The position numbers and the translations under genes are program-made. Positions 1 to 64,000 of a stretch of DNA of 64,000 nucleotides are shown here, piece by piece. Within the stretch, counting starts at the first letter, position 1. Every line of letters begins with the position of its first letter. This DNA comes from Clostridia bacterium (GTDB lineage Bacteria; Bacillota; Clostridia; Oscillospirales; Acutalibacteraceae). The stretch is from NCBI GenBank assembly GCA_017473165.1, contig JAFUNA010000020.1, forward strand, positions 50,537-114,536. The letters run 5' to 3'. The notes under the pieces are model-generated. The model was not told the origin of the DNA and did not search any database. It saw only the letters and a list, made by a program, of their open reading frames with translations.

Positions 1-1068
1 GGAATTATTCTCAACGTTATTCTCTCGGTATTCAAAATGGTTTTCGGTGCTCTGACAAAGAGCATTTCGATTGTTGCCGACGGTGCAAACAATATTTTTG
101 ACGCAATTTCATCGGTTATCAGCCTTGTGGGCTTCAAAATTTCAGGCAAGCCCGCAGACGATGAGCACCCCTTCGGGCACGGAAGAATTGAATATGTTTC
201 CGCTCTCACGCTTGCATTTTTCATTCTGATTATGGGCGTTGAACTGATTAAAACATCAATCGATAAATTCACAAACCCCGAAACCGTTATTTTCAGCGTG
301 CCCGCCGTTATTGTTCTTGTTTTTTCGATTCTAGCAAAAATCTGGCTTGCACTTTTCAACCGCAAGGTCGGCAAAATGATAAATTCCGTTGCCGTTGATG
401 CAGTTGTGACCGACAGCATAGGCGACATTGCCGCAACAACCTGCTCTCTTGTTGCTCTTATTTCATCAAAATTCACCGACAAGCCGGTTGATGCGGTTAT
501 GGGCATCATCGTTGCCCTTGTTGTTATCTATGCTGGAATCGATATTATCAAGAGCACCCTCGGCCCTCTTCTCGGAGAGCCTCCCGACAAAGAAATCGTA
601 AACAAGCTTGAAGAAATTGTCATGTCATTTGATGAGGTTTCGGGAATTCATGACCTTGTGCTTCACAGCTACGGCACATCAAGAATTTACGGTTCGCTTC
701 ATGCCGAAGTGCCCGCAGAAAACGATATTCTTCACAGCCACGATACAATCGACCTCATCGAAAGAAAAATCAAGGAAGAACTCGGAATTGAGATTTCAAT
801 TCACATGGATCCCGTTTTAAGCGACGAGCACACCCACGAGCTCAAGGAGCTTGCAAAATCCGTTGTTTCAAGGCTTTGCGAAAACGCTTCGCTGCATGAT
901 TTCCGTGCAGTTGAAGGTCCGACTCACACAAACCTTATTTTTGATGTTATTCTGCCGAGAAGCTCAAAGTATTCAGAGGATGAATTCAAACAGGCGATTG
1001 AAACGGAAATCCAAAAAGAAAATCCCGACTTTTTCACGGTTGTCACAATTGACAGAAGCTATACATAA
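1..1068 (+). CDS. Cation diffusion facilitator (CDF) transporter, 5' truncated by window
   Basis: Membrane efflux transporter, probably exporting a divalent metal such as Zn, Fe or Mn in exchange for protons. The frame is open from base 1, so the true start lies outside the window; the internal ATG at 37 falls inside the first membrane helix and is not the start. The conserved CDF core is visible: the metal site in helix 2 (SIVADGANNIFDA), the loop motif HPFGHGRIEY, several further hydrophobic helices, and a C-terminal cytoplasmic metal-sensing domain of about 150 residues rich in His and Asp (HSHDTID, DEHTHELKEL). A strong terminator follows directly. Family assignment is firm; the metal cannot be read from the sequence. 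Confidence 0.93.
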   Translation, partial: GIILNVILSVFKMVFGALTKSISIVADGANNIFDAISSVISLVGFKISGKPADDEHPFGHGRIEYVSALTLAFFILIMGVELIKTSIDKFTNPETVIFSVPAVIVLVFSILAKIWLALFNRKVGKMINSVAVDAVVTDSIGDIAATTCSLVALISSKFTDKPVDAVMGIIVALVVIYAGIDIIKSTLGPLLGEPPDKEIVNKLEEIVMSFDEVSGIHDLVLHSYGTSRIYGSLHAEVPAENDILHSHDTIDLIERKIKEELGIEISIHMDPVLSDEHTHELKELAKSVVSRLCENASLHDFRAVEGPTHTNLIFDVILPRSSKYSEDEFKQAIETEIQKENPDFFTVVTIDRSYT

Positions 1069-1073
1069 TTTTT

Positions 1074-1108
1074 TCGGATACAGCAAAAACTGTATCCGAT
1101 TTTTTATT
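1074..1108 (+). terminator. Intrinsic terminator after the CDF gene
   Basis: A perfect 10-bp stem (TCGGATACAG / CTGTATCCGA, 1074-1083 and 1090-1099) with a 6-nt loop is followed at once by TTTTTTATTT. It ends the CDF transcript and separates it from the next gene. Confidence 0.93.
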
Positions 1109-1159
1109 TACAAATCAAAATATTTATGGTAAAAATATATTATAAAGGAGATGAAGGAA

Positions 1160-2926
1160 ATGAAAAAGCAACTCAAAAAAGCTCTTGCAGTCATTACGGC
1201 TGGCGCATTGATGCTCGGCTCGGTCACTGCCTTTGCAGCCGACGAAAAAAAGAACGGTAACAAAGCGATTATCACCGCATCAAATGTTGTTAACACAATC
1301 ATCAATGGTGCATTCACTCTTGTTGATGCACTTTTCCTGACACCCGACTATCCCACGGTTGATGAATACTATGCGGGTGAAAGCGAAAACTTCTTTGAAG
1401 GAACAAAAAGCTTCATTGATTCTCCTGCCGAAAACGCAAAATGGAGTCTTGGCTTTGCAAAGGCAAGCATTGTGCCCGACGACCTTGCCGACGGCTCAAA
1501 GGAATATTACACGGGCGGTTATTTTACGCAAAAGGTCAGCTCCGTTTATGATGACCAGAGCGTAAATGCAATTGCTCTTTCCGACGGCTCTGGCAGAGGC
1601 ACGGCAATCTTTGCTTCGATTGACGGCATCGGTGTCTGCAACGCAGATATACGTTCAATCCGTGCAGCGGTCGAAGAAAAGCTTGCCTCAAAAAATATTG
1701 AAAACGATATTATTGCAATCAACATAAACAGCACTCATGCACACACTCTTATTGACACACAAGGCTTCGGTCTTGAGCTTATACCCAAGATTTTCCGCAA
1801 TATAATTGCCAATCTTCCGTTTATCGACCCCGTAAGAAGCCTTGACGAGGATTTTCTTGAAATCATGATTGACGGTGCATCGGATGCCATTGTTAACGCA
1901 TATCTCGGAATGGAAAGCGGCGAGCTTTATTATTTTGAAACTGCGGGCATCGGCAAAAACGACGAAAAAGGTCTTTATCCCGATGACGAATACGGTTATC
2001 TCACAAATAAAAGATACGGAGAAGGCTATCAGCACAGCATCGCCTGCTTCAAATTTGTTCCCGATTCAAAGAATTCGCAGCCCACGGTTTTTGCAAATCT
2101 CGGTGCACATCCAACAACAATCGACCGTGCAACGGACAAGCTTTCTGCCGATTTCCCTCACTACATTGAGGATGAAATGAACGAAAACGGCATGAATTTC
2201 ATGTTCATTCAGGGTGCACAGTCGCCCGTTTCCGTTATCAAAAGCGGAGTTAAAAATGAAGGCGTGCTTGCTGAAATCGAGGAAGAAAACACCCCCGATG
2301 AATATAAAAGTGCAAAATCCCTCGGCTATGAATTTGCAAGACTTATTCTTGAAGCACAAAAGAACGCAAAGCCCGTTTCACCCGTTCTTAACGTTAAAAT
2401 GAAGGAAATCACGGTTAACGTTGACAAGGGTCTTTTCCACCTCGGCATAACCGCACAGCTTCTCGGCTTCACCTGTGTGCGTGACAAATCAAGCAAAAGC
2501 GGCTATTCGGTTATAACAGAGGTCGGATATATCGAAATCGGTGAGGATATCGTTATGCTGACCGTGCCCGGTGAGCTCGTACCCCAGCTTGTTTACGGCA
2601 ATGTTGTTTCCGCAGAAGAAGCATATCTCGGCACGGACTGGGCTTTTGAGCCCACGGCAGAAATAATCAGAAAGAACGATTCCGACAAAACCGTTCTTGT
2701 CATGGGTCTTTGCAACGATGCAATCGGCTATATTATTCCCGATAACGACTATGCCCCCTTCATCGCAGACTCCCTCTGGGGCATGGAAATCGGTGATTGG
2801 CAGCTCGGCGAAGCCCTTTTCGGAAAGTATCACAGACACTACGAGGAAATGCTTTCTCTCGGCTCAACGGCAGCTTCATCCGTTATGGGAGAAATCAACA
2901 ATCTTGCCGAAGAAGCAAACAAATAA
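1160..2926 (+). CDS. Secreted neutral/alkaline ceramidase-like protein
   Basis: Exported protein of about 588 residues with a typical signal peptide (basic MKKQLKK, hydrophobic stretch, cleavage near AFAAD). The body resembles the N-terminal catalytic domain of neutral/alkaline non-lysosomal ceramidases: an early GFAKASI segment, a metal-ligand-type motif INSTHAH, and the later AHPTTIDRATDKLSADFPHY and FIQGAQSPVSV segments, which match the family's 'HP...LSADFPG' and 'LQGAxGDV' blocks. ATG 1160 is preferred over ATG 1151 because the AAAGGAG site (1144-1150) sits about 9 bases before 1160 and abuts 1151. Ceramidase activity is not certain: the protein could be a divergent hydrolase using the same zinc fold. 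It stands alone, between two promoter-sized gaps. Confidence 0.68.
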   Translation: MKKQLKKALAVITAGALMLGSVTAFAADEKKNGNKAIITASNVVNTIINGAFTLVDALFLTPDYPTVDEYYAGESENFFEGTKSFIDSPAENAKWSLGFAKASIVPDDLADGSKEYYTGGYFTQKVSSVYDDQSVNAIALSDGSGRGTAIFASIDGIGVCNADIRSIRAAVEEKLASKNIENDIIAININSTHAHTLIDTQGFGLELIPKIFRNIIANLPFIDPVRSLDEDFLEIMIDGASDAIVNAYLGMESGELYYFETAGIGKNDEKGLYPDDEYGYLTNKRYGEGYQHSIACFKFVPDSKNSQPTVFANLGAHPTTIDRATDKLSADFPHYIEDEMNENGMNFMFIQGAQSPVSVIKSGVKNEGVLAEIEEENTPDEYKSAKSLGYEFARLILEAQKNAKPVSPVLNVKMKEITVNVDKGLFHLGITAQLLGFTCVRDKSSKSGYSVITEVGYIEIGEDIVMLTVPGELVPQLVYGNVVSAEEAYLGTDWAFEPTAEIIRKNDSDKTVLVMGLCNDAIGYIIPDNDYAPFIADSLWGMEIGDWQLGEALFGKYHRHYEEMLSLGSTAASSVMGEINNLAEEANK

Positions 2927-3083
2927 CCAAATATTGTGGTCTTATTGAACTTTATCGGCAAAATACACAAAACAAGCACAAAATATTGTATATTTTTTTA
3001 ACCGTAAATTTTCAATATAACCTTTTAAAATTCACGAAAATATTGTAGAATGTTGTATAGAATACTAACCGGAGGAATTAGCC

Positions 3084-4265
3084 ATGCCTGATTATGAAGA
3101 TTTCACAACAATCCCTGTGGGACAGCTCGGAATTCTCGCTCTTCCCGGATGCGAAAAAGTAGCAGAAAAAATTGATGCTTATCTCGTTAAATGGAGAAAA
3201 GAGAGAGACAGCGAGCACAAAATGACACTTCCCTTTGCGGGATACGAAAAAGAAAGCTATATCATTAAAGCCTCCTTCCCCAGATTCGGAACAGGTGAAG
3301 GAAAGTGTGTTATTAATCAGACTGTCAGAGGCTTTGACGTTTTCATTCTCTGCGATCCCTTCAACTACAGCATCGAATACAAGATGTACGGCCGCTTTGT
3401 TCCCATGAGCCCCGATGACCATTACGCAAACCTCAAGCGTGCAATCAGCGCCATCGCAGGTAAAGCAAGAAGAATCAACGTTATCATGCCCATGCTCTAT
3501 GAAGGCAGACAGCACAGACGTACAAGCCGTGAATCCCTCGACTGTGCAGATATGCTGCGTGAAATTTGCCTTAACTACGGCGTTGACAACGTTATCACCT
3601 TTGACGCTCATGACCCCAGAGTTCAGAACGCCATTCCCCAGAACGGCTTTGAAAACGTTCAGCCCGTTTACCAGATGATTAAGGCAATGTGCAAAAACAT
3701 TCCCGACCTTAACATTGACAATGATCACATGATGGTTATCTCCCCCGACGAAGGCGGTATGGGTCGTTGCATCTATTTTGCAAACGTTCTCGGTCTTGAC
3801 CTCGGTATGTTCTATAAACGCCGTGACTATTCACAGATTATCGACGGCAGAAATCCCATTGTTGCCCATGAATTCCTCGGCTCTGACGTTGAGGGCAAGG
3901 ATGTTATCATTATCGACGACATGATTTCATCGGGCGATTCAATGATTGAAGTTGCAACAAAGCTCAAGGAGCTCAAGGCAAACAGAATTTTCATCTGTGC
4001 TTCCTTCGGTCTTTTCTGCAACGGTCTTGACACATTTGACAAGGCTTTCAAAGACGGTCTTATCTCCAAGGTTTTCACAACAAACCTTATCTATTCAACT
4101 CCCGAGCTGCTTTCAAGAGAATGGTATGTCAGCGTTGATATGTGCAAATACTGCTCCTATATCATCGACACCCTCAACCATGACGAATCGGTCAGCAGTC
4201 TTCTTGACCCCAAGGACAGAATTCACAAGCTCCTTGATAAATACGGCTTCAGCAGCCACAAATAA
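3084..4265 (+). CDS. prs: Ribose-phosphate pyrophosphokinase (PRPP synthetase)
   Basis: Makes phosphoribosyl pyrophosphate from ribose 5-phosphate and ATP for purine, pyrimidine, His, Trp and NAD synthesis; cytoplasmic. The 393-residue protein is longer than the usual 310-320 residues. It carries the family signatures: a flexible-loop-like GRFVPMSPDDHYANLKRAI, MPMLYEGRQHRRTSRESL, the metal-binding VDNVITFDAHDPR, and the PRPP-binding loop VIIIDDMISSGDSM near residue 275. The extra length lies at the N-terminus and in the C-terminal tail. A GGAGG ribosome site is 8 bases before ATG 3084, and a strong intrinsic terminator follows. This looks like the divergent clostridial form; the activity assignment is confident, the detailed class is not. 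Confidence 0.86.
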   Translation: MPDYEDFTTIPVGQLGILALPGCEKVAEKIDAYLVKWRKERDSEHKMTLPFAGYEKESYIIKASFPRFGTGEGKCVINQTVRGFDVFILCDPFNYSIEYKMYGRFVPMSPDDHYANLKRAISAIAGKARRINVIMPMLYEGRQHRRTSRESLDCADMLREICLNYGVDNVITFDAHDPRVQNAIPQNGFENVQPVYQMIKAMCKNIPDLNIDNDHMMVISPDEGGMGRCIYFANVLGLDLGMFYKRRDYSQIIDGRNPIVAHEFLGSDVEGKDVIIIDDMISSGDSMIEVATKLKELKANRIFICASFGLFCNGLDTFDKAFKDGLISKVFTTNLIYSTPELLSREWYVSVDMCKYCSYIIDTLNHDESVSSLLDPKDRIHKLLDKYGFSSHK

Positions 4266-4272
4266 AAGCTTA

Positions 4273-4300
4273 AACCGCCGAGCATATTTCGGCGGTTTTT
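4273..4300 (+). terminator. Intrinsic terminator after prs
   Basis: Stem AACCGCCGA / TCGGCGGTT with a short AT-rich loop, followed by TTTTT at 4296-4300. It lies between prs and the phosphoesterase gene, whose ribosome site begins only a few bases later. Confidence 0.92.
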
Positions 4301-4317
4301 CAATAGGTGATAATAAT

Positions 4318-5409
4318 ATGCAGAACAAAAATTTCGAGTTCAGAAACGGTAAATTCCGCATAATGCAGATTGCGGACACGCAGGAAATCCCTGCCGTATC
4401 CCCCGACACAATTAAACTGATTTCCGCCGCACTCGACAGAGAAAAGCCCGACCTTGTTGTTTTTACGGGTGACCAGATTAAGGGCTACTCATCATTCTTT
4501 ATGGGCGAAAAAGGCAAGGCAAATGTTGAGTCAACAATTAAAAAGCTCATGGCACCCCTTGAAGAAAGAAACATTCCCTTCACCATGACCTTCGGCAACC
4601 ATGACGGTGAAGCAGCTCTGAAAAACCCGGAGCAGTTTGAAATATATAAGCAGTCACCTGTTTTTGTTTATGCCGAGCCTGCCGCCGACGATGACAAAGG
4701 CACATTCTGCCTCAACATTGACAGCAAATTCCTTGTTTATTTGTTTGACACTCATTCAAGGGCACAGGGCGGCGGCTACAGCGGACTTAACGAAAAACAG
4801 CTTGATTGGTACAGAAAAACAAGAGATTCGTTTGATTCTCCCCTGCCCTCCGTTGCGTTTCAGCATATCCCCACCCCCGAATATTTCGATGTTATCAAGT
4901 CTGTGAAAAGATTCACAAAGGGTGCAGTCAGGGCATACGGCAATCACAAAAACGAGTTCTATACCCTTGACCCGCAAAATTGCGGTCTGCGTGATTTCAT
5001 GGGTGAATCCCCTGCAGCACCGTATGAAAACAGCGGCGAAATTGATGCCTTTCTTGAAAAAGGCGAAATGCTCGGTCTGTTTGTCGGTCATGACCACAAC
5101 AACAGCTTTGTTGCGGATTATAAAGGCATCAGCCTTTGCTATACACAGGGTGCGGGCTTTAACGTTTACGGTCCCGGCTACGACAGAGGTGTGAGAATAA
5201 TCGACCTTGACGAAAACGGAAGCTTCGAAACAAAAACCGTAACTTTCGGCGAGCTTTGCGGCAAAAAAATTTCAAATCCCGCAAAATTTGCAATATATAC
5301 CTACGCACCGACCAATGTTTCGCAGGTTGTAACTGCAGCCAAGGAATTGGCAATCGCCGCAGGTGCAGTTGCCGCCGTTGCGGGTATAATTAAACTTATA
5401 AAAAAGTAA
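4318..5409 (+). CDS. Calcineurin-like metallophosphoesterase
   Basis: Dinuclear-metal phosphoesterase of 363 residues; substrate unknown. All five metal/active-site blocks are present: MQIADTQ, FTGDQ, FGNHDGE, FQHIP and GHDHN. It lacks an export signal but ends in a hydrophobic segment (residues about 340-360) followed by two lysines, so it may be tail-anchored to the membrane. The start is ATG 4318, preceded by AGGTGAT; an open frame extends far upstream but only as antisense-like overlap with prs. It resembles the DCR2-like branch of the family. Ends in a terminator shared with the converging gene. Confidence 0.9.
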   Translation: MQNKNFEFRNGKFRIMQIADTQEIPAVSPDTIKLISAALDREKPDLVVFTGDQIKGYSSFFMGEKGKANVESTIKKLMAPLEERNIPFTMTFGNHDGEAALKNPEQFEIYKQSPVFVYAEPAADDDKGTFCLNIDSKFLVYLFDTHSRAQGGGYSGLNEKQLDWYRKTRDSFDSPLPSVAFQHIPTPEYFDVIKSVKRFTKGAVRAYGNHKNEFYTLDPQNCGLRDFMGESPAAPYENSGEIDAFLEKGEMLGLFVGHDHNNSFVADYKGISLCYTQGAGFNVYGPGYDRGVRIIDLDENGSFETKTVTFGELCGKKISNPAKFAIYTYAPTNVSQVVTAAKELAIAAGAVAAVAGIIKLIKK

Positions 5410-5418
5410 AAACAAAAG

Positions 5419-5453
5419 GTGAATTGAACGAAACAGCTCAATTCACCCTTATT
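5419..5453. terminator. Bidirectional intrinsic terminator
   Basis: A perfect 10-bp stem (GGTGAATTGA / TCAATTCACC) lies between converging genes, with T-rich sequence on the right for the plus strand and the complement of an A-rich run on the left for the minus strand. It ends both the phosphoesterase gene and the long polysaccharide locus. Confidence 0.9.
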
Positions 5454-5455
5454 TT

Positions 5456-6823
5456 TTATGTGAGAAATATCTCTTTTATATTCGCAAGCTCTTCTTCCGT
5501 CACGCCTGCGGAAAGCAGAAAGCTTTCTGCTTTTTCGTTTATAGTTGCACCGTCAAAAGCCTTGAGTCTGCCGATGAATTCATTCATCTGACCGAGCCCC
5601 CACAAACTTCCGTGATAAAGTGCGGAAAGCTGATACTCTCGCATGAGGTCTTTTTCCGAAACACCGAGAACAGCTTCAAGAAGATAGCAGACCGTTCCCG
5701 TTCTGTCCATTCCGTGAGAGCAGTGCATAATGACGGGATAATTGTTTTTATCCGCAAGGTCGGCAAAAATATTTTTGATTGCATTTTTACCGTTTTCCGT
5801 GAAAGTGTCCGAATACATCGCCGCTCCGTAGTAGTTATGCTTAACACTTGCTCCAAGCATATTAATTCCGTTTGGATTATCCGATTTCACTCGCAAATCC
5901 ATCTCGGTTTTCACTCCGAGAACCGAAAGAATTGTGTTAACACCCTCGGATGTTATTCTGTATTTGGAATCAACGGCTCCGTCGAGCTCAGCACTTCGGT
6001 AAAGCAGACCCTGACGTACGGTTTTTCCGTCAACCGTTTTCCACCCTCCGACATCTCTCATATTACACGCACCGTCAACATTGAGAAATCTCGGTGTGTC
6101 AGCAGTTTTAAAGCTTCCCTCAACGCTCGTCTTTGTGCCGTTTGAAACGGAAAGCACAAATTTATAATAATACTGCGTTCCTGTTTTCAGGTTATAGACA
6201 TCAACGCTTGTTTCTCCGTTTTCAAGGGCATATACAATCGAGGATTTGAAATCGTTGTTTTCCGAAACAAGAAGCTCTGCACTTCTGACCGAATAGCCTT
6301 CGGGTATTCCGTCAACGCTGTAGCCGAGCTTTACGGATTTTCCGATATCAAGTCTGCCGAGAGCGGCATAGTCCTTGTAAATATCCTCCGCCAAAACCGT
6401 GTCATCGGAGCTCATATATTTTGTAACCGCAGGGCTGACAAGAGTTTGTTCCCCGTCAAACAGCGGAATTTCAAGCTTAATCGACGAATCGGTAATAATC
6501 ATTTCATCAGACGAGTTGTTGACCGTCTGCTTTTTATCCGAATAATTCTTGTCAATCATAACACCGAGCAAAACAAGAACAACGGCAAACATAACAAAAA
6601 CAACCGCATTGATTATCTTATATTTGTTGCGTTTCCAGAATCGCTTTGCCTTTCTTTTTTTACTGTTGCTTGAACTGCGGTGTCCGTGACCCGATGAATG
6701 ATGATGGTGATGGTGGTGAGAGTGATGACTGTGATGCTCTCCGTGAGAATGAACGTGTTCTTCAGCTTTCTCACTGTCAGCCGTTACATTCAGGTCTGCA
6801 CCGTTCGGGTTTTCTTTTTCCAT
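5456..6823 (-). CDS. Membrane-anchored tyrosine-phosphatase-like protein with His-rich head
   Basis: Last gene of the polysaccharide locus, 455 residues. Residues 22-48 are a His-rich head including a run of seven His; a lysine/arginine-rich patch and one membrane segment (about 70-90) follow, so the head should be cytoplasmic and the rest outside. Residues about 160-240 look like a fibronectin-type beta domain. The C-terminal domain starts at NMRDVGGW and carries the active site HCSHGMDRTG (367-376, Cys368, Arg374), the Cys-x5-Arg loop of the atypical tyrosine/dual-specificity phosphatases (Y_phosphatase3 type). An external phosphatase might act on phosphorylated glycans or proteins; that is inference. 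It is separate from the PHP-type CpsB phosphatase in the same locus. Confidence 0.82.
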   Translation of the reverse strand: MEKENPNGADLNVTADSEKAEEHVHSHGEHHSHHSHHHHHHHSSGHGHRSSSNSKKRKAKRFWKRNKYKIINAVVFVMFAVVLVLLGVMIDKNYSDKKQTVNNSSDEMIITDSSIKLEIPLFDGEQTLVSPAVTKYMSSDDTVLAEDIYKDYAALGRLDIGKSVKLGYSVDGIPEGYSVRSAELLVSENNDFKSSIVYALENGETSVDVYNLKTGTQYYYKFVLSVSNGTKTSVEGSFKTADTPRFLNVDGACNMRDVGGWKTVDGKTVRQGLLYRSAELDGAVDSKYRITSEGVNTILSVLGVKTEMDLRVKSDNPNGINMLGASVKHNYYGAAMYSDTFTENGKNAIKNIFADLADKNNYPVIMHCSHGMDRTGTVCYLLEAVLGVSEKDLMREYQLSALYHGSLWGLGQMNEFIGRLKAFDGATINEKAESFLLSAGVTEEELANIKEIFLT

Positions 6824-6835
6824 TTATTCACACCC

Positions 6836-8176
6836 TTATATTTTATCCGTTTCGGGAGTTTTTTTCTTTTTTAAACCGTCTTTTAACAAAATCAAAAGAT
6901 TTTTGCTTTCTTTTATCATAAATCTCGGATCAATTCCTTTAAGTAAAAGCCTGTTGTTTTCACGAATGGGTTTAATGATAAATCCGAGAACGAAGTTCAT
7001 TACAAACTGCGTAACAAGCGATGCCGCTGCCGCTCCGCAAGCTCCCCATGCGGGAATCAGAAATGCGTTAAGAATAACATTAAGCACCGCACCCGATAAA
7101 TTGATAATCCACAGATATTTCTGCTTTTGCTCCGCAAGAATCCATACATTACGAACAGTTCCCATTATCGAAAAGCTGAAATACCATATCAGAATCTGCA
7201 AAACTGGAACCGATGCCATATAATTTTCACCGTAAAGCACAAAAACAATCAGCTTTGCAAAAACAGTAAACACTATGCTTTGAGCAACGGTAAGATACTG
7301 CGTGATACAGTAAAGCCTTGAAACGTTGAGCTCGAAATCTGCGGAATTTTCTTTTTTGTTTTCAAGAATAACAGGTCGGAAGGAATCAACAATTGCAAGA
7401 TAAACAAACTGTACGATTGTTGTGCAGGTTATTGCAGCAGAATAAAATCCGTTTTCAGCCGTACCTGAAATTGACGTAATCATGATATGGTCTGTATTCT
7501 GCAAAACAACAATCATCAGAGAGGCGAATATATAGTGTTTGCTTTTCCCGAACATTTCTTTTCCCTTTTTGAAGGAAAAGCTTAATTTACCGCCGTTTTT
7601 AAGATAAATCGATATAAGAGAAATTGCTATTACCGCATATTCAACCGAATTTGAAACCGCAAACCAATAAACGCTTTTGGAGGTTATGAGAAGAATGATT
7701 TTATAGACTGTAACAACACAGTAAGCACCAAGCATAACCAACGAGGATTGCTTTGATTTGAGCTTATACTGAAACCAATACTGAATCATTTCAAGGGCGG
7801 CAAAAATCAATGAAATGCCGTAAAGCAGACAAACCAGTATTTTTTCTTTTTCTCCCGCATCAAAGATACACGAAAAAGCGGTTACTCCGCCAACGCAGAT
7901 AAATCCCGATATAAGGTTCATTATCAGGGATGTGCCCATTATCTCGCTCTCTTTTTGAGGGCTTTCAACAAGCTCATGAACAAGAGTTGCGTCAAATCCG
8001 AGCCGCATAAAAGGAACGGCAAAGGCAACAACAGATGCCGCATACTTTATCAGACCGTAGTTTGAAGGTCCGAGAAATCTTGCTGTTATCATTCCGACAA
8101 CAAGCTGCAGCAGCGACTGCATAACCTTGCATATAACTATCCACTTGGCATTGTTAAAAACCTTTGTGTAGTTCAT
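6836..8176 (-). CDS. Wzx-like polysaccharide flippase
   Basis: Polytopic membrane protein of about 446 residues with 12 to 14 predicted hydrophobic helices, of the polysaccharide/MATE-like flippase family that moves lipid-linked repeat units across the membrane. Typical N-terminal features are ITARFLGPSNYGLIKYA and RLGFDATLVHE. The start at 8176 (MNYTKVF) is chosen because the longer frame from 8242 begins inside a strong hairpin and its extra residues are basic and unlike the family. It lies 12 bases before the phosphatase gene and downstream of the giant surface protein, in the expected position next to the Wzy-like polymerase. Confidence 0.87.
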   Translation of the reverse strand: MNYTKVFNNAKWIVICKVMQSLLQLVVGMITARFLGPSNYGLIKYAASVVAFAVPFMRLGFDATLVHELVESPQKESEIMGTSLIMNLISGFICVGGVTAFSCIFDAGEKEKILVCLLYGISLIFAALEMIQYWFQYKLKSKQSSLVMLGAYCVVTVYKIILLITSKSVYWFAVSNSVEYAVIAISLISIYLKNGGKLSFSFKKGKEMFGKSKHYIFASLMIVVLQNTDHIMITSISGTAENGFYSAAITCTTIVQFVYLAIVDSFRPVILENKKENSADFELNVSRLYCITQYLTVAQSIVFTVFAKLIVFVLYGENYMASVPVLQILIWYFSFSIMGTVRNVWILAEQKQKYLWIINLSGAVLNVILNAFLIPAWGACGAAAASLVTQFVMNFVLGFIIKPIRENNRLLLKGIDPRFMIKESKNLLILLKDGLKKKKTPETDKI

Positions 8177-8216
8177 AACCGCACTTATCCGCCTTAATTT
8201 AAAAAAATTCAGCAAT

Positions 8217-8249
8217 CTCCGCAGTGCTTTGAAACAAAGCACTGCGGAG
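8217..8249 (-). terminator. Strong 14-bp hairpin after the giant surface-protein gene
   Basis: A perfect 14-bp inverted repeat (CTCCGCAGTGCTTT / AAAGCACTGCGGAG) with a 5-nt loop lies 6 bases past the giant gene's stop. Read on the minus strand it is followed, about 8 bases on, by a run of seven T. It may partly terminate the transcript, lowering flippase and phosphatase expression, or protect the 3' end of the long message. The gap before the T run makes full termination uncertain. Confidence 0.65.
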
Positions 8250-8255
8250 TCAGCT

Positions 8256-11200
8256 TTAGCCTACAATCTGTCCGTTTTCGTTGAATGTGTAAGTCATTTC
8301 AACCGAAAGCCCGTTTGTTTCCCATGCGTAATATGACTGGTTAACAATAAGTGAACCGTCATATTTTACGAAATAGTAATATCCGTCAACATAGTTAAGA
8401 CCTACGGGAGCGGGTCTGCCGTTTACATAATAATACTTGGTTCCGTTTCTTTCGAAGAAGCCGTTATACATCTTTCCGTTTTCATCGAAATCGTAGTTCT
8501 TTTCGGGAAGCAGACCGTTAGACTGCCATACATACTGGGTCTTGTTGACTGAAAGCTCACCGTTTGAGCCGCCTGCAAAATAGTAATCGTTACCGATTTT
8601 GATAAGACCTGCCATTTTAGGCTTACCCTTTTCGTAATAATAAAGGACTCCGTCTTTCTTGATTATGCCGTCATACATTTTGCCGTCGGGTCCGAATTCA
8701 TATTCGGAAGCATTCATAAGACCGTTTGTTTTCCAAACATATCTGTTTTCATTAACCGTAAGCTCACCGTTTGCTCCGTTTGCAAAATAATAACCGCCGT
8801 CTATTTCAATAAGACCTGCCTGCTTGGGTTTGCCGGTTTCATAATAATAGAGAATGCCGTCTTTTTCAACTATGCCGTCAAGCATTCTGCCGTCTGCACC
8901 GAATTCATAGGTATCTTCGGGAAGATCGCACGATGTTTTCCATACATATCGCTCTTCGCCAACACAAACCTCACCGTTTGTACCGTATGCAAAATAATAA
9001 TAGCCGTCAATCTTAATCAAGCCTGCCATTTTGGGCTTTCCGGTTTCATAATAGTAAAGTCCCGTGTCTTTCTTTACAAGACCGTTAAGTATTTTTCCGT
9101 CAGGACCGAATTCATAGGTCGATTCGGGAAGTAAGCCGTTTGTTTTCCATACATGACGTGCCTCGTTCACGCAAACTTCGCCGTTTGTACCGTAAACAAA
9201 GCAAAGACTTCCGTCAAACTCAACCAAGCCCGCCTGTTTGGGATTGCCCTTTTCATAGTAATAAAGCGAACCGTCAATCTCAACAATTCCGTCAAGCATT
9301 TTGCCGTCAGAGCCGAATCTGTAGGTTGCCATGGGAAGGTCGCAGCTTGTCTTCCACGCATACTGGGTCTTATTAACGGTAAGCTCACCGTTTGAGCCGC
9401 CTGCAAAATAATAATCGCCGTCAATGTTGATAAGACCTGCCATGCTGGGCTTTCCGTTTACATAATAGTGAAGAACGCCGTTTTTCTCAACGATTCCGTT
9501 AAGCATTTTTCCGTCAGGTCCGAACTCATAAGTGCCAACGGGAAGGTCGCACGAAGTCTTCCACACATAACGCTCCTCGTTTATGCAAATCTCGCCGTTT
9601 GAACCGTTTGCAAAATAGTAGTCGCCGTCAATCTTTATAAGTCCGTTTGCTTTCGGCTTGCCGTTTTCATAATAGCACATCACACCGTCTATTTCGACAA
9701 GACCGTTGACAGCTTTGAAATCTTCTCCGAAATAATATTCACCTACAGGAAGATCGCAGTAAGTTTTTCCGGCGTATTTTTTACCTGTCTGTGCATCACA
9801 ACGGTAATTAAAGAAATAATAATCGCCGTCAATTTTGTGAAGTCCTTCTTTAAGAGCAGTACCGTTAACAACATAGCTTACGGTGCCGTCTTTATCGGTA
9901 TAGAATCCGTCGGGAATAACCTCATCCTTGCAGATGCCGTCTGTGCCAAAATCATACCAGTTATAATCCTTGCTGTTTGATTCCTGAACACAGCGGATTC
10001 CTTCGTATCTGTAGCCGCCATAGAAATAATATCTGTTTCCGTCTACCGTCAGCCAACCCTTACTGTAGAAAGAAGGTCCGTAATAATATCTGTAGCCGAA
10101 TACACATTTTACCCATACGCCCGAAGTGATTTTTCCTGTTTCTTCGAAATTATAGGAAACTGCACCGACTTTATAATAACCCGGCTTTGCCGCCATTGTG
10201 TCAGAATGGAAATAATACCAATCGCTGCCTATCTGATGCCAGCCCGAAACAAGCTCGCCAAGCTTTGAATAGCGGTAAAGACCGTCGGTTTCATCAAGGA
10301 ATACACCTGTATACTTTGTCTGACCGACGTTGATTCCGTTTTCGCCGAAATCATAATAATAACCGTCGATAGGCTTTACGCCTGTGTATCTTTCGCCGTC
10401 TGCATAGTATGCAAAGCCGCCGTCTTCATTTACCCAGCCTTCTTTTATTGCCTTTGAAAGAGTGTAGCTATCCTCAAACTCCGCATAGACATTGCCGAAC
10501 CAGCCGCCTCTTTCAACGGGTTCAACATTAGCGTTTTCGAAGGGATAAACTCCGTATGCCTGCTGATTTTCGGGTTTACCCGCAAAGGTATAAAGTGCAT
10601 TTGCACGCATATAAACCTTGTAGCTGATTTCACCCGTATTAACTGCATCAATGCGATCCTTTGTCCACTGTGCATCCGCCTTGGGAATGAGTTTGATTCC
10701 CTTAAGAATGCAGAGCGGGTTAGCCATTTCGGGATCAATTGCCTTTGTCTGGTCAATCCAGTTAAGAGTAAACGTAAGAGTATTGTCAGCTTCGTTAAAA
10801 TCAACGCCGTTGAGCTCAAAATAATCGTTAACAAGAGTTATCTGCGAATAATCAACATCAAAATTCTTGTCGATATGAATTGTGGGCTTAACCTCCGTGA
10901 GCACGCTCACTCTTTCGGCAAGCTGCATAAGGAATTTCCATGCAGTCGCATTTTCGAGCTCCGCACCGGGAAGCATGGTTGTTAATTCTTCAAGTCTTTC
11001 CGGAATGGAAATCTGCGTCATGTCAATTGCAAAGGTATACACGGTTTCCATGGGCTCATCGGGGTTTTCGATATCATAAACAATTCCGTCTTCGGTTGTT
11101 GAGTTGGATACCGTTCTTGTCCACGCAAAAGCACGGTCGCCGCCCGTTGCCTTGTCAAAATCAAAGCTGATTTCGCCTTCATTATAAAGCGAAATGCTTA

Positions 11201-14200
11201 TTGATGCGGTTTTATCGGGATTTGCCGCAAGAGCCGCAGTTACAACGGCATTCTTGATTCCCGTGCCCGGTGCAGCGATAAATCCGAAGCCTTCCGTTAC
11301 ACCTGCCTGGGGATTATTGACCGAAAATACAATATCCTCTTCAAGTACAGTAACGGGTTTGTTCTCATAAAGAGCAGCAACGGGAAGCTCCGCTTTCACT
11401 CCGTATACCGCATTTATATTTGCTTTTGTGAAATATACACGGTCCGGAACAACGATATTCATGGTTTTCGCACCAAGAATTTCGTCATCCAGCATAAGGT
11501 AAACCTCAACCGTGCCGTTTCTTAAGCCCGTAAATTTACCGTCCTGTGAAACCGTTCCCCATTTTTCATCGGAAACAGCCCATGTTGTGCCTTCGGGAAG
11601 CTCTGCGGAGTTTCCTGTTGCACTGACGCCCGCAGCCGTGAGCTGAACGGTTGCACCCTTTGTTAAATAATCAGTTTCACTTTCAATTATTGCATGGTCA
11701 AATGCCGTTGAGCTGGGAGCGGTTGAAGCTATGAGCAGCGATGTGCTTACGGAACGAGCAGTACCGTCAGAAGGCTTGCTCACAACAGAAAGACTGTCTT
11801 CACCCTCAAGCTTTGCAACATATGTTGTTGAGCCGCCGCCGTCAAGGTTAATCGCATCAACACAGCCTGCCTCAAACATAATCTGTGCAATTTCTTCCAT
11901 GCTTCCGCCGCAGGAAACAGGCTCCTGTCTGCCGTCGAGAACCATGAAAACAACCTTGCCCGTCTTTGTTATTCCGACAGCCGTACGGCTTGCACGATTT
12001 GTATAGTAGTCGGAGGTCTGGGTGATGTTGATTTTGCCGTCGGTAATCAGAGTTGAGCCGAAGCCGCCGAGAGCTTCCTTGAGCTGACCTCTGTAAATGT
12101 TGTTATATTCATCGTATGTGCCGATTATGGGTGTTCCGTCCTTAAGAATACCGAAGAAAGAGTATTTCTTGGGGCTCTGGGCATGGATTTCCTTGCCGTC
12201 CATAATGAGCAAACCGCCCGGCTCACCGGTTTCCATGTTATAGCCGTCACCGTTTATGCTTGCAATTACGTTGTAGTTTTCAATGTAATGCTCGCTTTCG
12301 GGATTGCCGTATTTGTTCTGTGCCGCATTTGCCTGACCGAGAACTGTCTGCATTCCCCATTCCGAGGGGTCATTGTTTCTGTAGTTTGCGAAAACATGAA
12401 CGTCATCTCTGGTCAGATCGGCAGTTGCGGTATAATATACCATCTGCTTGTTATCAGCAGAGGTTGCCTTCTTTATATGCTGAATTACACCGGGAGCAAG
12501 AGTTGACTGCTCGGATGCAAAAACGGTGAAATAGGGGTTATCCGTTACTTCAACGTAGTCACCTGCAAGCTTACAGATATAGTCCGCAAAGGCATAGCAG
12601 CAAGCTTTTCGGAGAACGGAAATATCCTCGGTGTTGAAATCTTTCGTACCCTCAAGGGTCGAAATCATTTTGTTGCCTGTATAAACGTTATAAACGGCAT
12701 TGCGTACGTCCGCACGAGTGCTTACGCCGCCGAGTCTGTTTCTGATGAAATAGTCTGCACGGGCAACGTCGTTGAGCTCCTCTGTGAAATATCCCTCAAA
12801 GAGCTCGGTAACCGCACCCTGCTCATAAACCGATGTGAGAAGAACATCCATCAGATAAAGCGAGTCCATATCGCCGTACATATCCTGCTGATTGAAGCCG
12901 CCTACCTCTTCGGGGTCATCCTGAAGAAGATAGTTTGTACCGACTTCGGCAATCATTTCGTCAAGAGTTCCCGTTACGCCGCCGTAATCGGAGAATTCGA
13001 TAAGGTCAACGATATCGCCTGCCCAGCCGCCCACATCAGCATGATTCTGACTGGTCTTATTGTAGTAAACGATATCCATTGTTCCGAACATGTGACCGAA
13101 ATCTACGAGGTTACCGTTGGGAATTTCAAACATTTCTATGTTCTTAAGAGCACTTACCGTAATCTGTTCACCGTCGGCAACGGTTGAATTGAACGCATCC
13201 TCGATTGTTGCAACATAATCGGCAAAGCCTGTATCCTCATAGCCCGCCATAATGCCCCATGAGCCTTCGTTGTAGCGGTCAACGCCTGTACGGATATATT
13301 TGATTACAAGCTGAAGAGGATCCTTACCGGGAACTTCGCCCGCATACGCAACGGCAAGTTCTTCAAGAAGTGCAAGATTTTCGATGAAGGTTGCATAGTC
13401 CGAAATCACGGGAACATCAAGCTTCGGAATTTCAACATAGGTTGTGTAACCGCAGCGTGTGCAATCCTCATATGCGTTCCAGCCAACACTTGTGTAGGTC
13501 GGAGCCTTGGCTTCGTGCTGAACAATATCGTGTCCGAGCTCGGGAATAATCTGCTGCTCGATAATAACAGTTCCGCAAACCGAGCAATGACTGCCCTCGG
13601 TAAGACCCTCCTGGTCACAGAACGCAGGCTGTTCTTCATCAACAACTATTGTGTGTTCAAGCACCTCACCGACCGTATAACCGCAGTTCGGATTAAGGCA
13701 TCTTGAAGGCTCGGTGCAGGTTGCATCGCTCATATTATGACCCGTTGCTTCAATTTCGCTGTCAAAATATGTATATCTGCAGCGTGAGCAGGTGTATGAA
13801 ACGCTGCCGTTTTCGGTGCAGTTTGGCTCTGTTCTTTTTTCAACGAATTTATGCTCAAGAACGGGCGCAATCTCCTCGCCGCAAGCGGTGCAAACCTGTG
13901 CATTTTTACACGTTGCCCTTGCACCGGGAGTGTGTCCGAGAGCGGGAACAAGTTCTTCGCCGCAGTCGGTACAAACCTGTGCAGTTGTGCAGGTTGCAGC
14001 ATCGCCCGCAGTATGACCTTTTGCCTCTGCAAGGACAGTTCCGCAGCCTGTGCAGGTTTGTGCACGGTCACAGCTTGCGTTTTCATCGGGAGTGTGTCCC
14101 GTTGCGGGAATTATTTCTTCCGAATAAATCTCACCGCAGCCCGTGCAGGAAACAAGTACATAACCGTCCTCAAAACAGGTTGCGTTTACAACCGTTTCAA

Positions 14201-17200
14201 CATAATTATGACCGAGAGGGGCTTTGATTTCCTCATAGCATACGGTACAAATCTGATTTGTTGTGCAGGTTGCAGCAAATCCGGGGGTGTGGCCCTTTGC
14301 GGGAATAACGGTTTTGCCCTCGCTGTAGTCGCAGCGTGAGCAATGGCTGCCCGAGCTGTAGCCGTCCTTTGTGCAGGTTGAGTCAACGGCATCAACATAA
14401 ACGATATCGTGTCCGAGAGCGGGAGCAAGCTCCGCAAAGCAAACCGTACAGGTCTGTGCCTCGGTACAGGTTGCAGCTATGCCCGGAACGTGTCCGTTTT
14501 CGGATTTGAGCACAACGCCGCATACCGTACAAATCTGGGGCTCCGTGCAGGTTGCATCGGCACCTGGAGTGTGACCCTTTGCAGGAACTTCGTTTTCTTT
14601 ATAGCTGTCACCGCATCTTGTACAAGTATATAATGTATAGCCGATTTCGGTGCAGGTGGGCTCAATTACAGACGCTTTATAGTCGTGACCGAGCGATTCC
14701 GCAAGCTGAACACCGCAAACGGTGCATATCTGTGCATCGGTGCAGTTTGCGGCGGCACCGGGAGTGTGTCCCTTTGCGGGAATTTCATTGTCAACATAGC
14801 TGTCACCACATCTTGTGCAGGTGTATGTTGTATATCCGCCCTGCGTGCAGGTGGGATTGGTTGTGACGGAATTGTAGTTATGTCCCAACGATGCAGCAAG
14901 AACCTTTCCGCAGGTTGTGCATATCTGGTCGCTCGTGCAGGTTGCAGCCGCACCCGGAGCATGACCCTTTGCGGGAGTTGTTTCATTATATGTGTGTCCG
15001 CAGGGGCAGGTAAACACCTTAACACCCGCAGTTTCACAATCGGCAACAGACGTTACCTTCTCGGTATAAACATGGCCCGAAGTGTGGTCAATCCACGCAT
15101 TTTCAAGGTAATAAAGGGTTGATGTCGCAGCTGACGGTGATACATATGCTCCGTCGGCATTTTTAAGCTTTGCAGGTGTTATGGGGATTTCGGTATAGCC
15201 CGAATTCTGAACGAGCTGGTGTGTTATTGTCTGCGAGCCCTTTTTGATAACAGCCTTACCCGAACCCGTGCCGTAAATATTTGCACCGCCTGATGTTGTG
15301 TAAAGATATCCGTTTGAAGCATCCAGCGTTCCTTCAACACGAATTGATGCATCCTTCAGATCCTTGTCTGTTCTGTTATATTTTCTGCCGGGTGCGTACT
15401 GAACGGGAATATATTTCTTGTTTGTGGAGCTGCAGAAGGTTCCCCATTGATCTGCATCATAAACATAAACGTTGGTTCCCGAACCGAGAACACATTTTGC
15501 ATCTGCACTTATGTTTATTTCAGCACCGGGAAGCATTGCAACGTCCTGTGCAAGAGTAATTGAACCGCCGTTGACATTAACGGTGATGTTGCCGTTAATG
15601 GGAAGCTCATAGTTCTTTGAGTTTATTTTTGTTGAAAGCAAACCGCTTCCGATTTCCATTTCGATGGGGCTGATTGACATTTCGCCGTTAAGGTCAACAA
15701 CAAGACGGTCAGTTGCGGGGTCATATCTCTTTGTAACCGAACCGGATGTGTGGTTGAACATTGCACCGCTCTTTGCAATAAAGGTGATACCCGTTCCGAG
15801 CGTCATGCCCGAAATTGTCATGGATGTGTAGCAGCTTTCGGATGAACCTGCTTCAAGAGTGAGAGGAACTTCAATGTTCTGGATATAATACTGCGAAAGA
15901 GGGAAAACACCGTTTTTCATATCGGTTGTCTGGCTTCCGCCTCTGAAATCCATTATCTGGAAATATTCGTATACGGAAGCTCCGCTCTTTGCAAGCACAT
16001 TGCCTTCACCGACGATAAATCCGTAAGCATAAAGCTTTGCACCGTTATTGATGATAATGTTACTGCCCGACTGCATTCTGATGAAGCTGCAGGGTCCGTC
16101 GGGCGAGCCGCCGTTTGCTCTGCTGCCCTTTGCGGCATAATGCTTTGCGGGGAGTGCAAGAGTTCCGTTAACAGTGATGTTTGCACCGCTTGCCATTGTA
16201 AGAGTGCGGTATGCCGTAGGTGTTGTTCTTGTGTCACCCTCAACAACGGCAGGCTCGGTTGTATAAACTGTGCCCGCACTGTCAAAGGGTACAAGCAAGG
16301 TTACTCCCGAAGGAATTGTATAGTTGCCCGCAGGAAGAACACCGTCATTGATAAGAGTTACGGTTTTGTTGGAGGTCGTTGCGGCGTGATTTGCAGCCTT
16401 GTTGAGATCTGCAAAAAGATATGACGAATCTCCCGCAACAAAGTACGCAGCCGCAGTTTTACCCGTAAACACAGCCTTAACTGTCATATCCGACGCAGGA
16501 GTGAGCTTGTAGCTTGTTGAGGTTGAAAGAATAAAGTCGTTGGATGCGTTTATCCAGCCGAGAAAGCTTGAACCGCTTGCAGGAGTTGCAACAAGAGTTG
16601 CACCGTCAACCAGCGTTGCAACGGTTGCTTCACCCGATGCAACTGCCTTGCCGTTAACGGTTACGCTGCCGAGGGCAGAATCGTAATCAACCGTAACATT
16701 TGACTGTGCCGCAGCGGCAACGAGATTTATGTTGCTCAAAGTCAGAGTTGCGGTCTGATAAGCTGCCTTTGAAGTTATTGACATTGAAATATTCGAATCG
16801 GGATAAAGAAGAACCGAATAGCTGCCGCTTGATTTTCCTTCGCTGAAGGATTCATAGTTGGAAGCGTTATAGTTAAAGCTTAATGTTGCAATTTCATCGG
16901 TATTGTTATAGATATCAACCGAGTTAGTTTTGCCCGAAACAAGTCCGCCTCTTACGGTGACGGTTACGTTGTCATCAGACACGCTGCCCGTGCCCTGACT
17001 GTCGGTTACCATAACCCTTCCGCCAAGAACAGAAACGGTTTTTGAAGCGTTGGTCACAAGTGACGTTGCATTTTCGAGTGCTGAATTAAGTTTTCCGAAT
17101 CGTTTTGCAATGTCGGTTTCAAAAAGCTGAAGCTGTTCATCCTTCGACAAATCCTTAACCAAATCGGTAACGGCATCAACATCCTCAACCGCATAGCGAA

Positions 17201-17465
17201 GGGTTTCGGAATCCATTTTGCCCACAATATCGGCAATCTGTGCATCGGACATCTCTTCCGTACCGAGATAGCGAAGCAAAACAGTATCCATTTCGATTAT
17301 TGTTTTCCACAGAGGATTGCTTTCATCAATTCCGAAGAACGACTCAAGCTCTTTTCTTTCTTCAGAGTTCATGCCCATAACAAAGTTCTGGACAGAAAAC
17401 ATGGAAACAACAATCATCGCCGCCAGAATCAAAGACAGCAAACGCTTACCCGTTTTTTTGATCAT
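8256..17465 (-). CDS. Giant secreted protein: Cys-rich repeats, phosphodiester glycosidase (NAGPA) domain, cell-wall-binding repeats
   Basis: Exported protein of 3069 residues inside the polysaccharide locus. Start 17465 is preferred: GGGAGG lies 8 bases upstream and the signal peptide (MIKKTGKRLLSLIL...) follows. In order: signal peptide (1-33); a beta-rich region with InlB-like and beta-helix-like character (about 100-790); a Cys-rich repeat array (about 793-1350); a linker domain of about 300 residues; a NAGPA-type phosphodiester glycosidase domain (about 1670-1920) with SINGDGYNM and the hallmark INLDGGGSTTY; an Ig-like segment and cohesin-like beta domains; and from about 2320 to the end choline-binding-like wall repeats rich in Tyr, Gly and Trp. 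The glycosidase domain could trim or attach phosphodiester-linked sugars on exported glycan. The wall repeats should hold the protein on the cell surface. Confidence 0.9.
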   Translation of the reverse strand: MIKKTGKRLLSLILAAMIVVSMFSVQNFVMGMNSEERKELESFFGIDESNPLWKTIIEMDTVLLRYLGTEEMSDAQIADIVGKMDSETLRYAVEDVDAVTDLVKDLSKDEQLQLFETDIAKRFGKLNSALENATSLVTNASKTVSVLGGRVMVTDSQGTGSVSDDNVTVTVRGGLVSGKTNSVDIYNNTDEIATLSFNYNASNYESFSEGKSSGSYSVLLYPDSNISMSITSKAAYQTATLTLSNINLVAAAAQSNVTVDYDSALGSVTVNGKAVASGEATVATLVDGATLVATPASGSSFLGWINASNDFILSTSTSYKLTPASDMTVKAVFTGKTAAAYFVAGDSSYLFADLNKAANHAATTSNKTVTLINDGVLPAGNYTIPSGVTLLVPFDSAGTVYTTEPAVVEGDTRTTPTAYRTLTMASGANITVNGTLALPAKHYAAKGSRANGGSPDGPCSFIRMQSGSNIIINNGAKLYAYGFIVGEGNVLAKSGASVYEYFQIMDFRGGSQTTDMKNGVFPLSQYYIQNIEVPLTLEAGSSESCYTSMTISGMTLGTGITFIAKSGAMFNHTSGSVTKRYDPATDRLVVDLNGEMSISPIEMEIGSGLLSTKINSKNYELPINGNITVNVNGGSITLAQDVAMLPGAEINISADAKCVLGSGTNVYVYDADQWGTFCSSTNKKYIPVQYAPGRKYNRTDKDLKDASIRVEGTLDASNGYLYTTSGGANIYGTGSGKAVIKKGSQTITHQLVQNSGYTEIPITPAKLKNADGAYVSPSAATSTLYYLENAWIDHTSGHVYTEKVTSVADCETAGVKVFTCPCGHTYNETTPAKGHAPGAAATCTSDQICTTCGKVLAASLGHNYNSVTTNPTCTQGGYTTYTCTRCGDSYVDNEIPAKGHTPGAAANCTDAQICTVCGVQLAESLGHDYKASVIEPTCTEIGYTLYTCTRCGDSYKENEVPAKGHTPGADATCTEPQICTVCGVVLKSENGHVPGIAATCTEAQTCTVCFAELAPALGHDIVYVDAVDSTCTKDGYSSGSHCSRCDYSEGKTVIPAKGHTPGFAATCTTNQICTVCYEEIKAPLGHNYVETVVNATCFEDGYVLVSCTGCGEIYSEEIIPATGHTPDENASCDRAQTCTGCGTVLAEAKGHTAGDAATCTTAQVCTDCGEELVPALGHTPGARATCKNAQVCTACGEEIAPVLEHKFVEKRTEPNCTENGSVSYTCSRCRYTYFDSEIEATGHNMSDATCTEPSRCLNPNCGYTVGEVLEHTIVVDEEQPAFCDQEGLTEGSHCSVCGTVIIEQQIIPELGHDIVQHEAKAPTYTSVGWNAYEDCTRCGYTTYVEIPKLDVPVISDYATFIENLALLEELAVAYAGEVPGKDPLQLVIKYIRTGVDRYNEGSWGIMAGYEDTGFADYVATIEDAFNSTVADGEQITVSALKNIEMFEIPNGNLVDFGHMFGTMDIVYYNKTSQNHADVGGWAGDIVDLIEFSDYGGVTGTLDEMIAEVGTNYLLQDDPEEVGGFNQQDMYGDMDSLYLMDVLLTSVYEQGAVTELFEGYFTEELNDVARADYFIRNRLGGVSTRADVRNAVYNVYTGNKMISTLEGTKDFNTEDISVLRKACCYAFADYICKLAGDYVEVTDNPYFTVFASEQSTLAPGVIQHIKKATSADNKQMVYYTATADLTRDDVHVFANYRNNDPSEWGMQTVLGQANAAQNKYGNPESEHYIENYNVIASINGDGYNMETGEPGGLLIMDGKEIHAQSPKKYSFFGILKDGTPIIGTYDEYNNIYRGQLKEALGGFGSTLITDGKINITQTSDYYTNRASRTAVGITKTGKVVFMVLDGRQEPVSCGGSMEEIAQIMFEAGCVDAINLDGGGSTTYVAKLEGEDSLSVVSKPSDGTARSVSTSLLIASTAPSSTAFDHAIIESETDYLTKGATVQLTAAGVSATGNSAELPEGTTWAVSDEKWGTVSQDGKFTGLRNGTVEVYLMLDDEILGAKTMNIVVPDRVYFTKANINAVYGVKAELPVAALYENKPVTVLEEDIVFSVNNPQAGVTEGFGFIAAPGTGIKNAVVTAALAANPDKTASISISLYNEGEISFDFDKATGGDRAFAWTRTVSNSTTEDGIVYDIENPDEPMETVYTFAIDMTQISIPERLEELTTMLPGAELENATAWKFLMQLAERVSVLTEVKPTIHIDKNFDVDYSQITLVNDYFELNGVDFNEADNTLTFTLNWIDQTKAIDPEMANPLCILKGIKLIPKADAQWTKDRIDAVNTGEISYKVYMRANALYTFAGKPENQQAYGVYPFENANVEPVERGGWFGNVYAEFEDSYTLSKAIKEGWVNEDGGFAYYADGERYTGVKPIDGYYYDFGENGINVGQTKYTGVFLDETDGLYRYSKLGELVSGWHQIGSDWYYFHSDTMAAKPGYYKVGAVSYNFEETGKITSGVWVKCVFGYRYYYGPSFYSKGWLTVDGNRYYFYGGYRYEGIRCVQESNSKDYNWYDFGTDGICKDEVIPDGFYTDKDGTVSYVVNGTALKEGLHKIDGDYYFFNYRCDAQTGKKYAGKTYCDLPVGEYYFGEDFKAVNGLVEIDGVMCYYENGKPKANGLIKIDGDYYFANGSNGEICINEERYVWKTSCDLPVGTYEFGPDGKMLNGIVEKNGVLHYYVNGKPSMAGLINIDGDYYFAGGSNGELTVNKTQYAWKTSCDLPMATYRFGSDGKMLDGIVEIDGSLYYYEKGNPKQAGLVEFDGSLCFVYGTNGEVCVNEARHVWKTNGLLPESTYEFGPDGKILNGLVKKDTGLYYYETGKPKMAGLIKIDGYYYFAYGTNGEVCVGEERYVWKTSCDLPEDTYEFGADGRMLDGIVEKDGILYYYETGKPKQAGLIEIDGGYYFANGANGELTVNENRYVWKTNGLMNASEYEFGPDGKMYDGIIKKDGVLYYYEKGKPKMAGLIKIGNDYYFAGGSNGELSVNKTQYVWQSNGLLPEKNYDFDENGKMYNGFFERNGTKYYYVNGRPAPVGLNYVDGYYYFVKYDGSLIVNQSYYAWETNGLSVEMTYTFNENGQIVG
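8259..9845 (-). repeat. About eight tandem 207-bp repeats coding wall-binding units
   Basis: The last 520 codons of the giant gene are tandem units of about 69 residues. Each unit reads roughly GL(I/V)xIDGxYYF...NG(E)...(V)WKTxxxLP..YEFGPDGKMxxGI(V)...YYY..GKP. Seven full units and a shorter last one are visible. Similarity between units is high at DNA level, so unit number may vary by recombination. Degenerate wall-binding units continue upstream to about 10500. Confidence 0.9.
13415..15085 (-). repeat. Cys-rich tandem repeats within the giant gene
   Basis: About 550 codons of repeating units built on two alternating patterns: GH(T/V)PGxxATCTxxQxCTVCG and GHDYxxxVxxPTCTxxGYxxYTCTRCG. Each unit holds two Cys pairs (CT.CG, TC..CG), giving dozens of Cys in an exported protein. 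Such 'CTxCG' units are common in large clostridial surface proteins, where they may bind metal or form disulfides. The role here is not known. Confidence 0.85.
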
Positions 17466-17515
17466 TTCGTGTTCCTCCCGTATATTCAGCATATCAATAC
17501 TGATTTCAGAATAAT

Positions 17516-18790
17516 TTATATAACAGTTTCCTGTTGGTTTCTTTTAACAAAAGGCAATGCAAGCGAGAAGAATGCCATATAGCCTATTTCTGTTCTTAAC
17601 GATGAATTATAGAACACCATAATAAAACACACAACAGACATCAGCATACTCAATCTGCAGAAAAGCTCGTTCGCTTCTTTTCTTTTCATTCGTCTGAATG
17701 CGGAAACAAAGCATATAACAAAGAATGAAAGATAAGTAAGAAGTCCGATGAAGCCTGTTTCCAAAAACAAAAATGCACTTGAAAACCAGTTGTAATTCAA
17801 ATATGAATGGCTCTTGTAAAATTCGCTGTTGCAAATATCAAAAGATGATGTGTCGCAGTTGCCGAGACCCATTCCGAAAAGGCGGTCTGACCAATCCGTA
17901 AGATAATCACGGGCAATGGTCGGAATTGCGGTAAATCTGCCCAAATCCCTTGTTGTTGCATAGTTGGTTGCGGTTATTGTTTTAATAATATTTTCAAGAC
18001 TCATTGTTCTGCCTTCGCCGAAAAGAATCGGAAGAAGCAGACTGGTGAACATCAGAATCACAGCCGCACCGAAAATCAGAATCACTTTTCTGAACGAAAA
18101 CCTTGTCATGAGTGCCGAAGCAAAAAGTATCAGCACAAAAAGCACAAAGTAAAATTTCAATTCAGCCATGGCGGCTATAACAAGAGAAACGCCGCATTTT
18201 AGGAAACAATTCCATACGTTTTGCTGCTTGTTCATAAACAAAAGCAGCGATTTTCCGATTACAATTGAAAAGAAGATAATGCTGAAAGCATTGCAGCCCT
18301 TTTCAACGCCGAATATTCCGCCGAGATAATCCTGCCTGTAGCCCATAACAAAAAACTGAAAAAACGTTATTACGGCGTTAACCCAGAACAGAACATCCAT
18401 TATATTAAGGTATGATTCCGCATCCTCTTCATCAAAAGCTACCGAATAAAGAACGAAAGCAATATAAAACCTGAAATTATTCCGTACACCCCAGATAAAA
18501 TAAAAGGGTGACTGAAAATTAAACAAATATATGACCAGAAGAAAAAGAAAGAATCCCGCTGCAAACGCAATAAACGGAGAAATTTCTTTTCGTATAACGG
18601 ATTTTCTGTGTGCATAAAGCATCAATACCGCAATGATATACACCGCATCAACGATGTATTTCAAAAAACTCGGCAGCCCCAGAAAATCAAGCAGAAAAGC
18701 CATTAAGAACGGAAAGCAAAAAATAAAAACTGTCATCCACTCATACGGCAACCGTTTTTGAATATACAATTTATTGTCAACAATCTTCAC
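17516..18790 (-). CDS. Wzy-like O-antigen/exopolysaccharide polymerase
   Basis: Polytopic membrane protein of 424 residues with about ten hydrophobic helices and a larger external loop near residues 265-320 (RDLGRFTAIPTIARDYLTDW, then the RLFGMGLGN turn). That loop and turn are typical of O-antigen ligase/polymerase proteins. It would join flipped lipid-linked repeat units into a chain. Sequence conservation in this family is low, so the call rests on topology, the RLFGMGLGN motif and the place in the locus between a GT2 gene (15 bases upstream) and the giant surface protein. The ribosome site is weak (GTCAGTGAAG). Confidence 0.78.
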   Translation of the reverse strand: MKIVDNKLYIQKRLPYEWMTVFIFCFPFLMAFLLDFLGLPSFLKYIVDAVYIIAVLMLYAHRKSVIRKEISPFIAFAAGFFLFLLVIYLFNFQSPFYFIWGVRNNFRFYIAFVLYSVAFDEEDAESYLNIMDVLFWVNAVITFFQFFVMGYRQDYLGGIFGVEKGCNAFSIIFFSIVIGKSLLLFMNKQQNVWNCFLKCGVSLVIAAMAELKFYFVLFVLILFASALMTRFSFRKVILIFGAAVILMFTSLLLPILFGEGRTMSLENIIKTITATNYATTRDLGRFTAIPTIARDYLTDWSDRLFGMGLGNCDTSSFDICNSEFYKSHSYLNYNWFSSAFLFLETGFIGLLTYLSFFVICFVSAFRRMKRKEANELFCRLSMLMSVVCFIMVFYNSSLRTEIGYMAFFSLALPFVKRNQQETVI

Positions 18791-18805
18791 TGACCAAATT
18801 CACCG

Positions 18806-19828
18806 TCAATTCCTGTTCAGATTTCTTAAACACAAAAGGAAATTACAGATAAAACCGCATTTTATTTTCATAAAAAAGAAAAAGAACTGTAAAAACAAGC
18901 TTTCCTTTTTCAAAACTTTTCTTTCAAGCGTGTTGCGTAAAACAGGGTCACAATATATTTTTTTCAGTTCGGTTTTTTTCTCTTTTTTTGAGATATCCGA
19001 GCCGTAAATCTGTTTCAACGCCGAAACGGTAAACGAATGATACCTGACCTTCAGATGGGTTTCAACCTTTTCGGACAAACCCTTTTCTTTAATATAATCA
19101 AGACTTTTAATTAAAAAAATATTGTTTTTCTTTTGTCTTTCCCTGTTATACTTCCGTGAAAGCGAATCGCTGCGTTTAAAATAATAATATAAGCATTCGG
19201 GAACGATAACAACCTGTTTTGCATTTGAGAAAAACTCAAGCATAAAAAATGAATCTTCAGAAATAATCTCGCTTTCGGATTTGAAACGAAGATTATTGTT
19301 TTTTATCGCACTCGTTCTGTACATTTTTCCCCATGCACTTACGCCAAAGCCGAAATCATAGGTAAACATTCCCGCAAGAAGCTCGTTTTTTACACAGTCG
19401 CCCTTATAAATGAGTTTTTCTGCCGATATAGCCTTTTCTTTTTTTGTTCCGTCATCAAAATAATCATATCTTCCGAATACCGCTGCATCGGAAGCGGTTG
19501 TTTTTATTGCAAAAAGGCATTTTTCAACAAGAGTTGTTTCAACAAAATCATCGCTGTCAAAAAAGAAAATGTATTCCCCCGTTGCATTATCAATCCCTGT
19601 ATTTCTTGCCATTCCGAGCCCTTGATTTTCTTTATGTATGACCTTTATCCGTGAATCCTTTTCTGACCATTCATCGCATTTTTTCGGGCAACCGTCGGGA
19701 GAGCCGTCATCAACAAGGATTATTTCTATGTTGCGATATGTCTGGTTGACAACAGAATCAATGCATCTGTCAAGGTATTTTTCAACATTATAAACGGGAA
19801 TAACCACCGATACTTTTGGCAGATTCAT
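18806..19828 (-). CDS. Family 2 glycosyltransferase
   Basis: Cytoplasmic, membrane-associated GT-A enzyme of 340 residues that adds a sugar to the lipid-linked repeat unit. Start 19828 (MNLPKVSVVIPVYNVE) is set by AGGAG 8 bases upstream; the frame extending to 19936 runs into the preceding gene. Visible motifs are VSVVIPVYNVEKYLDRCIDS, the nucleotide-sugar site ILVDDGSPDG, and the metal-binding FFDSDD. The C-terminal end is rich in Phe and Lys (FLQFFFFFMKIKCG), probably a membrane-contact segment. Sugar specificity cannot be predicted. Confidence 0.93.
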   Translation of the reverse strand: MNLPKVSVVIPVYNVEKYLDRCIDSVVNQTYRNIEIILVDDGSPDGCPKKCDEWSEKDSRIKVIHKENQGLGMARNTGIDNATGEYIFFFDSDDFVETTLVEKCLFAIKTTASDAAVFGRYDYFDDGTKKEKAISAEKLIYKGDCVKNELLAGMFTYDFGFGVSAWGKMYRTSAIKNNNLRFKSESEIISEDSFFMLEFFSNAKQVVIVPECLYYYFKRSDSLSRKYNRERQKKNNIFLIKSLDYIKEKGLSEKVETHLKVRYHSFTVSALKQIYGSDISKKEKKTELKKIYCDPVLRNTLERKVLKKESLFLQFFFFFMKIKCGFICNFLLCLRNLNRN

Positions 19829-19844
19829 ATTTTTTATCTCCTGA

Positions 19845-20864
19845 TTAAAAATTGAGAATACTGTTGACCGCACAGTTCCAGTCATAGTGTGATACAGCTG
19901 AACGAATATCTTCTTTTTCGCATTCAAGCGCTTCATTGATTAAACTCTCAAGCTTTTCAGGCTCAAATGAATCAATGAAAAAAAATCCGCCTTTGCCTTT
20001 GAATTCCTTCATTTCACCGAATTCCGTTGTTACAACGGGCTTGTTGCAGGCTGCAGCCTCAAGGCACGAAAGCGGAACATCTATGCAGTTTCCTTCCTCA
20101 ACCACGGGAAAGAAATAGACATCAGCCATCTGGTAGATTTCAGAAATTTCGGGAATATATTCATCGATTATCTTTATGTTTGAGCAGCCGGAAAGCTTCG
20201 CCTTGAGCTGCTTATCCTCTTCATTTTTTGTGAGAGTGCTGGTTACAAGAACAATTTGATATTCTTCGGAAAACTTCATGAGTTCGGAAACATTTCTGCC
20301 CTCATTCATATGACCAACGTGAAGAACAACGGGTCTGTCGGGTGAAAGACCGTATTTTTTCTTGATTTCCGCTACCCTATGTTTTTCGGCGGGAACAAAT
20401 CTTTCGGTATCAACTCCCGCACGGATTCTTTTAATTTTATTCGGTTTTATAAATCCTTCAAGCTTTCCATTGGCTGTTTCCGAAAGCACAAGAAATTCCG
20501 CATTGCACAGACGGGCAAACACTCTTGCCGCTGCTCCGATTTCGGTAATCTGCGTAAGCAAAACTCTTGTTTTCTTTGGAGCAATCAGTGATAAAATCAA
20601 AATTCGCAGAAACATTGCCGACGACTTTGCGGGAAACGGAATAAACAAAACTTCCTCGTTTTTTGACCTTAACATCTTTATTAATTCCCACGTCAGCAAA
20701 AGCTTGTTTGATTTCACATGGACATCCGACAAACCGCTTTTTCTTTCATACGAAACAACAGTTACATCGGGCGATGCTTTTTTTATTCTTTTTATAAGAC
20801 TGTTTGCAACCTTAAGGCAGCCTTCATCTGCCGTTTCAGACAAACAGTTTGTAAAAATCACCAT
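19845..20864 (-). CDS. Family 4 glycosyltransferase
   Basis: GT-B fold glycosyltransferase of 339 residues, acting on the inner side of the membrane. The C-terminal half shows the GT4 signature: VVLHVGHMNEGRNVSELM, a DVYFFPVVEEGNCIDVPLS stretch with the acceptor/donor Glu pattern, then CLEAAACNKPVVTTEFG. The N-terminal half is divergent from the other GT4 enzymes in the locus, and the protein is shorter than them. Lies 16 bases before the GT2 gene and 5 after the radical SAM gene. Confidence 0.87.
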   Translation of the reverse strand: MVIFTNCLSETADEGCLKVANSLIKRIKKASPDVTVVSYERKSGLSDVHVKSNKLLLTWELIKMLRSKNEEVLFIPFPAKSSAMFLRILILSLIAPKKTRVLLTQITEIGAAARVFARLCNAEFLVLSETANGKLEGFIKPNKIKRIRAGVDTERFVPAEKHRVAEIKKKYGLSPDRPVVLHVGHMNEGRNVSELMKFSEEYQIVLVTSTLTKNEEDKQLKAKLSGCSNIKIIDEYIPEISEIYQMADVYFFPVVEEGNCIDVPLSCLEAAACNKPVVTTEFGEMKEFKGKGGFFFIDSFEPEKLESLINEALECEKEDIRSAVSHYDWNCAVNSILNF

Positions 20865-20869
20865 TCAAA

Positions 20870-21952
20870 TCAATTCTTTCTCCCGCATGACTCGCAGGTT
20901 GAGCACGCATCAAGCTCTTCTTTGGTCACTTTACCGTCAAGGTAATCCCGTACAATTCTGTTTTCATACATCGAATATTTTTTCTTTTTAAAGAAAAACA
21001 GGAATTTATGCTTCAGTACCCAAAAGGCGGGTTTCCAAATATATTTGTGCATTGCGGGCGAAACAGAGCCTATCATCCAGCAGTTTCTGTCACAGCAGCG
21101 TACCTTTTTGCGGACAAGCTCCGCTTTTTCGCTGTTCCAGAGCTCATCCCACTCCCGCTCTTTAAGATTGCCCATTACTTCCTTTTCTTTTGTTCCGTTA
21201 CAGGGCATAACATCGCCGTACGGGTCAATAAAAAATGTATCGAAGCTCATATCGCAGGGAAGCAGACGCTTCTGACTGAAAATATAGTTTATCAGCCCGT
21301 GATTAAAATATGCTCTGAACCATTTTTTGGGGCTGTTTGACTCGAGAAGTCTGTTAATCAGTTTTTCAAAATTCTCCGCAACCATGAGTCTGTCACGGAT
21401 TATGTTGTTTGACTCAACAAAATAAAAGCTGTTATGCAGAGATGCCGTTGCAAACTCCATGTTGAGCTTGTCCGAAATTTCATAGAGCGGAACAAGGTCA
21501 GCAGCATTTTTATCCTGCACGGTCATACCGAAGCCGACATCCTTCATTCCCATTTCAACAAGAGTTTTGAGGGTTGTGTATCCCCTGTTGAAGCCGTCAT
21601 CAAGACCGCGGATTTCATTGTTTGTCCGTTCAAGCCCTTCAATGGAAATTCTGATTCCCACCTGCGGAAACTCCCTGCACAAATCAACAATTCGATCCGT
21701 GAAAAAACCGTTTGTAGAAATAACAATTCTGTCGCTTTTTTTATAAAGCTCACGGACAATATCCTTTAAATCTTCCCTTATAAACGGTTCTCCGCCCGTA
21801 ATGTTTGTAAAGTACATTTCGGGCAGCTTTCGGATTGTTTCAACCGTTATCTCCTCTTCGGGCTTTGAGGGGGCTTTATATCTGTTGCACATATTGCACC
21901 TTGCGTTGCAGCGATAGGTTACAATAACCGTGCCGTTGAGTTTTTTAGCCAT
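20870..21952 (-). CDS. Radical SAM/SPASM protein within the polysaccharide locus
   Basis: Iron-sulfur enzyme of 360 residues. The radical SAM site is YRCNARCNMCNRY (CxxxCxxC) near residue 18, followed by the SAM-contact block NITGGEPFIRED. The C-terminal SPASM-type region has Cys in CDMSFDTFFIDPYGDVMPCNG order, then CCDRNCW and a final CSTCESCG, enough for auxiliary clusters. Start ATG 21952 is chosen over GTG 21961 because AAAGGTG lies just upstream; the gene overlaps the preceding GT4 stop by 8 bases, implying coupled translation. No precursor-peptide gene is visible nearby, so a sugar- or lipid-modifying role is as likely as peptide modification. The substrate is unknown. Confidence 0.9.
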   Translation of the reverse strand: MAKKLNGTVIVTYRCNARCNMCNRYKAPSKPEEEITVETIRKLPEMYFTNITGGEPFIREDLKDIVRELYKKSDRIVISTNGFFTDRIVDLCREFPQVGIRISIEGLERTNNEIRGLDDGFNRGYTTLKTLVEMGMKDVGFGMTVQDKNAADLVPLYEISDKLNMEFATASLHNSFYFVESNNIIRDRLMVAENFEKLINRLLESNSPKKWFRAYFNHGLINYIFSQKRLLPCDMSFDTFFIDPYGDVMPCNGTKEKEVMGNLKEREWDELWNSEKAELVRKKVRCCDRNCWMIGSVSPAMHKYIWKPAFWVLKHKFLFFFKKKKYSMYENRIVRDYLDGKVTKEELDACSTCESCGRKN

Positions 21953-23141
21953 TAACTTCACCTTTAAATGCTTTCAGGTAATTTTCTGCGATTTTTTTCC
22001 AGGAATAGTTTTCAACCGCATTGCTCCTTGCCTTTCGGCAGATTTCTTCATAATTATGAGATTTATTTATGATTGTTCCTGTTATTACTTCATCGATAGT
22101 ATTCTTGTCAGCCTTCAGTATTCCGTTCCCGATTTCAACGGATAAATCCGAGCAAAGAATAACGGGAATTCCGCATGATAACGACTCAATGCAAACCAGC
22201 GGAAAGCCTTCATACTCCGAGGCGAAAATTGTTGAATCGGCAATATTATAAAGACAGGTCATCTCCTCGCCGGGAGAAAATGTTCCGAGATAAATAACCT
22301 GTTGAGATATTCCGAGAGATTCAGCCGTTTGCTTTAAAAGGTTATGGTATTCCTGCGAAACAATGCCGCCTGCATAGGCATAAACCAAATTCTTGTTGTT
22401 TTTCAAAGCAGAGCAAAGCTGCTCAACAACTCTTGCCTGCCCTTTGTTTTCATTGACGGAACCAACCTGCAATATAACCTGTCTGCCTTCCAAAGAATAC
22501 TTCTTTTTCAGCTCTGTCTTTTCATCACGGCTCAAGAGTCGGTATTCTTCTATGTTAACGCCGTTGGAAATAAGAAAAACTTTGTTTTCGGGAATTTCAA
22601 GCTGCTCTTCGATGTTTTTCTTTGTCAGCGGGTTAAGAGCAAAAACGATATCGGCGTTTTTCATTGAGCAGATTTCCTGAAAATAACGCCTGCTCATCGT
22701 TTCTCTGACTTCTTCCCACGGCAAACTCCATAAGCCGTTATGATTTGTGTATGCCGTTATCGCTTTTTTTCGCAGCCTTTCCGAAACAAGCTTTGTGAAA
22801 AAGAACATATTATATTGGTTATGAAAATGAAGAACGCATCTCTCGTTTTCCTTTTTCAGAATTTTTTTCAGTTTGAACGCAAGAGCAACAGAATAGACAA
22901 CCCTTTTCACCTTATGGATTATACCTAAACTTACATCGGCTTTTCTGAACACGGAGGGCACGCCGACTTCGGTTATCGGCAAGGTGTTGGGCTTTCTGTT
23001 TTCCGCAGAAATATCAATTATTTCCACAGGCTGATTCATGCTGATATATGCTTTGGTCAGTTCTTCAACAACGCTTTCGGTTGCAGCCGCAACCTGTGCG
23101 GGAATTGAAGTGTATCCTGTTCCGATTTCATATATCTTCAT
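21945..23141 (-). CDS. Family 4 glycosyltransferase
   Basis: GT-B glycosyltransferase of 398 residues for repeat-unit assembly. Evidence: NADIVFALNPLTKKNI in the hinge, VFLISNGVNIEEY, the donor-site QVGSVNENKGQ, YLGTFSPGEEM, and the C-terminal ADSTIFASEYEGFPLVCIES, in which the E-x7-E pattern is intact. It is 3 bases after the next GT4 gene and overlaps the radical SAM gene start. Acceptor and sugar are unknown. Confidence 0.92.
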   Translation of the reverse strand: MKIYEIGTGYTSIPAQVAAATESVVEELTKAYISMNQPVEIIDISAENRKPNTLPITEVGVPSVFRKADVSLGIIHKVKRVVYSVALAFKLKKILKKENERCVLHFHNQYNMFFFTKLVSERLRKKAITAYTNHNGLWSLPWEEVRETMSRRYFQEICSMKNADIVFALNPLTKKNIEEQLEIPENKVFLISNGVNIEEYRLLSRDEKTELKKKYSLEGRQVILQVGSVNENKGQARVVEQLCSALKNNKNLVYAYAGGIVSQEYHNLLKQTAESLGISQQVIYLGTFSPGEEMTCLYNIADSTIFASEYEGFPLVCIESLSCGIPVILCSDLSVEIGNGILKADKNTIDEVITGTIINKSHNYEEICRKARSNAVENYSWKKIAENYLKAFKGEVNG

Positions 23142-23144
23142 AAA

Positions 23145-24341
23145 TCATTCTCCATATATCCGAATCAGCTTTTCATAATACGTTTCTGCCGTTTCAAAGC
23201 TGACATTTTTGCAATTACTCGTATACTCCGATAGCCTTTCGGGATTTTCAAGAAGCAAACGCAGATTTTTCTCAAGCTCGTCAGCATTCCCCGGCTCAAA
23301 CAGCAGACCCGTTTCTCCTTCACGGATAAGCTCGGGAATGCCGCCTGTTTTTGAGCCGATGACGGGTGTGCCGTACATCTGGGATTCAATTACCGAAAAG
23401 GGACAGTTTTCGTAACATTCGGAGGGATAAACACTTACTGCGGCTCTTGCAATCAGCTTTTTGAGCTCATCCCCTGTTTTAAATCCGACATATTCTGCAT
23501 TTTTTACTTTACGGATTTCATTTTCAGCCTCTCCGTATCCCGCAAAAACAAAGCGGATATCGGGCATCCTTTTTGCCGCTTCCAGCAAAGTAACCGTGCC
23601 CTTATCTCTTGAAAGATGACCGAATTCAAGAACATAGTTTTCTTTTTTTGTTTCCGCAAACGTTACGGGCTCAATAAAATTATGAATTACAACGGTTTTA
23701 TCCGAAAATCTTTTCTGTGTATCAAGCTTTGATTTCATAAAAAATGACGGGCAGATTATTTTGTCTATGCAGGAATATGCCCTGCTGATTTTCCAAAAAT
23801 ACGCATCCGCCGTCGCAAGCAGGCTTTTAATCCGAGAGTTTTTCATGCACTTTGTCTTAAGGCAATTCATATAGTTTCCGCCAAGACACTTTTCGCAAAC
23901 CCTTATTTCTGTATCAAAAAGTCCGTGACTGGGACAAATCAGCTGATAATCATGAGCGGTGTATATTATTCTTACGCTTTTACCCGTATCTTTTTTATAT
24001 TTTTCCGTTTCAAGAATAATGCTCGGAGTCAGGTGAAACTGAATGTTGTTGAAATGAACAACATCCGGCTGAAAAGAATCAAGCACGCTGCGGATTTTCT
24101 TTCTTGCTTCCGAAGAATATATGATTCTTAACGGCGCTTTGAGATTCTTTTTTATTCCTTCTCCGAAATCCATGTGTGAAACATAAGACCCCGCATTGTT
24201 TCTGACAATGTTTTTCTCATTTTCAAGTCCGAAATATTCAACCTCGTGACCCATTTTCTGCAAAGTTTCTCCGAGCTTGAAAACATAGGTTTCAGCTCCG
24301 CCTTTTGGATAAAGAAACTTATTGACCAGCAAAATTTTCAT
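23145..24341 (-). CDS. Family 4 glycosyltransferase
   Basis: GT-B glycosyltransferase of 398 residues. The N-terminus shows the glycine-rich KFLYPKGGAETYVFKL motif, followed by YTAHDYQLICPSH and a Cys-rich stretch (CEKCLGGNYMNCLKTKC) typical of one GT4 subgroup. The C-terminal donor site includes LEFGHLSRDKGTVTLLEA and YPSECYENCPFSVIESQMYG. Encoded in tight series with its neighbours (3 bases before the next GT4). Confidence 0.93.
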   Translation of the reverse strand: MKILLVNKFLYPKGGAETYVFKLGETLQKMGHEVEYFGLENEKNIVRNNAGSYVSHMDFGEGIKKNLKAPLRIIYSSEARKKIRSVLDSFQPDVVHFNNIQFHLTPSIILETEKYKKDTGKSVRIIYTAHDYQLICPSHGLFDTEIRVCEKCLGGNYMNCLKTKCMKNSRIKSLLATADAYFWKISRAYSCIDKIICPSFFMKSKLDTQKRFSDKTVVIHNFIEPVTFAETKKENYVLEFGHLSRDKGTVTLLEAAKRMPDIRFVFAGYGEAENEIRKVKNAEYVGFKTGDELKKLIARAAVSVYPSECYENCPFSVIESQMYGTPVIGSKTGGIPELIREGETGLLFEPGNADELEKNLRLLLENPERLSEYTSNCKNVSFETAETYYEKLIRIYGE

Positions 24342-24363
24342 GAGCTACTTCCTTTTTACGGAC

Positions 24364-25500
24364 TTATTTGTAAAGTTCCAATGTTTTTTTCGTTACATCG
24401 TTCCAGTTATATTTTCCGCAAACATAATCGGAGCTTTGTTCCTTATATTTTTGTGTTATCTGCGAGTTTCGGCACAGATAATCGAGCCTGCATCTTAAAT
24501 CTTTGACATTGCCCGCTTTGAATGTTACGCCGTTTTCACCGATAACCGACGAGCATTCTGGAATATCGGAGGTCAGACAGCAGTTGCCGAAGCTCATGGC
24601 TTCAAGCAGGCTCAAGGGCATTCCCTCAACATCGGAGGGCAGCACATAAACATATGCGTTGCTGTAAAGCTCTCTCCAGATTTTACCCTGAACAAAGCCT
24701 GTAAATATAATTCTTTCATCATCCGCAGCAGCGGCTTTGAGCTCTCTTTCAAACTCGGCGGTATCCGATGCACCGCCCGCAATAACAAGCTTTTTGTCTG
24801 TTTTTAATTCTTTATACGCATCAACAAGGTATCCGAGACCCTTTTCGGGAACAATCCGTCCCAGATACAATATGTAATTTTCTTTTTCAAGACCGAATTT
24901 TTCGGTTATTTCTTCGGCAATTTCATTTTGTGACGGTGAAATGCCGTTTGGAATAAAAACCGTGTCACGGTTATATTTTTCCTTAAAATAGTTCTGCACA
25001 TTTTCGCTCAAAACAATTATCTCATCAGCAAATTTTGCCGCACATTTTTCTCCGAAAAGAATATATGCCGAAGCTAACCTTCCCCATTTTGCCCGCTGGT
25101 GGTCGAGCCCGTGAACTGTTGCAACGCATCTTTTGCCGAACATTTTCGGAAGCCAGAGCATTGAACAAGGACCTTCGGCGTGAAAATGAACTGCGTCATA
25201 TTTGCCAAAAGCCGCCTTCAACGCCGCAAAAAACGACGAAGTAGCGGCAGCAAGTCCACCCTTCTGAATGGTAAAAACTCTTTTGATTTTAACTCCTTTG
25301 TATTCGGAGAGAAGCTCTGAATCAAATTCTTCGCCGCTTACATGATGACCCTTTCTGTTGTAACAGGTTACGTCATGCCCAAGCTGTGCCATTCTTGTTG
25401 AAAGCTCTTCAACAACAATCTCAACACCGCCCTCTCGTGACGGTATTCTTTTGTGACCGAGCATGGCAATGCGAAGCTTACCGTTCTTTTTCGGTGCCAC
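24364..25500 (-). CDS. Family 4 glycosyltransferase (GTG start)
   Basis: GT-B glycosyltransferase of 378 residues that resembles the rhamnosyltransferase-like enzymes often placed directly after the priming transferase: RIAMLGHKRIPSREGGVE, VHFHAEGP, ATVHGLDHQRAKWG, then LYLGRIVPEKGLGYL and VLPSDVEGMPLSLLEAMSFG. Start is GTG 25500: GGAGGG lies 8 bases upstream and the stop of the priming transferase gene is one base away (25502), giving close translational coupling. The upstream extension to 25533 would encode a Trp/Arg-rich tail not seen in the family. Probably adds the second sugar. Confidence 0.92.
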   Translation of the reverse strand: MAPKKNGKLRIAMLGHKRIPSREGGVEIVVEELSTRMAQLGHDVTCYNRKGHHVSGEEFDSELLSEYKGVKIKRVFTIQKGGLAAATSSFFAALKAAFGKYDAVHFHAEGPCSMLWLPKMFGKRCVATVHGLDHQRAKWGRLASAYILFGEKCAAKFADEIIVLSENVQNYFKEKYNRDTVFIPNGISPSQNEIAEEITEKFGLEKENYILYLGRIVPEKGLGYLVDAYKELKTDKKLVIAGGASDTAEFERELKAAAADDERIIFTGFVQGKIWRELYSNAYVYVLPSDVEGMPLSLLEAMSFGNCCLTSDIPECSSVIGENGVTFKAGNVKDLRCRLDYLCRNSQITQKYKEQSSDYVCGKYNWNDVTKKTLELYK

Positions 25501-25501
25501 G

Positions 25502-26158
25502 TTATTCACCCTCCATACCCAAAACCGCACCAACGGTTTTAAGTATAATGATTAAATCTGTTTTAAAGCTGCGTTCTTCTATGTAACGCAAGTCGCATTT
25601 CATCCAATCATCGAAAGAAATGCTGTTTCTTTCGGGCTGAATCTGCCAGTAGCAGGTAAGACCCGGAATAACCGACAGCCTTTGCATCTGATATTCATCA
25701 TACATTGCAACCTCTCTGGGCAGCGGCGGTCTGGGACCGACAAAGCTCATATCTCCTTTGAGAATATTGAGAAGCTGCGGAAGCTCGTCAATGCAGCAGC
25801 GGCGGATTATTTTGCCGAAACGGGTTATTCTCGGATCCTCTTTGATTTTGAACGCAGGACCTTCCATTTCGTTTTTGTCAAGAAGGGAATCAAGCATTGA
25901 TTCCGCATTCGGGACCATTGACCTGAATTTATAAAACCGGAACTCTTTTCCGTTTTTACCTACACGTGTCTGAACATGAATCGGACCCGCACCGGGACTG
26001 TCAATAATGATTATAATTGAAATAATTATAAAAGGAACAAACAATATGAACAATGCGAGAAGAGAGAAAACAATGTCAAACGCTCTTTTGAAAAAGTCAT
26101 AAGCAGGCTTTTTTGCCGATGTATCGGCAGAATCGATTTTAACCGTATTTTTTGACAA
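25502..26158 (-). CDS. Bacterial sugar transferase (phosphoglycosyl transferase), TTG start
   Basis: Priming enzyme of 218 residues that transfers a sugar phosphate to undecaprenyl phosphate, starting the repeat unit. It is the short monotopic form: one re-entrant hydrophobic helix (about 25-50) and the catalytic domain with KEFRFYKFRSM, DELPQLLNILKGDMS, VGPRPPLPRE and PGLTCYWQI. The start is TTG 26158, 8 bases after GAGGAGG; a TTG at 26179 would put the ribosome site inside the gene. Sugar specificity (Gal, Glc or an amino sugar) cannot be told. Confidence 0.94.
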   Translation of the reverse strand: MSKNTVKIDSADTSAKKPAYDFFKRAFDIVFSLLALFILFVPFIIISIIIIIDSPGAGPIHVQTRVGKNGKEFRFYKFRSMVPNAESMLDSLLDKNEMEGPAFKIKEDPRITRFGKIIRRCCIDELPQLLNILKGDMSFVGPRPPLPREVAMYDEYQMQRLSVIPGLTCYWQIQPERNSISFDDWMKCDLRYIEERSFKTDLIIILKTVGAVLGMEGE

Positions 26159-26187
26159 CGTATTCGCCTCCTCTCGCAATAAGATTT

Positions 26188-27192
26188 TTATTCAACCGAT
26201 TCGTAAAACAGTCTGATGACCGTTTCTTCAACCGAATCTTCATCGGGATAGAACTCAATATGTTCTTCTCCCTCGGTTATTCTGCCTTCAAGCTCGCATA
26301 TTTCAACAAACTGATATTCCGAAATCTGCTTTGCAAGGCTCTGAAGACCGTTTCCGCTGTAATCGGAAACAATATAATCCGCAAGCTTCATTCCCGCATT
26401 TACAACAAAGCTTTCATCGCTCTTTATGAGCTCTGCGGATTTGGTATAAAGTGCTTCAAGATACTGACGCTGACGCACCATTCTTCTTGCATTGGTGCTG
26501 TTGTCAAGACCGTATCTTGTGCGAACATAATTAAGTGCGTGCTCGCCTTTAAGAGTTACGGTTTCGCCTTTGACAAGAGTTTCGTCGATACCCTCAAAGC
26601 TGTCAAGAACGGTAAGCTCAACACCGCCGATAAAATCGTTATAGACCGAAACGGCATCCATTGTTACCGAAGCATAATGGTCAACCGAAATTCCCATAAG
26701 CAAATCCGAAACGGCATCTGCCGCATTTCTGCAGCTTACTTCCTTTCCGTTTCCGTAGGTATGAGCAAGGGCTATCTGCTTTGTTACCGTTCCGATTTTG
26801 TCGCCCGCAACACCGAGAACAGCCATTTCAGCCATTGTATCTCTGTTGATGTGAAGTGCCGTACAGCTCTCGTTTTTGTGGTCAAGAACAAAAAGCATAA
26901 GAAAGTCAGACTGCTTATCGTTGTTATAAGACTCTGCGTCGGCACCCTCAAATTTATCAAGACCGAGAACAAGCACAGACTCAACATCTTCCTTGAGCTT
27001 ATATTCTCTGCCCTTGTATCTGATGTTTCCTTCAGCCTCAAAGGTGTTCTGTTCGGGGAAAAACTCTTTTTTGTTTTCCCACAGGCTTATCATGAAAAAC
27101 ACGCCCGAAATCACAAGTATGACGGCAAGTGCAATTGCCGCATACTTTGTGTTTCTTATACGCTTTTCTTTTGTTGTGTATGCTTTACTCAT
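26188..27192 (-). CDS. LytR-CpsA-Psr (LCP) family glycopolymer ligase
   Basis: Membrane-anchored extracellular enzyme of 334 residues that attaches undecaprenyl-linked glycopolymers to peptidoglycan. One N-terminal membrane helix (about 17-36), then the LCP domain with SVLVLGLDKF, SDFLMLFVLD, the Arg/Asp active-site block INRDT, GGVELTV, and LNYVRTRYGLDNSTNARRM. Its start overlaps the preceding gene's stop by 4 bases. It indicates that the polysaccharide made here is bound to the cell wall rather than only released. Confidence 0.93.
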   Translation of the reverse strand: MSKAYTTKEKRIRNTKYAAIALAVILVISGVFFMISLWENKKEFFPEQNTFEAEGNIRYKGREYKLKEDVESVLVLGLDKFEGADAESYNNDKQSDFLMLFVLDHKNESCTALHINRDTMAEMAVLGVAGDKIGTVTKQIALAHTYGNGKEVSCRNAADAVSDLLMGISVDHYASVTMDAVSVYNDFIGGVELTVLDSFEGIDETLVKGETVTLKGEHALNYVRTRYGLDNSTNARRMVRQRQYLEALYTKSAELIKSDESFVVNAGMKLADYIVSDYSGNGLQSLAKQISEYQFVEICELEGRITEGEEHIEFYPDEDSVEETVIRLFYESVE

Positions 27193-27866
27193 GCTTCCTG
27201 CTTTTTCTTCTTAAGGCTGATGAGAACGCCTAAAAGCGAAACGCCGGAAATAACCATGATTGCAGCGGGGATGTAGATAAGAAGGTTATTACCTGTGTCG
27301 GGAACATCCTCAACCGAAGTGTCAACAACAATTGCAAAAGGTGAAAAATCATTGATTGAGAAAGTGATTGTTTCTTCTGCAACATTGAGAATAACGTTGG
27401 GGATAAGCTCCCATTCGCCCGAAGCGGTGCGATGAACAAGAGCAACAAATCTGCTTAATGTTTCGGATGAAAGCTTGATTGTGATGCTGCCGCAGTAGGA
27501 GTGAGGAAGGATGTGATATGCACTGATATCAAACAAATCGCTTACTGCAAAGTGGAAAGGATTGAGGCTCTTTGAAATTGCGACCTCTTTGAGGAAGGGC
27601 ATGAGGATTGTGAGATCCTTATTTGAAGCAATTTCGTCATATGCCGCATTCATATCGTCTTCCTTTTTGTCATCAAGAGTTTCACGGTCTGCATATGCGG
27701 TTACAACAACCTTGGGTCTGCATGAGTTTGCATCATAGTTGATTTCAATAATGATGGGAGCAGAGTTACCCGAGGGGCTTGAAACGAAGCCGCCCTGTGC
27801 AAATGCGAAAACACCTGCCGAAACAACCATGATAATTGCCAGACATACTGCTAAAACCTTTTTCAT
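27189..27866 (-). CDS. LPXTG-like sortase-anchored surface protein of unknown function
   Basis: Exported protein of 225 residues: signal peptide ending near AFAQG, an all-beta-looking middle, and a C-terminal cell-wall sorting signal with the motif VPDTG (residues 188-192), a hydrophobic span of about 20 residues and the tail KKKKQEA. The segment before the motif (SINDFSPFAIVVDTS) resembles the end of many clostridial sortase substrates. Two Cys in the middle could form a disulfide. It sits between CpsB and the LCP ligase, a place that normally holds only biosynthetic genes, so a role in presenting or regulating the polysaccharide is possible but not shown. Confidence 0.8.
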   Translation of the reverse strand: MKKVLAVCLAIIMVVSAGVFAFAQGGFVSSPSGNSAPIIIEINYDANSCRPKVVVTAYADRETLDDKKEDDMNAAYDEIASNKDLTILMPFLKEVAISKSLNPFHFAVSDLFDISAYHILPHSYCGSITIKLSSETLSRFVALVHRTASGEWELIPNVILNVAEETITFSINDFSPFAIVVDTSVEDVPDTGNNLLIYIPAAIMVISGVSLLGVLISLKKKKQEA

Positions 27867-27887
27867 AAAAATCTTCCTTTCGGTTTA

Positions 27888-28580
27888 TTATATTTTCAAA
27901 AAAATATTTGCAAAATCAACAAACGAATCCGTAAAGCCGTCGCCGAGCTTTTTGCGGATTATTTTTACCGCCTTTTGAATTTCGGGCGGTCTGTCGGACA
28001 CATTGTGACAATCCGACCCGATAAAGTGTATCTGATTGCGTTTGAGCATATTCAACGCCTTACGCCGTGAGAAAAATCCGTTAAGAAAGCTTGCATTTAT
28101 CTGCATAAGAACTCCGCTTTCGAGCAGGCGGTAAAGCGTTTCGGAATTCTGATATGCAATATATCTTTCGATGTGTGCAAGAACGGGAATGAGATTTCTT
28201 TCCGATGAAACATCCTCAATTTCTCTTATTGCATATTCGGTCCATCGGTTTTCGGGCATTTCCAGAAGAATAAGCCGTGAACCTTTAACGCAAAGAGCTT
28301 CAAGATTTTCAAGATGACTTATTCCGCCGTAATATCTTACCTCCGCACCGTTAATTATTTCGGGCATATCGGGCGTTACGCAGGAGATAAGCCTGTCATA
28401 AGAGCTTTTTCTTCTTTCAAGAAATGCGGAAACGGATTCGTCATTCGCATAAAAATGCGGCGTTGCAACAACCCTTGTTACACCCTGCTTCGAAAGAGCT
28501 TTGAGCATTTCAAGACTCTCTTGCGTGCTTTGGCTTCCGTCATCCATTTTCGGAAGGATATGTGAATGAAAATCAATCAT
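27888..28580 (-). CDS. CpsB/CapC-type PHP-domain tyrosine phosphatase
   Basis: Metal-dependent protein-tyrosine phosphatase of 230 residues that dephosphorylates the CpsD kinase and so controls chain synthesis. PHP-domain metal motifs are present: DFHSHILPKMDDG, ATPHFY, LIPVLAHIERY and GSDCHNVSDRPP. Length is slightly below the usual 240-255. It follows cpsD by 12 bases. Confidence 0.94.
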   Translation of the reverse strand: MIDFHSHILPKMDDGSQSTQESLEMLKALSKQGVTRVVATPHFYANDESVSAFLERRKSSYDRLISCVTPDMPEIINGAEVRYYGGISHLENLEALCVKGSRLILLEMPENRWTEYAIREIEDVSSERNLIPVLAHIERYIAYQNSETLYRLLESGVLMQINASFLNGFFSRRKALNMLKRNQIHFIGSDCHNVSDRPPEIQKAVKIIRKKLGDGFTDSFVDFANIFLKI

Positions 28581-28592
28581 GCACTCACCCTC

Positions 28593-29543
28593 TTACTTTT
28601 TATTCTTTGATTTCTTTTTGGATTCCGTATTTTCCTGTGCAGCCTCGCTCTGATCTTCGGCTGAAACGTTTTCATCGGGAGTCTGCGCTTCAACGTTTTT
28701 TTCGGTTTCAGCCTCCGTGATTATTTCTTCTTCGGCTTTTTCAACAACAGGTGCTTCCGTTTTTTCGGTAAGCTCAATTTTGTTGTTTGTTATTTCGGAG
28801 AGAAGCTTTGTGTTATCTCCGTAGGATTTATAGTATTTGTAGTATTTTCTGTATCTGTATTTACTGTAAGAGCCTCTGCCCATTTTATCGTCATTGATAA
28901 CGCAGCCGAGAACGTTTACATCCGAAAGCTTAAGAAGTCTGAAGCAGTTTTCAAGCTCTTTTTTCTCGGTATAATCCGATCTTACAACAATAATCATTCC
29001 GCTGATGAATTTAGAAACCGCCAAAGCATCGGAAACGAGGTTTACGGGCGGAAGGTCAAGAATGATACAGTCAAAATTTTCCGAAAGAGTTTTGAGAACG
29101 TTTTTCATTCTTGATGAGCCCATAAGCTCCGACGGATTCGGAGGCAGAGCACCGGAAGGCATTATGTACCAGTTCTTATAATCGGGAACTTTGAAATCGC
29201 CCATCTGAACCGATGTTGCACCCTTAAGCAAATCTGAAAGTCCGAATGTATTTTTTATATCCATTTTTTTTGCGATGCTGGGAATTCTTAAGTCGCCGTC
29301 GATAAGCAAAACTTTTTTTCCGCTTTCCGCAAGAACATAGGAAAGATTGACAGCCGTTGTGCTCTTTCCCTCGCCTCTCATGGCACTTGTTACGCCGATT
29401 ATCGAACAGGCTTCATCTTCGGGCAGAGTGAACGAAAGATTTGTTCTCAAAAGCTTATACTGCTCAACCGCCGTGAACTCAAGATTTTTATGCAATGTTT
29501 TTTTATTCTCCGCAACAGAGAAAATATTAGTCTTCTTTTTCAT
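28593..29543 (-). CDS. CpsD/CapB-type tyrosine autokinase
   Basis: Cytoplasmic BY-kinase of 316 residues that works with CpsC to control polymerisation. Start 29543 follows AGAGGG; the longer frame reaches into cpsC and is spurious. Visible: the activation motif EFTAVEQYKLLRTNLSF, Walker A VTSAMRGEGKSTT, Walker A' VLLIDGDLRIP, Walker B CIILDLPP, and a tyrosine cluster of eight Tyr in 17 residues (about 225-242). Unusually the tyrosine cluster is not at the end: a Glu-rich tail of about 70 residues ending in KKKSKNKK follows it. Confidence 0.94.
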   Translation of the reverse strand: MKKKTNIFSVAENKKTLHKNLEFTAVEQYKLLRTNLSFTLPEDEACSIIGVTSAMRGEGKSTTAVNLSYVLAESGKKVLLIDGDLRIPSIAKKMDIKNTFGLSDLLKGATSVQMGDFKVPDYKNWYIMPSGALPPNPSELMGSSRMKNVLKTLSENFDCIILDLPPVNLVSDALAVSKFISGMIIVVRSDYTEKKELENCFRLLKLSDVNVLGCVINDDKMGRGSYSKYRYRKYYKYYKSYGDNTKLLSEITNNKIELTEKTEAPVVEKAEEEIITEAETEKNVEAQTPDENVSAEDQSEAAQENTESKKKSKNKK

Positions 29544-29562
29544 AATACAATTCCCTCTGACC

Positions 29563-30327
29563 TTAATTTGACTTTTTGTAGCTGTTATAATATGAATATT
29601 TCTTTGTTCCCGTGTCAAGCAAATCAGGTATCTTTGCAAGAATGGGATAGCCGTAGTTGTTAAGAATATATTCTTCGTCGTGAATTGTACTGTCAAGCAT
29701 TGCCAGAGCAACAAGCAGCATTACCGAAAGAAGCATTCCGAGGATAAATCCGATAATTGTGTATTTTGTTATGCTCGGTGCAACTTTTTTTGTGTTTGCA
29801 ATCGCCGAGTCAACAACTTCCATGGAGCTGCCCTCTACGATTTCGGAAACTCTTTTGGGAAGTATTTTTGCAATTCCGTTTGCAATCTTTTCGGATTCAT
29901 AGGGGTCATTGGTTGTTACGGTAACCTCCATGATTTCTGTTTCGTTAACGGGAGCAGCTTCGATTTTTTCGTAAAGTTCTTCCCATGTGTAAGGCACTTT
30001 TGTGTCATCAATTATCTTTTCAAGAGTGGTTCGGTTTTTGAGAAGCACCGTATAGGTTTTAACAAGGCTCTGTGCCGCACTGATTTCTGACGAGCTTATA
30101 CTGAAGCCGAGGTCGCCGACAGTGAACGAACTGTTGTTAACATAAAGCATAATCGACGATGAATAGGTCGGCGTTATAATAAATGCGGCAAACGAAAACG
30201 CAATTGCCGCCGCAAGCACGCTTGAAACCGCAACAACCCATATTCTGTGCCAAACGAATTTGACAATGTGAACAAGGTCGATAACATAGTAGTCTTTTGA
30301 ATTAACACCCGTTTTTTTCTGTTCCAT
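29563..30327 (-). CDS. CpsC/CapA-type chain-length regulator (Wzz family)
   Basis: Membrane protein of 254 residues that activates the CpsD kinase and sets chain length. It has the Wzz topology: helix 1 near residues 30-52, an external domain, helix 2 near 190-212, and a short cytoplasmic tail with a small tyrosine-rich end (KKYSYYNSYKKSN). The Pro/Gly-rich helix-2 entry (VAPSITKYTIIGFILGMLLS) is typical. First gene of the locus, about 75 bases from the predicted transcription start. Confidence 0.93.
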   Translation of the reverse strand: MEQKKTGVNSKDYYVIDLVHIVKFVWHRIWVVAVSSVLAAAIAFSFAAFIITPTYSSSIMLYVNNSSFTVGDLGFSISSSEISAAQSLVKTYTVLLKNRTTLEKIIDDTKVPYTWEELYEKIEAAPVNETEIMEVTVTTNDPYESEKIANGIAKILPKRVSEIVEGSSMEVVDSAIANTKKVAPSITKYTIIGFILGMLLSVMLLVALAMLDSTIHDEEYILNNYGYPILAKIPDLLDTGTKKYSYYNSYKKSN

Positions 30328-30411
30328 TTTCTGTATTTCTCCCTCAAAATCTATAATTATCCGCCGATTAATCAGCGGCTTCCGTGCTAAAAATATACAT
30401 ATACATGATAT

Positions 30412-30439
30412 ATTATATCACATTGTTATAATATTGCAA
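30412..30439 (-). promoter_or_regulatory. Sigma-A promoter of the polysaccharide locus
   Basis: On the minus strand TTGCAA (30434-30439), a 16-bp spacer and a perfect TATAAT (30412-30417). Transcription would start near 30405, leaving a leader of about 75 bases that contains a short dyad (CCGCTGATTAATCGGCGG). The surroundings are very AT-rich. No other equally good promoter is seen inside the locus, so this is probably its main one. Confidence 0.8.
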
Positions 30440-30477
30440 TAATATTTTAAAATTTATTTAATAATTTATTTATATAT

Positions 30478-30507
30478 AAAAAAGCCCCGATGATTTCACA
30501 TCGGGGC
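30478..30507 (-). terminator. Intrinsic terminator of the BspA-like gene
   Basis: On the minus strand a 9-bp perfect stem GCCCCGATG / CATCGGGGC with a 6-nt loop, then TTTTTT. It starts 5 bases after the stop of the LRR surface protein and insulates it from the polysaccharide promoter. Confidence 0.96.
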
Positions 30508-30512
30508 AGATT

Positions 30513-33500
30513 TCAGAAAATATTTTTGAAAACAGACTGTGTAACCGTTCTGTTCATTCTGAAAAGGTTTTTGAAGAAAGAAACAATCTTCTGCCAGAAG
30601 CTCGAATTTACGGAAACCTTCTGCTCATCGGAAATTTCATTTCCGTTTTCATCCTTAAGCACATTTCCGTTTTCGTCAACGAATTTTACGGTTACGGTCT
30701 TTGTTCCGCTCTTGAAGTTGATGCTGAAGGTTTCGCCTTCGCCCTGCTTTTTTCCGTCAACATACCAGTAAAGCTTTGTTCCGCTGACTTCGCTTGATTT
30801 GATTGCGGTCAGAACAAGAGTTTCGCCGTATTTTATAGTTGCGGTGCCGGGATTGTTTCTGATTGAAACTCTTACAGCCTTCTTTGCCTGCTCATAAGCA
30901 ACGTGTTCGTTATATTTTGCTTCATCGTCAAACAGCTCTCCGCAATCGGAGCAGGTGTATGTGTTTTTATCGAACACGGCAACAAAAGTGAGGTCATATG
31001 CGGGCATTGAATCGGGGACCTCGGGAGTCCAGCCCTTGAAGGTATAGCCGTTCTTTACGGGATTTGAAGGCATGATAATTTCCGCACCGAATTCGTATAT
31101 TTCTTCGGTTGAAGCATCGTCAACCTTCCAGACAATCTTATAGCTGTTTTTGATAAACACGGGATTGATTTCCGCAGGCAGTTTTTCACCGACAACAAGC
31201 GGGAATTCAACCGCATTTCCGTTTTCATCGGTCCAGCCGCCGTGTGAATGACCCTCGGGAATACCTGTTATTACGGGCTCGTTTATCAGCTGACCGAAAA
31301 TAACCTCAAGGGTTTCGCCGTTTATTGTGACCGTGTCCTTTACCCTGTCAAGGTAAACCTTGAGAACAAGCGAACCGTCGGCAGCTACCGTGCCCGAAAG
31401 AACGCTCTTTTCTTCGTTGAGCTCAAAGCCGTTTTCAACGGTGTATTCTGCGGTTACCGTTGAGTCGGTTTCGCCCGCAAACAAGCCTGTTTCGAGAGTG
31501 TATGTGCCGTCTGCCGACATTGTATAAATCTCAACTTTATACGGAGTATCGCCGTCTGCAAGCCAGACTGCAGTAAAGTTTTTGCCGTTGATATTGTCCA
31601 TTATTCCGACAACGGGAGTCCAGCCCGCAAAGCTGTAGCCCTGTCTTTCAGGGTCATCGGGAATTTCGATTTCGGAGTTGAACTGTGACGAAACTGTCTT
31701 TTCCGCTGCACCGTCTGCCCAGCTGCCGCCATTTGCATCAAACACGGCATCATAGAAGTTTGCGGTCCAGCGAGCGGAGAAAACAAGGTTTCTTGAAGGC
31801 ATAGTTTCGGGAATATCCGTTGACCAGTCGTCAAACGAATAGCCTGTTCTTACAGGGTCATCGGGAACGGGAATTATATCACCCTCGGCAACCTCCTGCG
31901 GCGTGCCAACGCCGTTGACAACCCATGTTACCGTGAACTTTCTCGGAACAACCGTAATTTTGCATTCAGCGGTGAAGCCGCCGTCATTTGTTGTAACCGT
32001 AACCGTTGCTTCACCTACGGAAACAGCCGTTACAACACCGTTTTTATCAACCTTTACAATTTTTTCATTATCCGAGCTCCAAACAACCGTTTTGTCGTTG
32101 GGATTTTCGGGATTAATCACGGCTTCAAGCTGAAGCGTGCCTTTATTTATGATTTCTGCCGTTGCGGGAAGCGTCACGCCGAGAACATTGTGTTTTTGGC
32201 AGAATCTGAATGCTATTCCGTTTTCGTCTGCATATGATTTCGCTGCACCGTTTTCGGAATCGGAGCAAATGAAATCAACGGTTTCGGGGATTGCACCGTC
32301 ACCGATTTCGGTTACGGATGCGGGAATATGGATATATTCAACGCCCGTGCAGCCCATAAATGCACCTGCACCGATTTTATTCAGAGAATCGGGAAGTGTT
32401 ACGCTTGAAACAGAGTCAACGCCCGCAAAAGCATATGCTCCGACTGTTTCGGTGCCGTCGGGAACAACAACATCAACAACAGGATTGCCTTTGATATAGA
32501 ATTCCTCCGCAAAATATGCAGGGTTTGATGTGGACACTTCAAAATCGATTGCACACCAACCTGCCGTATCTCCAAGATATCGCAGAGTTGCCATACCCGA
32601 GCAGCCCGCAAAGGCTTCCGAGCCAATTGCTTTGACACTTTCGGGAATAACAAGGTTTTTAAGAGAAGAACAACCTGCAAATGCACAACGGCCGATATCG
32701 GTTACCGTATTTGAAATAACAATATTTTCAAGGCTTTCGCAGCCGTTGAAGGCATTGTCGGGTATGCTTGTTACACCTTCGGACACGGTTGCCTTTACTA
32801 TCGTGTCGGCATAATCCGACCACGGAGCAGCGTTAACGTCAAAATCGTCTGTTCCGCCTTCACCCGATATTACAATTTCACCGTCATCGTAAAGAGTCCA
32901 GAAGGTATAATCTCCGCATGAGCCTGACGCAATTACCTTTCTGCCCTCGGAATGCTCGCCGCAGACAACAAAATCGATTCCGTTTGCATCGGCATATTCC
33001 TTTGCTGCACAGTTATCGGAATCCGAGCAAATGTATGCGTCTGTGAAATCAAGAATTCCTTCTCCGATTGTCACAACATCGGAGGAAATATGGACACATT
33101 CAAGAGAAACGCTGTTATGAAACGCACCGTCTTCAATGTCTGTTACGGTTTCGGGAACAGTGTAGTCGGTCACATTGCTGTTTATGGGATACTGAATAAG
33201 TGTTGTTTTATCCTTGTCAAAAAGAACGCCGAAGCTGTCGCTTGAGTAGTTTTTGTTGTCGGAATTTACGATTATTTTTTCAAGATAACTGTTAAAAAAC
33301 GCACCGTATCCGATACTCGAAACACTTTCGGGAATACAAACGGTTTTTATTTTGTAACTGTTTTCAAAAGCATAATCCGAAATTTCAGTTACGGTTTCGG
33401 GAACTGCAAAAACGGTAAGAGCACTGTTGCCCGGATACTTCATGAGCACGGTTTTGTCTTTGCTGTAAAGAACACCGTTTTCATCACTTGAAAATGCGGC

Positions 33501-34031
33501 GTTGTTTTCGTCAACGGAAATTTTTGCAAGATAATCGCACCAGCCGAAGGCATCAACGCCTATTGACGTTACCGATGCGGGAATGGCGATTTCTCTTATT
33601 CCGCTTGCATAAAATGCCATTTCGCCGATTTTTGCAAGATTTGCGGGAAGAACAATGCTTTCAAGACCTTCGCAGTCAGCAAACGCATTGCTTCCGACCG
33701 AAGTCAGAGTTGAAGGCAGGGTAACAGATGTAAGATTTGAGCAGTCATAAAAAGCTCCGTTTCCGACTATTGTTACGCCCTCGGAAACAATTACGGCTTT
33801 TATTTCAGAGCGCACGGAATACCACGGCTCTTTTGAAACAAGATAATTCTCCATTTCACCGCTGCCCGAAATTTCGAGAATACCTCCGTCGAAAATCCAG
33901 CTTATATTCTCACCGCATTCACCGTTTTCGGCAGCATTTGCCGCAAAATCAGCAGCAAACAGAGGCAAAGCTCCGAAAAGCATGACAACGGAAAGCAAAA
34001 TCGCAGTAATCTTTTTAAAATTCAAGGTCAT
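30513..34031 (-). CDS. BspA-like leucine-rich-repeat surface protein with Ig-like and InlB B-repeats
   Basis: Secreted protein of 1172 residues. ATG 34031 is preferred: GGAGG lies about 8 bases upstream and a signal peptide (NFKKITAILLSVVMLFGALPLFA) begins at once. It has two blocks of LRR_5 repeats (about 30-330 and 345-560; units such as VTLPSTLTSVGSNAFADCEGL), each opened by an ISWIFDGGILEISGSGEM-type beta motif. A Big_2 Ig-like domain follows (about 590-675, IINKGTLQLEAVINPENP...VVWSSDNEKIV), then three to four InlB/Flg_new B-repeats (GYSFDDWSTD, GYSFAGWTPV, GYTFKGWTPE) and a last beta domain. It ends in a basic hydrophobic tail (SFFKNLFRMNRTVTQ) with no LPXTG. Likely binds host or glycan ligands; inferred. 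Confidence 0.9.
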   Translation of the reverse strand: MTLNFKKITAILLSVVMLFGALPLFAADFAANAAENGECGENISWIFDGGILEISGSGEMENYLVSKEPWYSVRSEIKAVIVSEGVTIVGNGAFYDCSNLTSVTLPSTLTSVGSNAFADCEGLESIVLPANLAKIGEMAFYASGIREIAIPASVTSIGVDAFGWCDYLAKISVDENNAAFSSDENGVLYSKDKTVLMKYPGNSALTVFAVPETVTEISDYAFENSYKIKTVCIPESVSSIGYGAFFNSYLEKIIVNSDNKNYSSDSFGVLFDKDKTTLIQYPINSNVTDYTVPETVTDIEDGAFHNSVSLECVHISSDVVTIGEGILDFTDAYICSDSDNCAAKEYADANGIDFVVCGEHSEGRKVIASGSCGDYTFWTLYDDGEIVISGEGGTDDFDVNAAPWSDYADTIVKATVSEGVTSIPDNAFNGCESLENIVISNTVTDIGRCAFAGCSSLKNLVIPESVKAIGSEAFAGCSGMATLRYLGDTAGWCAIDFEVSTSNPAYFAEEFYIKGNPVVDVVVPDGTETVGAYAFAGVDSVSSVTLPDSLNKIGAGAFMGCTGVEYIHIPASVTEIGDGAIPETVDFICSDSENGAAKSYADENGIAFRFCQKHNVLGVTLPATAEIINKGTLQLEAVINPENPNDKTVVWSSDNEKIVKVDKNGVVTAVSVGEATVTVTTNDGGFTAECKITVVPRKFTVTWVVNGVGTPQEVAEGDIIPVPDDPVRTGYSFDDWSTDIPETMPSRNLVFSARWTANFYDAVFDANGGSWADGAAEKTVSSQFNSEIEIPDDPERQGYSFAGWTPVVGIMDNINGKNFTAVWLADGDTPYKVEIYTMSADGTYTLETGLFAGETDSTVTAEYTVENGFELNEEKSVLSGTVAADGSLVLKVYLDRVKDTVTINGETLEVIFGQLINEPVITGIPEGHSHGGWTDENGNAVEFPLVVGEKLPAEINPVFIKNSYKIVWKVDDASTEEIYEFGAEIIMPSNPVKNGYTFKGWTPEVPDSMPAYDLTFVAVFDKNTYTCSDCGELFDDEAKYNEHVAYEQAKKAVRVSIRNNPGTATIKYGETLVLTAIKSSEVSGTKLYWYVDGKKQGEGETFSINFKSGTKTVTVKFVDENGNVLKDENGNEISDEQKVSVNSSFWQKIVSFFKNLFRMNRTVTQSVFKNIF

Positions 34032-34105
34032 ATTCGCTCCTCCAAACAAACAGATTGCAGTTATTTTTATCCAATTTTGTATTATATCATACAAAAACAA
34101 AAATT

Positions 34106-35746
34106 TCAAACATTTTTGTAAAGACTGTTATTTTTATCCGTAACGTTTCCGACACACACGGTATTTATTTTGTACGGTGCATCAAAAACATTATCCGTTA
34201 TCTCGGCTTCTCTTATATATTCGAGATGGAAGGTATGCTCTCCGAAATTCGGCTTTTCAAAGCTGTTTGAGCTGACAACAAGCTTTCCGTGAACAAATTC
34301 GCTTGAGTTTTCGTTCATAACCTTCGGCGTGCAGCGTATCACGGGAGCACCCTCCCATGTTTTGCTGTAATCACAGTTTATGACACGGTTTTTTCTGAAA
34401 ATTATCTCCTTTGTATAGCCCGACTCAAACCAGAAATTGCAGTCATCCTCAATCAGCAGAGCAGGCCCTTTCAGCTCATGAAAAACATTGTTTTCAACAA
34501 CAACCGTTCCCCTTGTGGTGCAAAGAACTCCCCTGCCCGATGTAGGTCCGAAATCGCAACCCGAAACATGAAGGTCGGGAGTCCACGTTGCATTTTCAAC
34601 AACATCCCTGCCAAGCTCGATTTCGGGAAGCGGTCTGTCAAGCAGGAGTCTTATGTCCGTATCATTCACCTTTTCATATTTCAGAACCCTTGTTTCGGCA
34701 TAGGGAATAAGGGTATCCCACTTGATAAATTCAAGCTCATCGCCCGCCTCAAACGCCTGCATTCCCCATGTTTCGGGGTGCATAAAGCGAACGGTTATGC
34801 TGTTTTCGGACTCCGCCTTTTCAACGACACGCAGATGAGTGCCGTGAACGTTTATGTAGTCATCCTGTGCACCCCATGCCCTGCAGTTTTCAACCTTAAG
34901 CAAGCCTTTGCAGCCCGAAAACTGAAAAAAATCAGCCGTGCTTGTGATTGTTCTTCCCTCTGCGGGAGTCAGGTCGCAGTTTCTGTATGTAACGTTTTCG
35001 CAAAATTGGGATACCATTCCCAAGCCGTGCATAAACTTGATTCTCAAGCTTTCAAACACAAGGTTTTTGCATCGCTGAAAAAGGCTGCCCGTCTGGTCAC
35101 GGACAATATTTCTTGTCTGGACAACATAGCCCGCAGGCAGAAAAACGTCCTTGTTTTTGAGCTGAATTTTAAGCGTGCATTCATCAATTTTTTCAAGAAT
35201 ATCAAACGCAAGGTCATCACGTCTGAAATCAAAGCTCATTCTTGTTTCGGGGTCAAAAAGCTTTATGTGTCTGCGGTTTCCGATATAGCTGTCACACCAG
35301 TAAGGTTTGCCGTCGGCACCGTTTTCGCCGAGCCAGAAAAGCTCGTTTTCCTTGATTTCAAAGCGGCACTCGGAGTTGATTTTTATAACGCATTCGCCGC
35401 CGTCATTCGACATAACCGTAAACTCCGACATTGTGGGGCAGGCATAGTCAACCGTAAGATTTTTAACGGTAATATTTTCGCAGCCGTCAAAAAGCATCGG
35501 AGTCATTTTGCCGTGAACGATAACCTTTGCACCGTTTCCGTCGATAATGATATTCTTTTTATTCTTGAGATAAATTGCGGTTTTTCTCATGCCGTCGGGA
35601 TTTTCGTGTTTTTTTGCCGTGTTTGAGCAGTAATATCCCTTCAACTCAACGGAATCGTCCTGACGAATGTGATAAGTTTTATTCTTTTCGAGCATAACGG
35701 TTTCACCGTCTTTTATGTTCAAAAAAATTCTGCAAAGCTCGTTCAT
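34106..35746 (-). CDS. Right-handed beta-helix protein, GH110 alpha-galactosidase-like
   Basis: Protein of about 546 residues, without an obvious signal peptide, that folds as a parallel beta-helix (repeated NITVKNLTVDY, NLVFESLRIKF, NVTYRNCDLT units). The block FQFSGCKGLLKVENC followed by GAQDDYINVHGTHLRV matches what I recall of the GH110 exo-alpha-1,3-galactosidase active site (DD...NVHGTHL). Those enzymes remove terminal alpha-galactose, for example from B-antigen glycans; activity on that substrate here is inference. Start 35746 (MNELCRIF) follows AAAGGA; an in-frame ATG 21 bases upstream is too close to it. The lack of a signal suggests action on imported oligosaccharide. Confidence 0.78.
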   Translation of the reverse strand: MNELCRIFLNIKDGETVMLEKNKTYHIRQDDSVELKGYYCSNTAKKHENPDGMRKTAIYLKNKKNIIIDGNGAKVIVHGKMTPMLFDGCENITVKNLTVDYACPTMSEFTVMSNDGGECVIKINSECRFEIKENELFWLGENGADGKPYWCDSYIGNRRHIKLFDPETRMSFDFRRDDLAFDILEKIDECTLKIQLKNKDVFLPAGYVVQTRNIVRDQTGSLFQRCKNLVFESLRIKFMHGLGMVSQFCENVTYRNCDLTPAEGRTITSTADFFQFSGCKGLLKVENCRAWGAQDDYINVHGTHLRVVEKAESENSITVRFMHPETWGMQAFEAGDELEFIKWDTLIPYAETRVLKYEKVNDTDIRLLLDRPLPEIELGRDVVENATWTPDLHVSGCDFGPTSGRGVLCTTRGTVVVENNVFHELKGPALLIEDDCNFWFESGYTKEIIFRKNRVINCDYSKTWEGAPVIRCTPKVMNENSSEFVHGKLVVSSNSFEKPNFGEHTFHLEYIREAEITDNVFDAPYKINTVCVGNVTDKNNSLYKNV

Positions 35747-35788
35747 ATCATGCTTTCCTTTCGGCACATAAATCTGAATTTAATATAA

Positions 35789-35819
35789 CAAAAAGGAGCC
35801 GTTTTTTCAACAGCTCCTT
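35789..35819 (-). terminator. Intrinsic terminator of trxB
   Basis: On the minus strand AAGGAGC / GCTCCTT (35813-35819 and 35793-35799) with a 13-nt loop, then TTTTTG. It lies just after the trxB stop, between trxB and the GH110-like gene. Confidence 0.85.
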
Positions 35820-35825
35820 AAAATT

Positions 35826-36749
35826 TTATTCAATTTCTGCCAGATATTCTTCCGCATGGTGCACCGTAGCCGCTCCGTCGGCAACGGCAGTTACAACCTG
35901 TCGAAGTGATTTTGTTCTCACATCACCTGCGGCAAAAACTCCCGGAACGCTTGTTTTTGTTGACTCATCAGCTACAATATAGCCGCTTTGGTCAAGTTCA
36001 ACAGCTCCGCCAAGAAACTCTGTTGCAGGCTTTCTTCCGATGCTCACAAAAACTCCGTCGCAGTCAATTTCGGTTTCGTTTCCCGTATTAACATTTTTCA
36101 AAATTACGCCCGTAACTCTGTTTTCGGCAGCAAAATCCGAAACGGTGCTGTTCCAGAGAAATTCAACGTTTTCAGCCTTCATGAGAGGCTCATGATAGAT
36201 TTTTGTTGCCCTTAATGTGTCACGGCGGTGAACAAGATAAACCTTCTTTGCAAGCCTTGAAAGATAAAGTGCATCGGCTGCAGCGGAATTTCCGCCGCCG
36301 ACTACGATAACGGTTTTGTCCTTGTAAAATCTGCCGTCACAGTGAGCACAGTAATGCACTCCCCTGCCGACAAGCTCTTTCTCTTTTGCAATGCCCAGCT
36401 CTCTCGGATTTGCACCCGATGCAATCACAACCGTTTTCGCTGAAAAATCGCCTGCATTGGTTTTGATTTTCTTTATTTGACCGGAGAAATCAACGCCCTC
36501 AACCTCGGCATATTCCGTTTTTGCACCGAATCGCTCCGCACCTTGCTGCATCTTCATTCCGAGCGTGAAACCGTCAACGCCTTCCTCAAACCCGGGATAG
36601 TTGTCGATGTCGCCCGTAAGAGCCATTTGACCGCCGGCGGACAATCTTTCGAGCAAAACGGTATCAAAGCCTGCACGGGCTGCATAAAGAGCCGCCGTAT
36701 ATCCCGCAGGACCTCCTCCTATAATTACCATATCGTAAATGTGTTTCAT
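35826..36749 (-). CDS. trxB: Thioredoxin reductase
   Basis: FAD- and NADPH-dependent disulfide reductase of 307 residues that recharges thioredoxin. FAD site MVIIGGGPAGYTAALYAARA, redox-active CAHC in the HYCAHCDGRFYKDK block, NADPH site VVGGGNSAAADALYL, and the closing FAD motif VFAAGDVRTKSLRQV. The third residue of the redox motif is His where many family members have Thr. Start 36749 follows AAGGTG; an upstream open frame crosses the divergent promoter region and is rejected. Divergent from the Crp/Fnr gene, with trxA just beyond it. Confidence 0.96.
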   Translation of the reverse strand: MKHIYDMVIIGGGPAGYTAALYAARAGFDTVLLERLSAGGQMALTGDIDNYPGFEEGVDGFTLGMKMQQGAERFGAKTEYAEVEGVDFSGQIKKIKTNAGDFSAKTVVIASGANPRELGIAKEKELVGRGVHYCAHCDGRFYKDKTVIVVGGGNSAAADALYLSRLAKKVYLVHRRDTLRATKIYHEPLMKAENVEFLWNSTVSDFAAENRVTGVILKNVNTGNETEIDCDGVFVSIGRKPATEFLGGAVELDQSGYIVADESTKTSVPGVFAAGDVRTKSLRQVVTAVADGAATVHHAEEYLAEIE

Positions 36750-36779
36750 AAATACACCTTCTTTTTGCTTTTCTGCTTG

Positions 36780-36809
36780 TTGACACCCAACATTAAATGG
36801 GATTATAAT
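36780..36809 (+). promoter_or_regulatory. Promoter of the Crp/Fnr gene with overlapping palindrome
   Basis: Perfect TTGACA (36780-36785) and perfect TATAAT (36804-36809) with an 18-bp spacer. The -35 box is embedded in a 15-bp dyad TGTTG-N5-CAACA (36778-36792), a possible operator, perhaps for autoregulation or for control of the divergent trxB. Confidence 0.82.
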
Positions 36810-36839
36810 ATTATCATCACACCGATGAAAGGAGCTGCC

Positions 36840-37514
36840 ATGGGAAGAACTATGTTTGAACCTGTTTTCAGAGATATTTTTCCGTTCTGGAACGAAATAT
36901 CCGAGGATGACAGGGATTTTATATGCAAAAACACTTTTGCACTGACTTATCCGAAAGGCACAACAATACATGACGGCAATGAATGCTCGGGTGTTATTCT
37001 TGTACGCTCGGGAAGTCTGCGTCTTTATATCATGTCCGATGATGGAAAGGATGTCACCCTCTACCGTTTACACGACGGAGATATGTGTATGCTTTCCGCC
37101 TCCTGCGTTTTGCAGTCAATTACCTTTGACGTTATGGTTGACGCCGAGGAAAACAGCGAATGCTACGTTATCAGCGGTCCTGCATACGCTGCCGTTTCGG
37201 AGCATAACCCAAACATAAAAATATTTACTCTTGAAACAGCCGTAAGCCGTTTTTCTGACGTTATGTGGGTCATGCAACAGATTCTTTTTATGAGCATGGA
37301 CAAACGTCTTTCAATATTTTTATCAGACGAGGCTGCAAGAACAGGCTCTGATTACATAGCGCTCACTCACGAGCAGATTGCCAGATATATCGGCTCTGCC
37401 CGTGAGGTTGTTTCACGAATGCTGAAATACTTTTCAAACGAAGGCATTGTTGAGGTTTCGAGAAAGGGTATAAAAATCATTGATAAATCCCGTCTGCGTG
37501 AATTAACCCTCTAA
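36840..37514 (+). CDS. Crp/Fnr-family regulator, probably redox-linked
   Basis: Transcription regulator of 224 residues: an N-terminal cyclic-nucleotide-like beta-barrel (about 15-130) and a C-terminal winged helix (LTHEQIARYIGSAREVVSRMLKYF, about 170-193). The sensor domain lacks the cAMP-binding Arg/Ser signature and has instead the pair Cys83/Cys89 in GDMCMLSASCVL plus Cys108, so a thiol switch is possible; there is no N-terminal FNR-type iron-sulfur Cys set. Start ATG 36840 is set by AAAGGAG 6 bases upstream. Flanked by trxB (divergent) and trxA (convergent, 12-bp overlap of 3' ends), so it probably controls thiol homeostasis. Confidence 0.9.
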   Translation: MGRTMFEPVFRDIFPFWNEISEDDRDFICKNTFALTYPKGTTIHDGNECSGVILVRSGSLRLYIMSDDGKDVTLYRLHDGDMCMLSASCVLQSITFDVMVDAEENSECYVISGPAYAAVSEHNPNIKIFTLETAVSRFSDVMWVMQQILFMSMDKRLSIFLSDEAARTGSDYIALTHEQIARYIGSAREVVSRMLKYFSNEGIVEVSRKGIKIIDKSRLRELTL

Positions 37515-37811
37515 CATTGCAAGAATCTGGGGAAGAGGTTTTGCTCCGACAGACTGATTGACAATTTCGCCGTTTTTCATAACCACCAGCATGGGGATGC
37601 TTGAAACACCGAATGCCGCCGCAAGCTCGGGCTCTTCGTCAACGTTGATTTTGCCTACGAGATACTGCGGATTTTCTTCTGCGATTTTATCAACCAACGG
37701 TGAAACCATTCTGCAGGGTCCGCACCAGTCGGCATAGAAATCAAGAAGAACGGGTTTGCTGCTGTTTTTTACTGATTCAAAATTTTCTTTATTAACTTTA
37801 AGAACTGACAT
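37503..37811 (-). CDS. trxA: Thioredoxin
   Basis: Small cytoplasmic disulfide reductase of 102 residues with the classical active site DFYADWCGPCRMV and the cis-Pro block SSIPMLVVMKNG. Start ATG 37811 is favoured by AAGGAA upstream; GTG 37820 is in frame but overlaps the spacer. Its 3' end overlaps that of the Crp/Fnr gene. The promoter has a clear -10 but no -35, and a palindrome about 41 bases before the predicted start, suggesting activator control. Confidence 0.97.
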   Translation of the reverse strand: MSVLKVNKENFESVKNSSKPVLLDFYADWCGPCRMVSPLVDKIAEENPQYLVGKINVDEEPELAAAFGVSSIPMLVVMKNGEIVNQSVGAKPLPQILAMLEG

Positions 37812-37842
37812 TTTAAGCACTTCCTTTCTTTACTGTGTCTTT

Positions 37843-37883
37843 AGTATAACCTGAATTACTATATTTTTCCGTGACAAAGTCAC
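37843..37883 (-). promoter_or_regulatory. trxA promoter with Crp/Fnr-like operator
   Basis: Minus-strand -10 TATACT (37843-37848) puts the start near 37836. No acceptable -35 box exists at the usual spacing. A perfect 13-bp palindrome GTGAC-AAA-GTCAC (37871-37883) is centred about 41 bases upstream, the position used by class II Crp/Fnr activators. The half-site GTGAC resembles the Crp TGTGA half-site but the spacing is shorter. Confidence 0.55.
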
Positions 37884-38033
37884 AAAAAAAGAAAGGCTTA
37901 AAAAACAGCATCTTATTGTTTTCGTGCACATTTTTCACTTGTAAAATGAAGTCAATAAATCTATACTTTCTCGTCAGAGGGAGGCAAATATTCTGCAAAC
38001 TTTTACTGCTTATTTGTACTTTTGAAAAAATTT

Positions 38034-38060
38034 GGGGGCTTTTTTTACAGCCCCCTTTTA
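38034..38060. terminator. Bidirectional terminator after the glycosidase-like gene
   Basis: Perfect stem GGGGGCT / AGCCCCC (38034-38040 and 38049-38055). The minus strand continues into AAATTTTTT and the plus strand into TTTTATTT, so it can stop transcription both ways. It ends the sugar-utilisation pair. Confidence 0.88.
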
Positions 38061-38061
38061 T

Positions 38062-40275
38062 TTATTCATGTGTAATTCTGAATTCGCAGAATATAACACC
38101 CATTACGGGCTCGTTGAATTCAAGGTCAATGCAGCCGTTATGAATTATATCTTTCGGAATAACATAGCTTGCGGTTTCAAATCCCGGTGCAAGCATCGCT
38201 CTGTCATATTCCTCATTCTTTTCGCCGCCAAACTGCTTCCCGTGATAAATAACAGCTCCGTTTGCGGTAATTTTGTGTCCTTTGAGGGCATCGTTTTTAT
38301 CGCTTTTGTAAGTAACCGTCAGACGGTAATCGCCGTCAAAATCAAGACCCCCGACCTTGCATTTGAATGTAAGATTATCAAACACTTTAAACATCGCAGT
38401 CGGCATTTCGCCTGTGTTGACGTTGGGTCTGTCACCCTGGAAATTCATATAGACCTCACCCGTCTGGGCAATGCCGCACTCTTCAAGTCCGTTAAGTGCA
38501 ACGGAAAAATAATATTCATCGCTGCGTACCTTGTTTCTGTTAACGGCAGCCTTCATAAATGCTTCGGGGTCGGGCGTATTCTTGGCATATTCCAGCCTGC
38601 CGAGAAGCCATTTTCTGTCCGTAACAGGCAAATCCATGGTTTCGAGAATTGCTCCCCTCTCCCAGTTATCGGCACAGTAATTCTCAATATCGGACTGCAA
38701 ACCGATAAGCTCGAAAAGCTTTTGAGCAAGGGCGGTTATATCGTTACGCTCTTTTTTATATTTTTCATCAAAATCGGTTTCAAGAATCTGCTTTGCGGCT
38801 TTCAGATTTCCGTTTTCGATTTCCTTTGATGCAAGCTTGATTAAATTCAGCTCAAAAAGACGTCTGTTTCTTAAAACCCAGTCGCATTTTGCACGCATGA
38901 GAAGCTGCAAAAATCTCCAGTTTTCGGAAAGAAACGGATATTTCTCCGCAAGCCCTTCAAAAAGCGAAAGTGTTGTTTCGATTGTCGGATTTTCCGCAGG
39001 GTCACATTGCCAGTTAAGCTCAAGGGCAAGGATTCCGTCTGCAATTTTTTCAGGGTTCACGCCGTAGAAAAACAGGCGTGCATAGTCAAGCAGAGTTGTT
39101 CTCAAATCGCAGTCGGGGAAATAATCCATATCCGCCCACACCATCTTGTTGACATCGTCGGTTATGCCCTCCGAATAGCTCACGGAACCGACAACATATC
39201 TGCGTGTCAAGCGATGAATCTGTCTGTATTCACGGGGTCTGGGATTTGTGCATTCACGGCTTAGTCCCGTTGTTAGTGCAAAATGCCAGTCGTCCCTGTC
39301 AAAATGCACGGGATATTCGCATCTGACGTTGTGGGTAATATCCGGATAGAGTCTTATGGGATATTTTGACGGCAGTCTGCGGCGAAGCGTTTCAAGGTCA
39401 AAGGCATGGTTAGGACCGTGAATAACGCCGTCAATTTCTTCGGGCAGCTTTTCCATTTCTTCAATAAATTTCTCACCCCATGTCGGAATCGAATGAGGCT
39501 GCTGTGCCGAAGGCCACATCTGTGCATTCGGGTGTGATTTTTTGAGAGCCTTGGAAATCTCCCTGCATCTCAAAATAAATTCGTCGGGATAGAATTCTCC
39601 TGGGTCACCGCCGGGAGGAAAAACAACATTGAGTCTGGGAAGCGTTGCATACAGTTTTCCCCTTCTCTCCGCTGCCTGCTCAACGGTTTCGTTGTCATTG
39701 TTGGGGTGCCAGAGAGAAACATCAAGGTCATAGTCATCCGCCATTTTCGAAGCCTCAACAAGGAATTCCTCCTCGTCATATCTCATAAGCCTGTTACGCT
39801 TTGAAACGCCCCTTTCATAGGGAATATGTTCAACGATATTAGTGCCGAAAAACATCATTTCAAGGCAATAGCGGCGGTAGTCCTCATAAGTCCAGGCATC
39901 GTACGTATTGGGAGTTGTACGGTAGCCTATCTGATGACCTCTTACGGATTTGTCGGGAGCATAATTGCCCGAAATATCCTCTGTCAGTGCCGGCACACCG
40001 CAAACGGGAATAATTCTGCGTAAAAACATTCCGAAGCCGTAAATGAAGCCTCTTATTCCCTTTGCAAAAACGGTTACCGAACTGTCGGAGCAGAGAATTT
40101 TATAGCCGTCACGGCATATCGTTTCATCGGTTTCAAATATAAAATTCGCATCATTTTTATCGCAGAAAGCAGGCTTATCCTGCGTTCTTGATTTTATTTC
40201 TTCGATAAAAAGCTCCGCTGCTTTGCGTGCTTCTTCCGAATCGGCAAAAATTTTAAAAGTGTTAAAATCAACCAT
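38062..40275 (-). CDS. Glycoside-hydrolase-like protein (GH20/GH67-type N-terminal domain)
   Basis: Cytoplasmic protein of 737 residues (no signal peptide). The first about 100 residues look like the alpha/beta domain preceding many GH20, GH67 and GH84 catalytic domains (GYKILCSDSSVTVFAKGIRGFIYG). A TIM-barrel-like region opens with the SVRGHQIGYRT strand, and acidic candidates lie in LWHPNNDNETV, FPPGGDPGEFYPDEF and VIHGPNHAFDLE. The C-terminal 150 residues form a beta-sandwich (GEVYMNFQGDRPN). I cannot place it in a numbered family. Its start overlaps the stop of the sugar symporter gene by 8 bases, so it likely acts on the imported sugar, perhaps an amino- or uronic-sugar oligomer. Confidence 0.68.
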   Translation of the reverse strand: MVDFNTFKIFADSEEARKAAELFIEEIKSRTQDKPAFCDKNDANFIFETDETICRDGYKILCSDSSVTVFAKGIRGFIYGFGMFLRRIIPVCGVPALTEDISGNYAPDKSVRGHQIGYRTTPNTYDAWTYEDYRRYCLEMMFFGTNIVEHIPYERGVSKRNRLMRYDEEEFLVEASKMADDYDLDVSLWHPNNDNETVEQAAERRGKLYATLPRLNVVFPPGGDPGEFYPDEFILRCREISKALKKSHPNAQMWPSAQQPHSIPTWGEKFIEEMEKLPEEIDGVIHGPNHAFDLETLRRRLPSKYPIRLYPDITHNVRCEYPVHFDRDDWHFALTTGLSRECTNPRPREYRQIHRLTRRYVVGSVSYSEGITDDVNKMVWADMDYFPDCDLRTTLLDYARLFFYGVNPEKIADGILALELNWQCDPAENPTIETTLSLFEGLAEKYPFLSENWRFLQLLMRAKCDWVLRNRRLFELNLIKLASKEIENGNLKAAKQILETDFDEKYKKERNDITALAQKLFELIGLQSDIENYCADNWERGAILETMDLPVTDRKWLLGRLEYAKNTPDPEAFMKAAVNRNKVRSDEYYFSVALNGLEECGIAQTGEVYMNFQGDRPNVNTGEMPTAMFKVFDNLTFKCKVGGLDFDGDYRLTVTYKSDKNDALKGHKITANGAVIYHGKQFGGEKNEEYDRAMLAPGFETASYVIPKDIIHNGCIDLEFNEPVMGVIFCEFRITHE

Positions 40276-41788
40276 TGCTGTTCTCCGTATTTTCTATTTT
40301 TTCAAGCTCCGCAGCCTTCATTTCAGACCTTGCATTTCTGTGCTGTTCAAGCTCAACAAGCATTCTTTCCTTTGTCTTTCCGTGAACGTTGAAAAGAAGA
40401 AGCGAAAGTCCGTAGCCGAATCTTGCAACTGCGGGTGCAAGGCAGAATATTCCCCAGATTCCCTTGAGCACCTTGGGGTCTGTGTGAGGAACAACGTTTC
40501 CGAAAACGTCTTTTTGAGGCTTGAATTTGATCCAGTCAAACACAACGCCCGAAAGAAGTGCGTGAACGCTTGATGAAAGCTTATTTACATAGCCCATTGC
40601 GGCATTGACGATACCCTCGTTGCGTATGCCCGTCTGCCATTCAAGATAGTCAAACATATCGCCTTTGAGAAGCGGGTCGCATACGCCCATAATGTGGTTT
40701 GGAAGTCCGCAGACCGTCAGCCCGATTGTAACAAGAGCAAAGTCAAGCCAGTAGTTTCCCGTGGGCTTATATCCGATAAAATAAAGAAGAGTATATGCAG
40801 CTCCGCTGAATACGCCGGCGGAAATTGCGGTTGTTCTTAACCCGAATCTCTTGATAATTGAGGGCGCAACAGGTGTGATAACATAGTTGGGAAGTCCCGT
40901 GAAAAGGCTGCAAAGCAAACGGTTTGAAAGTCTGCCCGTGCAGTTAAGCCAGAAGAAATCCTCCGATGCGCCGCCAACGCTCTTGATTCCGCCGAAAAAA
41001 CTCGAAAGAAGCAAAACTGCAAGCGGTCTGCTTGTGAGAATTGTTTTAATCGATTTAAAGAAGCCGTTCTGATTTATTTCGTCCTTTGATGCAAGCGAAA
41101 CACGTTCACGCATAACAAAAAATCCGTAAACCGCTCCCAAAATTGCCAAAATAACAAAAAACACCGAAAATCCGCCGTAAACCTCGGGCTGGGTAACCTT
41201 GTTCTTGGTTACACCCGGCACAAAGTCGACAAAAACAGGCACAAGCGACGGAAGCCATGTGAAAAGATTGACAAACTTCTGCGTTGCGATCAGCGTACTT
41301 CGTTCGTTGGTATTGGGCGTCATGTTATAGAGGAGAAGCTCCCAGCCGCTCAAATAAGAAAAGCCGATGCCGTATATAATTGTTGTAATAAGAGCATAAG
41401 CAAATCTCTGACCCGATGTGAACGAGCCCGGCACCATGTAAAACAAAACAGACGCAAGTGCCCAGAACGGCATGGACATAATAAGGAACGGACGCAGACG
41501 TCCCCACCTTGTTCTGCAACGGTCAATGATTATTCCCGACAGAGGGTCATCAAGAGCATCCCATACTGTGGAAATTGTTCCGATAAGTCCGAACTGCTTA
41601 CCCGTCAGACCAAGAAAGCTCATCATGAAATACTGCTTTGTTGAACCGACGAAGGATGTGAGGTTGTTTATGGTGTAAGATGTTATGGCATAGGCGGCAA
41701 TTTCACGGGGACGGACATAGCGTTTTTCTTTTTGCTGCACACCGCTGCCGTTTTCAAGCTGAACCGTGTTGTTTTCATTTGCGGGCAT
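40268..41788 (-). CDS. GPH-family sugar:cation symporter
   Basis: Twelve-helix membrane transporter of 506 residues from the glycoside-pentoside-hexuronide family (MelB/UidB type). Marker segments are GLIGTISTVWDALDDPLSGIII, the loop DRCRTRWGRLRPF (equivalent to the family's D-x-T-x-x-x-GRxRP motif) and NTNERSTLIATQKF. Probably brings in an oligosaccharide or uronide for the glycosidase-like protein encoded 8 bases inside its 3' end. The cation and sugar are unknown. Confidence 0.92.
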   Translation of the reverse strand: MPANENNTVQLENGSGVQQKEKRYVRPREIAAYAITSYTINNLTSFVGSTKQYFMMSFLGLTGKQFGLIGTISTVWDALDDPLSGIIIDRCRTRWGRLRPFLIMSMPFWALASVLFYMVPGSFTSGQRFAYALITTIIYGIGFSYLSGWELLLYNMTPNTNERSTLIATQKFVNLFTWLPSLVPVFVDFVPGVTKNKVTQPEVYGGFSVFFVILAILGAVYGFFVMRERVSLASKDEINQNGFFKSIKTILTSRPLAVLLLSSFFGGIKSVGGASEDFFWLNCTGRLSNRLLCSLFTGLPNYVITPVAPSIIKRFGLRTTAISAGVFSGAAYTLLYFIGYKPTGNYWLDFALVTIGLTVCGLPNHIMGVCDPLLKGDMFDYLEWQTGIRNEGIVNAAMGYVNKLSSSVHALLSGVVFDWIKFKPQKDVFGNVVPHTDPKVLKGIWGIFCLAPAVARFGYGLSLLLFNVHGKTKERMLVELEQHRNARSEMKAAELEKIENTENSNG

Positions 41789-41984
41789 TTTCTCATCTCC
41801 TTGACAACTATAATAAGGAATTATAGATATTAAAATAATAGCACAACTTTTCTTTGTATGTCAATAAATCACAAATTATTTTTATAAAACAGAACATATT
41901 TGTGAATAATTATCTATAAATCCGAGTATAATTAAACAGAAACAGAAATCAGAAAAATAATTTCAATTTTTTATCGTAAAACTA

Positions 41985-42012
41985 TTGACTTTTGGCGAAA
42001 AGCGTGTATAAT
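41985..42012 (+). promoter_or_regulatory. Promoter of tRNA-fMet
   Basis: TTGACT (41985-41990), 16-bp spacer, perfect TATAAT (42007-42012). Transcription would start near 42019, about 19 bases before the tRNA. Confidence 0.85.
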
Positions 42013-42037
42013 AATAAAGCACTTGACAAACAGATAT

Positions 42038-42113
<76 letters not shown>

Positions 42114-42114
42114 A

Positions 42115-42152
42115 TAATCACAGGTCATCGTCAGATGGTCTGTGATTTTTTA
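42115..42152 (+). terminator. Terminator of the tRNA-fMet gene
   Basis: Imperfect stem ATCACAGGTCATC / GATGGTCTGTGAT with a 4-nt loop, followed by TTTTTTAT, directly after the tRNA. Confidence 0.85.
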
Positions 42153-42164
42153 TAAGACATAGAG

Positions 42165-42206
42165 AAAATCCTTGCAAAAGCATAAAGCTTTCGCAAGGAT
42201 TTTTTG
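42165..42206. terminator. Bidirectional terminator between tRNA and LRR lipoprotein gene
   Basis: Long stem AAAATCCTTGC(A)AAAGC / GCTTT(C)GCAAGGATTTT with one mismatch and an ATAAA loop; T runs appear on both strands. It ends the leftward lipoprotein gene 3 bases after its stop. Confidence 0.9.
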
Positions 42207-42208
42207 TG

Positions 42209-43987
42209 TTATGAAAAATGGATTTTTGTTTTATCTATATCTTCTCTTCCATATTCACTCTCAAAAAGTTTATTCCATTCGCTTTCTGTTCCATCATAAT
42301 ATATCTCGTATGTTGTCTGTGTTCGGCAGTCATCATAGTATTCATTTTTATAACCGTAAAAATTGCCGTTGCCGATTTTTTCTGTTTGTTCACCAACATA
42401 TATTTTTTCAAGATAATTTGAATTCCCTATTGCACCCGGTCGGATCACCTTTACACTATCAGGTATACGGTAAACCTTACCTTCGGCATTAACAGGATAT
42501 ATGCACAGCTCCGTTTTATCCTTGTTATACAAAACACCGTTTTCACTTGTAAAATATTTATTTTCACGGTCAACATTCACCGCTTTGAGCACGTCACTGC
42601 CTATCGCACAATTATCTATATATGAAACCCCTTTGCCAATATTGATTGTTTCGAGGCGGGAACAGCCTGTCATAGCCTCGGAGCCGAGATATGTTACACT
42701 GTCGGGAATGTCTATATATTTAATACCCGAATATTTAAAAGCGCCGGCATCCAGTTTTGTCAGCGTATCAGGCAAAACAACAGTTTCTATGTTGTCATTA
42801 CCGTAAAGCATTATAAAGTCTATAAAGGTTATTCCTTTACCTATGATGAGCTTGGTTAATCCGTTGCAGTATCTGAACGCACCCGGATATATGAAGGTAA
42901 CACTGTCGGGAACTGTGTATTCCTTTTGAGTTTTGCCATAAGGATATTGAATAAGCTTTGCCATGTCTTTGCTGAAAAGCACTCCGTCAACACTTCTGAA
43001 ATGTTCATTATTATCGCTTACATCAATACTCTTCAGCTTACTGCATGGCAACCCCTCGATTTCAAAATCAAACGGAGAACCGCTCATATCCTTAACACCA
43101 CTGCCGATATATACTTTTTCGAGAGATGAACAGCTTACAAACGCCTGCGGCCCTATAACTTCTACGCTGTCCGGAATTGTTATTGACTTAACATTATCAC
43201 ACCACGAAAAAGCATATGCTTCAATTTTACGAGTACCTTCTCTTATAACGATATTCTCTGCTTTCGTTTCCCGATCAACTTCAACAAGGCAATCTCCCAC
43301 ATAAAAAACATCTTCTTCCCAATTTTGTGGATTCAAATATACCGACGATTCTTTAAATGTTGCACTTAAAATACCTTCAAGACTTTCAGGAACCGTGACG
43401 TTTTTCAGATTCTTGCTTTCCTTAAATGCATCATTAGAGATGTTCGTTACTCCTTCGGGTATTTCGTAGAATTCGATAGGACTACATTTAGGGAAACGAA
43501 TGATTTCTGTCTTGTTCTGATTAAACAGAACTCCATATTCATCGGAAGAATACTTCGGATTATTCTCTGCAACAATAAATTTTTCTATGTGCTGTGTTTT
43601 CGGTATGGTACCAATATAACTTGCAGGAATATAAACGGATTTGATTTTATCAAAAATCCAAAAAGTATTTTTTTCTGCGTCTGTTATTCCTTCTTCAAAA
43701 CGAATGTTTTCTGCAATTCCCGCCCAATATGACTCTTCGCTTTCGACAATACTATCGGCGTTTGTGATTTTACCTGTTCCGAAATAACTGAACGTAGAAG
43801 TTGATGCATCGTATTTCCATTTCACGGTGTCGTTACATGTTCCGCTTGTTTTATATGTTTTTTCTGTTGTCACGGTTTCTGTTGTTGTGTTGTTCAAAGT
43901 ATCTTGAGAATCAGAGCAAGATGACAGAAAAACCACCAACAATAAACAAGTATATATAATTAAAAAAACGTTTGAAAATTTTTTCAT
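42209..43987 (-). CDS. BspA-like leucine-rich-repeat lipoprotein
   Basis: Exported lipoprotein of about 592 residues. A signal peptide ends in the lipobox LSSC (Cys near residue 25), then a Thr-rich spacer with TTTETVTTEK. The rest is LRR_5 repeats (units such as TIPDSVEVIGPQAFVSCSSLEK) with the recurrent insertion (SDEYGVLFNQNKTEIIRFP), the same design as the secreted BspA-like protein at 30513 but lacking its Ig and B-repeats. Of three tandem ATG codons, 43987 is favoured since AAGGAG lies 8 bases from it and only 2 from the first. Lower G+C and TTT/AAT-rich codon use set it apart from the polysaccharide locus. Confidence 0.9.
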   Translation of the reverse strand: MKKFSNVFLIIYTCLLLVVFLSSCSDSQDTLNNTTTETVTTEKTYKTSGTCNDTVKWKYDASTSTFSYFGTGKITNADSIVESEESYWAGIAENIRFEEGITDAEKNTFWIFDKIKSVYIPASYIGTIPKTQHIEKFIVAENNPKYSSDEYGVLFNQNKTEIIRFPKCSPIEFYEIPEGVTNISNDAFKESKNLKNVTVPESLEGILSATFKESSVYLNPQNWEEDVFYVGDCLVEVDRETKAENIVIREGTRKIEAYAFSWCDNVKSITIPDSVEVIGPQAFVSCSSLEKVYIGSGVKDMSGSPFDFEIEGLPCSKLKSIDVSDNNEHFRSVDGVLFSKDMAKLIQYPYGKTQKEYTVPDSVTFIYPGAFRYCNGLTKLIIGKGITFIDFIMLYGNDNIETVVLPDTLTKLDAGAFKYSGIKYIDIPDSVTYLGSEAMTGCSRLETINIGKGVSYIDNCAIGSDVLKAVNVDRENKYFTSENGVLYNKDKTELCIYPVNAEGKVYRIPDSVKVIRPGAIGNSNYLEKIYVGEQTEKIGNGNFYGYKNEYYDDCRTQTTYEIYYDGTESEWNKLFESEYGREDIDKTKIHFS

Positions 43988-44017
43988 CATCATCGCTCCT
44001 TGATTTTGTATAATTAT

Positions 44018-44047
44018 ATTATATTTTTTATAATTCTGTTATGTCAA
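44018..44047 (-). promoter_or_regulatory. Promoter of the LRR lipoprotein gene
   Basis: Minus strand: perfect TTGACA (44042-44047), 18-bp spacer, perfect TATAAT (44018-44023). The start point near 44011 gives a leader of about 24 bases. Between this and the cytX stop at 44225 there is only AT-rich sequence without a gene. Confidence 0.85.
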
Positions 44048-44224
44048 TTTACAGTGTTGTAATTTTGCATTACATTCTTGTAATATATGCTAAAAAAACA
44101 TTGCCGTCAGTTCCAAATCTTTATGTATAAATGGGTTCTGGATTAAGAAAAAAATCAAACAAAATAAGTTCAAGGATAAAAAACTCAACCAACAAAAATA
44201 TTTACTCAACAAGATTTTTGAATA

Positions 44225-45403
44225 CTAATTTTTTGTCGGAATCAGTTTACTTATTTTATTTACTGCCACGCATAATACAATTGTGATAATCATATCGGGC
44301 AGCGTATTGCCCACGGCAATATCAACTTGCATCAACAATCGGTAGACAACAAATCCGATAAGCCAAATGATCAGATTTTGAATGCTGAACGCACTTGTTT
44401 CATTGTTTTGTTTCAAGATGAAGAAATCTGCAATTTGTATAGCAATCATCGGTGCGAATACCGAGCCAATAAAGTACAGAAAATCTGTAATATCGGTAAG
44501 CGGCAGGAAAATTGCACCTGCTGCACCGATTACAGTTACTGCTACAGCAAACCATTTACCGCTTATTTTCAATGACAGCGATTCGCTTGAAACTCCGGCA
44601 GAATAGGCATCAAGAAAGGTTGTGGTAACAGTTGAAAACACAATAATCAGAAGACCTGCAATACCCAGACCTGCTTTCATCATAATCTGTGCAATATCAG
44701 ACTCACCGGTAAAGATAGCTGCACCCATGCCGATTACATACATCCACAGGCTTACGATGCCGTATGTAATTACACTGACAGCGGTAGCTTTGACCGGCTT
44801 TTTTGCTTCTCTTGTATAGTCGCTGATAAGAGGCAGCCAAGACAGCGGCATTGCAACGGATAACTCTACGGCAGCACCGAATGTCATACCTTCACCGCCG
44901 ATGTTCTGCATTGTGCCTTTGCCGAAAATAACGAAACTAAGAACGATTGTAAGAATAAACAAAGCTGCCATAGCAACAGTGTTTACTTTACCCAGATTCT
45001 TAATGCCAATCAGAATCCAAAGAATAATCAAAGCACCGATAATAATGCACCAAATCCAGTTGCCGATATCAAAAATACCGCTTACCGCAAGTGCTCCGTC
45101 ATAGATCATAATAGCTGTCCAACCGACAAGTTGGATGATGTTAAGAACAGAAAACAGCAAAGCACCTTTACTGCCGAAGCTCGTCTTGGCGGTTTCCATG
45201 GCACTCTTGCGAACCTTACCGCCGATAAGTCCCGCAAAGAAAAGCATTGTGCATCCGATAATATGACCAATCAGAATGGCAAGTAAGCCTTTGGTAAAGC
45301 CGAGAGGCGCAAAGTAGGTTCCGGTCATAATCTCTGCAATGGAAACTGCAGCTCCGAACCAAATCAGTCCGTTTTCAAAGACGGATGTGTGTTTTTCTTC
45401 CAT
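44225..45403 (-). CDS. cytX: Hydroxymethylpyrimidine permease CytX (NCS1 family)
   Basis: Twelve-helix transporter of 392 residues from the cytosine/purine/thiamine permease family. Family features are WFGAAVSIAEIMTGTYFAPLGF at the start, and the middle motif SWLPLISDYTREAKKP. The gene is last in the thiamine operon and its ATG overlaps the end of the preceding gene region (stop TGA at 45405-45407, ATG at 45403), so it is translated together with ThiD. By context it imports the HMP pyrimidine that the operon's kinase phosphorylates. Cytosine transport cannot be excluded from sequence alone. Confidence 0.88.
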   Translation of the reverse strand: MEEKHTSVFENGLIWFGAAVSIAEIMTGTYFAPLGFTKGLLAILIGHIIGCTMLFFAGLIGGKVRKSAMETAKTSFGSKGALLFSVLNIIQLVGWTAIMIYDGALAVSGIFDIGNWIWCIIIGALIILWILIGIKNLGKVNTVAMAALFILTIVLSFVIFGKGTMQNIGGEGMTFGAAVELSVAMPLSWLPLISDYTREAKKPVKATAVSVITYGIVSLWMYVIGMGAAIFTGESDIAQIMMKAGLGIAGLLIIVFSTVTTTFLDAYSAGVSSESLSLKISGKWFAVAVTVIGAAGAIFLPLTDITDFLYFIGSVFAPMIAIQIADFFILKQNNETSAFSIQNLIIWLIGFVVYRLLMQVDIAVGNTLPDMIITIVLCVAVNKISKLIPTKN

Positions 45404-45404
45404 T

Positions 45405-46865
45405 TCACTCCGCCTCCTTTGCGTATTCCCCTTGCAGGTCAAAATTGTGCATCATCGGACCTGAATCTTGTCCTAAATCAAGCTGTGCCGAAAGTGCATC
45501 GGAAATGTAGTCCTTTGCTCTCTTTACAGACACAGTAAGGTCAAAGCCTTTTGCAAGGTTGGAAGCAATGGCAGAGGAAAGTGTGCAGCCTGTGCCGTGG
45601 GTGTTGGGATTATTGATTCGCTTGCCTTCAAACCATTTTGTTTCACCGTTTGCATACAAAAGGTCGTTGGCATCATTTATACTGTGACCGCCTTTGAGAA
45701 GAACGGCACAGCCGTATGTATCACCGATGAATTTTGCCGCAGAAAGCATATCTTCTTTGCTTTCGATTGCTTTTCCCGAAAGCACCTGTGCTTCGGGGAT
45801 ATTCGGCGTAACGAGGGTTGCAATGGGCAAAAGCTTCTCTGCCAAGGTCTGTACCGCATCGGTTTTCATCAGTTCAGAACCGCTTGTTGCAACCATAACG
45901 GGATCAACTACGATATTTTTGGTATTATAAAATTTTAGCCTTTCAGCAATAACAGAAATAAGTTCCGACGATGAAACCATACCGATTTTAACTGCATCGG
46001 GATAAATGTCCTCGAACACCGCATCCAATTGTTGCTTCAGAAAATCGGGTGTTGATTCCTGAATAGCTCTTACGCCGGTCGTGTTCTGTGCTGTCAGTGC
46101 CGTTATAGCGCTCATAGCATATACACCATTCATTGTCATTGTTTTCATATCTGCTTGAATACCGGCGCCTCCGCTGCAATCACTTCCTGCTATTGAAAGT
46201 GCGGTTTTCATCGGAGCGGCAAATTTCCAGAATCCTTGCATATCCGTATAATCTGTTATGTAATAATCGCAAAGAGATTTTATTTCAGCCTGATTTTCTT
46301 CGGATTTATCGTAAATTGCTACAACATTGAAGCCATCTTTCTTTGCTGTTCTTATTGCATGAATCGCATCTTCAAAAACGAGTGTGTTATCTTTGGTTGT
46401 GCCGAGATGCTTCAGTGCTTTGCGGTAAATATCAGGTTCATCCTTGCTGTGACCGACGGAGGTGCAAGTAAAGATTTCCGAAAAACATTCTTTTATTCCG
46501 CATCTTTCAAGTGCCGCTTCAACAAGATATTTGTCAGTTGCAGTCGCTATGCACATTTTCACACCGATATTGTGAAGATGCTTTATAAAATCATAAACAC
46601 CGTGTTTCAGCTGAACCTCATTTATGTAATATTTTTCAACCATACGGTTTACACCGTCCATTATTTCGTCAACCGACAGAGTAACACCGTATTCGCTTTT
46701 ATAATAACAAGCGGCATTGTAAAGACTCATTGTTTTGAAGGTTTCATTCAGGTTTTCTTTCGGCTTGTAGCCTATTGAACGAAGATAGATTTCACCGATT
46801 GTGTCCCACATAAACATCGAGTCGAAAAGCGTACCGTCAAGGTCGAATATTGCACCTTTAATCAT
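45405..46865 (-). CDS. thiD: HAD phosphatase - ThiD (HMP/HMP-P kinase) fusion
   Basis: Two enzymes in one chain of 486 residues. Residues 1-210 are a beta-phosphoglucomutase-like HAD hydrolase: nucleophile DLDGTLFDS at 8-16, CIATATDK (motif II), then the Lys of HSKDEPDIY (motif III) and FEDAIHA (motif IV). Residues about 219-486 are ThiD, which phosphorylates HMP twice to HMP-PP: SIAGSDCSGGAGIQADMKT, NIVVDPVMVATSG, VTPNIPEAQVL and the ATP-site HGTGCTLSSAIA are intact. The HAD half may hydrolyse thiamine phosphate or damaged pyrimidine phosphates; this is inference. The 5' end overlaps thiE by 8 bases. Confidence 0.93.
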   Translation of the reverse strand: MIKGAIFDLDGTLFDSMFMWDTIGEIYLRSIGYKPKENLNETFKTMSLYNAACYYKSEYGVTLSVDEIMDGVNRMVEKYYINEVQLKHGVYDFIKHLHNIGVKMCIATATDKYLVEAALERCGIKECFSEIFTCTSVGHSKDEPDIYRKALKHLGTTKDNTLVFEDAIHAIRTAKKDGFNVVAIYDKSEENQAEIKSLCDYYITDYTDMQGFWKFAAPMKTALSIAGSDCSGGAGIQADMKTMTMNGVYAMSAITALTAQNTTGVRAIQESTPDFLKQQLDAVFEDIYPDAVKIGMVSSSELISVIAERLKFYNTKNIVVDPVMVATSGSELMKTDAVQTLAEKLLPIATLVTPNIPEAQVLSGKAIESKEDMLSAAKFIGDTYGCAVLLKGGHSINDANDLLYANGETKWFEGKRINNPNTHGTGCTLSSAIASNLAKGFDLTVSVKRAKDYISDALSAQLDLGQDSGPMMHNFDLQGEYAKEAE

Positions 46866-47496
46866 TTTTTATCAAATCCTTTGCAAGTGAAAGTAACGTT
46901 TCGGCTTCGGTTTTCGGATCATCAGACTTCATAATTGCCGAAACGACACAAACGCCAGAAATGCCGATGCCTTTAAGAATATCAATATTATCTTTATTCA
47001 GACCGCCGATTGCATTGACGGGGATAGGCACAGCTTTTGTTATTGCATCAAGAGTTTCGGTTGAAGTGAGAACTGTTACAACCTTGGTGGTTGTAGGATA
47101 AATTGCACCCACTCCGAGATAATCCGCACCTTGTTCATAGGCTTCTTTTGCCCAAGGAACTGTTTTTGCAGTAGCACCGACAATTTTATCATCGCCCATC
47201 AGCTTTCTTGCGGCAGCAACAGGCATATCGCTTGCACCGACGTGAACACCTTCCGCATCAATTGCAAGTGCAACGTCAACTCTGTCATCGATAATAAGAG
47301 GCACATTGTATCGCTTCGCAATTTCGTGTACTTTTTCTGCAAGTTCGATATATTCACGGGTGGATTTTTCTTTTTCACGAAGCTGAAGAAGAGTTGCTCC
47401 GCCTTTGAGTGCTTGTTCAACACGGAAGAGGAATTCTTCCTCCGTGTAATTTGTGCTGTCAGTTATAAAATATAAACTTGGGTCAAATTTTTTCAT
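46858..47496 (-). CDS. thiE: Thiamine-phosphate synthase ThiE
   Basis: TIM-barrel enzyme of about 212 residues that joins HMP-PP and the thiazole phosphate to thiamine phosphate. Hallmarks: TLLQLREKEKSTREY, LIIDDRVDVALAIDAEGVHVG, DYLGVGAIYPTTTK, and VNAIGGLNKDNI. ATG 47496 is preferred to ATG 47502 since GAGGT lies 8 bases before it. It begins 10 bases after the thiH stop. Confidence 0.96.
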   Translation of the reverse strand: MKKFDPSLYFITDSTNYTEEEFLFRVEQALKGGATLLQLREKEKSTREYIELAEKVHEIAKRYNVPLIIDDRVDVALAIDAEGVHVGASDMPVAAARKLMGDDKIVGATAKTVPWAKEAYEQGADYLGVGAIYPTTTKVVTVLTSTETLDAITKAVPIPVNAIGGLNKDNIDILKGIGISGVCVVSAIMKSDDPKTEAETLLSLAKDLIKND

Positions 47497-47506
47497 ATTC
47501 ATTACC

Positions 47507-48760
47507 TCACACATACAGATAATCATTCAGAACGGGTTGCAGACCTTCATCCGTAATATCTTTATACATCTTATCAAGACTGCGGTTATCGTCGATTTCA
47601 AACTGTTCATCACCTTGAACATCTTCGGTTTCTTTGCCCGTATATTTGCTTTCGTGGTCTCCGATACCCGTAGAAACGCCTGCAGAAACTTTTGTTGCGG
47701 CAATCTTTACAATACCGTTTCTGAATTCGGCACTTTCACGGGATGATACCGTAATTCCGACGAATGGCAAGAAAATGCGGTATGCACAAAGCACCTGACA
47801 CAACTGCTTTTCGTGCACGTCAAGCGGATTGATTTTATCGTTATTGATAATAGGTCGGAGTCTCGGGCAGGAAAGTGACATTTCGGCGTGAGGATATTTT
47901 CTCTGCAAATAATAAACGTGCAAAGCACTTGCAAGAGCGTCTTTGCGGAAATCGGAAAGTCCGAGCAGAGCCGAGAATGCAACACCTCGCATACCTCCAC
48001 GGAGTGCTCTTTCTTGCGCATCAAAGCGGTAAGGCCAGACACGCTTGTGTCCAAGTAAATGCAGTTTTTCATATTTATCGGCATCGTATGTTTCCTGAAA
48101 TACCGTCACGTAGTCCGCACCGCACTCGTGAAGAAACTTGTATTCATCGATGTTTACGGGATAAATTTCAAGTCCGACCATACGGAAATACTTTCTTGCG
48201 AGTTTGCACGCTTCACCGATATACTCCACATTGCTCTGACCTCTGCTTTCACCCGTGAGAATCAGAATTTCCTCCATACCGCTGTCAGCAATAACCTTCA
48301 TCTCTTTTTCAATCTGTTCCACAGAAAGCTTCATACGTTTAATGTGGTTGTAGCAGTTAAAGCCGCAATATACACAGTAATTTTCACAATAGTTTGCTAT
48401 GTAAAGAGGAGTAAACAGATAAACGGTATTCCCGAAGTGCTTGCTTGTTTCAAGCCTTGCACGCTCTGCCATTTGCTCCAAAAAGGGTTCTGCCGCAGGT
48501 GAAAGAAGTGCTTTGAAATCGTCAATAGTACAAGTGTTATGTTCCAATGCCGCTTTAACATCCTCGGCAGTATATTTTGAATAATCATAAGAGTTCATCT
48601 GTGCCATAACGTTTTTACAAACATCAGACTCAATTATCTCCATACCCGACATATATTCCATATGGTTTTTACGGAATGAGGGCTCGTTTTCAAGTCTGTG
48701 TTTTTTCTCAAGTGATTCGGGTGACAAATGCTCCGAATCTACAAAAAATTGATTTTCCAT
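47507..48760 (-). CDS. thiH: 2-iminoacetate synthase ThiH (radical SAM)
   Basis: Radical SAM lyase of 417 residues that splits tyrosine to give dehydroglycine for the thiazole ring, the route used by anaerobes in place of the oxygen-dependent ThiO. Cluster motif CENYCVYC (Cys125, 129, 132), then ILTGESRGQSNVEYI and the C-terminal SAGVSTGIGDHES. It has about 40 more residues than E. coli ThiH, mainly at the N-terminus. GAGGT 7 bases upstream supports this start. Confidence 0.95.
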   Translation of the reverse strand: MENQFFVDSEHLSPESLEKKHRLENEPSFRKNHMEYMSGMEIIESDVCKNVMAQMNSYDYSKYTAEDVKAALEHNTCTIDDFKALLSPAAEPFLEQMAERARLETSKHFGNTVYLFTPLYIANYCENYCVYCGFNCYNHIKRMKLSVEQIEKEMKVIADSGMEEILILTGESRGQSNVEYIGEACKLARKYFRMVGLEIYPVNIDEYKFLHECGADYVTVFQETYDADKYEKLHLLGHKRVWPYRFDAQERALRGGMRGVAFSALLGLSDFRKDALASALHVYYLQRKYPHAEMSLSCPRLRPIINNDKINPLDVHEKQLCQVLCAYRIFLPFVGITVSSRESAEFRNGIVKIAATKVSAGVSTGIGDHESKYTGKETEDVQGDEQFEIDDNRSLDKMYKDITDEGLQPVLNDYLYV

Positions 48761-48771
48761 AACTTTACCTC

Positions 48772-49542
48772 TTAATCACGAAGGAATCCTGTCAACGGGT
48801 CAGAAGCCGATGCTCCGCGTGTTAATACTCTGCCAAGTCCTGCAAGGTAAGCCTTGCGTCCTGCTTCAATAGCATTTTTAAATGCAGAAGCCATCATAGG
48901 CAGGTCGCCTGCAGTAGCGAGTGCGGTGTTTGCCATAATTGCCGCCGCACCCATTTCCATAGCTTCACAAGCCTGTGACGGTCTGCCGATACCCGCATCT
49001 ACAATAATGGGCAGGTCGATTTCGTCAATGAGAATCTGTATAAACTCTTTTGTTGCAAGACCTTTATTTGAACCGATAGGAGAAGCAAGCGGCATTACCG
49101 AAGCAGCACCTGCATTCACAAGGTCACGGGCAATATTGAGGTCGGGATACATATACGGCATAACAATGAAACCTTCATTTGCTAATATTTCAGTTGCTTT
49201 AATGGTTTCTTGATTATCGGGAAGCAGATATTTTGAATCACGCATAATTTCGATTTTCACAAAATCACCGCAGCCGAGTTCTCTTGCAAGACGGGCAATA
49301 CGCACAGCTTCTTCTGCGTTTCTTGCACCGCTTGTATTGGGGAGCAGAGTAATTCCGTCGGGAATGTAATCAAGGATGCTTTCCTGCTCCTTGGTGTTCG
49401 CACGGCGGACTGCAAGAGTAATAATTTCTGCACCTGCATCCTTTACAGCTGCTTCAATAAGCTTCATTGAGTATTTACCCGAACCGAGAATAAAACGGGA
49501 GTTAAATTCGTGTCCGCCGATTATGAGTTTGTCATTGTTCAT
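48772..49542 (-). CDS. thiG: Thiazole synthase ThiG
   Basis: TIM-barrel synthase of 256 residues that builds the thiazole phosphate from deoxyxylulose phosphate, dehydroglycine and ThiS thiocarboxylate. Motifs: [50 protein letters not shown], and [20 protein letters not shown]. It lies 11 bases before thiH and 18 after thiF. Confidence 0.97.
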
Positions 49543-49560
49543 TGAGTTTTCCTTCTTTCT

Positions 49561-50214
49561 TTAAGTTTCAAATTGTTCTGTCAGAATTCGGAGCACGATA
49601 TGTGCCTGATGTGCCGCACAGAGCATCACACGGGATACTACAAGACTGCCTTCCGATTGCACGTCGCTCGTTCCGTCACCGCAGAGATAAAATCGCTTTG
49701 ATATTCTTCGTGTTTGAATGGTATTGGCACTGCCCATTCCTGCCATACCCGATGCGGCGACCAAATACTTTTCAGGCATTCTTTCAAGCACAAGATTAGC
49801 AAGCATTGCTTTGCACTCTGCATCGTCAAATGCTTCGCAGATAACGTCTGCTTTTTCAAGAAGCTCTTCGGCATTATTTTCAGAAATACGAACCTTATGA
49901 GTTTCGATTGCCACATACGGAGCAATTTCAAAAAGATTCTCTTTCAGTGCCTGTGTTTTGTTCATTCCGATTTGACTTGCTTTATATTGCTGACGGTGAA
50001 GATTTGTTATATCAACGCTGTCATAATCAATAAGAATGAGCTTGCCGATACCTGCACGGGCAAGGACGAAAGCTATGTGAGAACCCAGACCTCCGAGTCC
50101 GCATACTGCAACGGTTGCGGATTCAAAACTGTTTTGTATCTTTTCGCCGTGTCTTTCGGATAAGGCTGCATACCATTCTTCTTTTGTCGGGATCAGCTTA
50201 ACCACCTCCCACAA
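49561..50214 (-). CDS. thiF: ThiS adenylyltransferase ThiF (non-AUG start)
   Basis: E1-like enzyme of about 210-217 residues that adenylates the C-terminus of ThiS. ATP site VAVCGLGGLGSHIAFVLARAG, IDYDSVDITNLHRQQY (with the Arg used for adenylation), and DVICEAFDDAECKAML. It is the short clostridial form and shows no obvious pair of CxxC zinc motifs. The start is uncertain: TTG 50214 overlaps thiS and has GAGG 9 bases upstream, while the GGAGG inside the end of thiS would favour a rare CTG at 50196. No in-frame ATG is suitable. Confidence 0.93.
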   Translation of the reverse strand: MWEVVKLIPTKEEWYAALSERHGEKIQNSFESATVAVCGLGGLGSHIAFVLARAGIGKLILIDYDSVDITNLHRQQYKASQIGMNKTQALKENLFEIAPYVAIETHKVRISENNAEELLEKADVICEAFDDAECKAMLANLVLERMPEKYLVAASGMAGMGSANTIQTRRISKRFYLCGDGTSDVQSEGSLVVSRVMLCAAHQAHIVLRILTEQFET

Positions 50215-50392
50215 AGCTTACGACCTCTATACTGTCGCCGTCTTGCAGTAAAGTATCACCGTATTGAGATTTAAAAACAATGTCACCGTTACGCTCAACT
50301 GCGATTCTTTTCGGGTCGAAATTTGTTGTTGTAAGATATTCTGCAATTGTTTTTCCTGCAACATTCAGTTCTTTGCCGTTGATTTTTACCAT
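50198..50392 (-). CDS. thiS: Sulfur carrier protein ThiS
   Basis: Ubiquitin-like sulfur carrier of 64 residues ending in GGG, whose terminal Gly receives sulfur for thiazole synthesis. First gene of the operon. ATG 50392 follows a strong GGAGGTG; this site lies directly after the attenuator, so terminator formation would prevent its synthesis. The longer open frame upstream belongs to the riboswitch leader. Confidence 0.94.
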   Translation of the reverse strand: MVKINGKELNVAGKTIAEYLTTTNFDPKRIAVERNGDIVFKSQYGDTLLQDGDSIEVVSFVGGG

Positions 50393-50407
50393 AAAAAACA
50401 CCTCCTG

Positions 50408-50450
50408 AAAAAACAAAAACGGTAAGCTGCCGATTTGGTAACTTACCGTT
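50408..50450 (-). terminator. Riboswitch-controlled attenuator of the thiamine operon
   Basis: Minus-strand stem AACGGTAAG / CTTACCGTT (50442-50450 and 50418-50426) with a 15-nt loop, then TTTTTGTTTTTT. It lies between the TPP aptamer and thiS, about 90 bases after the aptamer, so TPP binding probably allows this hairpin to form and stops transcription. An anti-terminator pairing was not worked out. Confidence 0.88.
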
Positions 50451-50537
50451 GAGAAGATGTGTTTTAAAAATAAAAAGTGACGAAAAATCTGAAACAGCTT
50501 CAGATTGATTCCGCCACGTCGAAACACTTTTATATCC

Positions 50538-50625
50538 AGGCATCCCTACGTTGGCATTATCCAAATCAGGTTATCGGTCGAAGGTTTTACCTTCCTCTCA
50601 GCCTGTAACACAAGCTCCCGTCTGT
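50538..50625 (-). promoter_or_regulatory. TPP (THI-box) riboswitch
   Basis: The minus strand carries the conserved THI-box elements in order: ACGGGAGC, CTGAGAGGAAGG, ACCTTCGACC, AACCTGATTTGGATAATGCC and AACGTAGGGA. CTGAGAG binds the pyrimidine and the GATAATGCC/CGTAGGGA arm the pyrophosphate. High TPP should shut the seven-gene operon through the downstream attenuator. Confidence 0.97.
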
Positions 50626-50639
50626 TAAATTGTAACTGT

Positions 50640-50668
50640 ATTATACAGCTGTATTCTAAAAAAATCAA
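50640..50668 (-). promoter_or_regulatory. Promoter of the thiamine operon
   Basis: Minus strand TTGATT (50663-50668), 17-bp spacer, perfect TATAAT (50640-50645). Predicted start near 50633, just before the first strand of the riboswitch. Confidence 0.85.
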
Positions 50669-50746
50669 GAATTTTTTGACGATACTTAACTACTTGTTTC
50701 TTAAACATTTTATACATCTACCAATATTCAAACGGAGGATTATACA

Positions 50747-50970
50747 ATTTTCAAATTTATTAAAGTTTTTACTACGGAAACATTGAACCGCCGGAATTGA
50801 ATTCCGAACTGTCCAGTAAGTTAAGCAAGAAATCGAATGCACTTACCGAAAAGGAATGACAGCTCACAGCAAAACTAGCCGATGAAGATAAATATATGTT
50901 CATTGATTATGTAAATACATACAATGAGTTTAAGCAACTCTGACGGTTTATTAAGAATATAACATATAAA
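50747..50970 (+). pseudogene. Decayed small gene of a YYGNI-motif family
   Basis: A strong GGAGG (50734-50738) is followed 8 bases later not by ATG but by ATT (50747). The frame then reads FKFIKVF, shifts by one base near 50770 into YYGNIEPPELNSEL, and goes on as SSKLSKKSNALTEKE, stop (50857), QLTAKLADEDKYMFIDYV, NTYNEF, then stop (50941) and RFIKNI. The YYGNIxP opening, the two helical halves and the FI..F end match a family of about 85-residue clostridial proteins that I recall (annotated DUF6809 in some databases), often near mobile elements. The lost start, frameshift and two stops show that it is dead. Confidence 0.6.
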
Positions 50971-51318
50971 TTCATTTATATATATCTACGAAAACACTTT
51001 ACTATAACGTTTTTATCTTATGATTGAATTGAATTGTATTATATCAAAAGTCCTATAAAACGGACTTGCAAACGCAAAAAACCGAAGAATCGCAAGCGAA
51101 GAATCGCTTTTTACGGCACACCTTTACAGCATATCATATTGTTAAAAATTGTGCGCTTTCACCGGAATCAAAACCGAATCTTTGTATATCTCATGCGTTG
51201 ACATAACTTGACGACTCCCGGTACGGTCAAGCCAAAATGAAACAAGGGGCTGTTCATTAAAAACAGTCCCTTGTACTTTCAAAATTATAGAGATGCACTG
51301 AAAATGTCCCATGGCATA
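50971..51318. other. Gene-free AT-rich stretch with repeats and a hairpin
   Basis: No convincing gene. It contains a small dyad AAGTCC / GGACTT around 51050, a direct repeat GAAGAATCGC (two copies four bases apart, near 51083-51106), and a 13-bp hairpin ACAAGGGGCTGTT / AACAGTCCCTTGT (51242-51274) of the kind that ends transposon or recombinase genes. With the decayed gene beside it this may be the scar of a lost mobile element. Confidence 0.5.
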
Positions 51319-51347
51319 TTGCATAATGGTGTCAATGATGATAGAAT
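51319..51347 (+). promoter_or_regulatory. Probable promoter of the WYL regulator gene
   Basis: TTGCAT (51319-51324), 17-bp spacer, TAGAAT (51342-51347). The start near 51354 leaves a leader of only about 13 bases before ATG 51367. Confidence 0.6.
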
Positions 51348-51366
51348 AAACACAGAGGTGACTGTT

Positions 51367-52419
51367 ATGGACTCAATGCAGCCGAAAAAACTACTCATAA
51401 TCAACATTCTTGATATTCTCAAAAAGTATACTGACGAAGATCACCGTCTGAGCCAGAAAGAGATTGCGGAGATTCTTGAAACGGAATATGAAATGAAGGC
51501 AGACCGCAAGGCGATCAAGCGAAATCTGATGAACTTGATTGAATTCGGTTATGAAATCGAATACAGTGAAGCTCTGCGACTGGTGAAAAACAAAAAGGGA
51601 GAGCTTGAAGAAAGCTATATTCTTTCCGATTTTTATCTTGTGCGTGATTTTACGGATGCTGAACTCCGTCTGCTGATTGACAGTCTGCTTTTCTCAAAGC
51701 ACATTCCTTATTCACAATGCAAGGAGCTTATCGAGAAAATCGAGGGACTTTCAAACAAGTATTTCAGAAATAAAGTGAAACATATCCGCAACTTACCCGA
51801 GAATATGCCGCAGAACAAGGAGCTTTTCTATACTATTGAAGTTCTTGACGAGGCGATAAGCAAAGGTAACCAAGTGGCTTTCAAGTATAATGACATGGGT
51901 ACGGATAAAAAACAGTATCCACGCAAAAACAGCGAGGGCAATGTGAGAGAATACATTGTAAATTCCTACCAGATGGTTGCCACAAACGGCAGATATTACC
52001 TTGTCTGTAATTATGACAAGTACAACAACGTATCAAACTACCGCCTTGACAGAATAACGGACATCCGTTTGCTTGACACTCCCGTTAAACCGATGAAAAA
52101 GGTTGAGGGTCTTGAACACGGACTTGATTTGCCCAAGCATATGGCGGAGCATATTTATATGTTTGCCGACAAGACAGAAAAGGTCACATTCAGAGCAAAG
52201 AAATACATTGTTACCGAAATTATTGACTGGTTCGGCAAGGACGTTAAATTCAGCGATGAAACCGAAGACGAGGTTACGGCAGAAGTCAGAGTCAGCAAAA
52301 TGGCAATGAAATTCTGGGCAATGCAGTACGGCGAGCATATCACCGTCACCGCTCCCGAAAGCCTTGTGAATGATATAAAAGATGCACTGCAAAAAGCAGT
52401 GGAGAAATACGGAAAGTGA
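51367..52419 (+). CDS. WYL-domain transcriptional regulator
   Basis: Cytoplasmic regulator of 350 residues. An N-terminal winged helix (about 1-75: RLSQKEIAEILETEYEMKADRKAIKRNL) is followed by a WYL domain (about 150-230, with AFKYND..., VNSYQMVATNGRYYLVCNY and YRLDRI) and a C-terminal WCX-type extension. WYL domains sense nucleic-acid or nucleotide ligands and many such regulators control phage-defence genes. Start ATG 51367 has GAGGTG 8 bases upstream. Seven bases separate it from the next gene, and the group continues through a nuclease, so this is probably its regulator. Confidence 0.9.
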   Translation: MDSMQPKKLLIINILDILKKYTDEDHRLSQKEIAEILETEYEMKADRKAIKRNLMNLIEFGYEIEYSEALRLVKNKKGELEESYILSDFYLVRDFTDAELRLLIDSLLFSKHIPYSQCKELIEKIEGLSNKYFRNKVKHIRNLPENMPQNKELFYTIEVLDEAISKGNQVAFKYNDMGTDKKQYPRKNSEGNVREYIVNSYQMVATNGRYYLVCNYDKYNNVSNYRLDRITDIRLLDTPVKPMKKVEGLEHGLDLPKHMAEHIYMFADKTEKVTFRAKKYIVTEIIDWFGKDVKFSDETEDEVTAEVRVSKMAMKFWAMQYGEHITVTAPESLVNDIKDALQKAVEKYGK

Positions 52420-52425
52420 GGAAAT

Positions 52426-52845
52426 ATGAAAACTGTAATTTTAACAAAAGATGAACTCAATGCTGACTTGTTTCAAGACGTGAAATTTTTTTCCGTTGCC
52501 GAAGGCGGTGCTATGGGAATGGCTGGAGAGATTATCTTTCTCAATGGAAATGGAAAAAGCTTTTCTCTGAATTATTTCTTTGGTGATATAACTCCTGATG
52601 ATATTGTTGAAGTTTTTCCTTTACTTGCAAAATGCAAACTCGGGATATTCGGATATGGAAGAACAGTTCCTGAAGGCTGGAACTATGTCAGTTTGGGACA
52701 AGGGAATCATTTGGTTATTTCATCAGATTTATATGATAAATTCAAAGAAAAAACAGCTCATATAAAATACGAACACATACTTTATGGAAAATGGTACGAT
52801 ATAGCAGTTAACATCATAGAAAATAAACAAGGAGATTTGTTATGA
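52426..52845 (+). CDS. Protein of unknown function (139 residues)
   Basis: Not recognised. A soluble alpha/beta protein without signal or membrane segment, Gly-rich near the start (AEGGAMGMAGEIIFLNGNG) and with an aromatic middle (FSLNYFFGD, GRTVPEGWNYVSLG). It begins 6 bases after the WYL gene, with GAGG just upstream, and overlaps the next gene by 4 bases (ATGA), so the three are co-translated. Confidence 0.8.
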   Translation: MKTVILTKDELNADLFQDVKFFSVAEGGAMGMAGEIIFLNGNGKSFSLNYFFGDITPDDIVEVFPLLAKCKLGIFGYGRTVPEGWNYVSLGQGNHLVISSDLYDKFKEKTAHIKYEHILYGKWYDIAVNIIENKQGDLL

Positions 52846-53309
52846 AAGAATTTATGGAAAAATTTTATGAAACAAGAGACACTTGGCTTGACCTTCTGGA
52901 CAATGTCAATGCCTATGTTTTCAGCGAGGAAGAACTTGACGAGGATATGTTTGCAGATGCAATGCGAGGTGCTTTTGAAGTCTTTTCAAAAATGTTTTCG
53001 CTTGAAACCGTAAAAGTTATGGGAAATTTAGAAGCGCTTGGTGTAAATCATCTTATGACTCTTATCGGAACAATGCAGGAATATGCTGCAGACAGATATA
53101 CCGAAGATTCAGAAAACATTGTTTTCAGAGCATCACAGCTCGCAACACGTCTTTTGGTCAACGGAGCTGTAAATGATTTTTTGTGGCACGATGACGGAAT
53201 TTTGCCTGCAGATGAATTGATTGATTATATCTGGCTTGAACTGGATGACAACTATGTGTATGACATCAACAAAGGCGACTTGTCAGAGTTGATTAAGATA
53301 TTAGAGTAA
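52842..53309 (+). CDS. Acidic helical protein of unknown function (155 residues)
   Basis: Not recognised. Strongly acidic and probably all-helical (EEELDEDMFADAMRGAFEVF; ADELIDYIWLELDD), with no signal peptide or membrane segment. Start overlaps the preceding stop by 4 bases, with AAGGAG upstream. Last gene before a fresh promoter. Confidence 0.8.
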   Translation: MKEFMEKFYETRDTWLDLLDNVNAYVFSEEELDEDMFADAMRGAFEVFSKMFSLETVKVMGNLEALGVNHLMTLIGTMQEYAADRYTEDSENIVFRASQLATRLLVNGAVNDFLWHDDGILPADELIDYIWLELDDNYVYDINKGDLSELIKILE

Positions 53310-53310
53310 A

Positions 53311-53339
53311 TTGACAAAATGATATTTTGGAACTATAGT
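53311..53339 (+). promoter_or_regulatory. Promoter of the Mrr-like nuclease gene
   Basis: Perfect TTGACA (53311-53316), 17-bp spacer, TATAGT (53334-53339), directly after the stop of the preceding gene. The start would be near 53346. Confidence 0.85.
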
Positions 53340-53378
53340 CTAATTATTACACATTAAAATTAAAGGAGAGAATTGATT

Positions 53379-54371
53379 GTGTCAAATGTATTCGTATTCA
53401 GAATTGCAAATGATGTTGATTACGTTAAAAACGAAATCAAGCTAGGGCGCCTTCGTCAAGGTTGGGGTGATTCAACATCGAATTTAACAGGAGTATCTCT
53501 AGATGAGTGGGTTAAAGCAAGGTGTAAAAACAATCATTTTGACGGCGATTATGAATACTATTCATCCAAATACAGAAACCTTGTCAAAATGCTTGATATT
53601 AAATCAGGCGATATTCTTATAATCCCCAAAACACCCGATTACACAAAATTCACAATCTGCAGAGCATCGGGCGAATACACTTTCTGCGAGTCCTTCGGCT
53701 ATAACAAAGACGATTATTATCACACTATCCCCATTGACGTGGATTCAATCCGAGAATTCAGTTATCACGCAAACGAGAAATGCAAAATAATTCACGCAAA
53801 GCTCCGTTCATACCAGTCACCGATTAACAGGGTTTGGTTAGAAAATGTTGTCGAAGCAGCAGAAAGCGTTGTTTCGGCTTGTTCCGATATCTGCGAAAAG
53901 CCAACAGAAACCGTTGTTAAAGAAATCAAATACGATATTTTCAAAAGCTCTGCCATAAGCAGATTCAGAAATCTCGGAAACAGAGAAACTGAAAAAATAG
54001 TTAAGCTCATATTTGAAAATATGGGTTATGAATTCATCGGTTCAAACAGTTATGACAGAGAAGGCGGCGATGCCGATTTGATCTTTGCCGATATTTTTTT
54101 CAGCGAGCTTATGGATTGCGGAGTGAACAGTTCTGAAATATCAGGTAAAGTATTTATTCAGGTTAAAAACAAAGACGGTATGGATTACAATGATATTGAA
54201 GGTGTTGAGCAATTGATTAAGCGCACGCAAAACGAAAATGCCGCAGCTAAAATTCTTATTTCAACTACAGATAATTTTACTCAGAAATGCAAAGACTTGG
54301 CTAACAGAAACAACATCTTACTGATTGACGGCAATGGATTTCTAAAACTTGTGTTCAAATATGTAGATTAA
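53379..54371 (+). CDS. Mrr-like restriction endonuclease with N-terminal reader-like domain
   Basis: Predicted nuclease of 330 residues. The C-terminal half (about 190-330) is an Mrr-type PD-(D/E)xK domain: NRETEKIVKLIFENMGYEF, GGDADLI (Asp231), FIQVKN (Gln261, Lys263), then AAKILISTTDNFTQKCKDLA. The N-terminal half (FRIANDVDYVKNEIKLGRLRQGWG, SGDILIIPKTPDY) looks like a PUA/EVE-like small-molecule or modified-base reader, an architecture seen in type IV restriction enzymes that cut modified DNA. GTG 53379 is preferred to TTG 53373, which is only 4 bases from the ribosome site. No methyltransferase gene is nearby, which fits a type IV role. Confidence 0.82.
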   Translation: MSNVFVFRIANDVDYVKNEIKLGRLRQGWGDSTSNLTGVSLDEWVKARCKNNHFDGDYEYYSSKYRNLVKMLDIKSGDILIIPKTPDYTKFTICRASGEYTFCESFGYNKDDYYHTIPIDVDSIREFSYHANEKCKIIHAKLRSYQSPINRVWLENVVEAAESVVSACSDICEKPTETVVKEIKYDIFKSSAISRFRNLGNRETEKIVKLIFENMGYEFIGSNSYDREGGDADLIFADIFFSELMDCGVNSSEISGKVFIQVKNKDGMDYNDIEGVEQLIKRTQNENAAAKILISTTDNFTQKCKDLANRNNILLIDGNGFLKLVFKYVD

Positions 54372-54396
54372 TAACATCTCCCCAAAACAACCCACG

Positions 54397-54432
54397 CCTC
54401 CTGTTATTATGTATTTACAAAGTAACGGGAGG
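54397..54432 (+). promoter_or_regulatory. Hairpin masking the ribosome site of a small gene
   Basis: Ten-base stem CCTCCTGTTA / TAACGGGAGG (one G-U pair, 16-nt loop). Its 3' arm is the ribosome-binding GGGAGG of the next small gene, and GATTTTTTG follows, so it could act either as a translation switch or as a terminator of the nuclease gene. Confidence 0.65.
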
Positions 54433-54439
54433 TGATTTT

Positions 54440-54586
54440 TTGAACAGATGGAAGGTTGTTTGCCAGATTAACAACGTGCATTCTGAGCCGATCGTTTCCG
54501 CAACGGGTGCTGCAGAAGCGGAAAAACTCGTCAGAAGCATGTATGCAGGGCAGACTGTCAGAATAATGTATATCGTCAAAGTCTGA
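54440..54586 (+). CDS. Small protein of unknown function (48 residues, TTG start)
   Basis: A short frame too small for usual calling, from TTG 54440 with GGGAGGTGA 5-10 bases upstream. The peptide (NRWKVVCQINNVHSEPI... to RIMYIVKV) looks like a compact beta-alpha-beta fold and has no membrane segment. Coding is supported by the ribosome site and by balanced codon use; function is unknown. It lies between the nuclease and the PolC-like gene and is followed by a terminator. Confidence 0.62.
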   Translation: MNRWKVVCQINNVHSEPIVSATGAAEAEKLVRSMYAGQTVRIMYIVKV

Positions 54587-54602
54587 TATGCACCGAAAAA
54601 AG

Positions 54603-54648
54603 ACCATCTCTTTTGGTATTCTTACCTCAAGAGATGGTTATTATTTTT
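54603..54648 (+). terminator. Terminator or attenuator before the PolC-like gene
   Basis: Perfect 10-bp stem ACCATCTCTT / AAGAGATGGT (54603-54612 and 54629-54638), 16-nt loop, then TATTATTTTT. It ends 15 bases before the PolC-like start, so it either ends the small-gene transcript or sets read-through. Confidence 0.75.
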
Positions 54649-54662
54649 GGAAGGTGATATTT

Positions 54663-55937
54663 ATGAGTGAAAATAACTATACAAAGCGTTTTTCAACACT
54701 ATGTCGTAACAAGGCGAACGACAGATACAGAATCAGCGAAATTTACAGTATGCACGAAAGAACAGAAACGGAAATCTGCAATGCTATTCTATCAAAAAGT
54801 TGCCTACTCTTTCTCGCAGCGCATGAAGTTATAGAATATTGCAAAAATAAAAACATTCCCTACGGCAACGGATTTTCATCAAAATTTCATCTGCTCGCAT
54901 ATTATCTCGGAATATCCGAAGTCAATCCTCTGCCGTGCCATTATGAATGCTCATGCGGCAGCTTTGAATGGGTAAGACCGAGACCGTATTTTGATTTCTA
55001 CGAAACCGATGCAGACGGTTTTGATATGCCTGATAAAGAATGTCCTTTTTGCAAAAAAACAATGCACGGCGACGGTCATAATCTTCCCGAAAGCGAAGAT
55101 GAGATCCATTCAATCAATATTCCAGTCACATCGGAATTCAAGGATGAAATAATTGCTTATCTGAAAGAAAAATTCAACGGTTTTAATGTACGAAATCTGA
55201 AACACGTTGACAAGGATAATATTACTCACGAGCTTAAATATTCTCTGTCTGTTATGCCTGCCGGATGTGAATTGCCCGATGATTGCTTTACCGAGCCTAT
55301 TCCTTACGGAATTCTTGTTCTGAGCGATTATGAACCGCTTGCGGATTTAACCTTACTATCGCAAACAACCGATACCGATTTATCTTCAATTAATTTCAAT
55401 GATTTAAAAATTTATGAATCCTTTTATCATTACGAAGATGATGCAATGTGCGGCGAATGCTCCGTTTACGGTCACTTGAAACTTCCTGTTGATTTCTTTG
55501 TTTTTGAAAAAGCAGAGAATTTTTCGGATTTTGTCCGTCGCTTGGGAATTCTTAAATTTCTGAATCATCTTCCCGAAAAATCTCATGACAGTATTCTCGG
55601 CGGTTGGGAAAGCAAAGGTTGTCAAAACAAAAGAGTACCTATAAATCAAGTTCCGTACTGCATTGAAGAATTTATTGATACTCTTGCGAGAAATTATTTC
55701 GATAATAAAGAAATAAGCAAAATCATTGCTGCAGGAAAATCGGGAAAACCCGCTTCAAAATTCATTGCGGAAAATTATGTGCAGTGGTTTCGCGATTTGG
55801 CGGATAATTGCAGATATCTTGATAATAAACAAAATCTCATTGCCGAAGCAATGGAGATTTACAGAACACAGTATTTTGCAGAAAATTATCCCGTGAAATT
55901 TTTGAAATATATATTAAATAAGATGAACAAGTCATAA
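54663..55937 (+). CDS. Stand-alone PolC-like protein, catalytic aspartates lost
   Basis: A 424-residue protein that aligns, in order, with the polymerase part of Gram-positive DNA polymerase III PolC. Shared blocks: RTETEICNAI (PolC RLEKELNSII), ISEVNPLPCHYECSCG (ITEVNPLPPHYVCPxC), DGFDMPDKECPFC...DGHNLP (SGFDLPDKxCPxCG...DGHDIP), PYGILVLSDYEPLADLT (GGIIVVPDYMDIYDFS), FSDFVRRLG (FSELVQISG), and VPINQVPYCIEEFIDTLARN. The four zinc-type Cys (96, 98, 127, 130) remain. The catalytic DIDLNFSG reads SINIPVTS (Asp to Ser150 and Asn152), and the GSRGSVGSS nucleotide loop is gone, so it cannot polymerise. It lacks the exonuclease, PHP and OB parts. Function unknown; possibly a decoy, or a replisome-binding or nucleotide-sensing factor. 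Confidence 0.82.
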   Translation: MSENNYTKRFSTLCRNKANDRYRISEIYSMHERTETEICNAILSKSCLLFLAAHEVIEYCKNKNIPYGNGFSSKFHLLAYYLGISEVNPLPCHYECSCGSFEWVRPRPYFDFYETDADGFDMPDKECPFCKKTMHGDGHNLPESEDEIHSINIPVTSEFKDEIIAYLKEKFNGFNVRNLKHVDKDNITHELKYSLSVMPAGCELPDDCFTEPIPYGILVLSDYEPLADLTLLSQTTDTDLSSINFNDLKIYESFYHYEDDAMCGECSVYGHLKLPVDFFVFEKAENFSDFVRRLGILKFLNHLPEKSHDSILGGWESKGCQNKRVPINQVPYCIEEFIDTLARNYFDNKEISKIIAAGKSGKPASKFIAENYVQWFRDLADNCRYLDNKQNLIAEAMEIYRTQYFAENYPVKFLKYILNKMNKS

Positions 55938-55942
55938 AAACA

Positions 55943-55975
55943 GCCTGCAACGGTTTTGTTGCAGGCATTTTCATT
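55943..55975. terminator. Bidirectional terminator between converging operons
   Basis: Perfect stem GCCTGCAAC / GTTGCAGGC (55943-55951 and 55958-55966) with a 6-nt loop; ATTTTCATTT follows on the plus strand and TGTTTTTATG on the minus strand. It separates the PolC-like gene from the leftward helicase operon. Confidence 0.93.
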
Positions 55976-56867
55976 TCTTATAGGGTACTCTTGCGGAGGG
56001 TACGAGTTTTGATGCAGGGTCGGTGTGGGTTGCCTGATCGTCAAAGAATATGTTGGCATTGAATGCTTTGAGAACTTCGCTTTTCTTAACTCCGCCAAGG
56101 AAAAACACCTCGTCAATACGAACATTCCACGCACGCAGAGTACGGATAACTCTTTCGTGTGCAGGAGCGTTTCTTGCTGTAACAAGTGCTGTGCGTATAG
56201 GCGATTCGTCTTTGGGGAATTGCTTCTGAATAAGCGAAAGTGTTTTGAGAAGCTTTGCAAACGGACCTTCGGGCAGAGGATTCTGTGCATTCTTCTGCTC
56301 GTGTTCTGCGAACGCTTCAAGTCCTTCCGCCTGAAAAATTCTTTCAGATTCATCGGAGAAAATAACCGCATCGCCGTCGAAAGCAATTCGGATTTGGGGT
56401 ATCTCATCATCGGGATTTATCGGCAGATTTGAGTTGTCACAGATGATGCCCGATGCGATGTTTGCGTTAATTGCTTCCTGCACGTCGCTTTCGTTTGCGG
56501 AAAGGAACAAATCGGTTTTGAATGCACCGAGATAGGGCGAAATCGATGCACCACCGACCAGAGCCGCACGGCTGATATCCAAACCGTAATGCTCGATTGA
56601 ATTAAAAATACGCAAACTTGTGTCGGAGCTGTTTTTGGACATAATGATAATCTCGGTCAGGTATCTGCCGTCTGCATTGAGTTTCTGCAATGCCTTGACA
56701 AGCGGAAATGCCGTGCCGGGTTTCAAAATATCGTTCTCGTGTTCGGTCTGATATTTTGAATATGCCTCCAGACCCTGCTCTTCAAATATTCTGTTTTCTT
56801 CTTCAAGGTCAAACAGTGCTCTTGATGATACGCCGATAACGAGTTTATCTTCCAAAGTTACTGCCAT
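55971..56867 (-). CDS. Cytosolic 5'-nucleotidase (NT5C1-like family)
   Basis: Nucleoside monophosphate phosphatase of 298 residues. The chain matches the bacterial relatives of cytosolic 5'-nucleotidase 1: VSSRALFDLEEENRIFEEQG, KPGTAFPLVKALQKLN, IIIMSKNSSDTSLRIFNSI, HYGLDISRAALVGG, the HAD-like IAFDGDAVIFSDESERIF, ALVTARNAPAHERVIRTL, and FLGGVKKSEVLKAFNANIFFDD. All HAD catalytic parts are in place (Asp nucleophile in FDGDA). Start 56867 follows AAGGGGTG. Last gene of the helicase operon, 35 bases after the LRR gene. It may adjust nucleotide pools or deplete AMP or dNMP; the latter is inference. Confidence 0.9.
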   Translation of the reverse strand: MAVTLEDKLVIGVSSRALFDLEEENRIFEEQGLEAYSKYQTEHENDILKPGTAFPLVKALQKLNADGRYLTEIIIMSKNSSDTSLRIFNSIEHYGLDISRAALVGGASISPYLGAFKTDLFLSANESDVQEAINANIASGIICDNSNLPINPDDEIPQIRIAFDGDAVIFSDESERIFQAEGLEAFAEHEQKNAQNPLPEGPFAKLLKTLSLIQKQFPKDESPIRTALVTARNAPAHERVIRTLRAWNVRIDEVFFLGGVKKSEVLKAFNANIFFDDQATHTDPASKLVPSARVPYKK

Positions 56868-56902
56868 AATAAACACCCCTTGTGTTATATGCTTTTATAA
56901 TA

Positions 56903-57790
56903 TTATTTTTCTGCGGATTTGTAAATACCGAAAACGGAGTTCACTTTTTCAATTGAAAGATTATTGCAAGGCAAGAATTTAATTTTGTGTTTGTTTGCAT
57001 ACATCTCTGCAAATGAACCGCTTTTGCCTGCGATAATCATATTCGGGTTGGCATCGTAAAAAGCGGATTTCGAAATACTTATAACCGACGGCGGAATAAA
57101 AATCATTTCAAGCTTTTTGCACTTTTCAAAAGTATAAGGCATAATCGCTTCAACCGCAGGAGGAATTGCGATAAAACGGATTGGCGTAAACGAAAATGCA
57201 TCCGATGCGATTTCACGGACATTTTTCGGGAGAATTATATATTCGAGGTTTTTGCATCCGCTGAAAGCCTTTTTGCCTATAACCCTGACTTTTTCATTAA
57301 GTTCAGCCTTTTCAAGGTTTTCGCAGTTCATAAAGCTTTCGGGTTGAATTTTTCCCGTGCCGAAGTTTATGTTTTTAAGATATCTGTTTCCGCAGAAGGT
57401 GCTTTTATCAAATGCTATTCCGTCAAACGTCACTCTTTCAGCGGTTGTTCTGTGAGTGTTTATGAGGTATTCGGGCTCGGGAATCAACCTTTCGCAGGGG
57501 TAATAAAAACCGATATCTTGTCTTACCGTTGACGGAATAAAGGCAAAATCTCCTGTTATTTCGGGAAACAGTTCACATTTTTTATAGACATTCAGGCTGT
57601 GGATAAGCTTAACTTTTTTGCCGCAGAAACGGGTCGGAATTTCGACTTCTTTTTGTTCGCCGATAACACCCACAACAGCGATTTCAGGATGCTCGGTTTT
57701 TATTTCGTTGCCTCTTAATTCTTTGAATTCACAACAGTTATAAAGCAGTTTGCCGTCTGTTATGAGAACACGGTTTAGCGGACACAGCAT
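56903..57790 (-). CDS. Cytoplasmic LRR_5 (BspA-type) repeat protein
   Basis: Protein of 295 residues without signal peptide or membrane span. The second half is LRR_5 repeats (NCENLEKAELNEKVRVIGKK, FSGCKNLEYIILPKNVREIA, FEKCKKLEMIFIPPSVISIS); the first half is Cys-containing and not recognised. LRR_5 proteins are usually secreted, as are the other two in this window, so an internal form is unusual and suggests an intracellular ligand-binding role. It starts 3 bases after the VWA gene with GAGGTG upstream, so it belongs to the operon. Confidence 0.86.
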   Translation of the reverse strand: MLCPLNRVLITDGKLLYNCCEFKELRGNEIKTEHPEIAVVGVIGEQKEVEIPTRFCGKKVKLIHSLNVYKKCELFPEITGDFAFIPSTVRQDIGFYYPCERLIPEPEYLINTHRTTAERVTFDGIAFDKSTFCGNRYLKNINFGTGKIQPESFMNCENLEKAELNEKVRVIGKKAFSGCKNLEYIILPKNVREIASDAFSFTPIRFIAIPPAVEAIMPYTFEKCKKLEMIFIPPSVISISKSAFYDANPNMIIAGKSGSFAEMYANKHKIKFLPCNNLSIEKVNSVFGIYKSAEK

Positions 57791-57793
57791 TTT

Positions 57794-59080
57794 TTACACC
57801 TCAATTCTTGCAATTTTGCCCCACGGGGGTTCAACATCTTTATTGTTCAGAATCCACAAAACGGGGATTCCGTTTGATTTTTCTTTATCGGGAAACGGAG
57901 CATAACCGTCGGTCAGGATTATTATGCTCGCAGGCGGTTCGTCGGTCATATTCTCGGCAACATATTTGAATATGACCTCGAAATCCGTACCTCCCCCGCC
58001 TTTCGGTTTGATAACAATAAACTCATCCTCATCAGAAAAAGGTTCGGGTTCTGTTACGGCTGCATCGAAAAATCCGAGAAGACCTTCAAGCTTGCCATTG
58101 AACTGGTCGATTGCGCCTTTGACTTCGGAATAAGCGGCGGTTATCATATCGTCGGACATTGAACCTGATGTATCAATCATAAAAAGAATATTTTTAACTT
58201 TTTCGTCTTTTTCGTTAAAATCGGGCAGAAAGAAATCGGAATCGCCGAATCTTCTGTCGGGCGGACTGAACGAATAATCACAGATTTCTTCCTGCACAAA
58301 TTCATTCAGGATTGAACGCCAATCTGTCTGCGGTTTTCGGAGTTCTTTGATTATCCTCTTTGCAAAAGCAGGGAGTAAACCTCTTTGGTCTAACGGATCT
58401 CGGATACTGACAGCCTCTGCCGCATCTATAATCCTCTTTTGCCATTCTTCGCGCAAAGTGTTATCATCGGCAGTGTTTTTCCATTTTTCGTGGTCATCAA
58501 AAACACCGTTGCCGTTACTGTCGGAATCGTCGGAACCGCCGTCCCCGCCATTCTTGCCACCCGGAGCGCCTCCGTTACCTTTCACTTTGCTTCCCGGCAT
58601 TTTATTTTTTGGTTTTTTACCATTCATCGCAGGCAGCATGGCATAAACCTCTTCTGCGGTAAATTTTGCGCCCTCTTTGCCGTCGGGCGTTTCGTGCATA
58701 AGCTCGCCGTATTGACCCAGATGAATGTTTTTTCTGTTGCCGCCCATTGATTCGAGAATGATTGAATTTACCACTATATCGCAGGCAATATTGAATTTTT
58801 CGGGTTCAAAATCACCGCTTCGTGAACAGTGCTGCAAAGCAACGTGAAGAATTTCGTGCATCATAACAATATCAATCTGCGGATCGGTCAGATTTTCAAG
58901 AAAATCGGGGCCGAAATATATCCTCACACCGTCTGTTGCGGCGGTTTCGCATTCTTCGTCAATCGTCAGCACCATATGCATCAGCAGCAGACCGTAAAAT
59001 CCGTTTGTGCAAAGCAGACGCAGCCTTGACTTCATTAGTCTCATTGAATATTCACGGATTTTCTGTTCAGACAGTTCCAT
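57794..59080 (-). CDS. DUF2201-type zincin-like plus VWA domain protein
   Basis: Protein of 428 residues with two domains. The N-terminal region has MMHEILHVALQH (residues 73-84; HExxH at 75-79), a zinc metallopeptidase-type motif. A Gly/Asp/Ser-rich linker spans about 165-192. The C-terminal half is a von Willebrand A-like domain whose metal-ion site begins DTSGSMS at 303-309, with GGGGTDF and ILTDGYAPFP completing it. Proteins of this build partner MoxR ATPases, and the MoxR gene overlaps it by 14 bases. Start 59080 is set by AAGGAA upstream; the extension to 59116 lies inside the MoxR gene. Whether it cleaves protein is not shown. Confidence 0.92.
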   Translation of the reverse strand: MELSEQKIREYSMRLMKSRLRLLCTNGFYGLLLMHMVLTIDEECETAATDGVRIYFGPDFLENLTDPQIDIVMMHEILHVALQHCSRSGDFEPEKFNIACDIVVNSIILESMGGNRKNIHLGQYGELMHETPDGKEGAKFTAEEVYAMLPAMNGKKPKNKMPGSKVKGNGGAPGGKNGGDGGSDDSDSNGNGVFDDHEKWKNTADDNTLREEWQKRIIDAAEAVSIRDPLDQRGLLPAFAKRIIKELRKPQTDWRSILNEFVQEEICDYSFSPPDRRFGDSDFFLPDFNEKDEKVKNILFMIDTSGSMSDDMITAAYSEVKGAIDQFNGKLEGLLGFFDAAVTEPEPFSDEDEFIVIKPKGGGGTDFEVIFKYVAENMTDEPPASIIILTDGYAPFPDKEKSNGIPVLWILNNKDVEPPWGKIARIEV

Positions 59081-60182
59081 TGAGCAGCCTTCCTTTCGTC
59101 TGAAGCCACCTTGCAAATTCGGGAATCTGCATCAGCCTTGATTTGTAGCCGTCTTCTATGTACATATAATCTTTAAGCAATACGGCAGAAAAATCCGCAG
59201 GCAGCTTTTCGGCATATACAATCGAATTTGCGATTCTCTGCATTTCGTCTTTGTGGCTTTGGGCATAGACTGCCATTGCCGAAACAAGAGCATAAAGTGC
59301 ATCGGTTGAATTCGGAACAATCGGCATTTTTCCGTCAAAAACATCTTCGATTGAGGGCAGAGAATTCCACACCTTGCACCACGTTCTGAATTCGATTGCC
59401 GTGCCCGTGCCGACAAGACCTGCAACCATCGGATACATAATCTCAACATTATCATCGACGGAATTGAGCAGATTGCTGACCATTTCCCACGAACGAGGTG
59501 TAGGGAATGCGAGGTCATCCTTGCCGCCGTCAAAGCCCATAAGCATATTCTGCTTGAACGAAAGAAAACCGATAACCTTCGGACTGATTGCGTTTCTGAT
59601 TGCCCATTGCTTCCACGAATTGAAGTTGCCCTTAACCTCAATGTGGCAAAGGCGGTTTGCGAGTGCCTTCGGCATTTTGAACGCTACGGATTTATCCGTC
59701 ACTCTGTTACCTGCGGCTATAACAATGCAGTTATCGGGGAGTTTATGTTCACCGACAACACGGTCAAGCGTTATCTGATAAGCCGCCGCCTGAACGGATT
59801 GCGGTGCTGCCGAAATTTCGTCAAGGAAAAGGATATTCACGATTGAATCATCTGCATCCATCTGAAAAATCTGCGGTCGGAGCCAGATTGCGAGGGTTTT
59901 ATCGGCATTTGCGGTGGGAATACCACGCAGGTCAATGGGATTGAAAAGGAGCAGACGGACATCGGTCACAACGGATTTTTTGCCCGTTTTTGCTTCAATA
60001 TCCTTTGCGAGCTGACGCACAAGCTGGGATTTACCGACACCGGGCGGTCCCCACAGCATAACCGACGGCAAGGTTTTTATTGGTAGACCTGCGTTGATGA
60101 CGCCGCAATACGATTTTGAGAGAATATTTATTGTCTTCTGCACCGTTAAGCTCGGCACACTTGACATTTTCACTTCGTTCAT
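59067..60182 (-). CDS. MoxR-type AAA+ ATPase
   Basis: Cytoplasmic AAA+ ATPase of 371 residues. Walker A GPPGVGKS (45-52), Walker B ILFLDE (117-122), sensor-1-like VIAAGNRVTDKS, the Arg-containing PKALANRLCHIEV, and a long C-terminal lid domain. MoxR ATPases act with a VWA partner as chaperones that remodel or activate a target. Here the partner follows directly, and the helicase precedes it with a 4-base overlap (ATGA), so the likely target lies in the same operon. Confidence 0.94.
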   Translation of the reverse strand: MNEVKMSSVPSLTVQKTINILSKSYCGVINAGLPIKTLPSVMLWGPPGVGKSQLVRQLAKDIEAKTGKKSVVTDVRLLLFNPIDLRGIPTANADKTLAIWLRPQIFQMDADDSIVNILFLDEISAAPQSVQAAAYQITLDRVVGEHKLPDNCIVIAAGNRVTDKSVAFKMPKALANRLCHIEVKGNFNSWKQWAIRNAISPKVIGFLSFKQNMLMGFDGGKDDLAFPTPRSWEMVSNLLNSVDDNVEIMYPMVAGLVGTGTAIEFRTWCKVWNSLPSIEDVFDGKMPIVPNSTDALYALVSAMAVYAQSHKDEMQRIANSIVYAEKLPADFSAVLLKDYMYIEDGYKSRLMQIPEFARWLQTKGRLLNGTV

Positions 60183-63100
60183 TCTTTGACCCCCAGTTTT
60201 TTATCAATATTTTTGAGCTGTTTTTTCAGTTCTTCAATTTTATCAACATAGCTTTCATCCTTTGCAAGCTCGGCTTTTATCCCGATTTCTTTTTCACGGA
60301 GCTTTTCTGCGGCATCAGCAAGCTTCCCGATATATTCCGTAAGGCCCTCAAGGTAGTTATCGATTCGGATTATTGTTCCGACCTCAGTATCGCCGAGATT
60401 GACATAGTGTCTGCCTGTATTTTTAAGAATCACAAACGGCTTTTCTTTGAGCATATTCGCAGGAAGAATAACCTTGAATCCCTGATAATCAAGCAGTTCT
60501 TTTTCGGCAGGAATCATATTGTTATTCTGAACGGCATCAAAGATTCGCTTTCGGATTATCTGCCTTTGTGCCTTGTCATATTCACGCTTGTTTGCCTGAT
60601 AGAAATCTCTGTCTGCAACGCATTCATCGGTTATTCTTTTGTTATCTGCAAGCTGTGCAGGGATTGAGTTAAGCTCGTTTTCAAGCGATTCACGGTTTGA
60701 AACAAGACCTCTTTGCAGAGCCATATATTTTTCAAGCTCGTTTGCGGTTTCGACCCTCTTTTTGATAAGCGGATTGCCTACCGCAAGAGCTTTTACTTCG
60801 GCATAGTCAAGCACCGTGCCGTCAATATCCGAGCCGCTTCTCTGCGTGAGCGAGCCCGAAAGCAGCTGGCTGATGAATCTCTGCTTTGTTTCGAGCAGCT
60901 GCCACGAATAGGCATCAAAGCTGCCCTCTGTTATGTACCTGAAAATCTGCACCTTGGGATTCATATTGCCCTGACGCAGGATTCTGCCCTCTCTCTGCAC
61001 CATATCCGCAGGGCGCCACGGCACGTCGATATGATGAAGCGCAATAAGCCTATCCTGAACGTTGACACCCAGACCGAGTTTGAAAGTCGAACCGAGAAGA
61101 ATACGGATTTCGCCGTTTCTGACCTTTCCGAAAAGCTCGCTTCGCTTTTTTTCCGTCTGTGCATCGTGAACGTAGGCGATTGTTTCTTTGGGGATTCCCA
61201 TTGAAATGAGCAGACGTGAAAGTTCGTCATAAATATTAAACGTACCCTTCGGCGTTGAAACGTCGCAGAAAATGAGCTGTGCGCTTTTCTGAAGATATGT
61301 TTTCATATAGATATCAAAAACGTTTTCGGCGCAGCGGTAAACCTTTGAATCATAAGTGAATGCCGCATTCGGCTCGGCAAGGCGCAGATCAAGAGCTGCC
61401 TTTCTGCCGTCAACGGTGATTTTGAGCATATTATCATCTGTTCTCGGCACCATATGATTCCTCACGTCTTCAACTCTGTCGGATATCTGATCAAGATAAG
61501 CCTGAAATCCTTTCGTTTTGGGAATAAGTGCATCTGTATAGCCGTCAAATTCGGGTATGCCCTCCGCACCATCCATTGAATGAAAGTCTGCAACTGAAGC
61601 CAGCAGATTTGTAAGCTCGGGCAAATTGTGAAATTTAGAAAGTCTCGTTGCCATTCGGTATTCACTTGTGTCAACGTCAATCTCAAAGCTGTCCTCTTTT
61701 TCGGCAAACATACCGACCCAGCTGTCAAAACTCTGCAAATCAAGAAGAGCCAATTCACCGCTCTGCAGGTATTTTTGCATAACGTAAACGTCGGTCACGG
61801 AATTTGTTATGGGCGTACCCGTTGCGAAAACAACGCCCCTGCCGTTATTCTGCTTCTGAACGCACTGCACCTTTTCAAGCATTTCGGCGCATTTCTTTGA
61901 GCCGCCCTTTGAAAGACCGAGAACGTTGGCAATTTTTGTTTCAATCGGCAGATTTTTGAAATTGTGAGCCTCGTCAACAAACAGAGTGTTTATACCGAGT
62001 TCATCGAAGAAAACCTCATCGCTCGCAACATACAACGCCCTTTTCAGCTCTTCGCAAGCCTCACGCAGCTTACGGCGTTTTTCCTGAAGGCGTGATGTGT
62101 TCTTAAGGCTGTTACAAAGCTTTTCCGAAACGGAATCAAGCAATTCCTGCAGCTGGCTTTCGTGGAATTCCCTTGAAATTCCGATAAGTTCAAAGCAACT
62201 GTAAGCCATTATCACGGCATCATAGTCGTTATCCCTGATTTTCTCCATAACCTCATCACGATTGTCGGGCTTGAAATTTTTCGGCTCAACGCAGAGAATA
62301 TTTGCCTGAGGATACATTTTGAGAAAAATATCATTCCATTGACCCACAAGGTTATTGGGTACAACGTAAAGATTCTTTTTAGATATGCCCATGCGGCGCA
62401 TTTCCATGCCTGCCGCAACCATAACATAGGTTTTGCCTGCACCAACGTCGTGGGCAAGCAGAGTGTTGGGCGTAGAGAGAATTCTTGCAACTGCGTTTTT
62501 CTGATAAGGATAAAGCTTTATTTCATCGGACATAGTCGGAAATTCAAGAAAAGAACCGTCAAAGATTCTCTTACGAACGCATGCAAACTTTTCTTCGTAA
62601 ATCCGCTCGAGTCTTTCCTTGCGTTTTTCATCCTTCCATATCCATTTCTGAAATTCCTTTATCAGTTTTTTCTGCTTTTCGATGGCAAGTGCGGTTTCAG
62701 CGTTGTTGACAACTCTTTTCTCGCCCGTTGAAGAAGTTGGACTTTTAACGGAATCCGTAACCCTGATTTGCCTTAAATTAAGAGTTCTTTCAATTATGTG
62801 CAGAGCATTTATTCTGCTTGTGCCGTAGGTTGAGTTTGCTTTTGTTGCCATTCTTGTGCCGTTGAATCTGCTTTTGAACCCTATTTCCCACGTGCCTGTA
62901 ATTTCATCGTGTTTTGTCGTTGTGTAATCGTTCCAGCCTGAATAAATATCCTTACAAGGGCAGAAAAGCTCATCAATAAAATCGTCAAGAACGTCGGGCG
63001 GAATCCAGGGCGAGCCAAGAGTAACATAAATATCCTCGCAAGCAACCGATGGAGGGATAACCTTTTCAATCGCTTCAATGTTTGCGTCAAAATAACCGTT

Positions 63101-63655
63101 GAATTCTTTGGTTGCCTTTTTGGCAGCTTTCCATTTTCTCTTGAGATTGCCCGTCAGGTATTCATCGGCGGTTTCCCAGCCTTTATAGAAACACTTGCAC
63201 CACGTTTCGGGATTCTGGTAAATCGAGCCTCTGAGGGTTTCGATAACCGTTTTGCAGGTTTCGCCCGTAATCTGTGAAATATATTCAATATCAACCTTGC
63301 CAAGGTTATTGAGAGATAGAATCAACGCATCGGAAATGCTTTCGGTATGCACACCTGCCGCACGGTCATCGCCTGCAAAGGAATTTTCCCAGTCAAGCGG
63401 CAAATCCATACTTGTAACTTCGGCAACATATCTGTCGTGACGCTCTTTCTTTATGCGTTCTTTTTCGAGCCTTTGTGCCTCTCGATCTTTTTTAATCTGC
63501 TCCTGCCGCTTCCATTCAAGTTCTCTCTGCATCTCACGGAGCGATTCCGCCGCAACGTCAAGATCCTCACTTGAAAGCATATGTCCGAGTTCTCTGATAT
63601 TTTTAAAAAATTCGTTAAATACATCGAATGCCTCGCCTGTCTTTTTTTCAGCCAT
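60179..63655 (-). CDS. Large SF2/SNF2-like helicase
   Basis: Protein of 1158 residues. A Lys/Glu-rich coiled-coil head (about 20-90) leads to a unique N-terminal domain with several Cys (CKCFYKG; FCPCKDIYSGW), then the helicase core: motif I LLAHDVGAGKT (near 405), motif II LFVDEAHNF (near 560), motif III ATGTPITNS (near 615), and motifs V-VI GLGVNVQDR and WRPADMVQREGRILRQGN (near 885), then a coiled-coil tail. The last motif is typical of SNF2-like helicases on plasmids and integrative elements, which are often fused to a DNA methylase; no methylase is present here. Start 63655 follows AAAGGA; ATG 63748 lies on another ribosome site and is rejected. First gene of the operon. Confidence 0.92.
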   Translation of the reverse strand: MAEKKTGEAFDVFNEFFKNIRELGHMLSSEDLDVAAESLREMQRELEWKRQEQIKKDREAQRLEKERIKKERHDRYVAEVTSMDLPLDWENSFAGDDRAAGVHTESISDALILSLNNLGKVDIEYISQITGETCKTVIETLRGSIYQNPETWCKCFYKGWETADEYLTGNLKRKWKAAKKATKEFNGYFDANIEAIEKVIPPSVACEDIYVTLGSPWIPPDVLDDFIDELFCPCKDIYSGWNDYTTTKHDEITGTWEIGFKSRFNGTRMATKANSTYGTSRINALHIIERTLNLRQIRVTDSVKSPTSSTGEKRVVNNAETALAIEKQKKLIKEFQKWIWKDEKRKERLERIYEEKFACVRKRIFDGSFLEFPTMSDEIKLYPYQKNAVARILSTPNTLLAHDVGAGKTYVMVAAGMEMRRMGISKKNLYVVPNNLVGQWNDIFLKMYPQANILCVEPKNFKPDNRDEVMEKIRDNDYDAVIMAYSCFELIGISREFHESQLQELLDSVSEKLCNSLKNTSRLQEKRRKLREACEELKRALYVASDEVFFDELGINTLFVDEAHNFKNLPIETKIANVLGLSKGGSKKCAEMLEKVQCVQKQNNGRGVVFATGTPITNSVTDVYVMQKYLQSGELALLDLQSFDSWVGMFAEKEDSFEIDVDTSEYRMATRLSKFHNLPELTNLLASVADFHSMDGAEGIPEFDGYTDALIPKTKGFQAYLDQISDRVEDVRNHMVPRTDDNMLKITVDGRKAALDLRLAEPNAAFTYDSKVYRCAENVFDIYMKTYLQKSAQLIFCDVSTPKGTFNIYDELSRLLISMGIPKETIAYVHDAQTEKKRSELFGKVRNGEIRILLGSTFKLGLGVNVQDRLIALHHIDVPWRPADMVQREGRILRQGNMNPKVQIFRYITEGSFDAYSWQLLETKQRFISQLLSGSLTQRSGSDIDGTVLDYAEVKALAVGNPLIKKRVETANELEKYMALQRGLVSNRESLENELNSIPAQLADNKRITDECVADRDFYQANKREYDKAQRQIIRKRIFDAVQNNNMIPAEKELLDYQGFKVILPANMLKEKPFVILKNTGRHYVNLGDTEVGTIIRIDNYLEGLTEYIGKLADAAEKLREKEIGIKAELAKDESYVDKIEELKKQLKNIDKKLGVKE

Positions 63656-64000
63656 AATACAACATCCTTTCTGCTTATAAAATATCATTTTATGTGTCCT
63701 TTTTTCAGGACATCTCAATTCAAAACTATGTAAAACACATAATCTCATCCTCCTTTAAGAAAATTCCGCAATCCAATATGTGTCTTCCCAAAAAGAATGT
63801 AAGAAATTGGTTTGGGGAAATTTTTCTGAGCAGAAGTTTTGTTGTATATCAACAAAAAGAAAAAGGGGCTGTAAAAAAACAGTCTGAATAAAAAAAGAAC
63901 TACAAGTCTATCAAAAAAGGATAGGCTTGTAGTCTTTTTGTGATATAATTAACGTGCTAATGAAAAATAATATCACAGAAAAATATAATATACCATATCA
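63656..64000. other. Upstream region of the helicase operon, possible mobile-element end
   Basis: No gene found. On the minus strand a strong AAAGGAGG near 63750 precedes a four-codon frame (ATG TGT TTT ACA TAG), and a small hairpin TGTCCT / AGGACA (63695-63712) lies before the helicase ribosome site. Further right is GGGGCTGTAAAAAAACAGTC (63865-63884), like the ends of some clostridial insertion sequences, then a long hairpin and a TTTTTGTGATATAATT stretch with a good -10. Confidence 0.5.
63899..63938. terminator. Bidirectional terminator at the right edge
   Basis: Stem ACTACAAGTCTATC / GATAGGCTTGTAGT (63899-63912 and 63920-63933, one G-U pair) with a 7-nt loop and T runs on both strands (CTTTTTG; TCTTTTTTT). 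It likely isolates the helicase operon from a gene beyond the window. Confidence 0.88.

Follow-up and report, generated by a model that had tools for sequence, protein, structure and literature searches.

Replicative DNA polymerases of the PolC type are described as antibiotic targets, and D972 and D974 as catalytic in the E. faecium enzyme (PMC12592400). PolCs without the Exo domain have been reported from Clostridia and Negativicutes, and additional PolC copies have been reported as well; the data set described there had fragments without an intact active site removed, so that inactivated copies lie outside it (PMC3919608). Inactivated polymerases have already been described in the Y family, and the account that names them mentions, in its passages on the C family, inactivation of the PHP domain only (PMC12926913). 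Our own literature search covered titles and the beginnings of abstracts, with few subscription papers, and among the matches listed there was no dead free-standing PolC or other C-family replicase.

P0001, a protein of 424 aa encoded in the window (the whole stretch of 64,000 nucleotides analysed here), shares with PolC the collinear palm N-part, the finger part, the zinc-type cysteines, and the signature blocks, but lacks the PHP and Exo domains, the part that follows the fingers, and the active-site and nucleotide-binding motifs, and is far shorter (424 vs 1430 aa). Judging from these comparisons, it is very probably a catalytically dead, free-standing mini-PolC that sits in a variable, WYL-linked island and belongs to a recurrent class. 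With ImuB and the other inactivated Y-family polymerases it may share the notion of a polymerase that has lost its activity but is retained as a partner, whereas ImuB belongs to another polymerase family and is tied to DnaE2 and RecA modules (PMC12926913). As to an ImuB-like setting, no other C-family polymerase is found in the window, while the plasmid pCY186, discussed below, has a PolC. The BrxR/WYL regulators, of whose homologues 48% are reported to co-localise with known defence systems, likewise stand beside variable, nuclease-bearing genes (PMC9122601), the likeness being one of setting. The SNF2-type protein of the window matches models of the DISARM protein DrmD in part, and its homologue in one related genome (G073) scores 57.8 bits, far under the NCBIfam cut-off of 610.

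Comparison of P0001 with PolC

A first-pass annotation had taken P0001 for a free-standing derivative of PolC that has lost its active site, and sequence comparison bears this out. The alignment of P0001 with 30 PolCs by hhalign is collinear (E 6.3e-21, 385 columns, 25% identity), residues 9-414 aligning on 497-966 of L002, a fragment of the genome's own PolC. DNA_pol3_alpha (PF07733) is the sole Pfam domain in the protein (E 3.5e-7), and the PDB sequences 3f2b and 9qpc are matched with E 8.8e-11 and 1.4e-8, respectively. The NCBIfam PolC model (NF001688) matches at 1.2e-14, far under its whole-protein cut-off because the match is partial. The near-identity to PolC noted earlier holds for short blocks only, the overall identity being 21-25% and the catalytic middle heavily deleted. 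Of the positions invariant (95%) among 32 housekeeping PolCs, counted over aligned positions, P0001 keeps 25/49 in the palm N-part, 12/33 in the middle, and 12/52 in the finger part.

The aspartates of the PolC motif DIDL align with Ser150 and Asn152, as had been claimed, the longer motif PDIDLNF reading HSINIPV in P0001. The loss of the GSRGSVGSS loop is likewise confirmed, YGNGFSSKF standing in its place, and there is no counterpart of KRTTGQHPGG or of the third aspartate, that of KLD. The four zinc-type cysteines, C96, C98, C127, and C130, are kept. The alignment begins after the PHP domain of PolC, which is absent, and stops at residue 966 of the 1116 of the own-PolC fragment, with 10 further residues in P0001. 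The clamp-binding region of PolC presumably lies after the fingers, in the part that P0001 lacks; simple competition for the clamp is therefore unlikely, given the position that we assume for this site.

The host has a full-size PolC of its own outside the window, in a frame of 1430 aa on contig C14. We have also considered that P0001 might be a fragment of the host polC, and rejected this in view of an identity of 34% over residues 13-143, with no near identity. Nor are its relatives merely disrupted pieces of the host polC, since the remnants found in the genus are of the same gene at the same locus and the frames of P0002 and P0003, described below, are intact.

The open reading frame agrees with the first-pass annotation in start, length, and intactness (Table 1). 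Its synonymous-codon score of 0.036 is far above the composition null (-0.179, sd 0.033, 500 draws) and below the score of every one of the 12 reference genes in the window (0.052 to 0.214), so that P0001 is a coding gene or one that was lost only recently. Other genes of the island have scores like that of P0001 (WYL 0.044, Mrr 0.045).

Table 1. Features of P0001 and of the surrounding island (window coordinates)
Feature	Position	Strand	Remark
WYL/WCX regulator	51271..52419	+	recurrent neighbour of short and dead PolCs
139-aa island ORF, no assigned family	52426..52845	+	
155-aa island ORF, no assigned family	52842..53309	+	
Mrr_cat nuclease	53373..54371	+	PADLOC candidate PDC-S02 match, E 9.2e-7
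Shine-Dalgarno-like GGAAGGTG before ATG 54663	54649..54656	+	read by eye
P0001, very probably a dead mini-PolC, 424 aa	54663..55937	+	palm N-part with zinc knuckles and finger-side C-part; catalytic middle lost
First zinc knuckle of P0001, C96-S-C98 (PolC: C-x-x-C)	54948..54956	+	
Second zinc knuckle of P0001, C127-P-F-C130	55041..55052	+	
Ser150-Ile-Asn152 of P0001, replacing catalytic DID of PolC	55110..55118	+	
Finger-side C-terminal part of P0001, residues 311-414	55593..55904	+	ends approximately as the short PolCs of G073 and G258
Terminator-like hairpin separating P0001 from the convergent nucleotidase gene	55943..55966	+	
5'-nucleotidase family gene	55971..56876	-	kept flank of the variable site
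BspA-type LRR protein, island gene	56903..57790	-	
DUF2201 metallopeptidase/VWA protein	57794..59116	-	
371-aa ORF, putative AAA ATPase	59067..60182	-	weak PADLOC matches to ATPases
SNF2-type helicase, weak DrmD matches	60179..63748	-	57% identical to the helicase next to the dead short PolC in G073

The island and its history in sister genomes

P0001 sits in a WYL-linked, variable, defence-like island, in which the WYL regulator and the Mrr nuclease stand beside it as previously described. The defence-type genes beside the WYL gene are those of Mrr, with its PDC-S02 match, and of the DrmD-like helicase, and PDDEXK_4 was found in other WYL islands. No complete known defence system was called at the island; in a PADLOC scan of eight window proteins one helicase partly matches DISARM models, the contig ending with the window. 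Among anti-phage models, the best for P0001 was PDC-M27C (E 0.03), and none matched the short PolC of G073 at E 0.001. The 371-aa protein, which we take to be a MoxR-type AAA ATPase, is 76% identical (226 aa) to one beside that dead short PolC.

No other full-length P0001 was found among 45 genomes of the genus, the own genome included, and the Mrr gene of the island was found in the own genome only (1/45). The nucleotidase gene downstream is present in 5/45, and the site of P0001 is a variable slot, which holds other genes or none in the sister genomes. In G662, a 56-aa C-terminal piece of P0001 (68% identical) lies beside the nucleotidase gene. One of two contigs of G671 has 15 N-terminal codons of P0001 with a stop, followed by the terminator region, while on the other an LRR-like and a WG-repeat gene fill the slot; these contigs (L077, L078) share the same nucleotidase end with different island contents, which may reflect a strain mixture or a duplicated locus. 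G675 has a 274-aa gene in the slot, WG-like by eye and without a Pfam match, and no P0001-like sequence is present in G145. The simplest account is that the common ancestor of these species had the P0001 gene, with at least two losses since.

The comparison of P0001 with the sister remnant gives a pN/pS of 0.86 over 50 codons, which, coming from the sole usable sister sequence, tells little. The neighbouring genes have values of 0.05 to 0.19, the exception being the 139-aa ORF (0.76, four changes in all). This ORF (window 52426-52845; L078:1761-2180) is nearly identical between the genome studied here (G000) and G671, with a dS of 0.012, and the genes flanking it have dS values of 0.31 and 0.48; it is likely that the segment containing it recombined recently.

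Short and inactivated polymerases in other genomes

In 300 genomes of the family no full-length relative of P0001 was seen among the matches listed by E value, the best non-self match of these (E 3.8e-17) covering residues 29-177 only. The C-terminal half matched 16 of 394 genomes of the order, the own genome included; 12 of the 15 other matches lie in frames of 1147-1444 aa, and the remaining three in frames of 94, 465, and 445 aa. P0001 matched nothing in viral contigs and four loci in genome contigs, all of them matching PolC, and while 21 records among phages and 16 among plasmids matched, none spans 80% of the query. Among viral sequences no relative was found with the G073 protein, with alignment A1, or with the own PolC as query, and none with P0002 or P0003; these negatives say little on a phage origin of the short PolCs, since even PolC matched nothing there. 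A 93-aa frame in G259 (L060:5331-5612), antisense to a longer ORF, matches residues 166-220 of P0001 with 36% identity (E 1.3e-6 in a small set, 0.00135 in the genome), and may be a chance match or another remnant.

A short second PolC is present in at least five of the 300 family genomes (G073, G146, G161, G209, and G258), five being a lower bound because genomes with one match were not viewed singly and 33/300 gave no match. Ten other two-match genomes were rejected as carriers after inspection of the frames: in seven (G018, G027, G062, G079, G150, G229, and G246) the two matches are pieces on separate contigs, G111 and G158 have two adjoining frames on one contig, and in G105 both matches fall within a single frame. 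By Pfam, PHP, palm, and finger domains are present in all three short PolCs that were scanned (G073, G146, and G161). Those of G073 and G258, the latter with its start cut by the contig end, stop right after the fingers, and the other three extend approximately 40 to 100 residues more. The G073 protein is dead, with YLVL for DIDL and KRTTGQHPGG lost; that of G258 has lost KRTTGQHPGG and kept DIDL, and those of G146, G161, and G209 keep DIDL or DFDL, their PHP motifs being altered to differing degrees. With both aspartates kept in four of the five, some short PolCs may be working polymerases.

A homologue of the window's WYL protein occurs in 24/300 family genomes (E up to 1e-60) and in four of the five short-PolC genomes (hypergeometric 1.3e-4, against a background of 23/299), two of the four sharing a genus and the G209 match being of the weaker, 41% kind. 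The WYL gene lies within 10 kb of the short PolC in G073, G146, and G258, one of which is dead (G073); an association between WYL and PolCs that are shortened or dead is therefore seen repeatedly. The G073 cluster also holds relatives of the window helicase, the AAA protein, and the DUF2201 gene. The short PolC of G161 follows a PDDEXK_4 gene near nusA, and that of G209 adjoins an AAA gene of the kind seen in five WYL islands. In genus g73 (L058:3-2707, L119:8294-17545) the short PolC pair is 57% identical, the WYL pair 98%, and the PDDEXK pair 92%, with a pN/pS of 0.35 for the short PolCs at saturated synonymous sites; such divergence against conserved neighbours would fit conflict. At the same loci, a family of 254/260 aa is only 51% identical.

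Other housekeeping paralogues also occur in WYL islands, as in G079 (L113:8797-11392), where a 442-aa DnaG-type primase is found with a shortened FtsH-like AAA gene. The WYL island of G184 (L121:11824-13374) holds a PrimPol-like protein (NCBIfam PrimPol_Msp 2.2e-28, under the cut-off). In G133, of another genus, nucleotidase and WYL genes are adjacent (L105:8779-10897), the WYL protein being 85% identical to that of the window.

P0002 was detected when the regions surrounding the WYL gene were scanned in the other 23 genomes that have one. It is a frame of 357 aa in G227 that resembles PolC weakly over two collinear stretches, one in the palm N-part and one in the finger part, and it has no zinc module. 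It scores 14.1 bits with the PolC profile, 17.3 with the short-PolC profile, and 22.7 with a mixed profile that includes P0001, the best of 7,230 shuffles reaching 5.0, 7.2, and 6.3 bits, respectively. On its own against the PDB it finds PolC only at E 0.95, and it has no Pfam and no NCBIfam match. Direct comparison of P0001 with P0002 gives E 0.19 by hhalign and nothing by phmmer, and the two are linked through PolC profiles. A 213-aa gene lies directly upstream of P0002 and a homologue of it (31%) upstream of the P0001 remnant in G671, this family of approximately 210 aa adjoining both (L109:11295-11936 and L078:539-1171). Its FLLREPNT and YHPS motifs recall, as we take it, uracil-DNA glycosylases; a PDB sequence search with the L078 member gave nothing significant.

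P0003 (WP_013283140.1), a 332-aa hypothetical protein of the Butyrivibrio proteoclasticus plasmid pCY186, is a mini-PolC, with 133 bits against the short-PolC profile and a PDB PolC match of 1e-20, in which SIEI replaces DIDL and the zinc module is absent. As a control, 791 frames over 200,958 bases, most of this sequence lying outside WYL islands, were scanned; scores above 10 bits came from PolC frames, from P0003, and from the G662 remnant, which was matched with a profile that includes P0001. The plasmid cluster comprises WYL, dnaX, WP_013283142.1, an AAA ATPase, P0003, a DnaA/Hda gene, a full-length PolC that keeps DIDL, and dnaB. Its WYL protein matches that of the window at 6.5e-76, and its AAA gene is related to one in six loci, namely five WYL islands and the short-PolC contig of G209. 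WP_013283142.1 (480 aa, L146:6149-7591) is a mini-DnaE (6.2e-53 to PDB 3e0d; 281 bits with the DnaE profile) that reads PSYCIRI for PDFDIDF and SPGCGA for GPGRGS; annotated as a hypothetical protein, this dead mini-DnaE shares the cluster with the dead mini-PolC. The DnaE profile (E 0.1) detected no second mini-DnaE in 784 frames of the window, the islands, and pCY186, duplicates included, the other matches being PolCs, short PolCs, P0001, and P0003. The genome paper names pCY186, its main text being without the term "DNA polymerase" (PMC2914790). On another plasmid, p3 of Cetobacterium somerae (L144:2712-5456), a hypothetical protein of 914 aa is a PolC that has diverged strongly.

At the two positions of the DIDL aspartates, the kin of P0001, by which we mean P0002, P0003, and the five short PolCs and not full-length orthologues, have M/E (P0002), S/E (P0003), Y/V (G073), and D/D (the four other short PolCs), P0002 and P0003 thus keeping one acidic residue, Glu, at the second position. 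Replicases reduced to their two ends, with the centre missing, occur repeatedly in the company of WYL genes, namely in two genera belonging to the same family and on the Butyrivibrio plasmid, the WYL linkage of P0002 and P0003 stemming partly from choice, as WYL islands were scanned and the plasmid was fetched for its PolC. A tree separates 32 housekeeping PolCs from the five short PolCs, P0001, and P0002 with an SH-aLRT of 95, P0001 and P0002 being end branches of 10. In a tree of the palm N-part, P0001 is an end branch of 7.3 that groups with the short PolCs at supports of 24 and 18, and the alternative of placing it among the housekeeping PolCs withstands the test (p-AU 0.675). When P0001 and P0002 are left out, the short PolCs form a separate group of five at a support of 94, two members of which are long branches that meet.

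Possible roles of the inactivated polymerases

That catalysis is lost and the outer parts are retained suggests that the surface is what counts. P0001 would keep the surface of the PolC core, with the zinc-bearing palm edge and the finger side, and could soak up or sense an invader factor that attacks the host replicase; alternatively, it might enter and block a competing replisome. Its expression would be controlled by the WYL protein. We tentatively suggest that P0001 may be a replicase mimic in some form; that it is a decoy or sensor in particular is doubtful, and it may have an anti-phage role. Mimicry, as a decoy or sensor, is tentatively favoured over the two alternatives of a relic and of an accessory subunit.

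It is somewhat doubtful that P0001 is a decaying relic, i.e., the last open frame, with no present function, of an island-borne second PolC that shrank stepwise. Such decay would agree with the sister genomes, which keep only the short C-terminal (G662) or N-terminal (G671) pieces, with the pN/pS of the remnant, with the very long branch of P0001, and with a codon score below all reference genes, but 424 codons are open with a score well above the composition null, the palm N-part is the best kept, and intact mini-versions exist elsewhere (P0002 and P0003). An accessory subunit, where the dead core would pair with an active polymerase (host PolC or DnaE, or the plasmid PolC) in a structural or lesion-bypass role, is unlikely: the PolC and DnaE profiles reveal no further polymerase either in the window or near P0002 (L109), even though on pCY186 the dead mini-PolC and mini-DnaE lie near dnaX, the full-length PolC, and dnaB, within the plasmid's own replication cluster, and ImuB offers a described case of an inactive protein that partners DnaE2 (PMC12926913). 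A regulator that uses the zinc-bearing palm edge to bind DNA or RNA, and that is unrelated to the replisome, would account for the zinc-type cysteines of P0001 and for the WYL regulator nearby, but is quite improbable, as P0002 and P0003 keep the palm-edge and finger stretches without the zinc module, and zinc is thus not a common feature.

In favour of mimicry, the presence of both replicase types in inactive form within a single cluster suggests that the replisome is the target. It is conceivable, if less than likely, that inactivated mini-replicases, namely dead mini-PolCs and at times dead mini-DnaEs as well, constitute an unrecognised class of conflict genes linked to WYL and AAA genes, which by mimicking both replicative polymerases of the host would decoy the anti-replicase weapons of invaders or jam rival replisomes. 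The occurrence of pCY186 in a named strain, Butyrivibrio proteoclasticus B316, makes the class testable. The recurrence of these proteins suggests that broken polymerases may serve a purpose not recognised so far; if they are mimics, invader proteins that target PolC would be expected, and bacteria or plasmids would have a new way to guard or attack replication forks.
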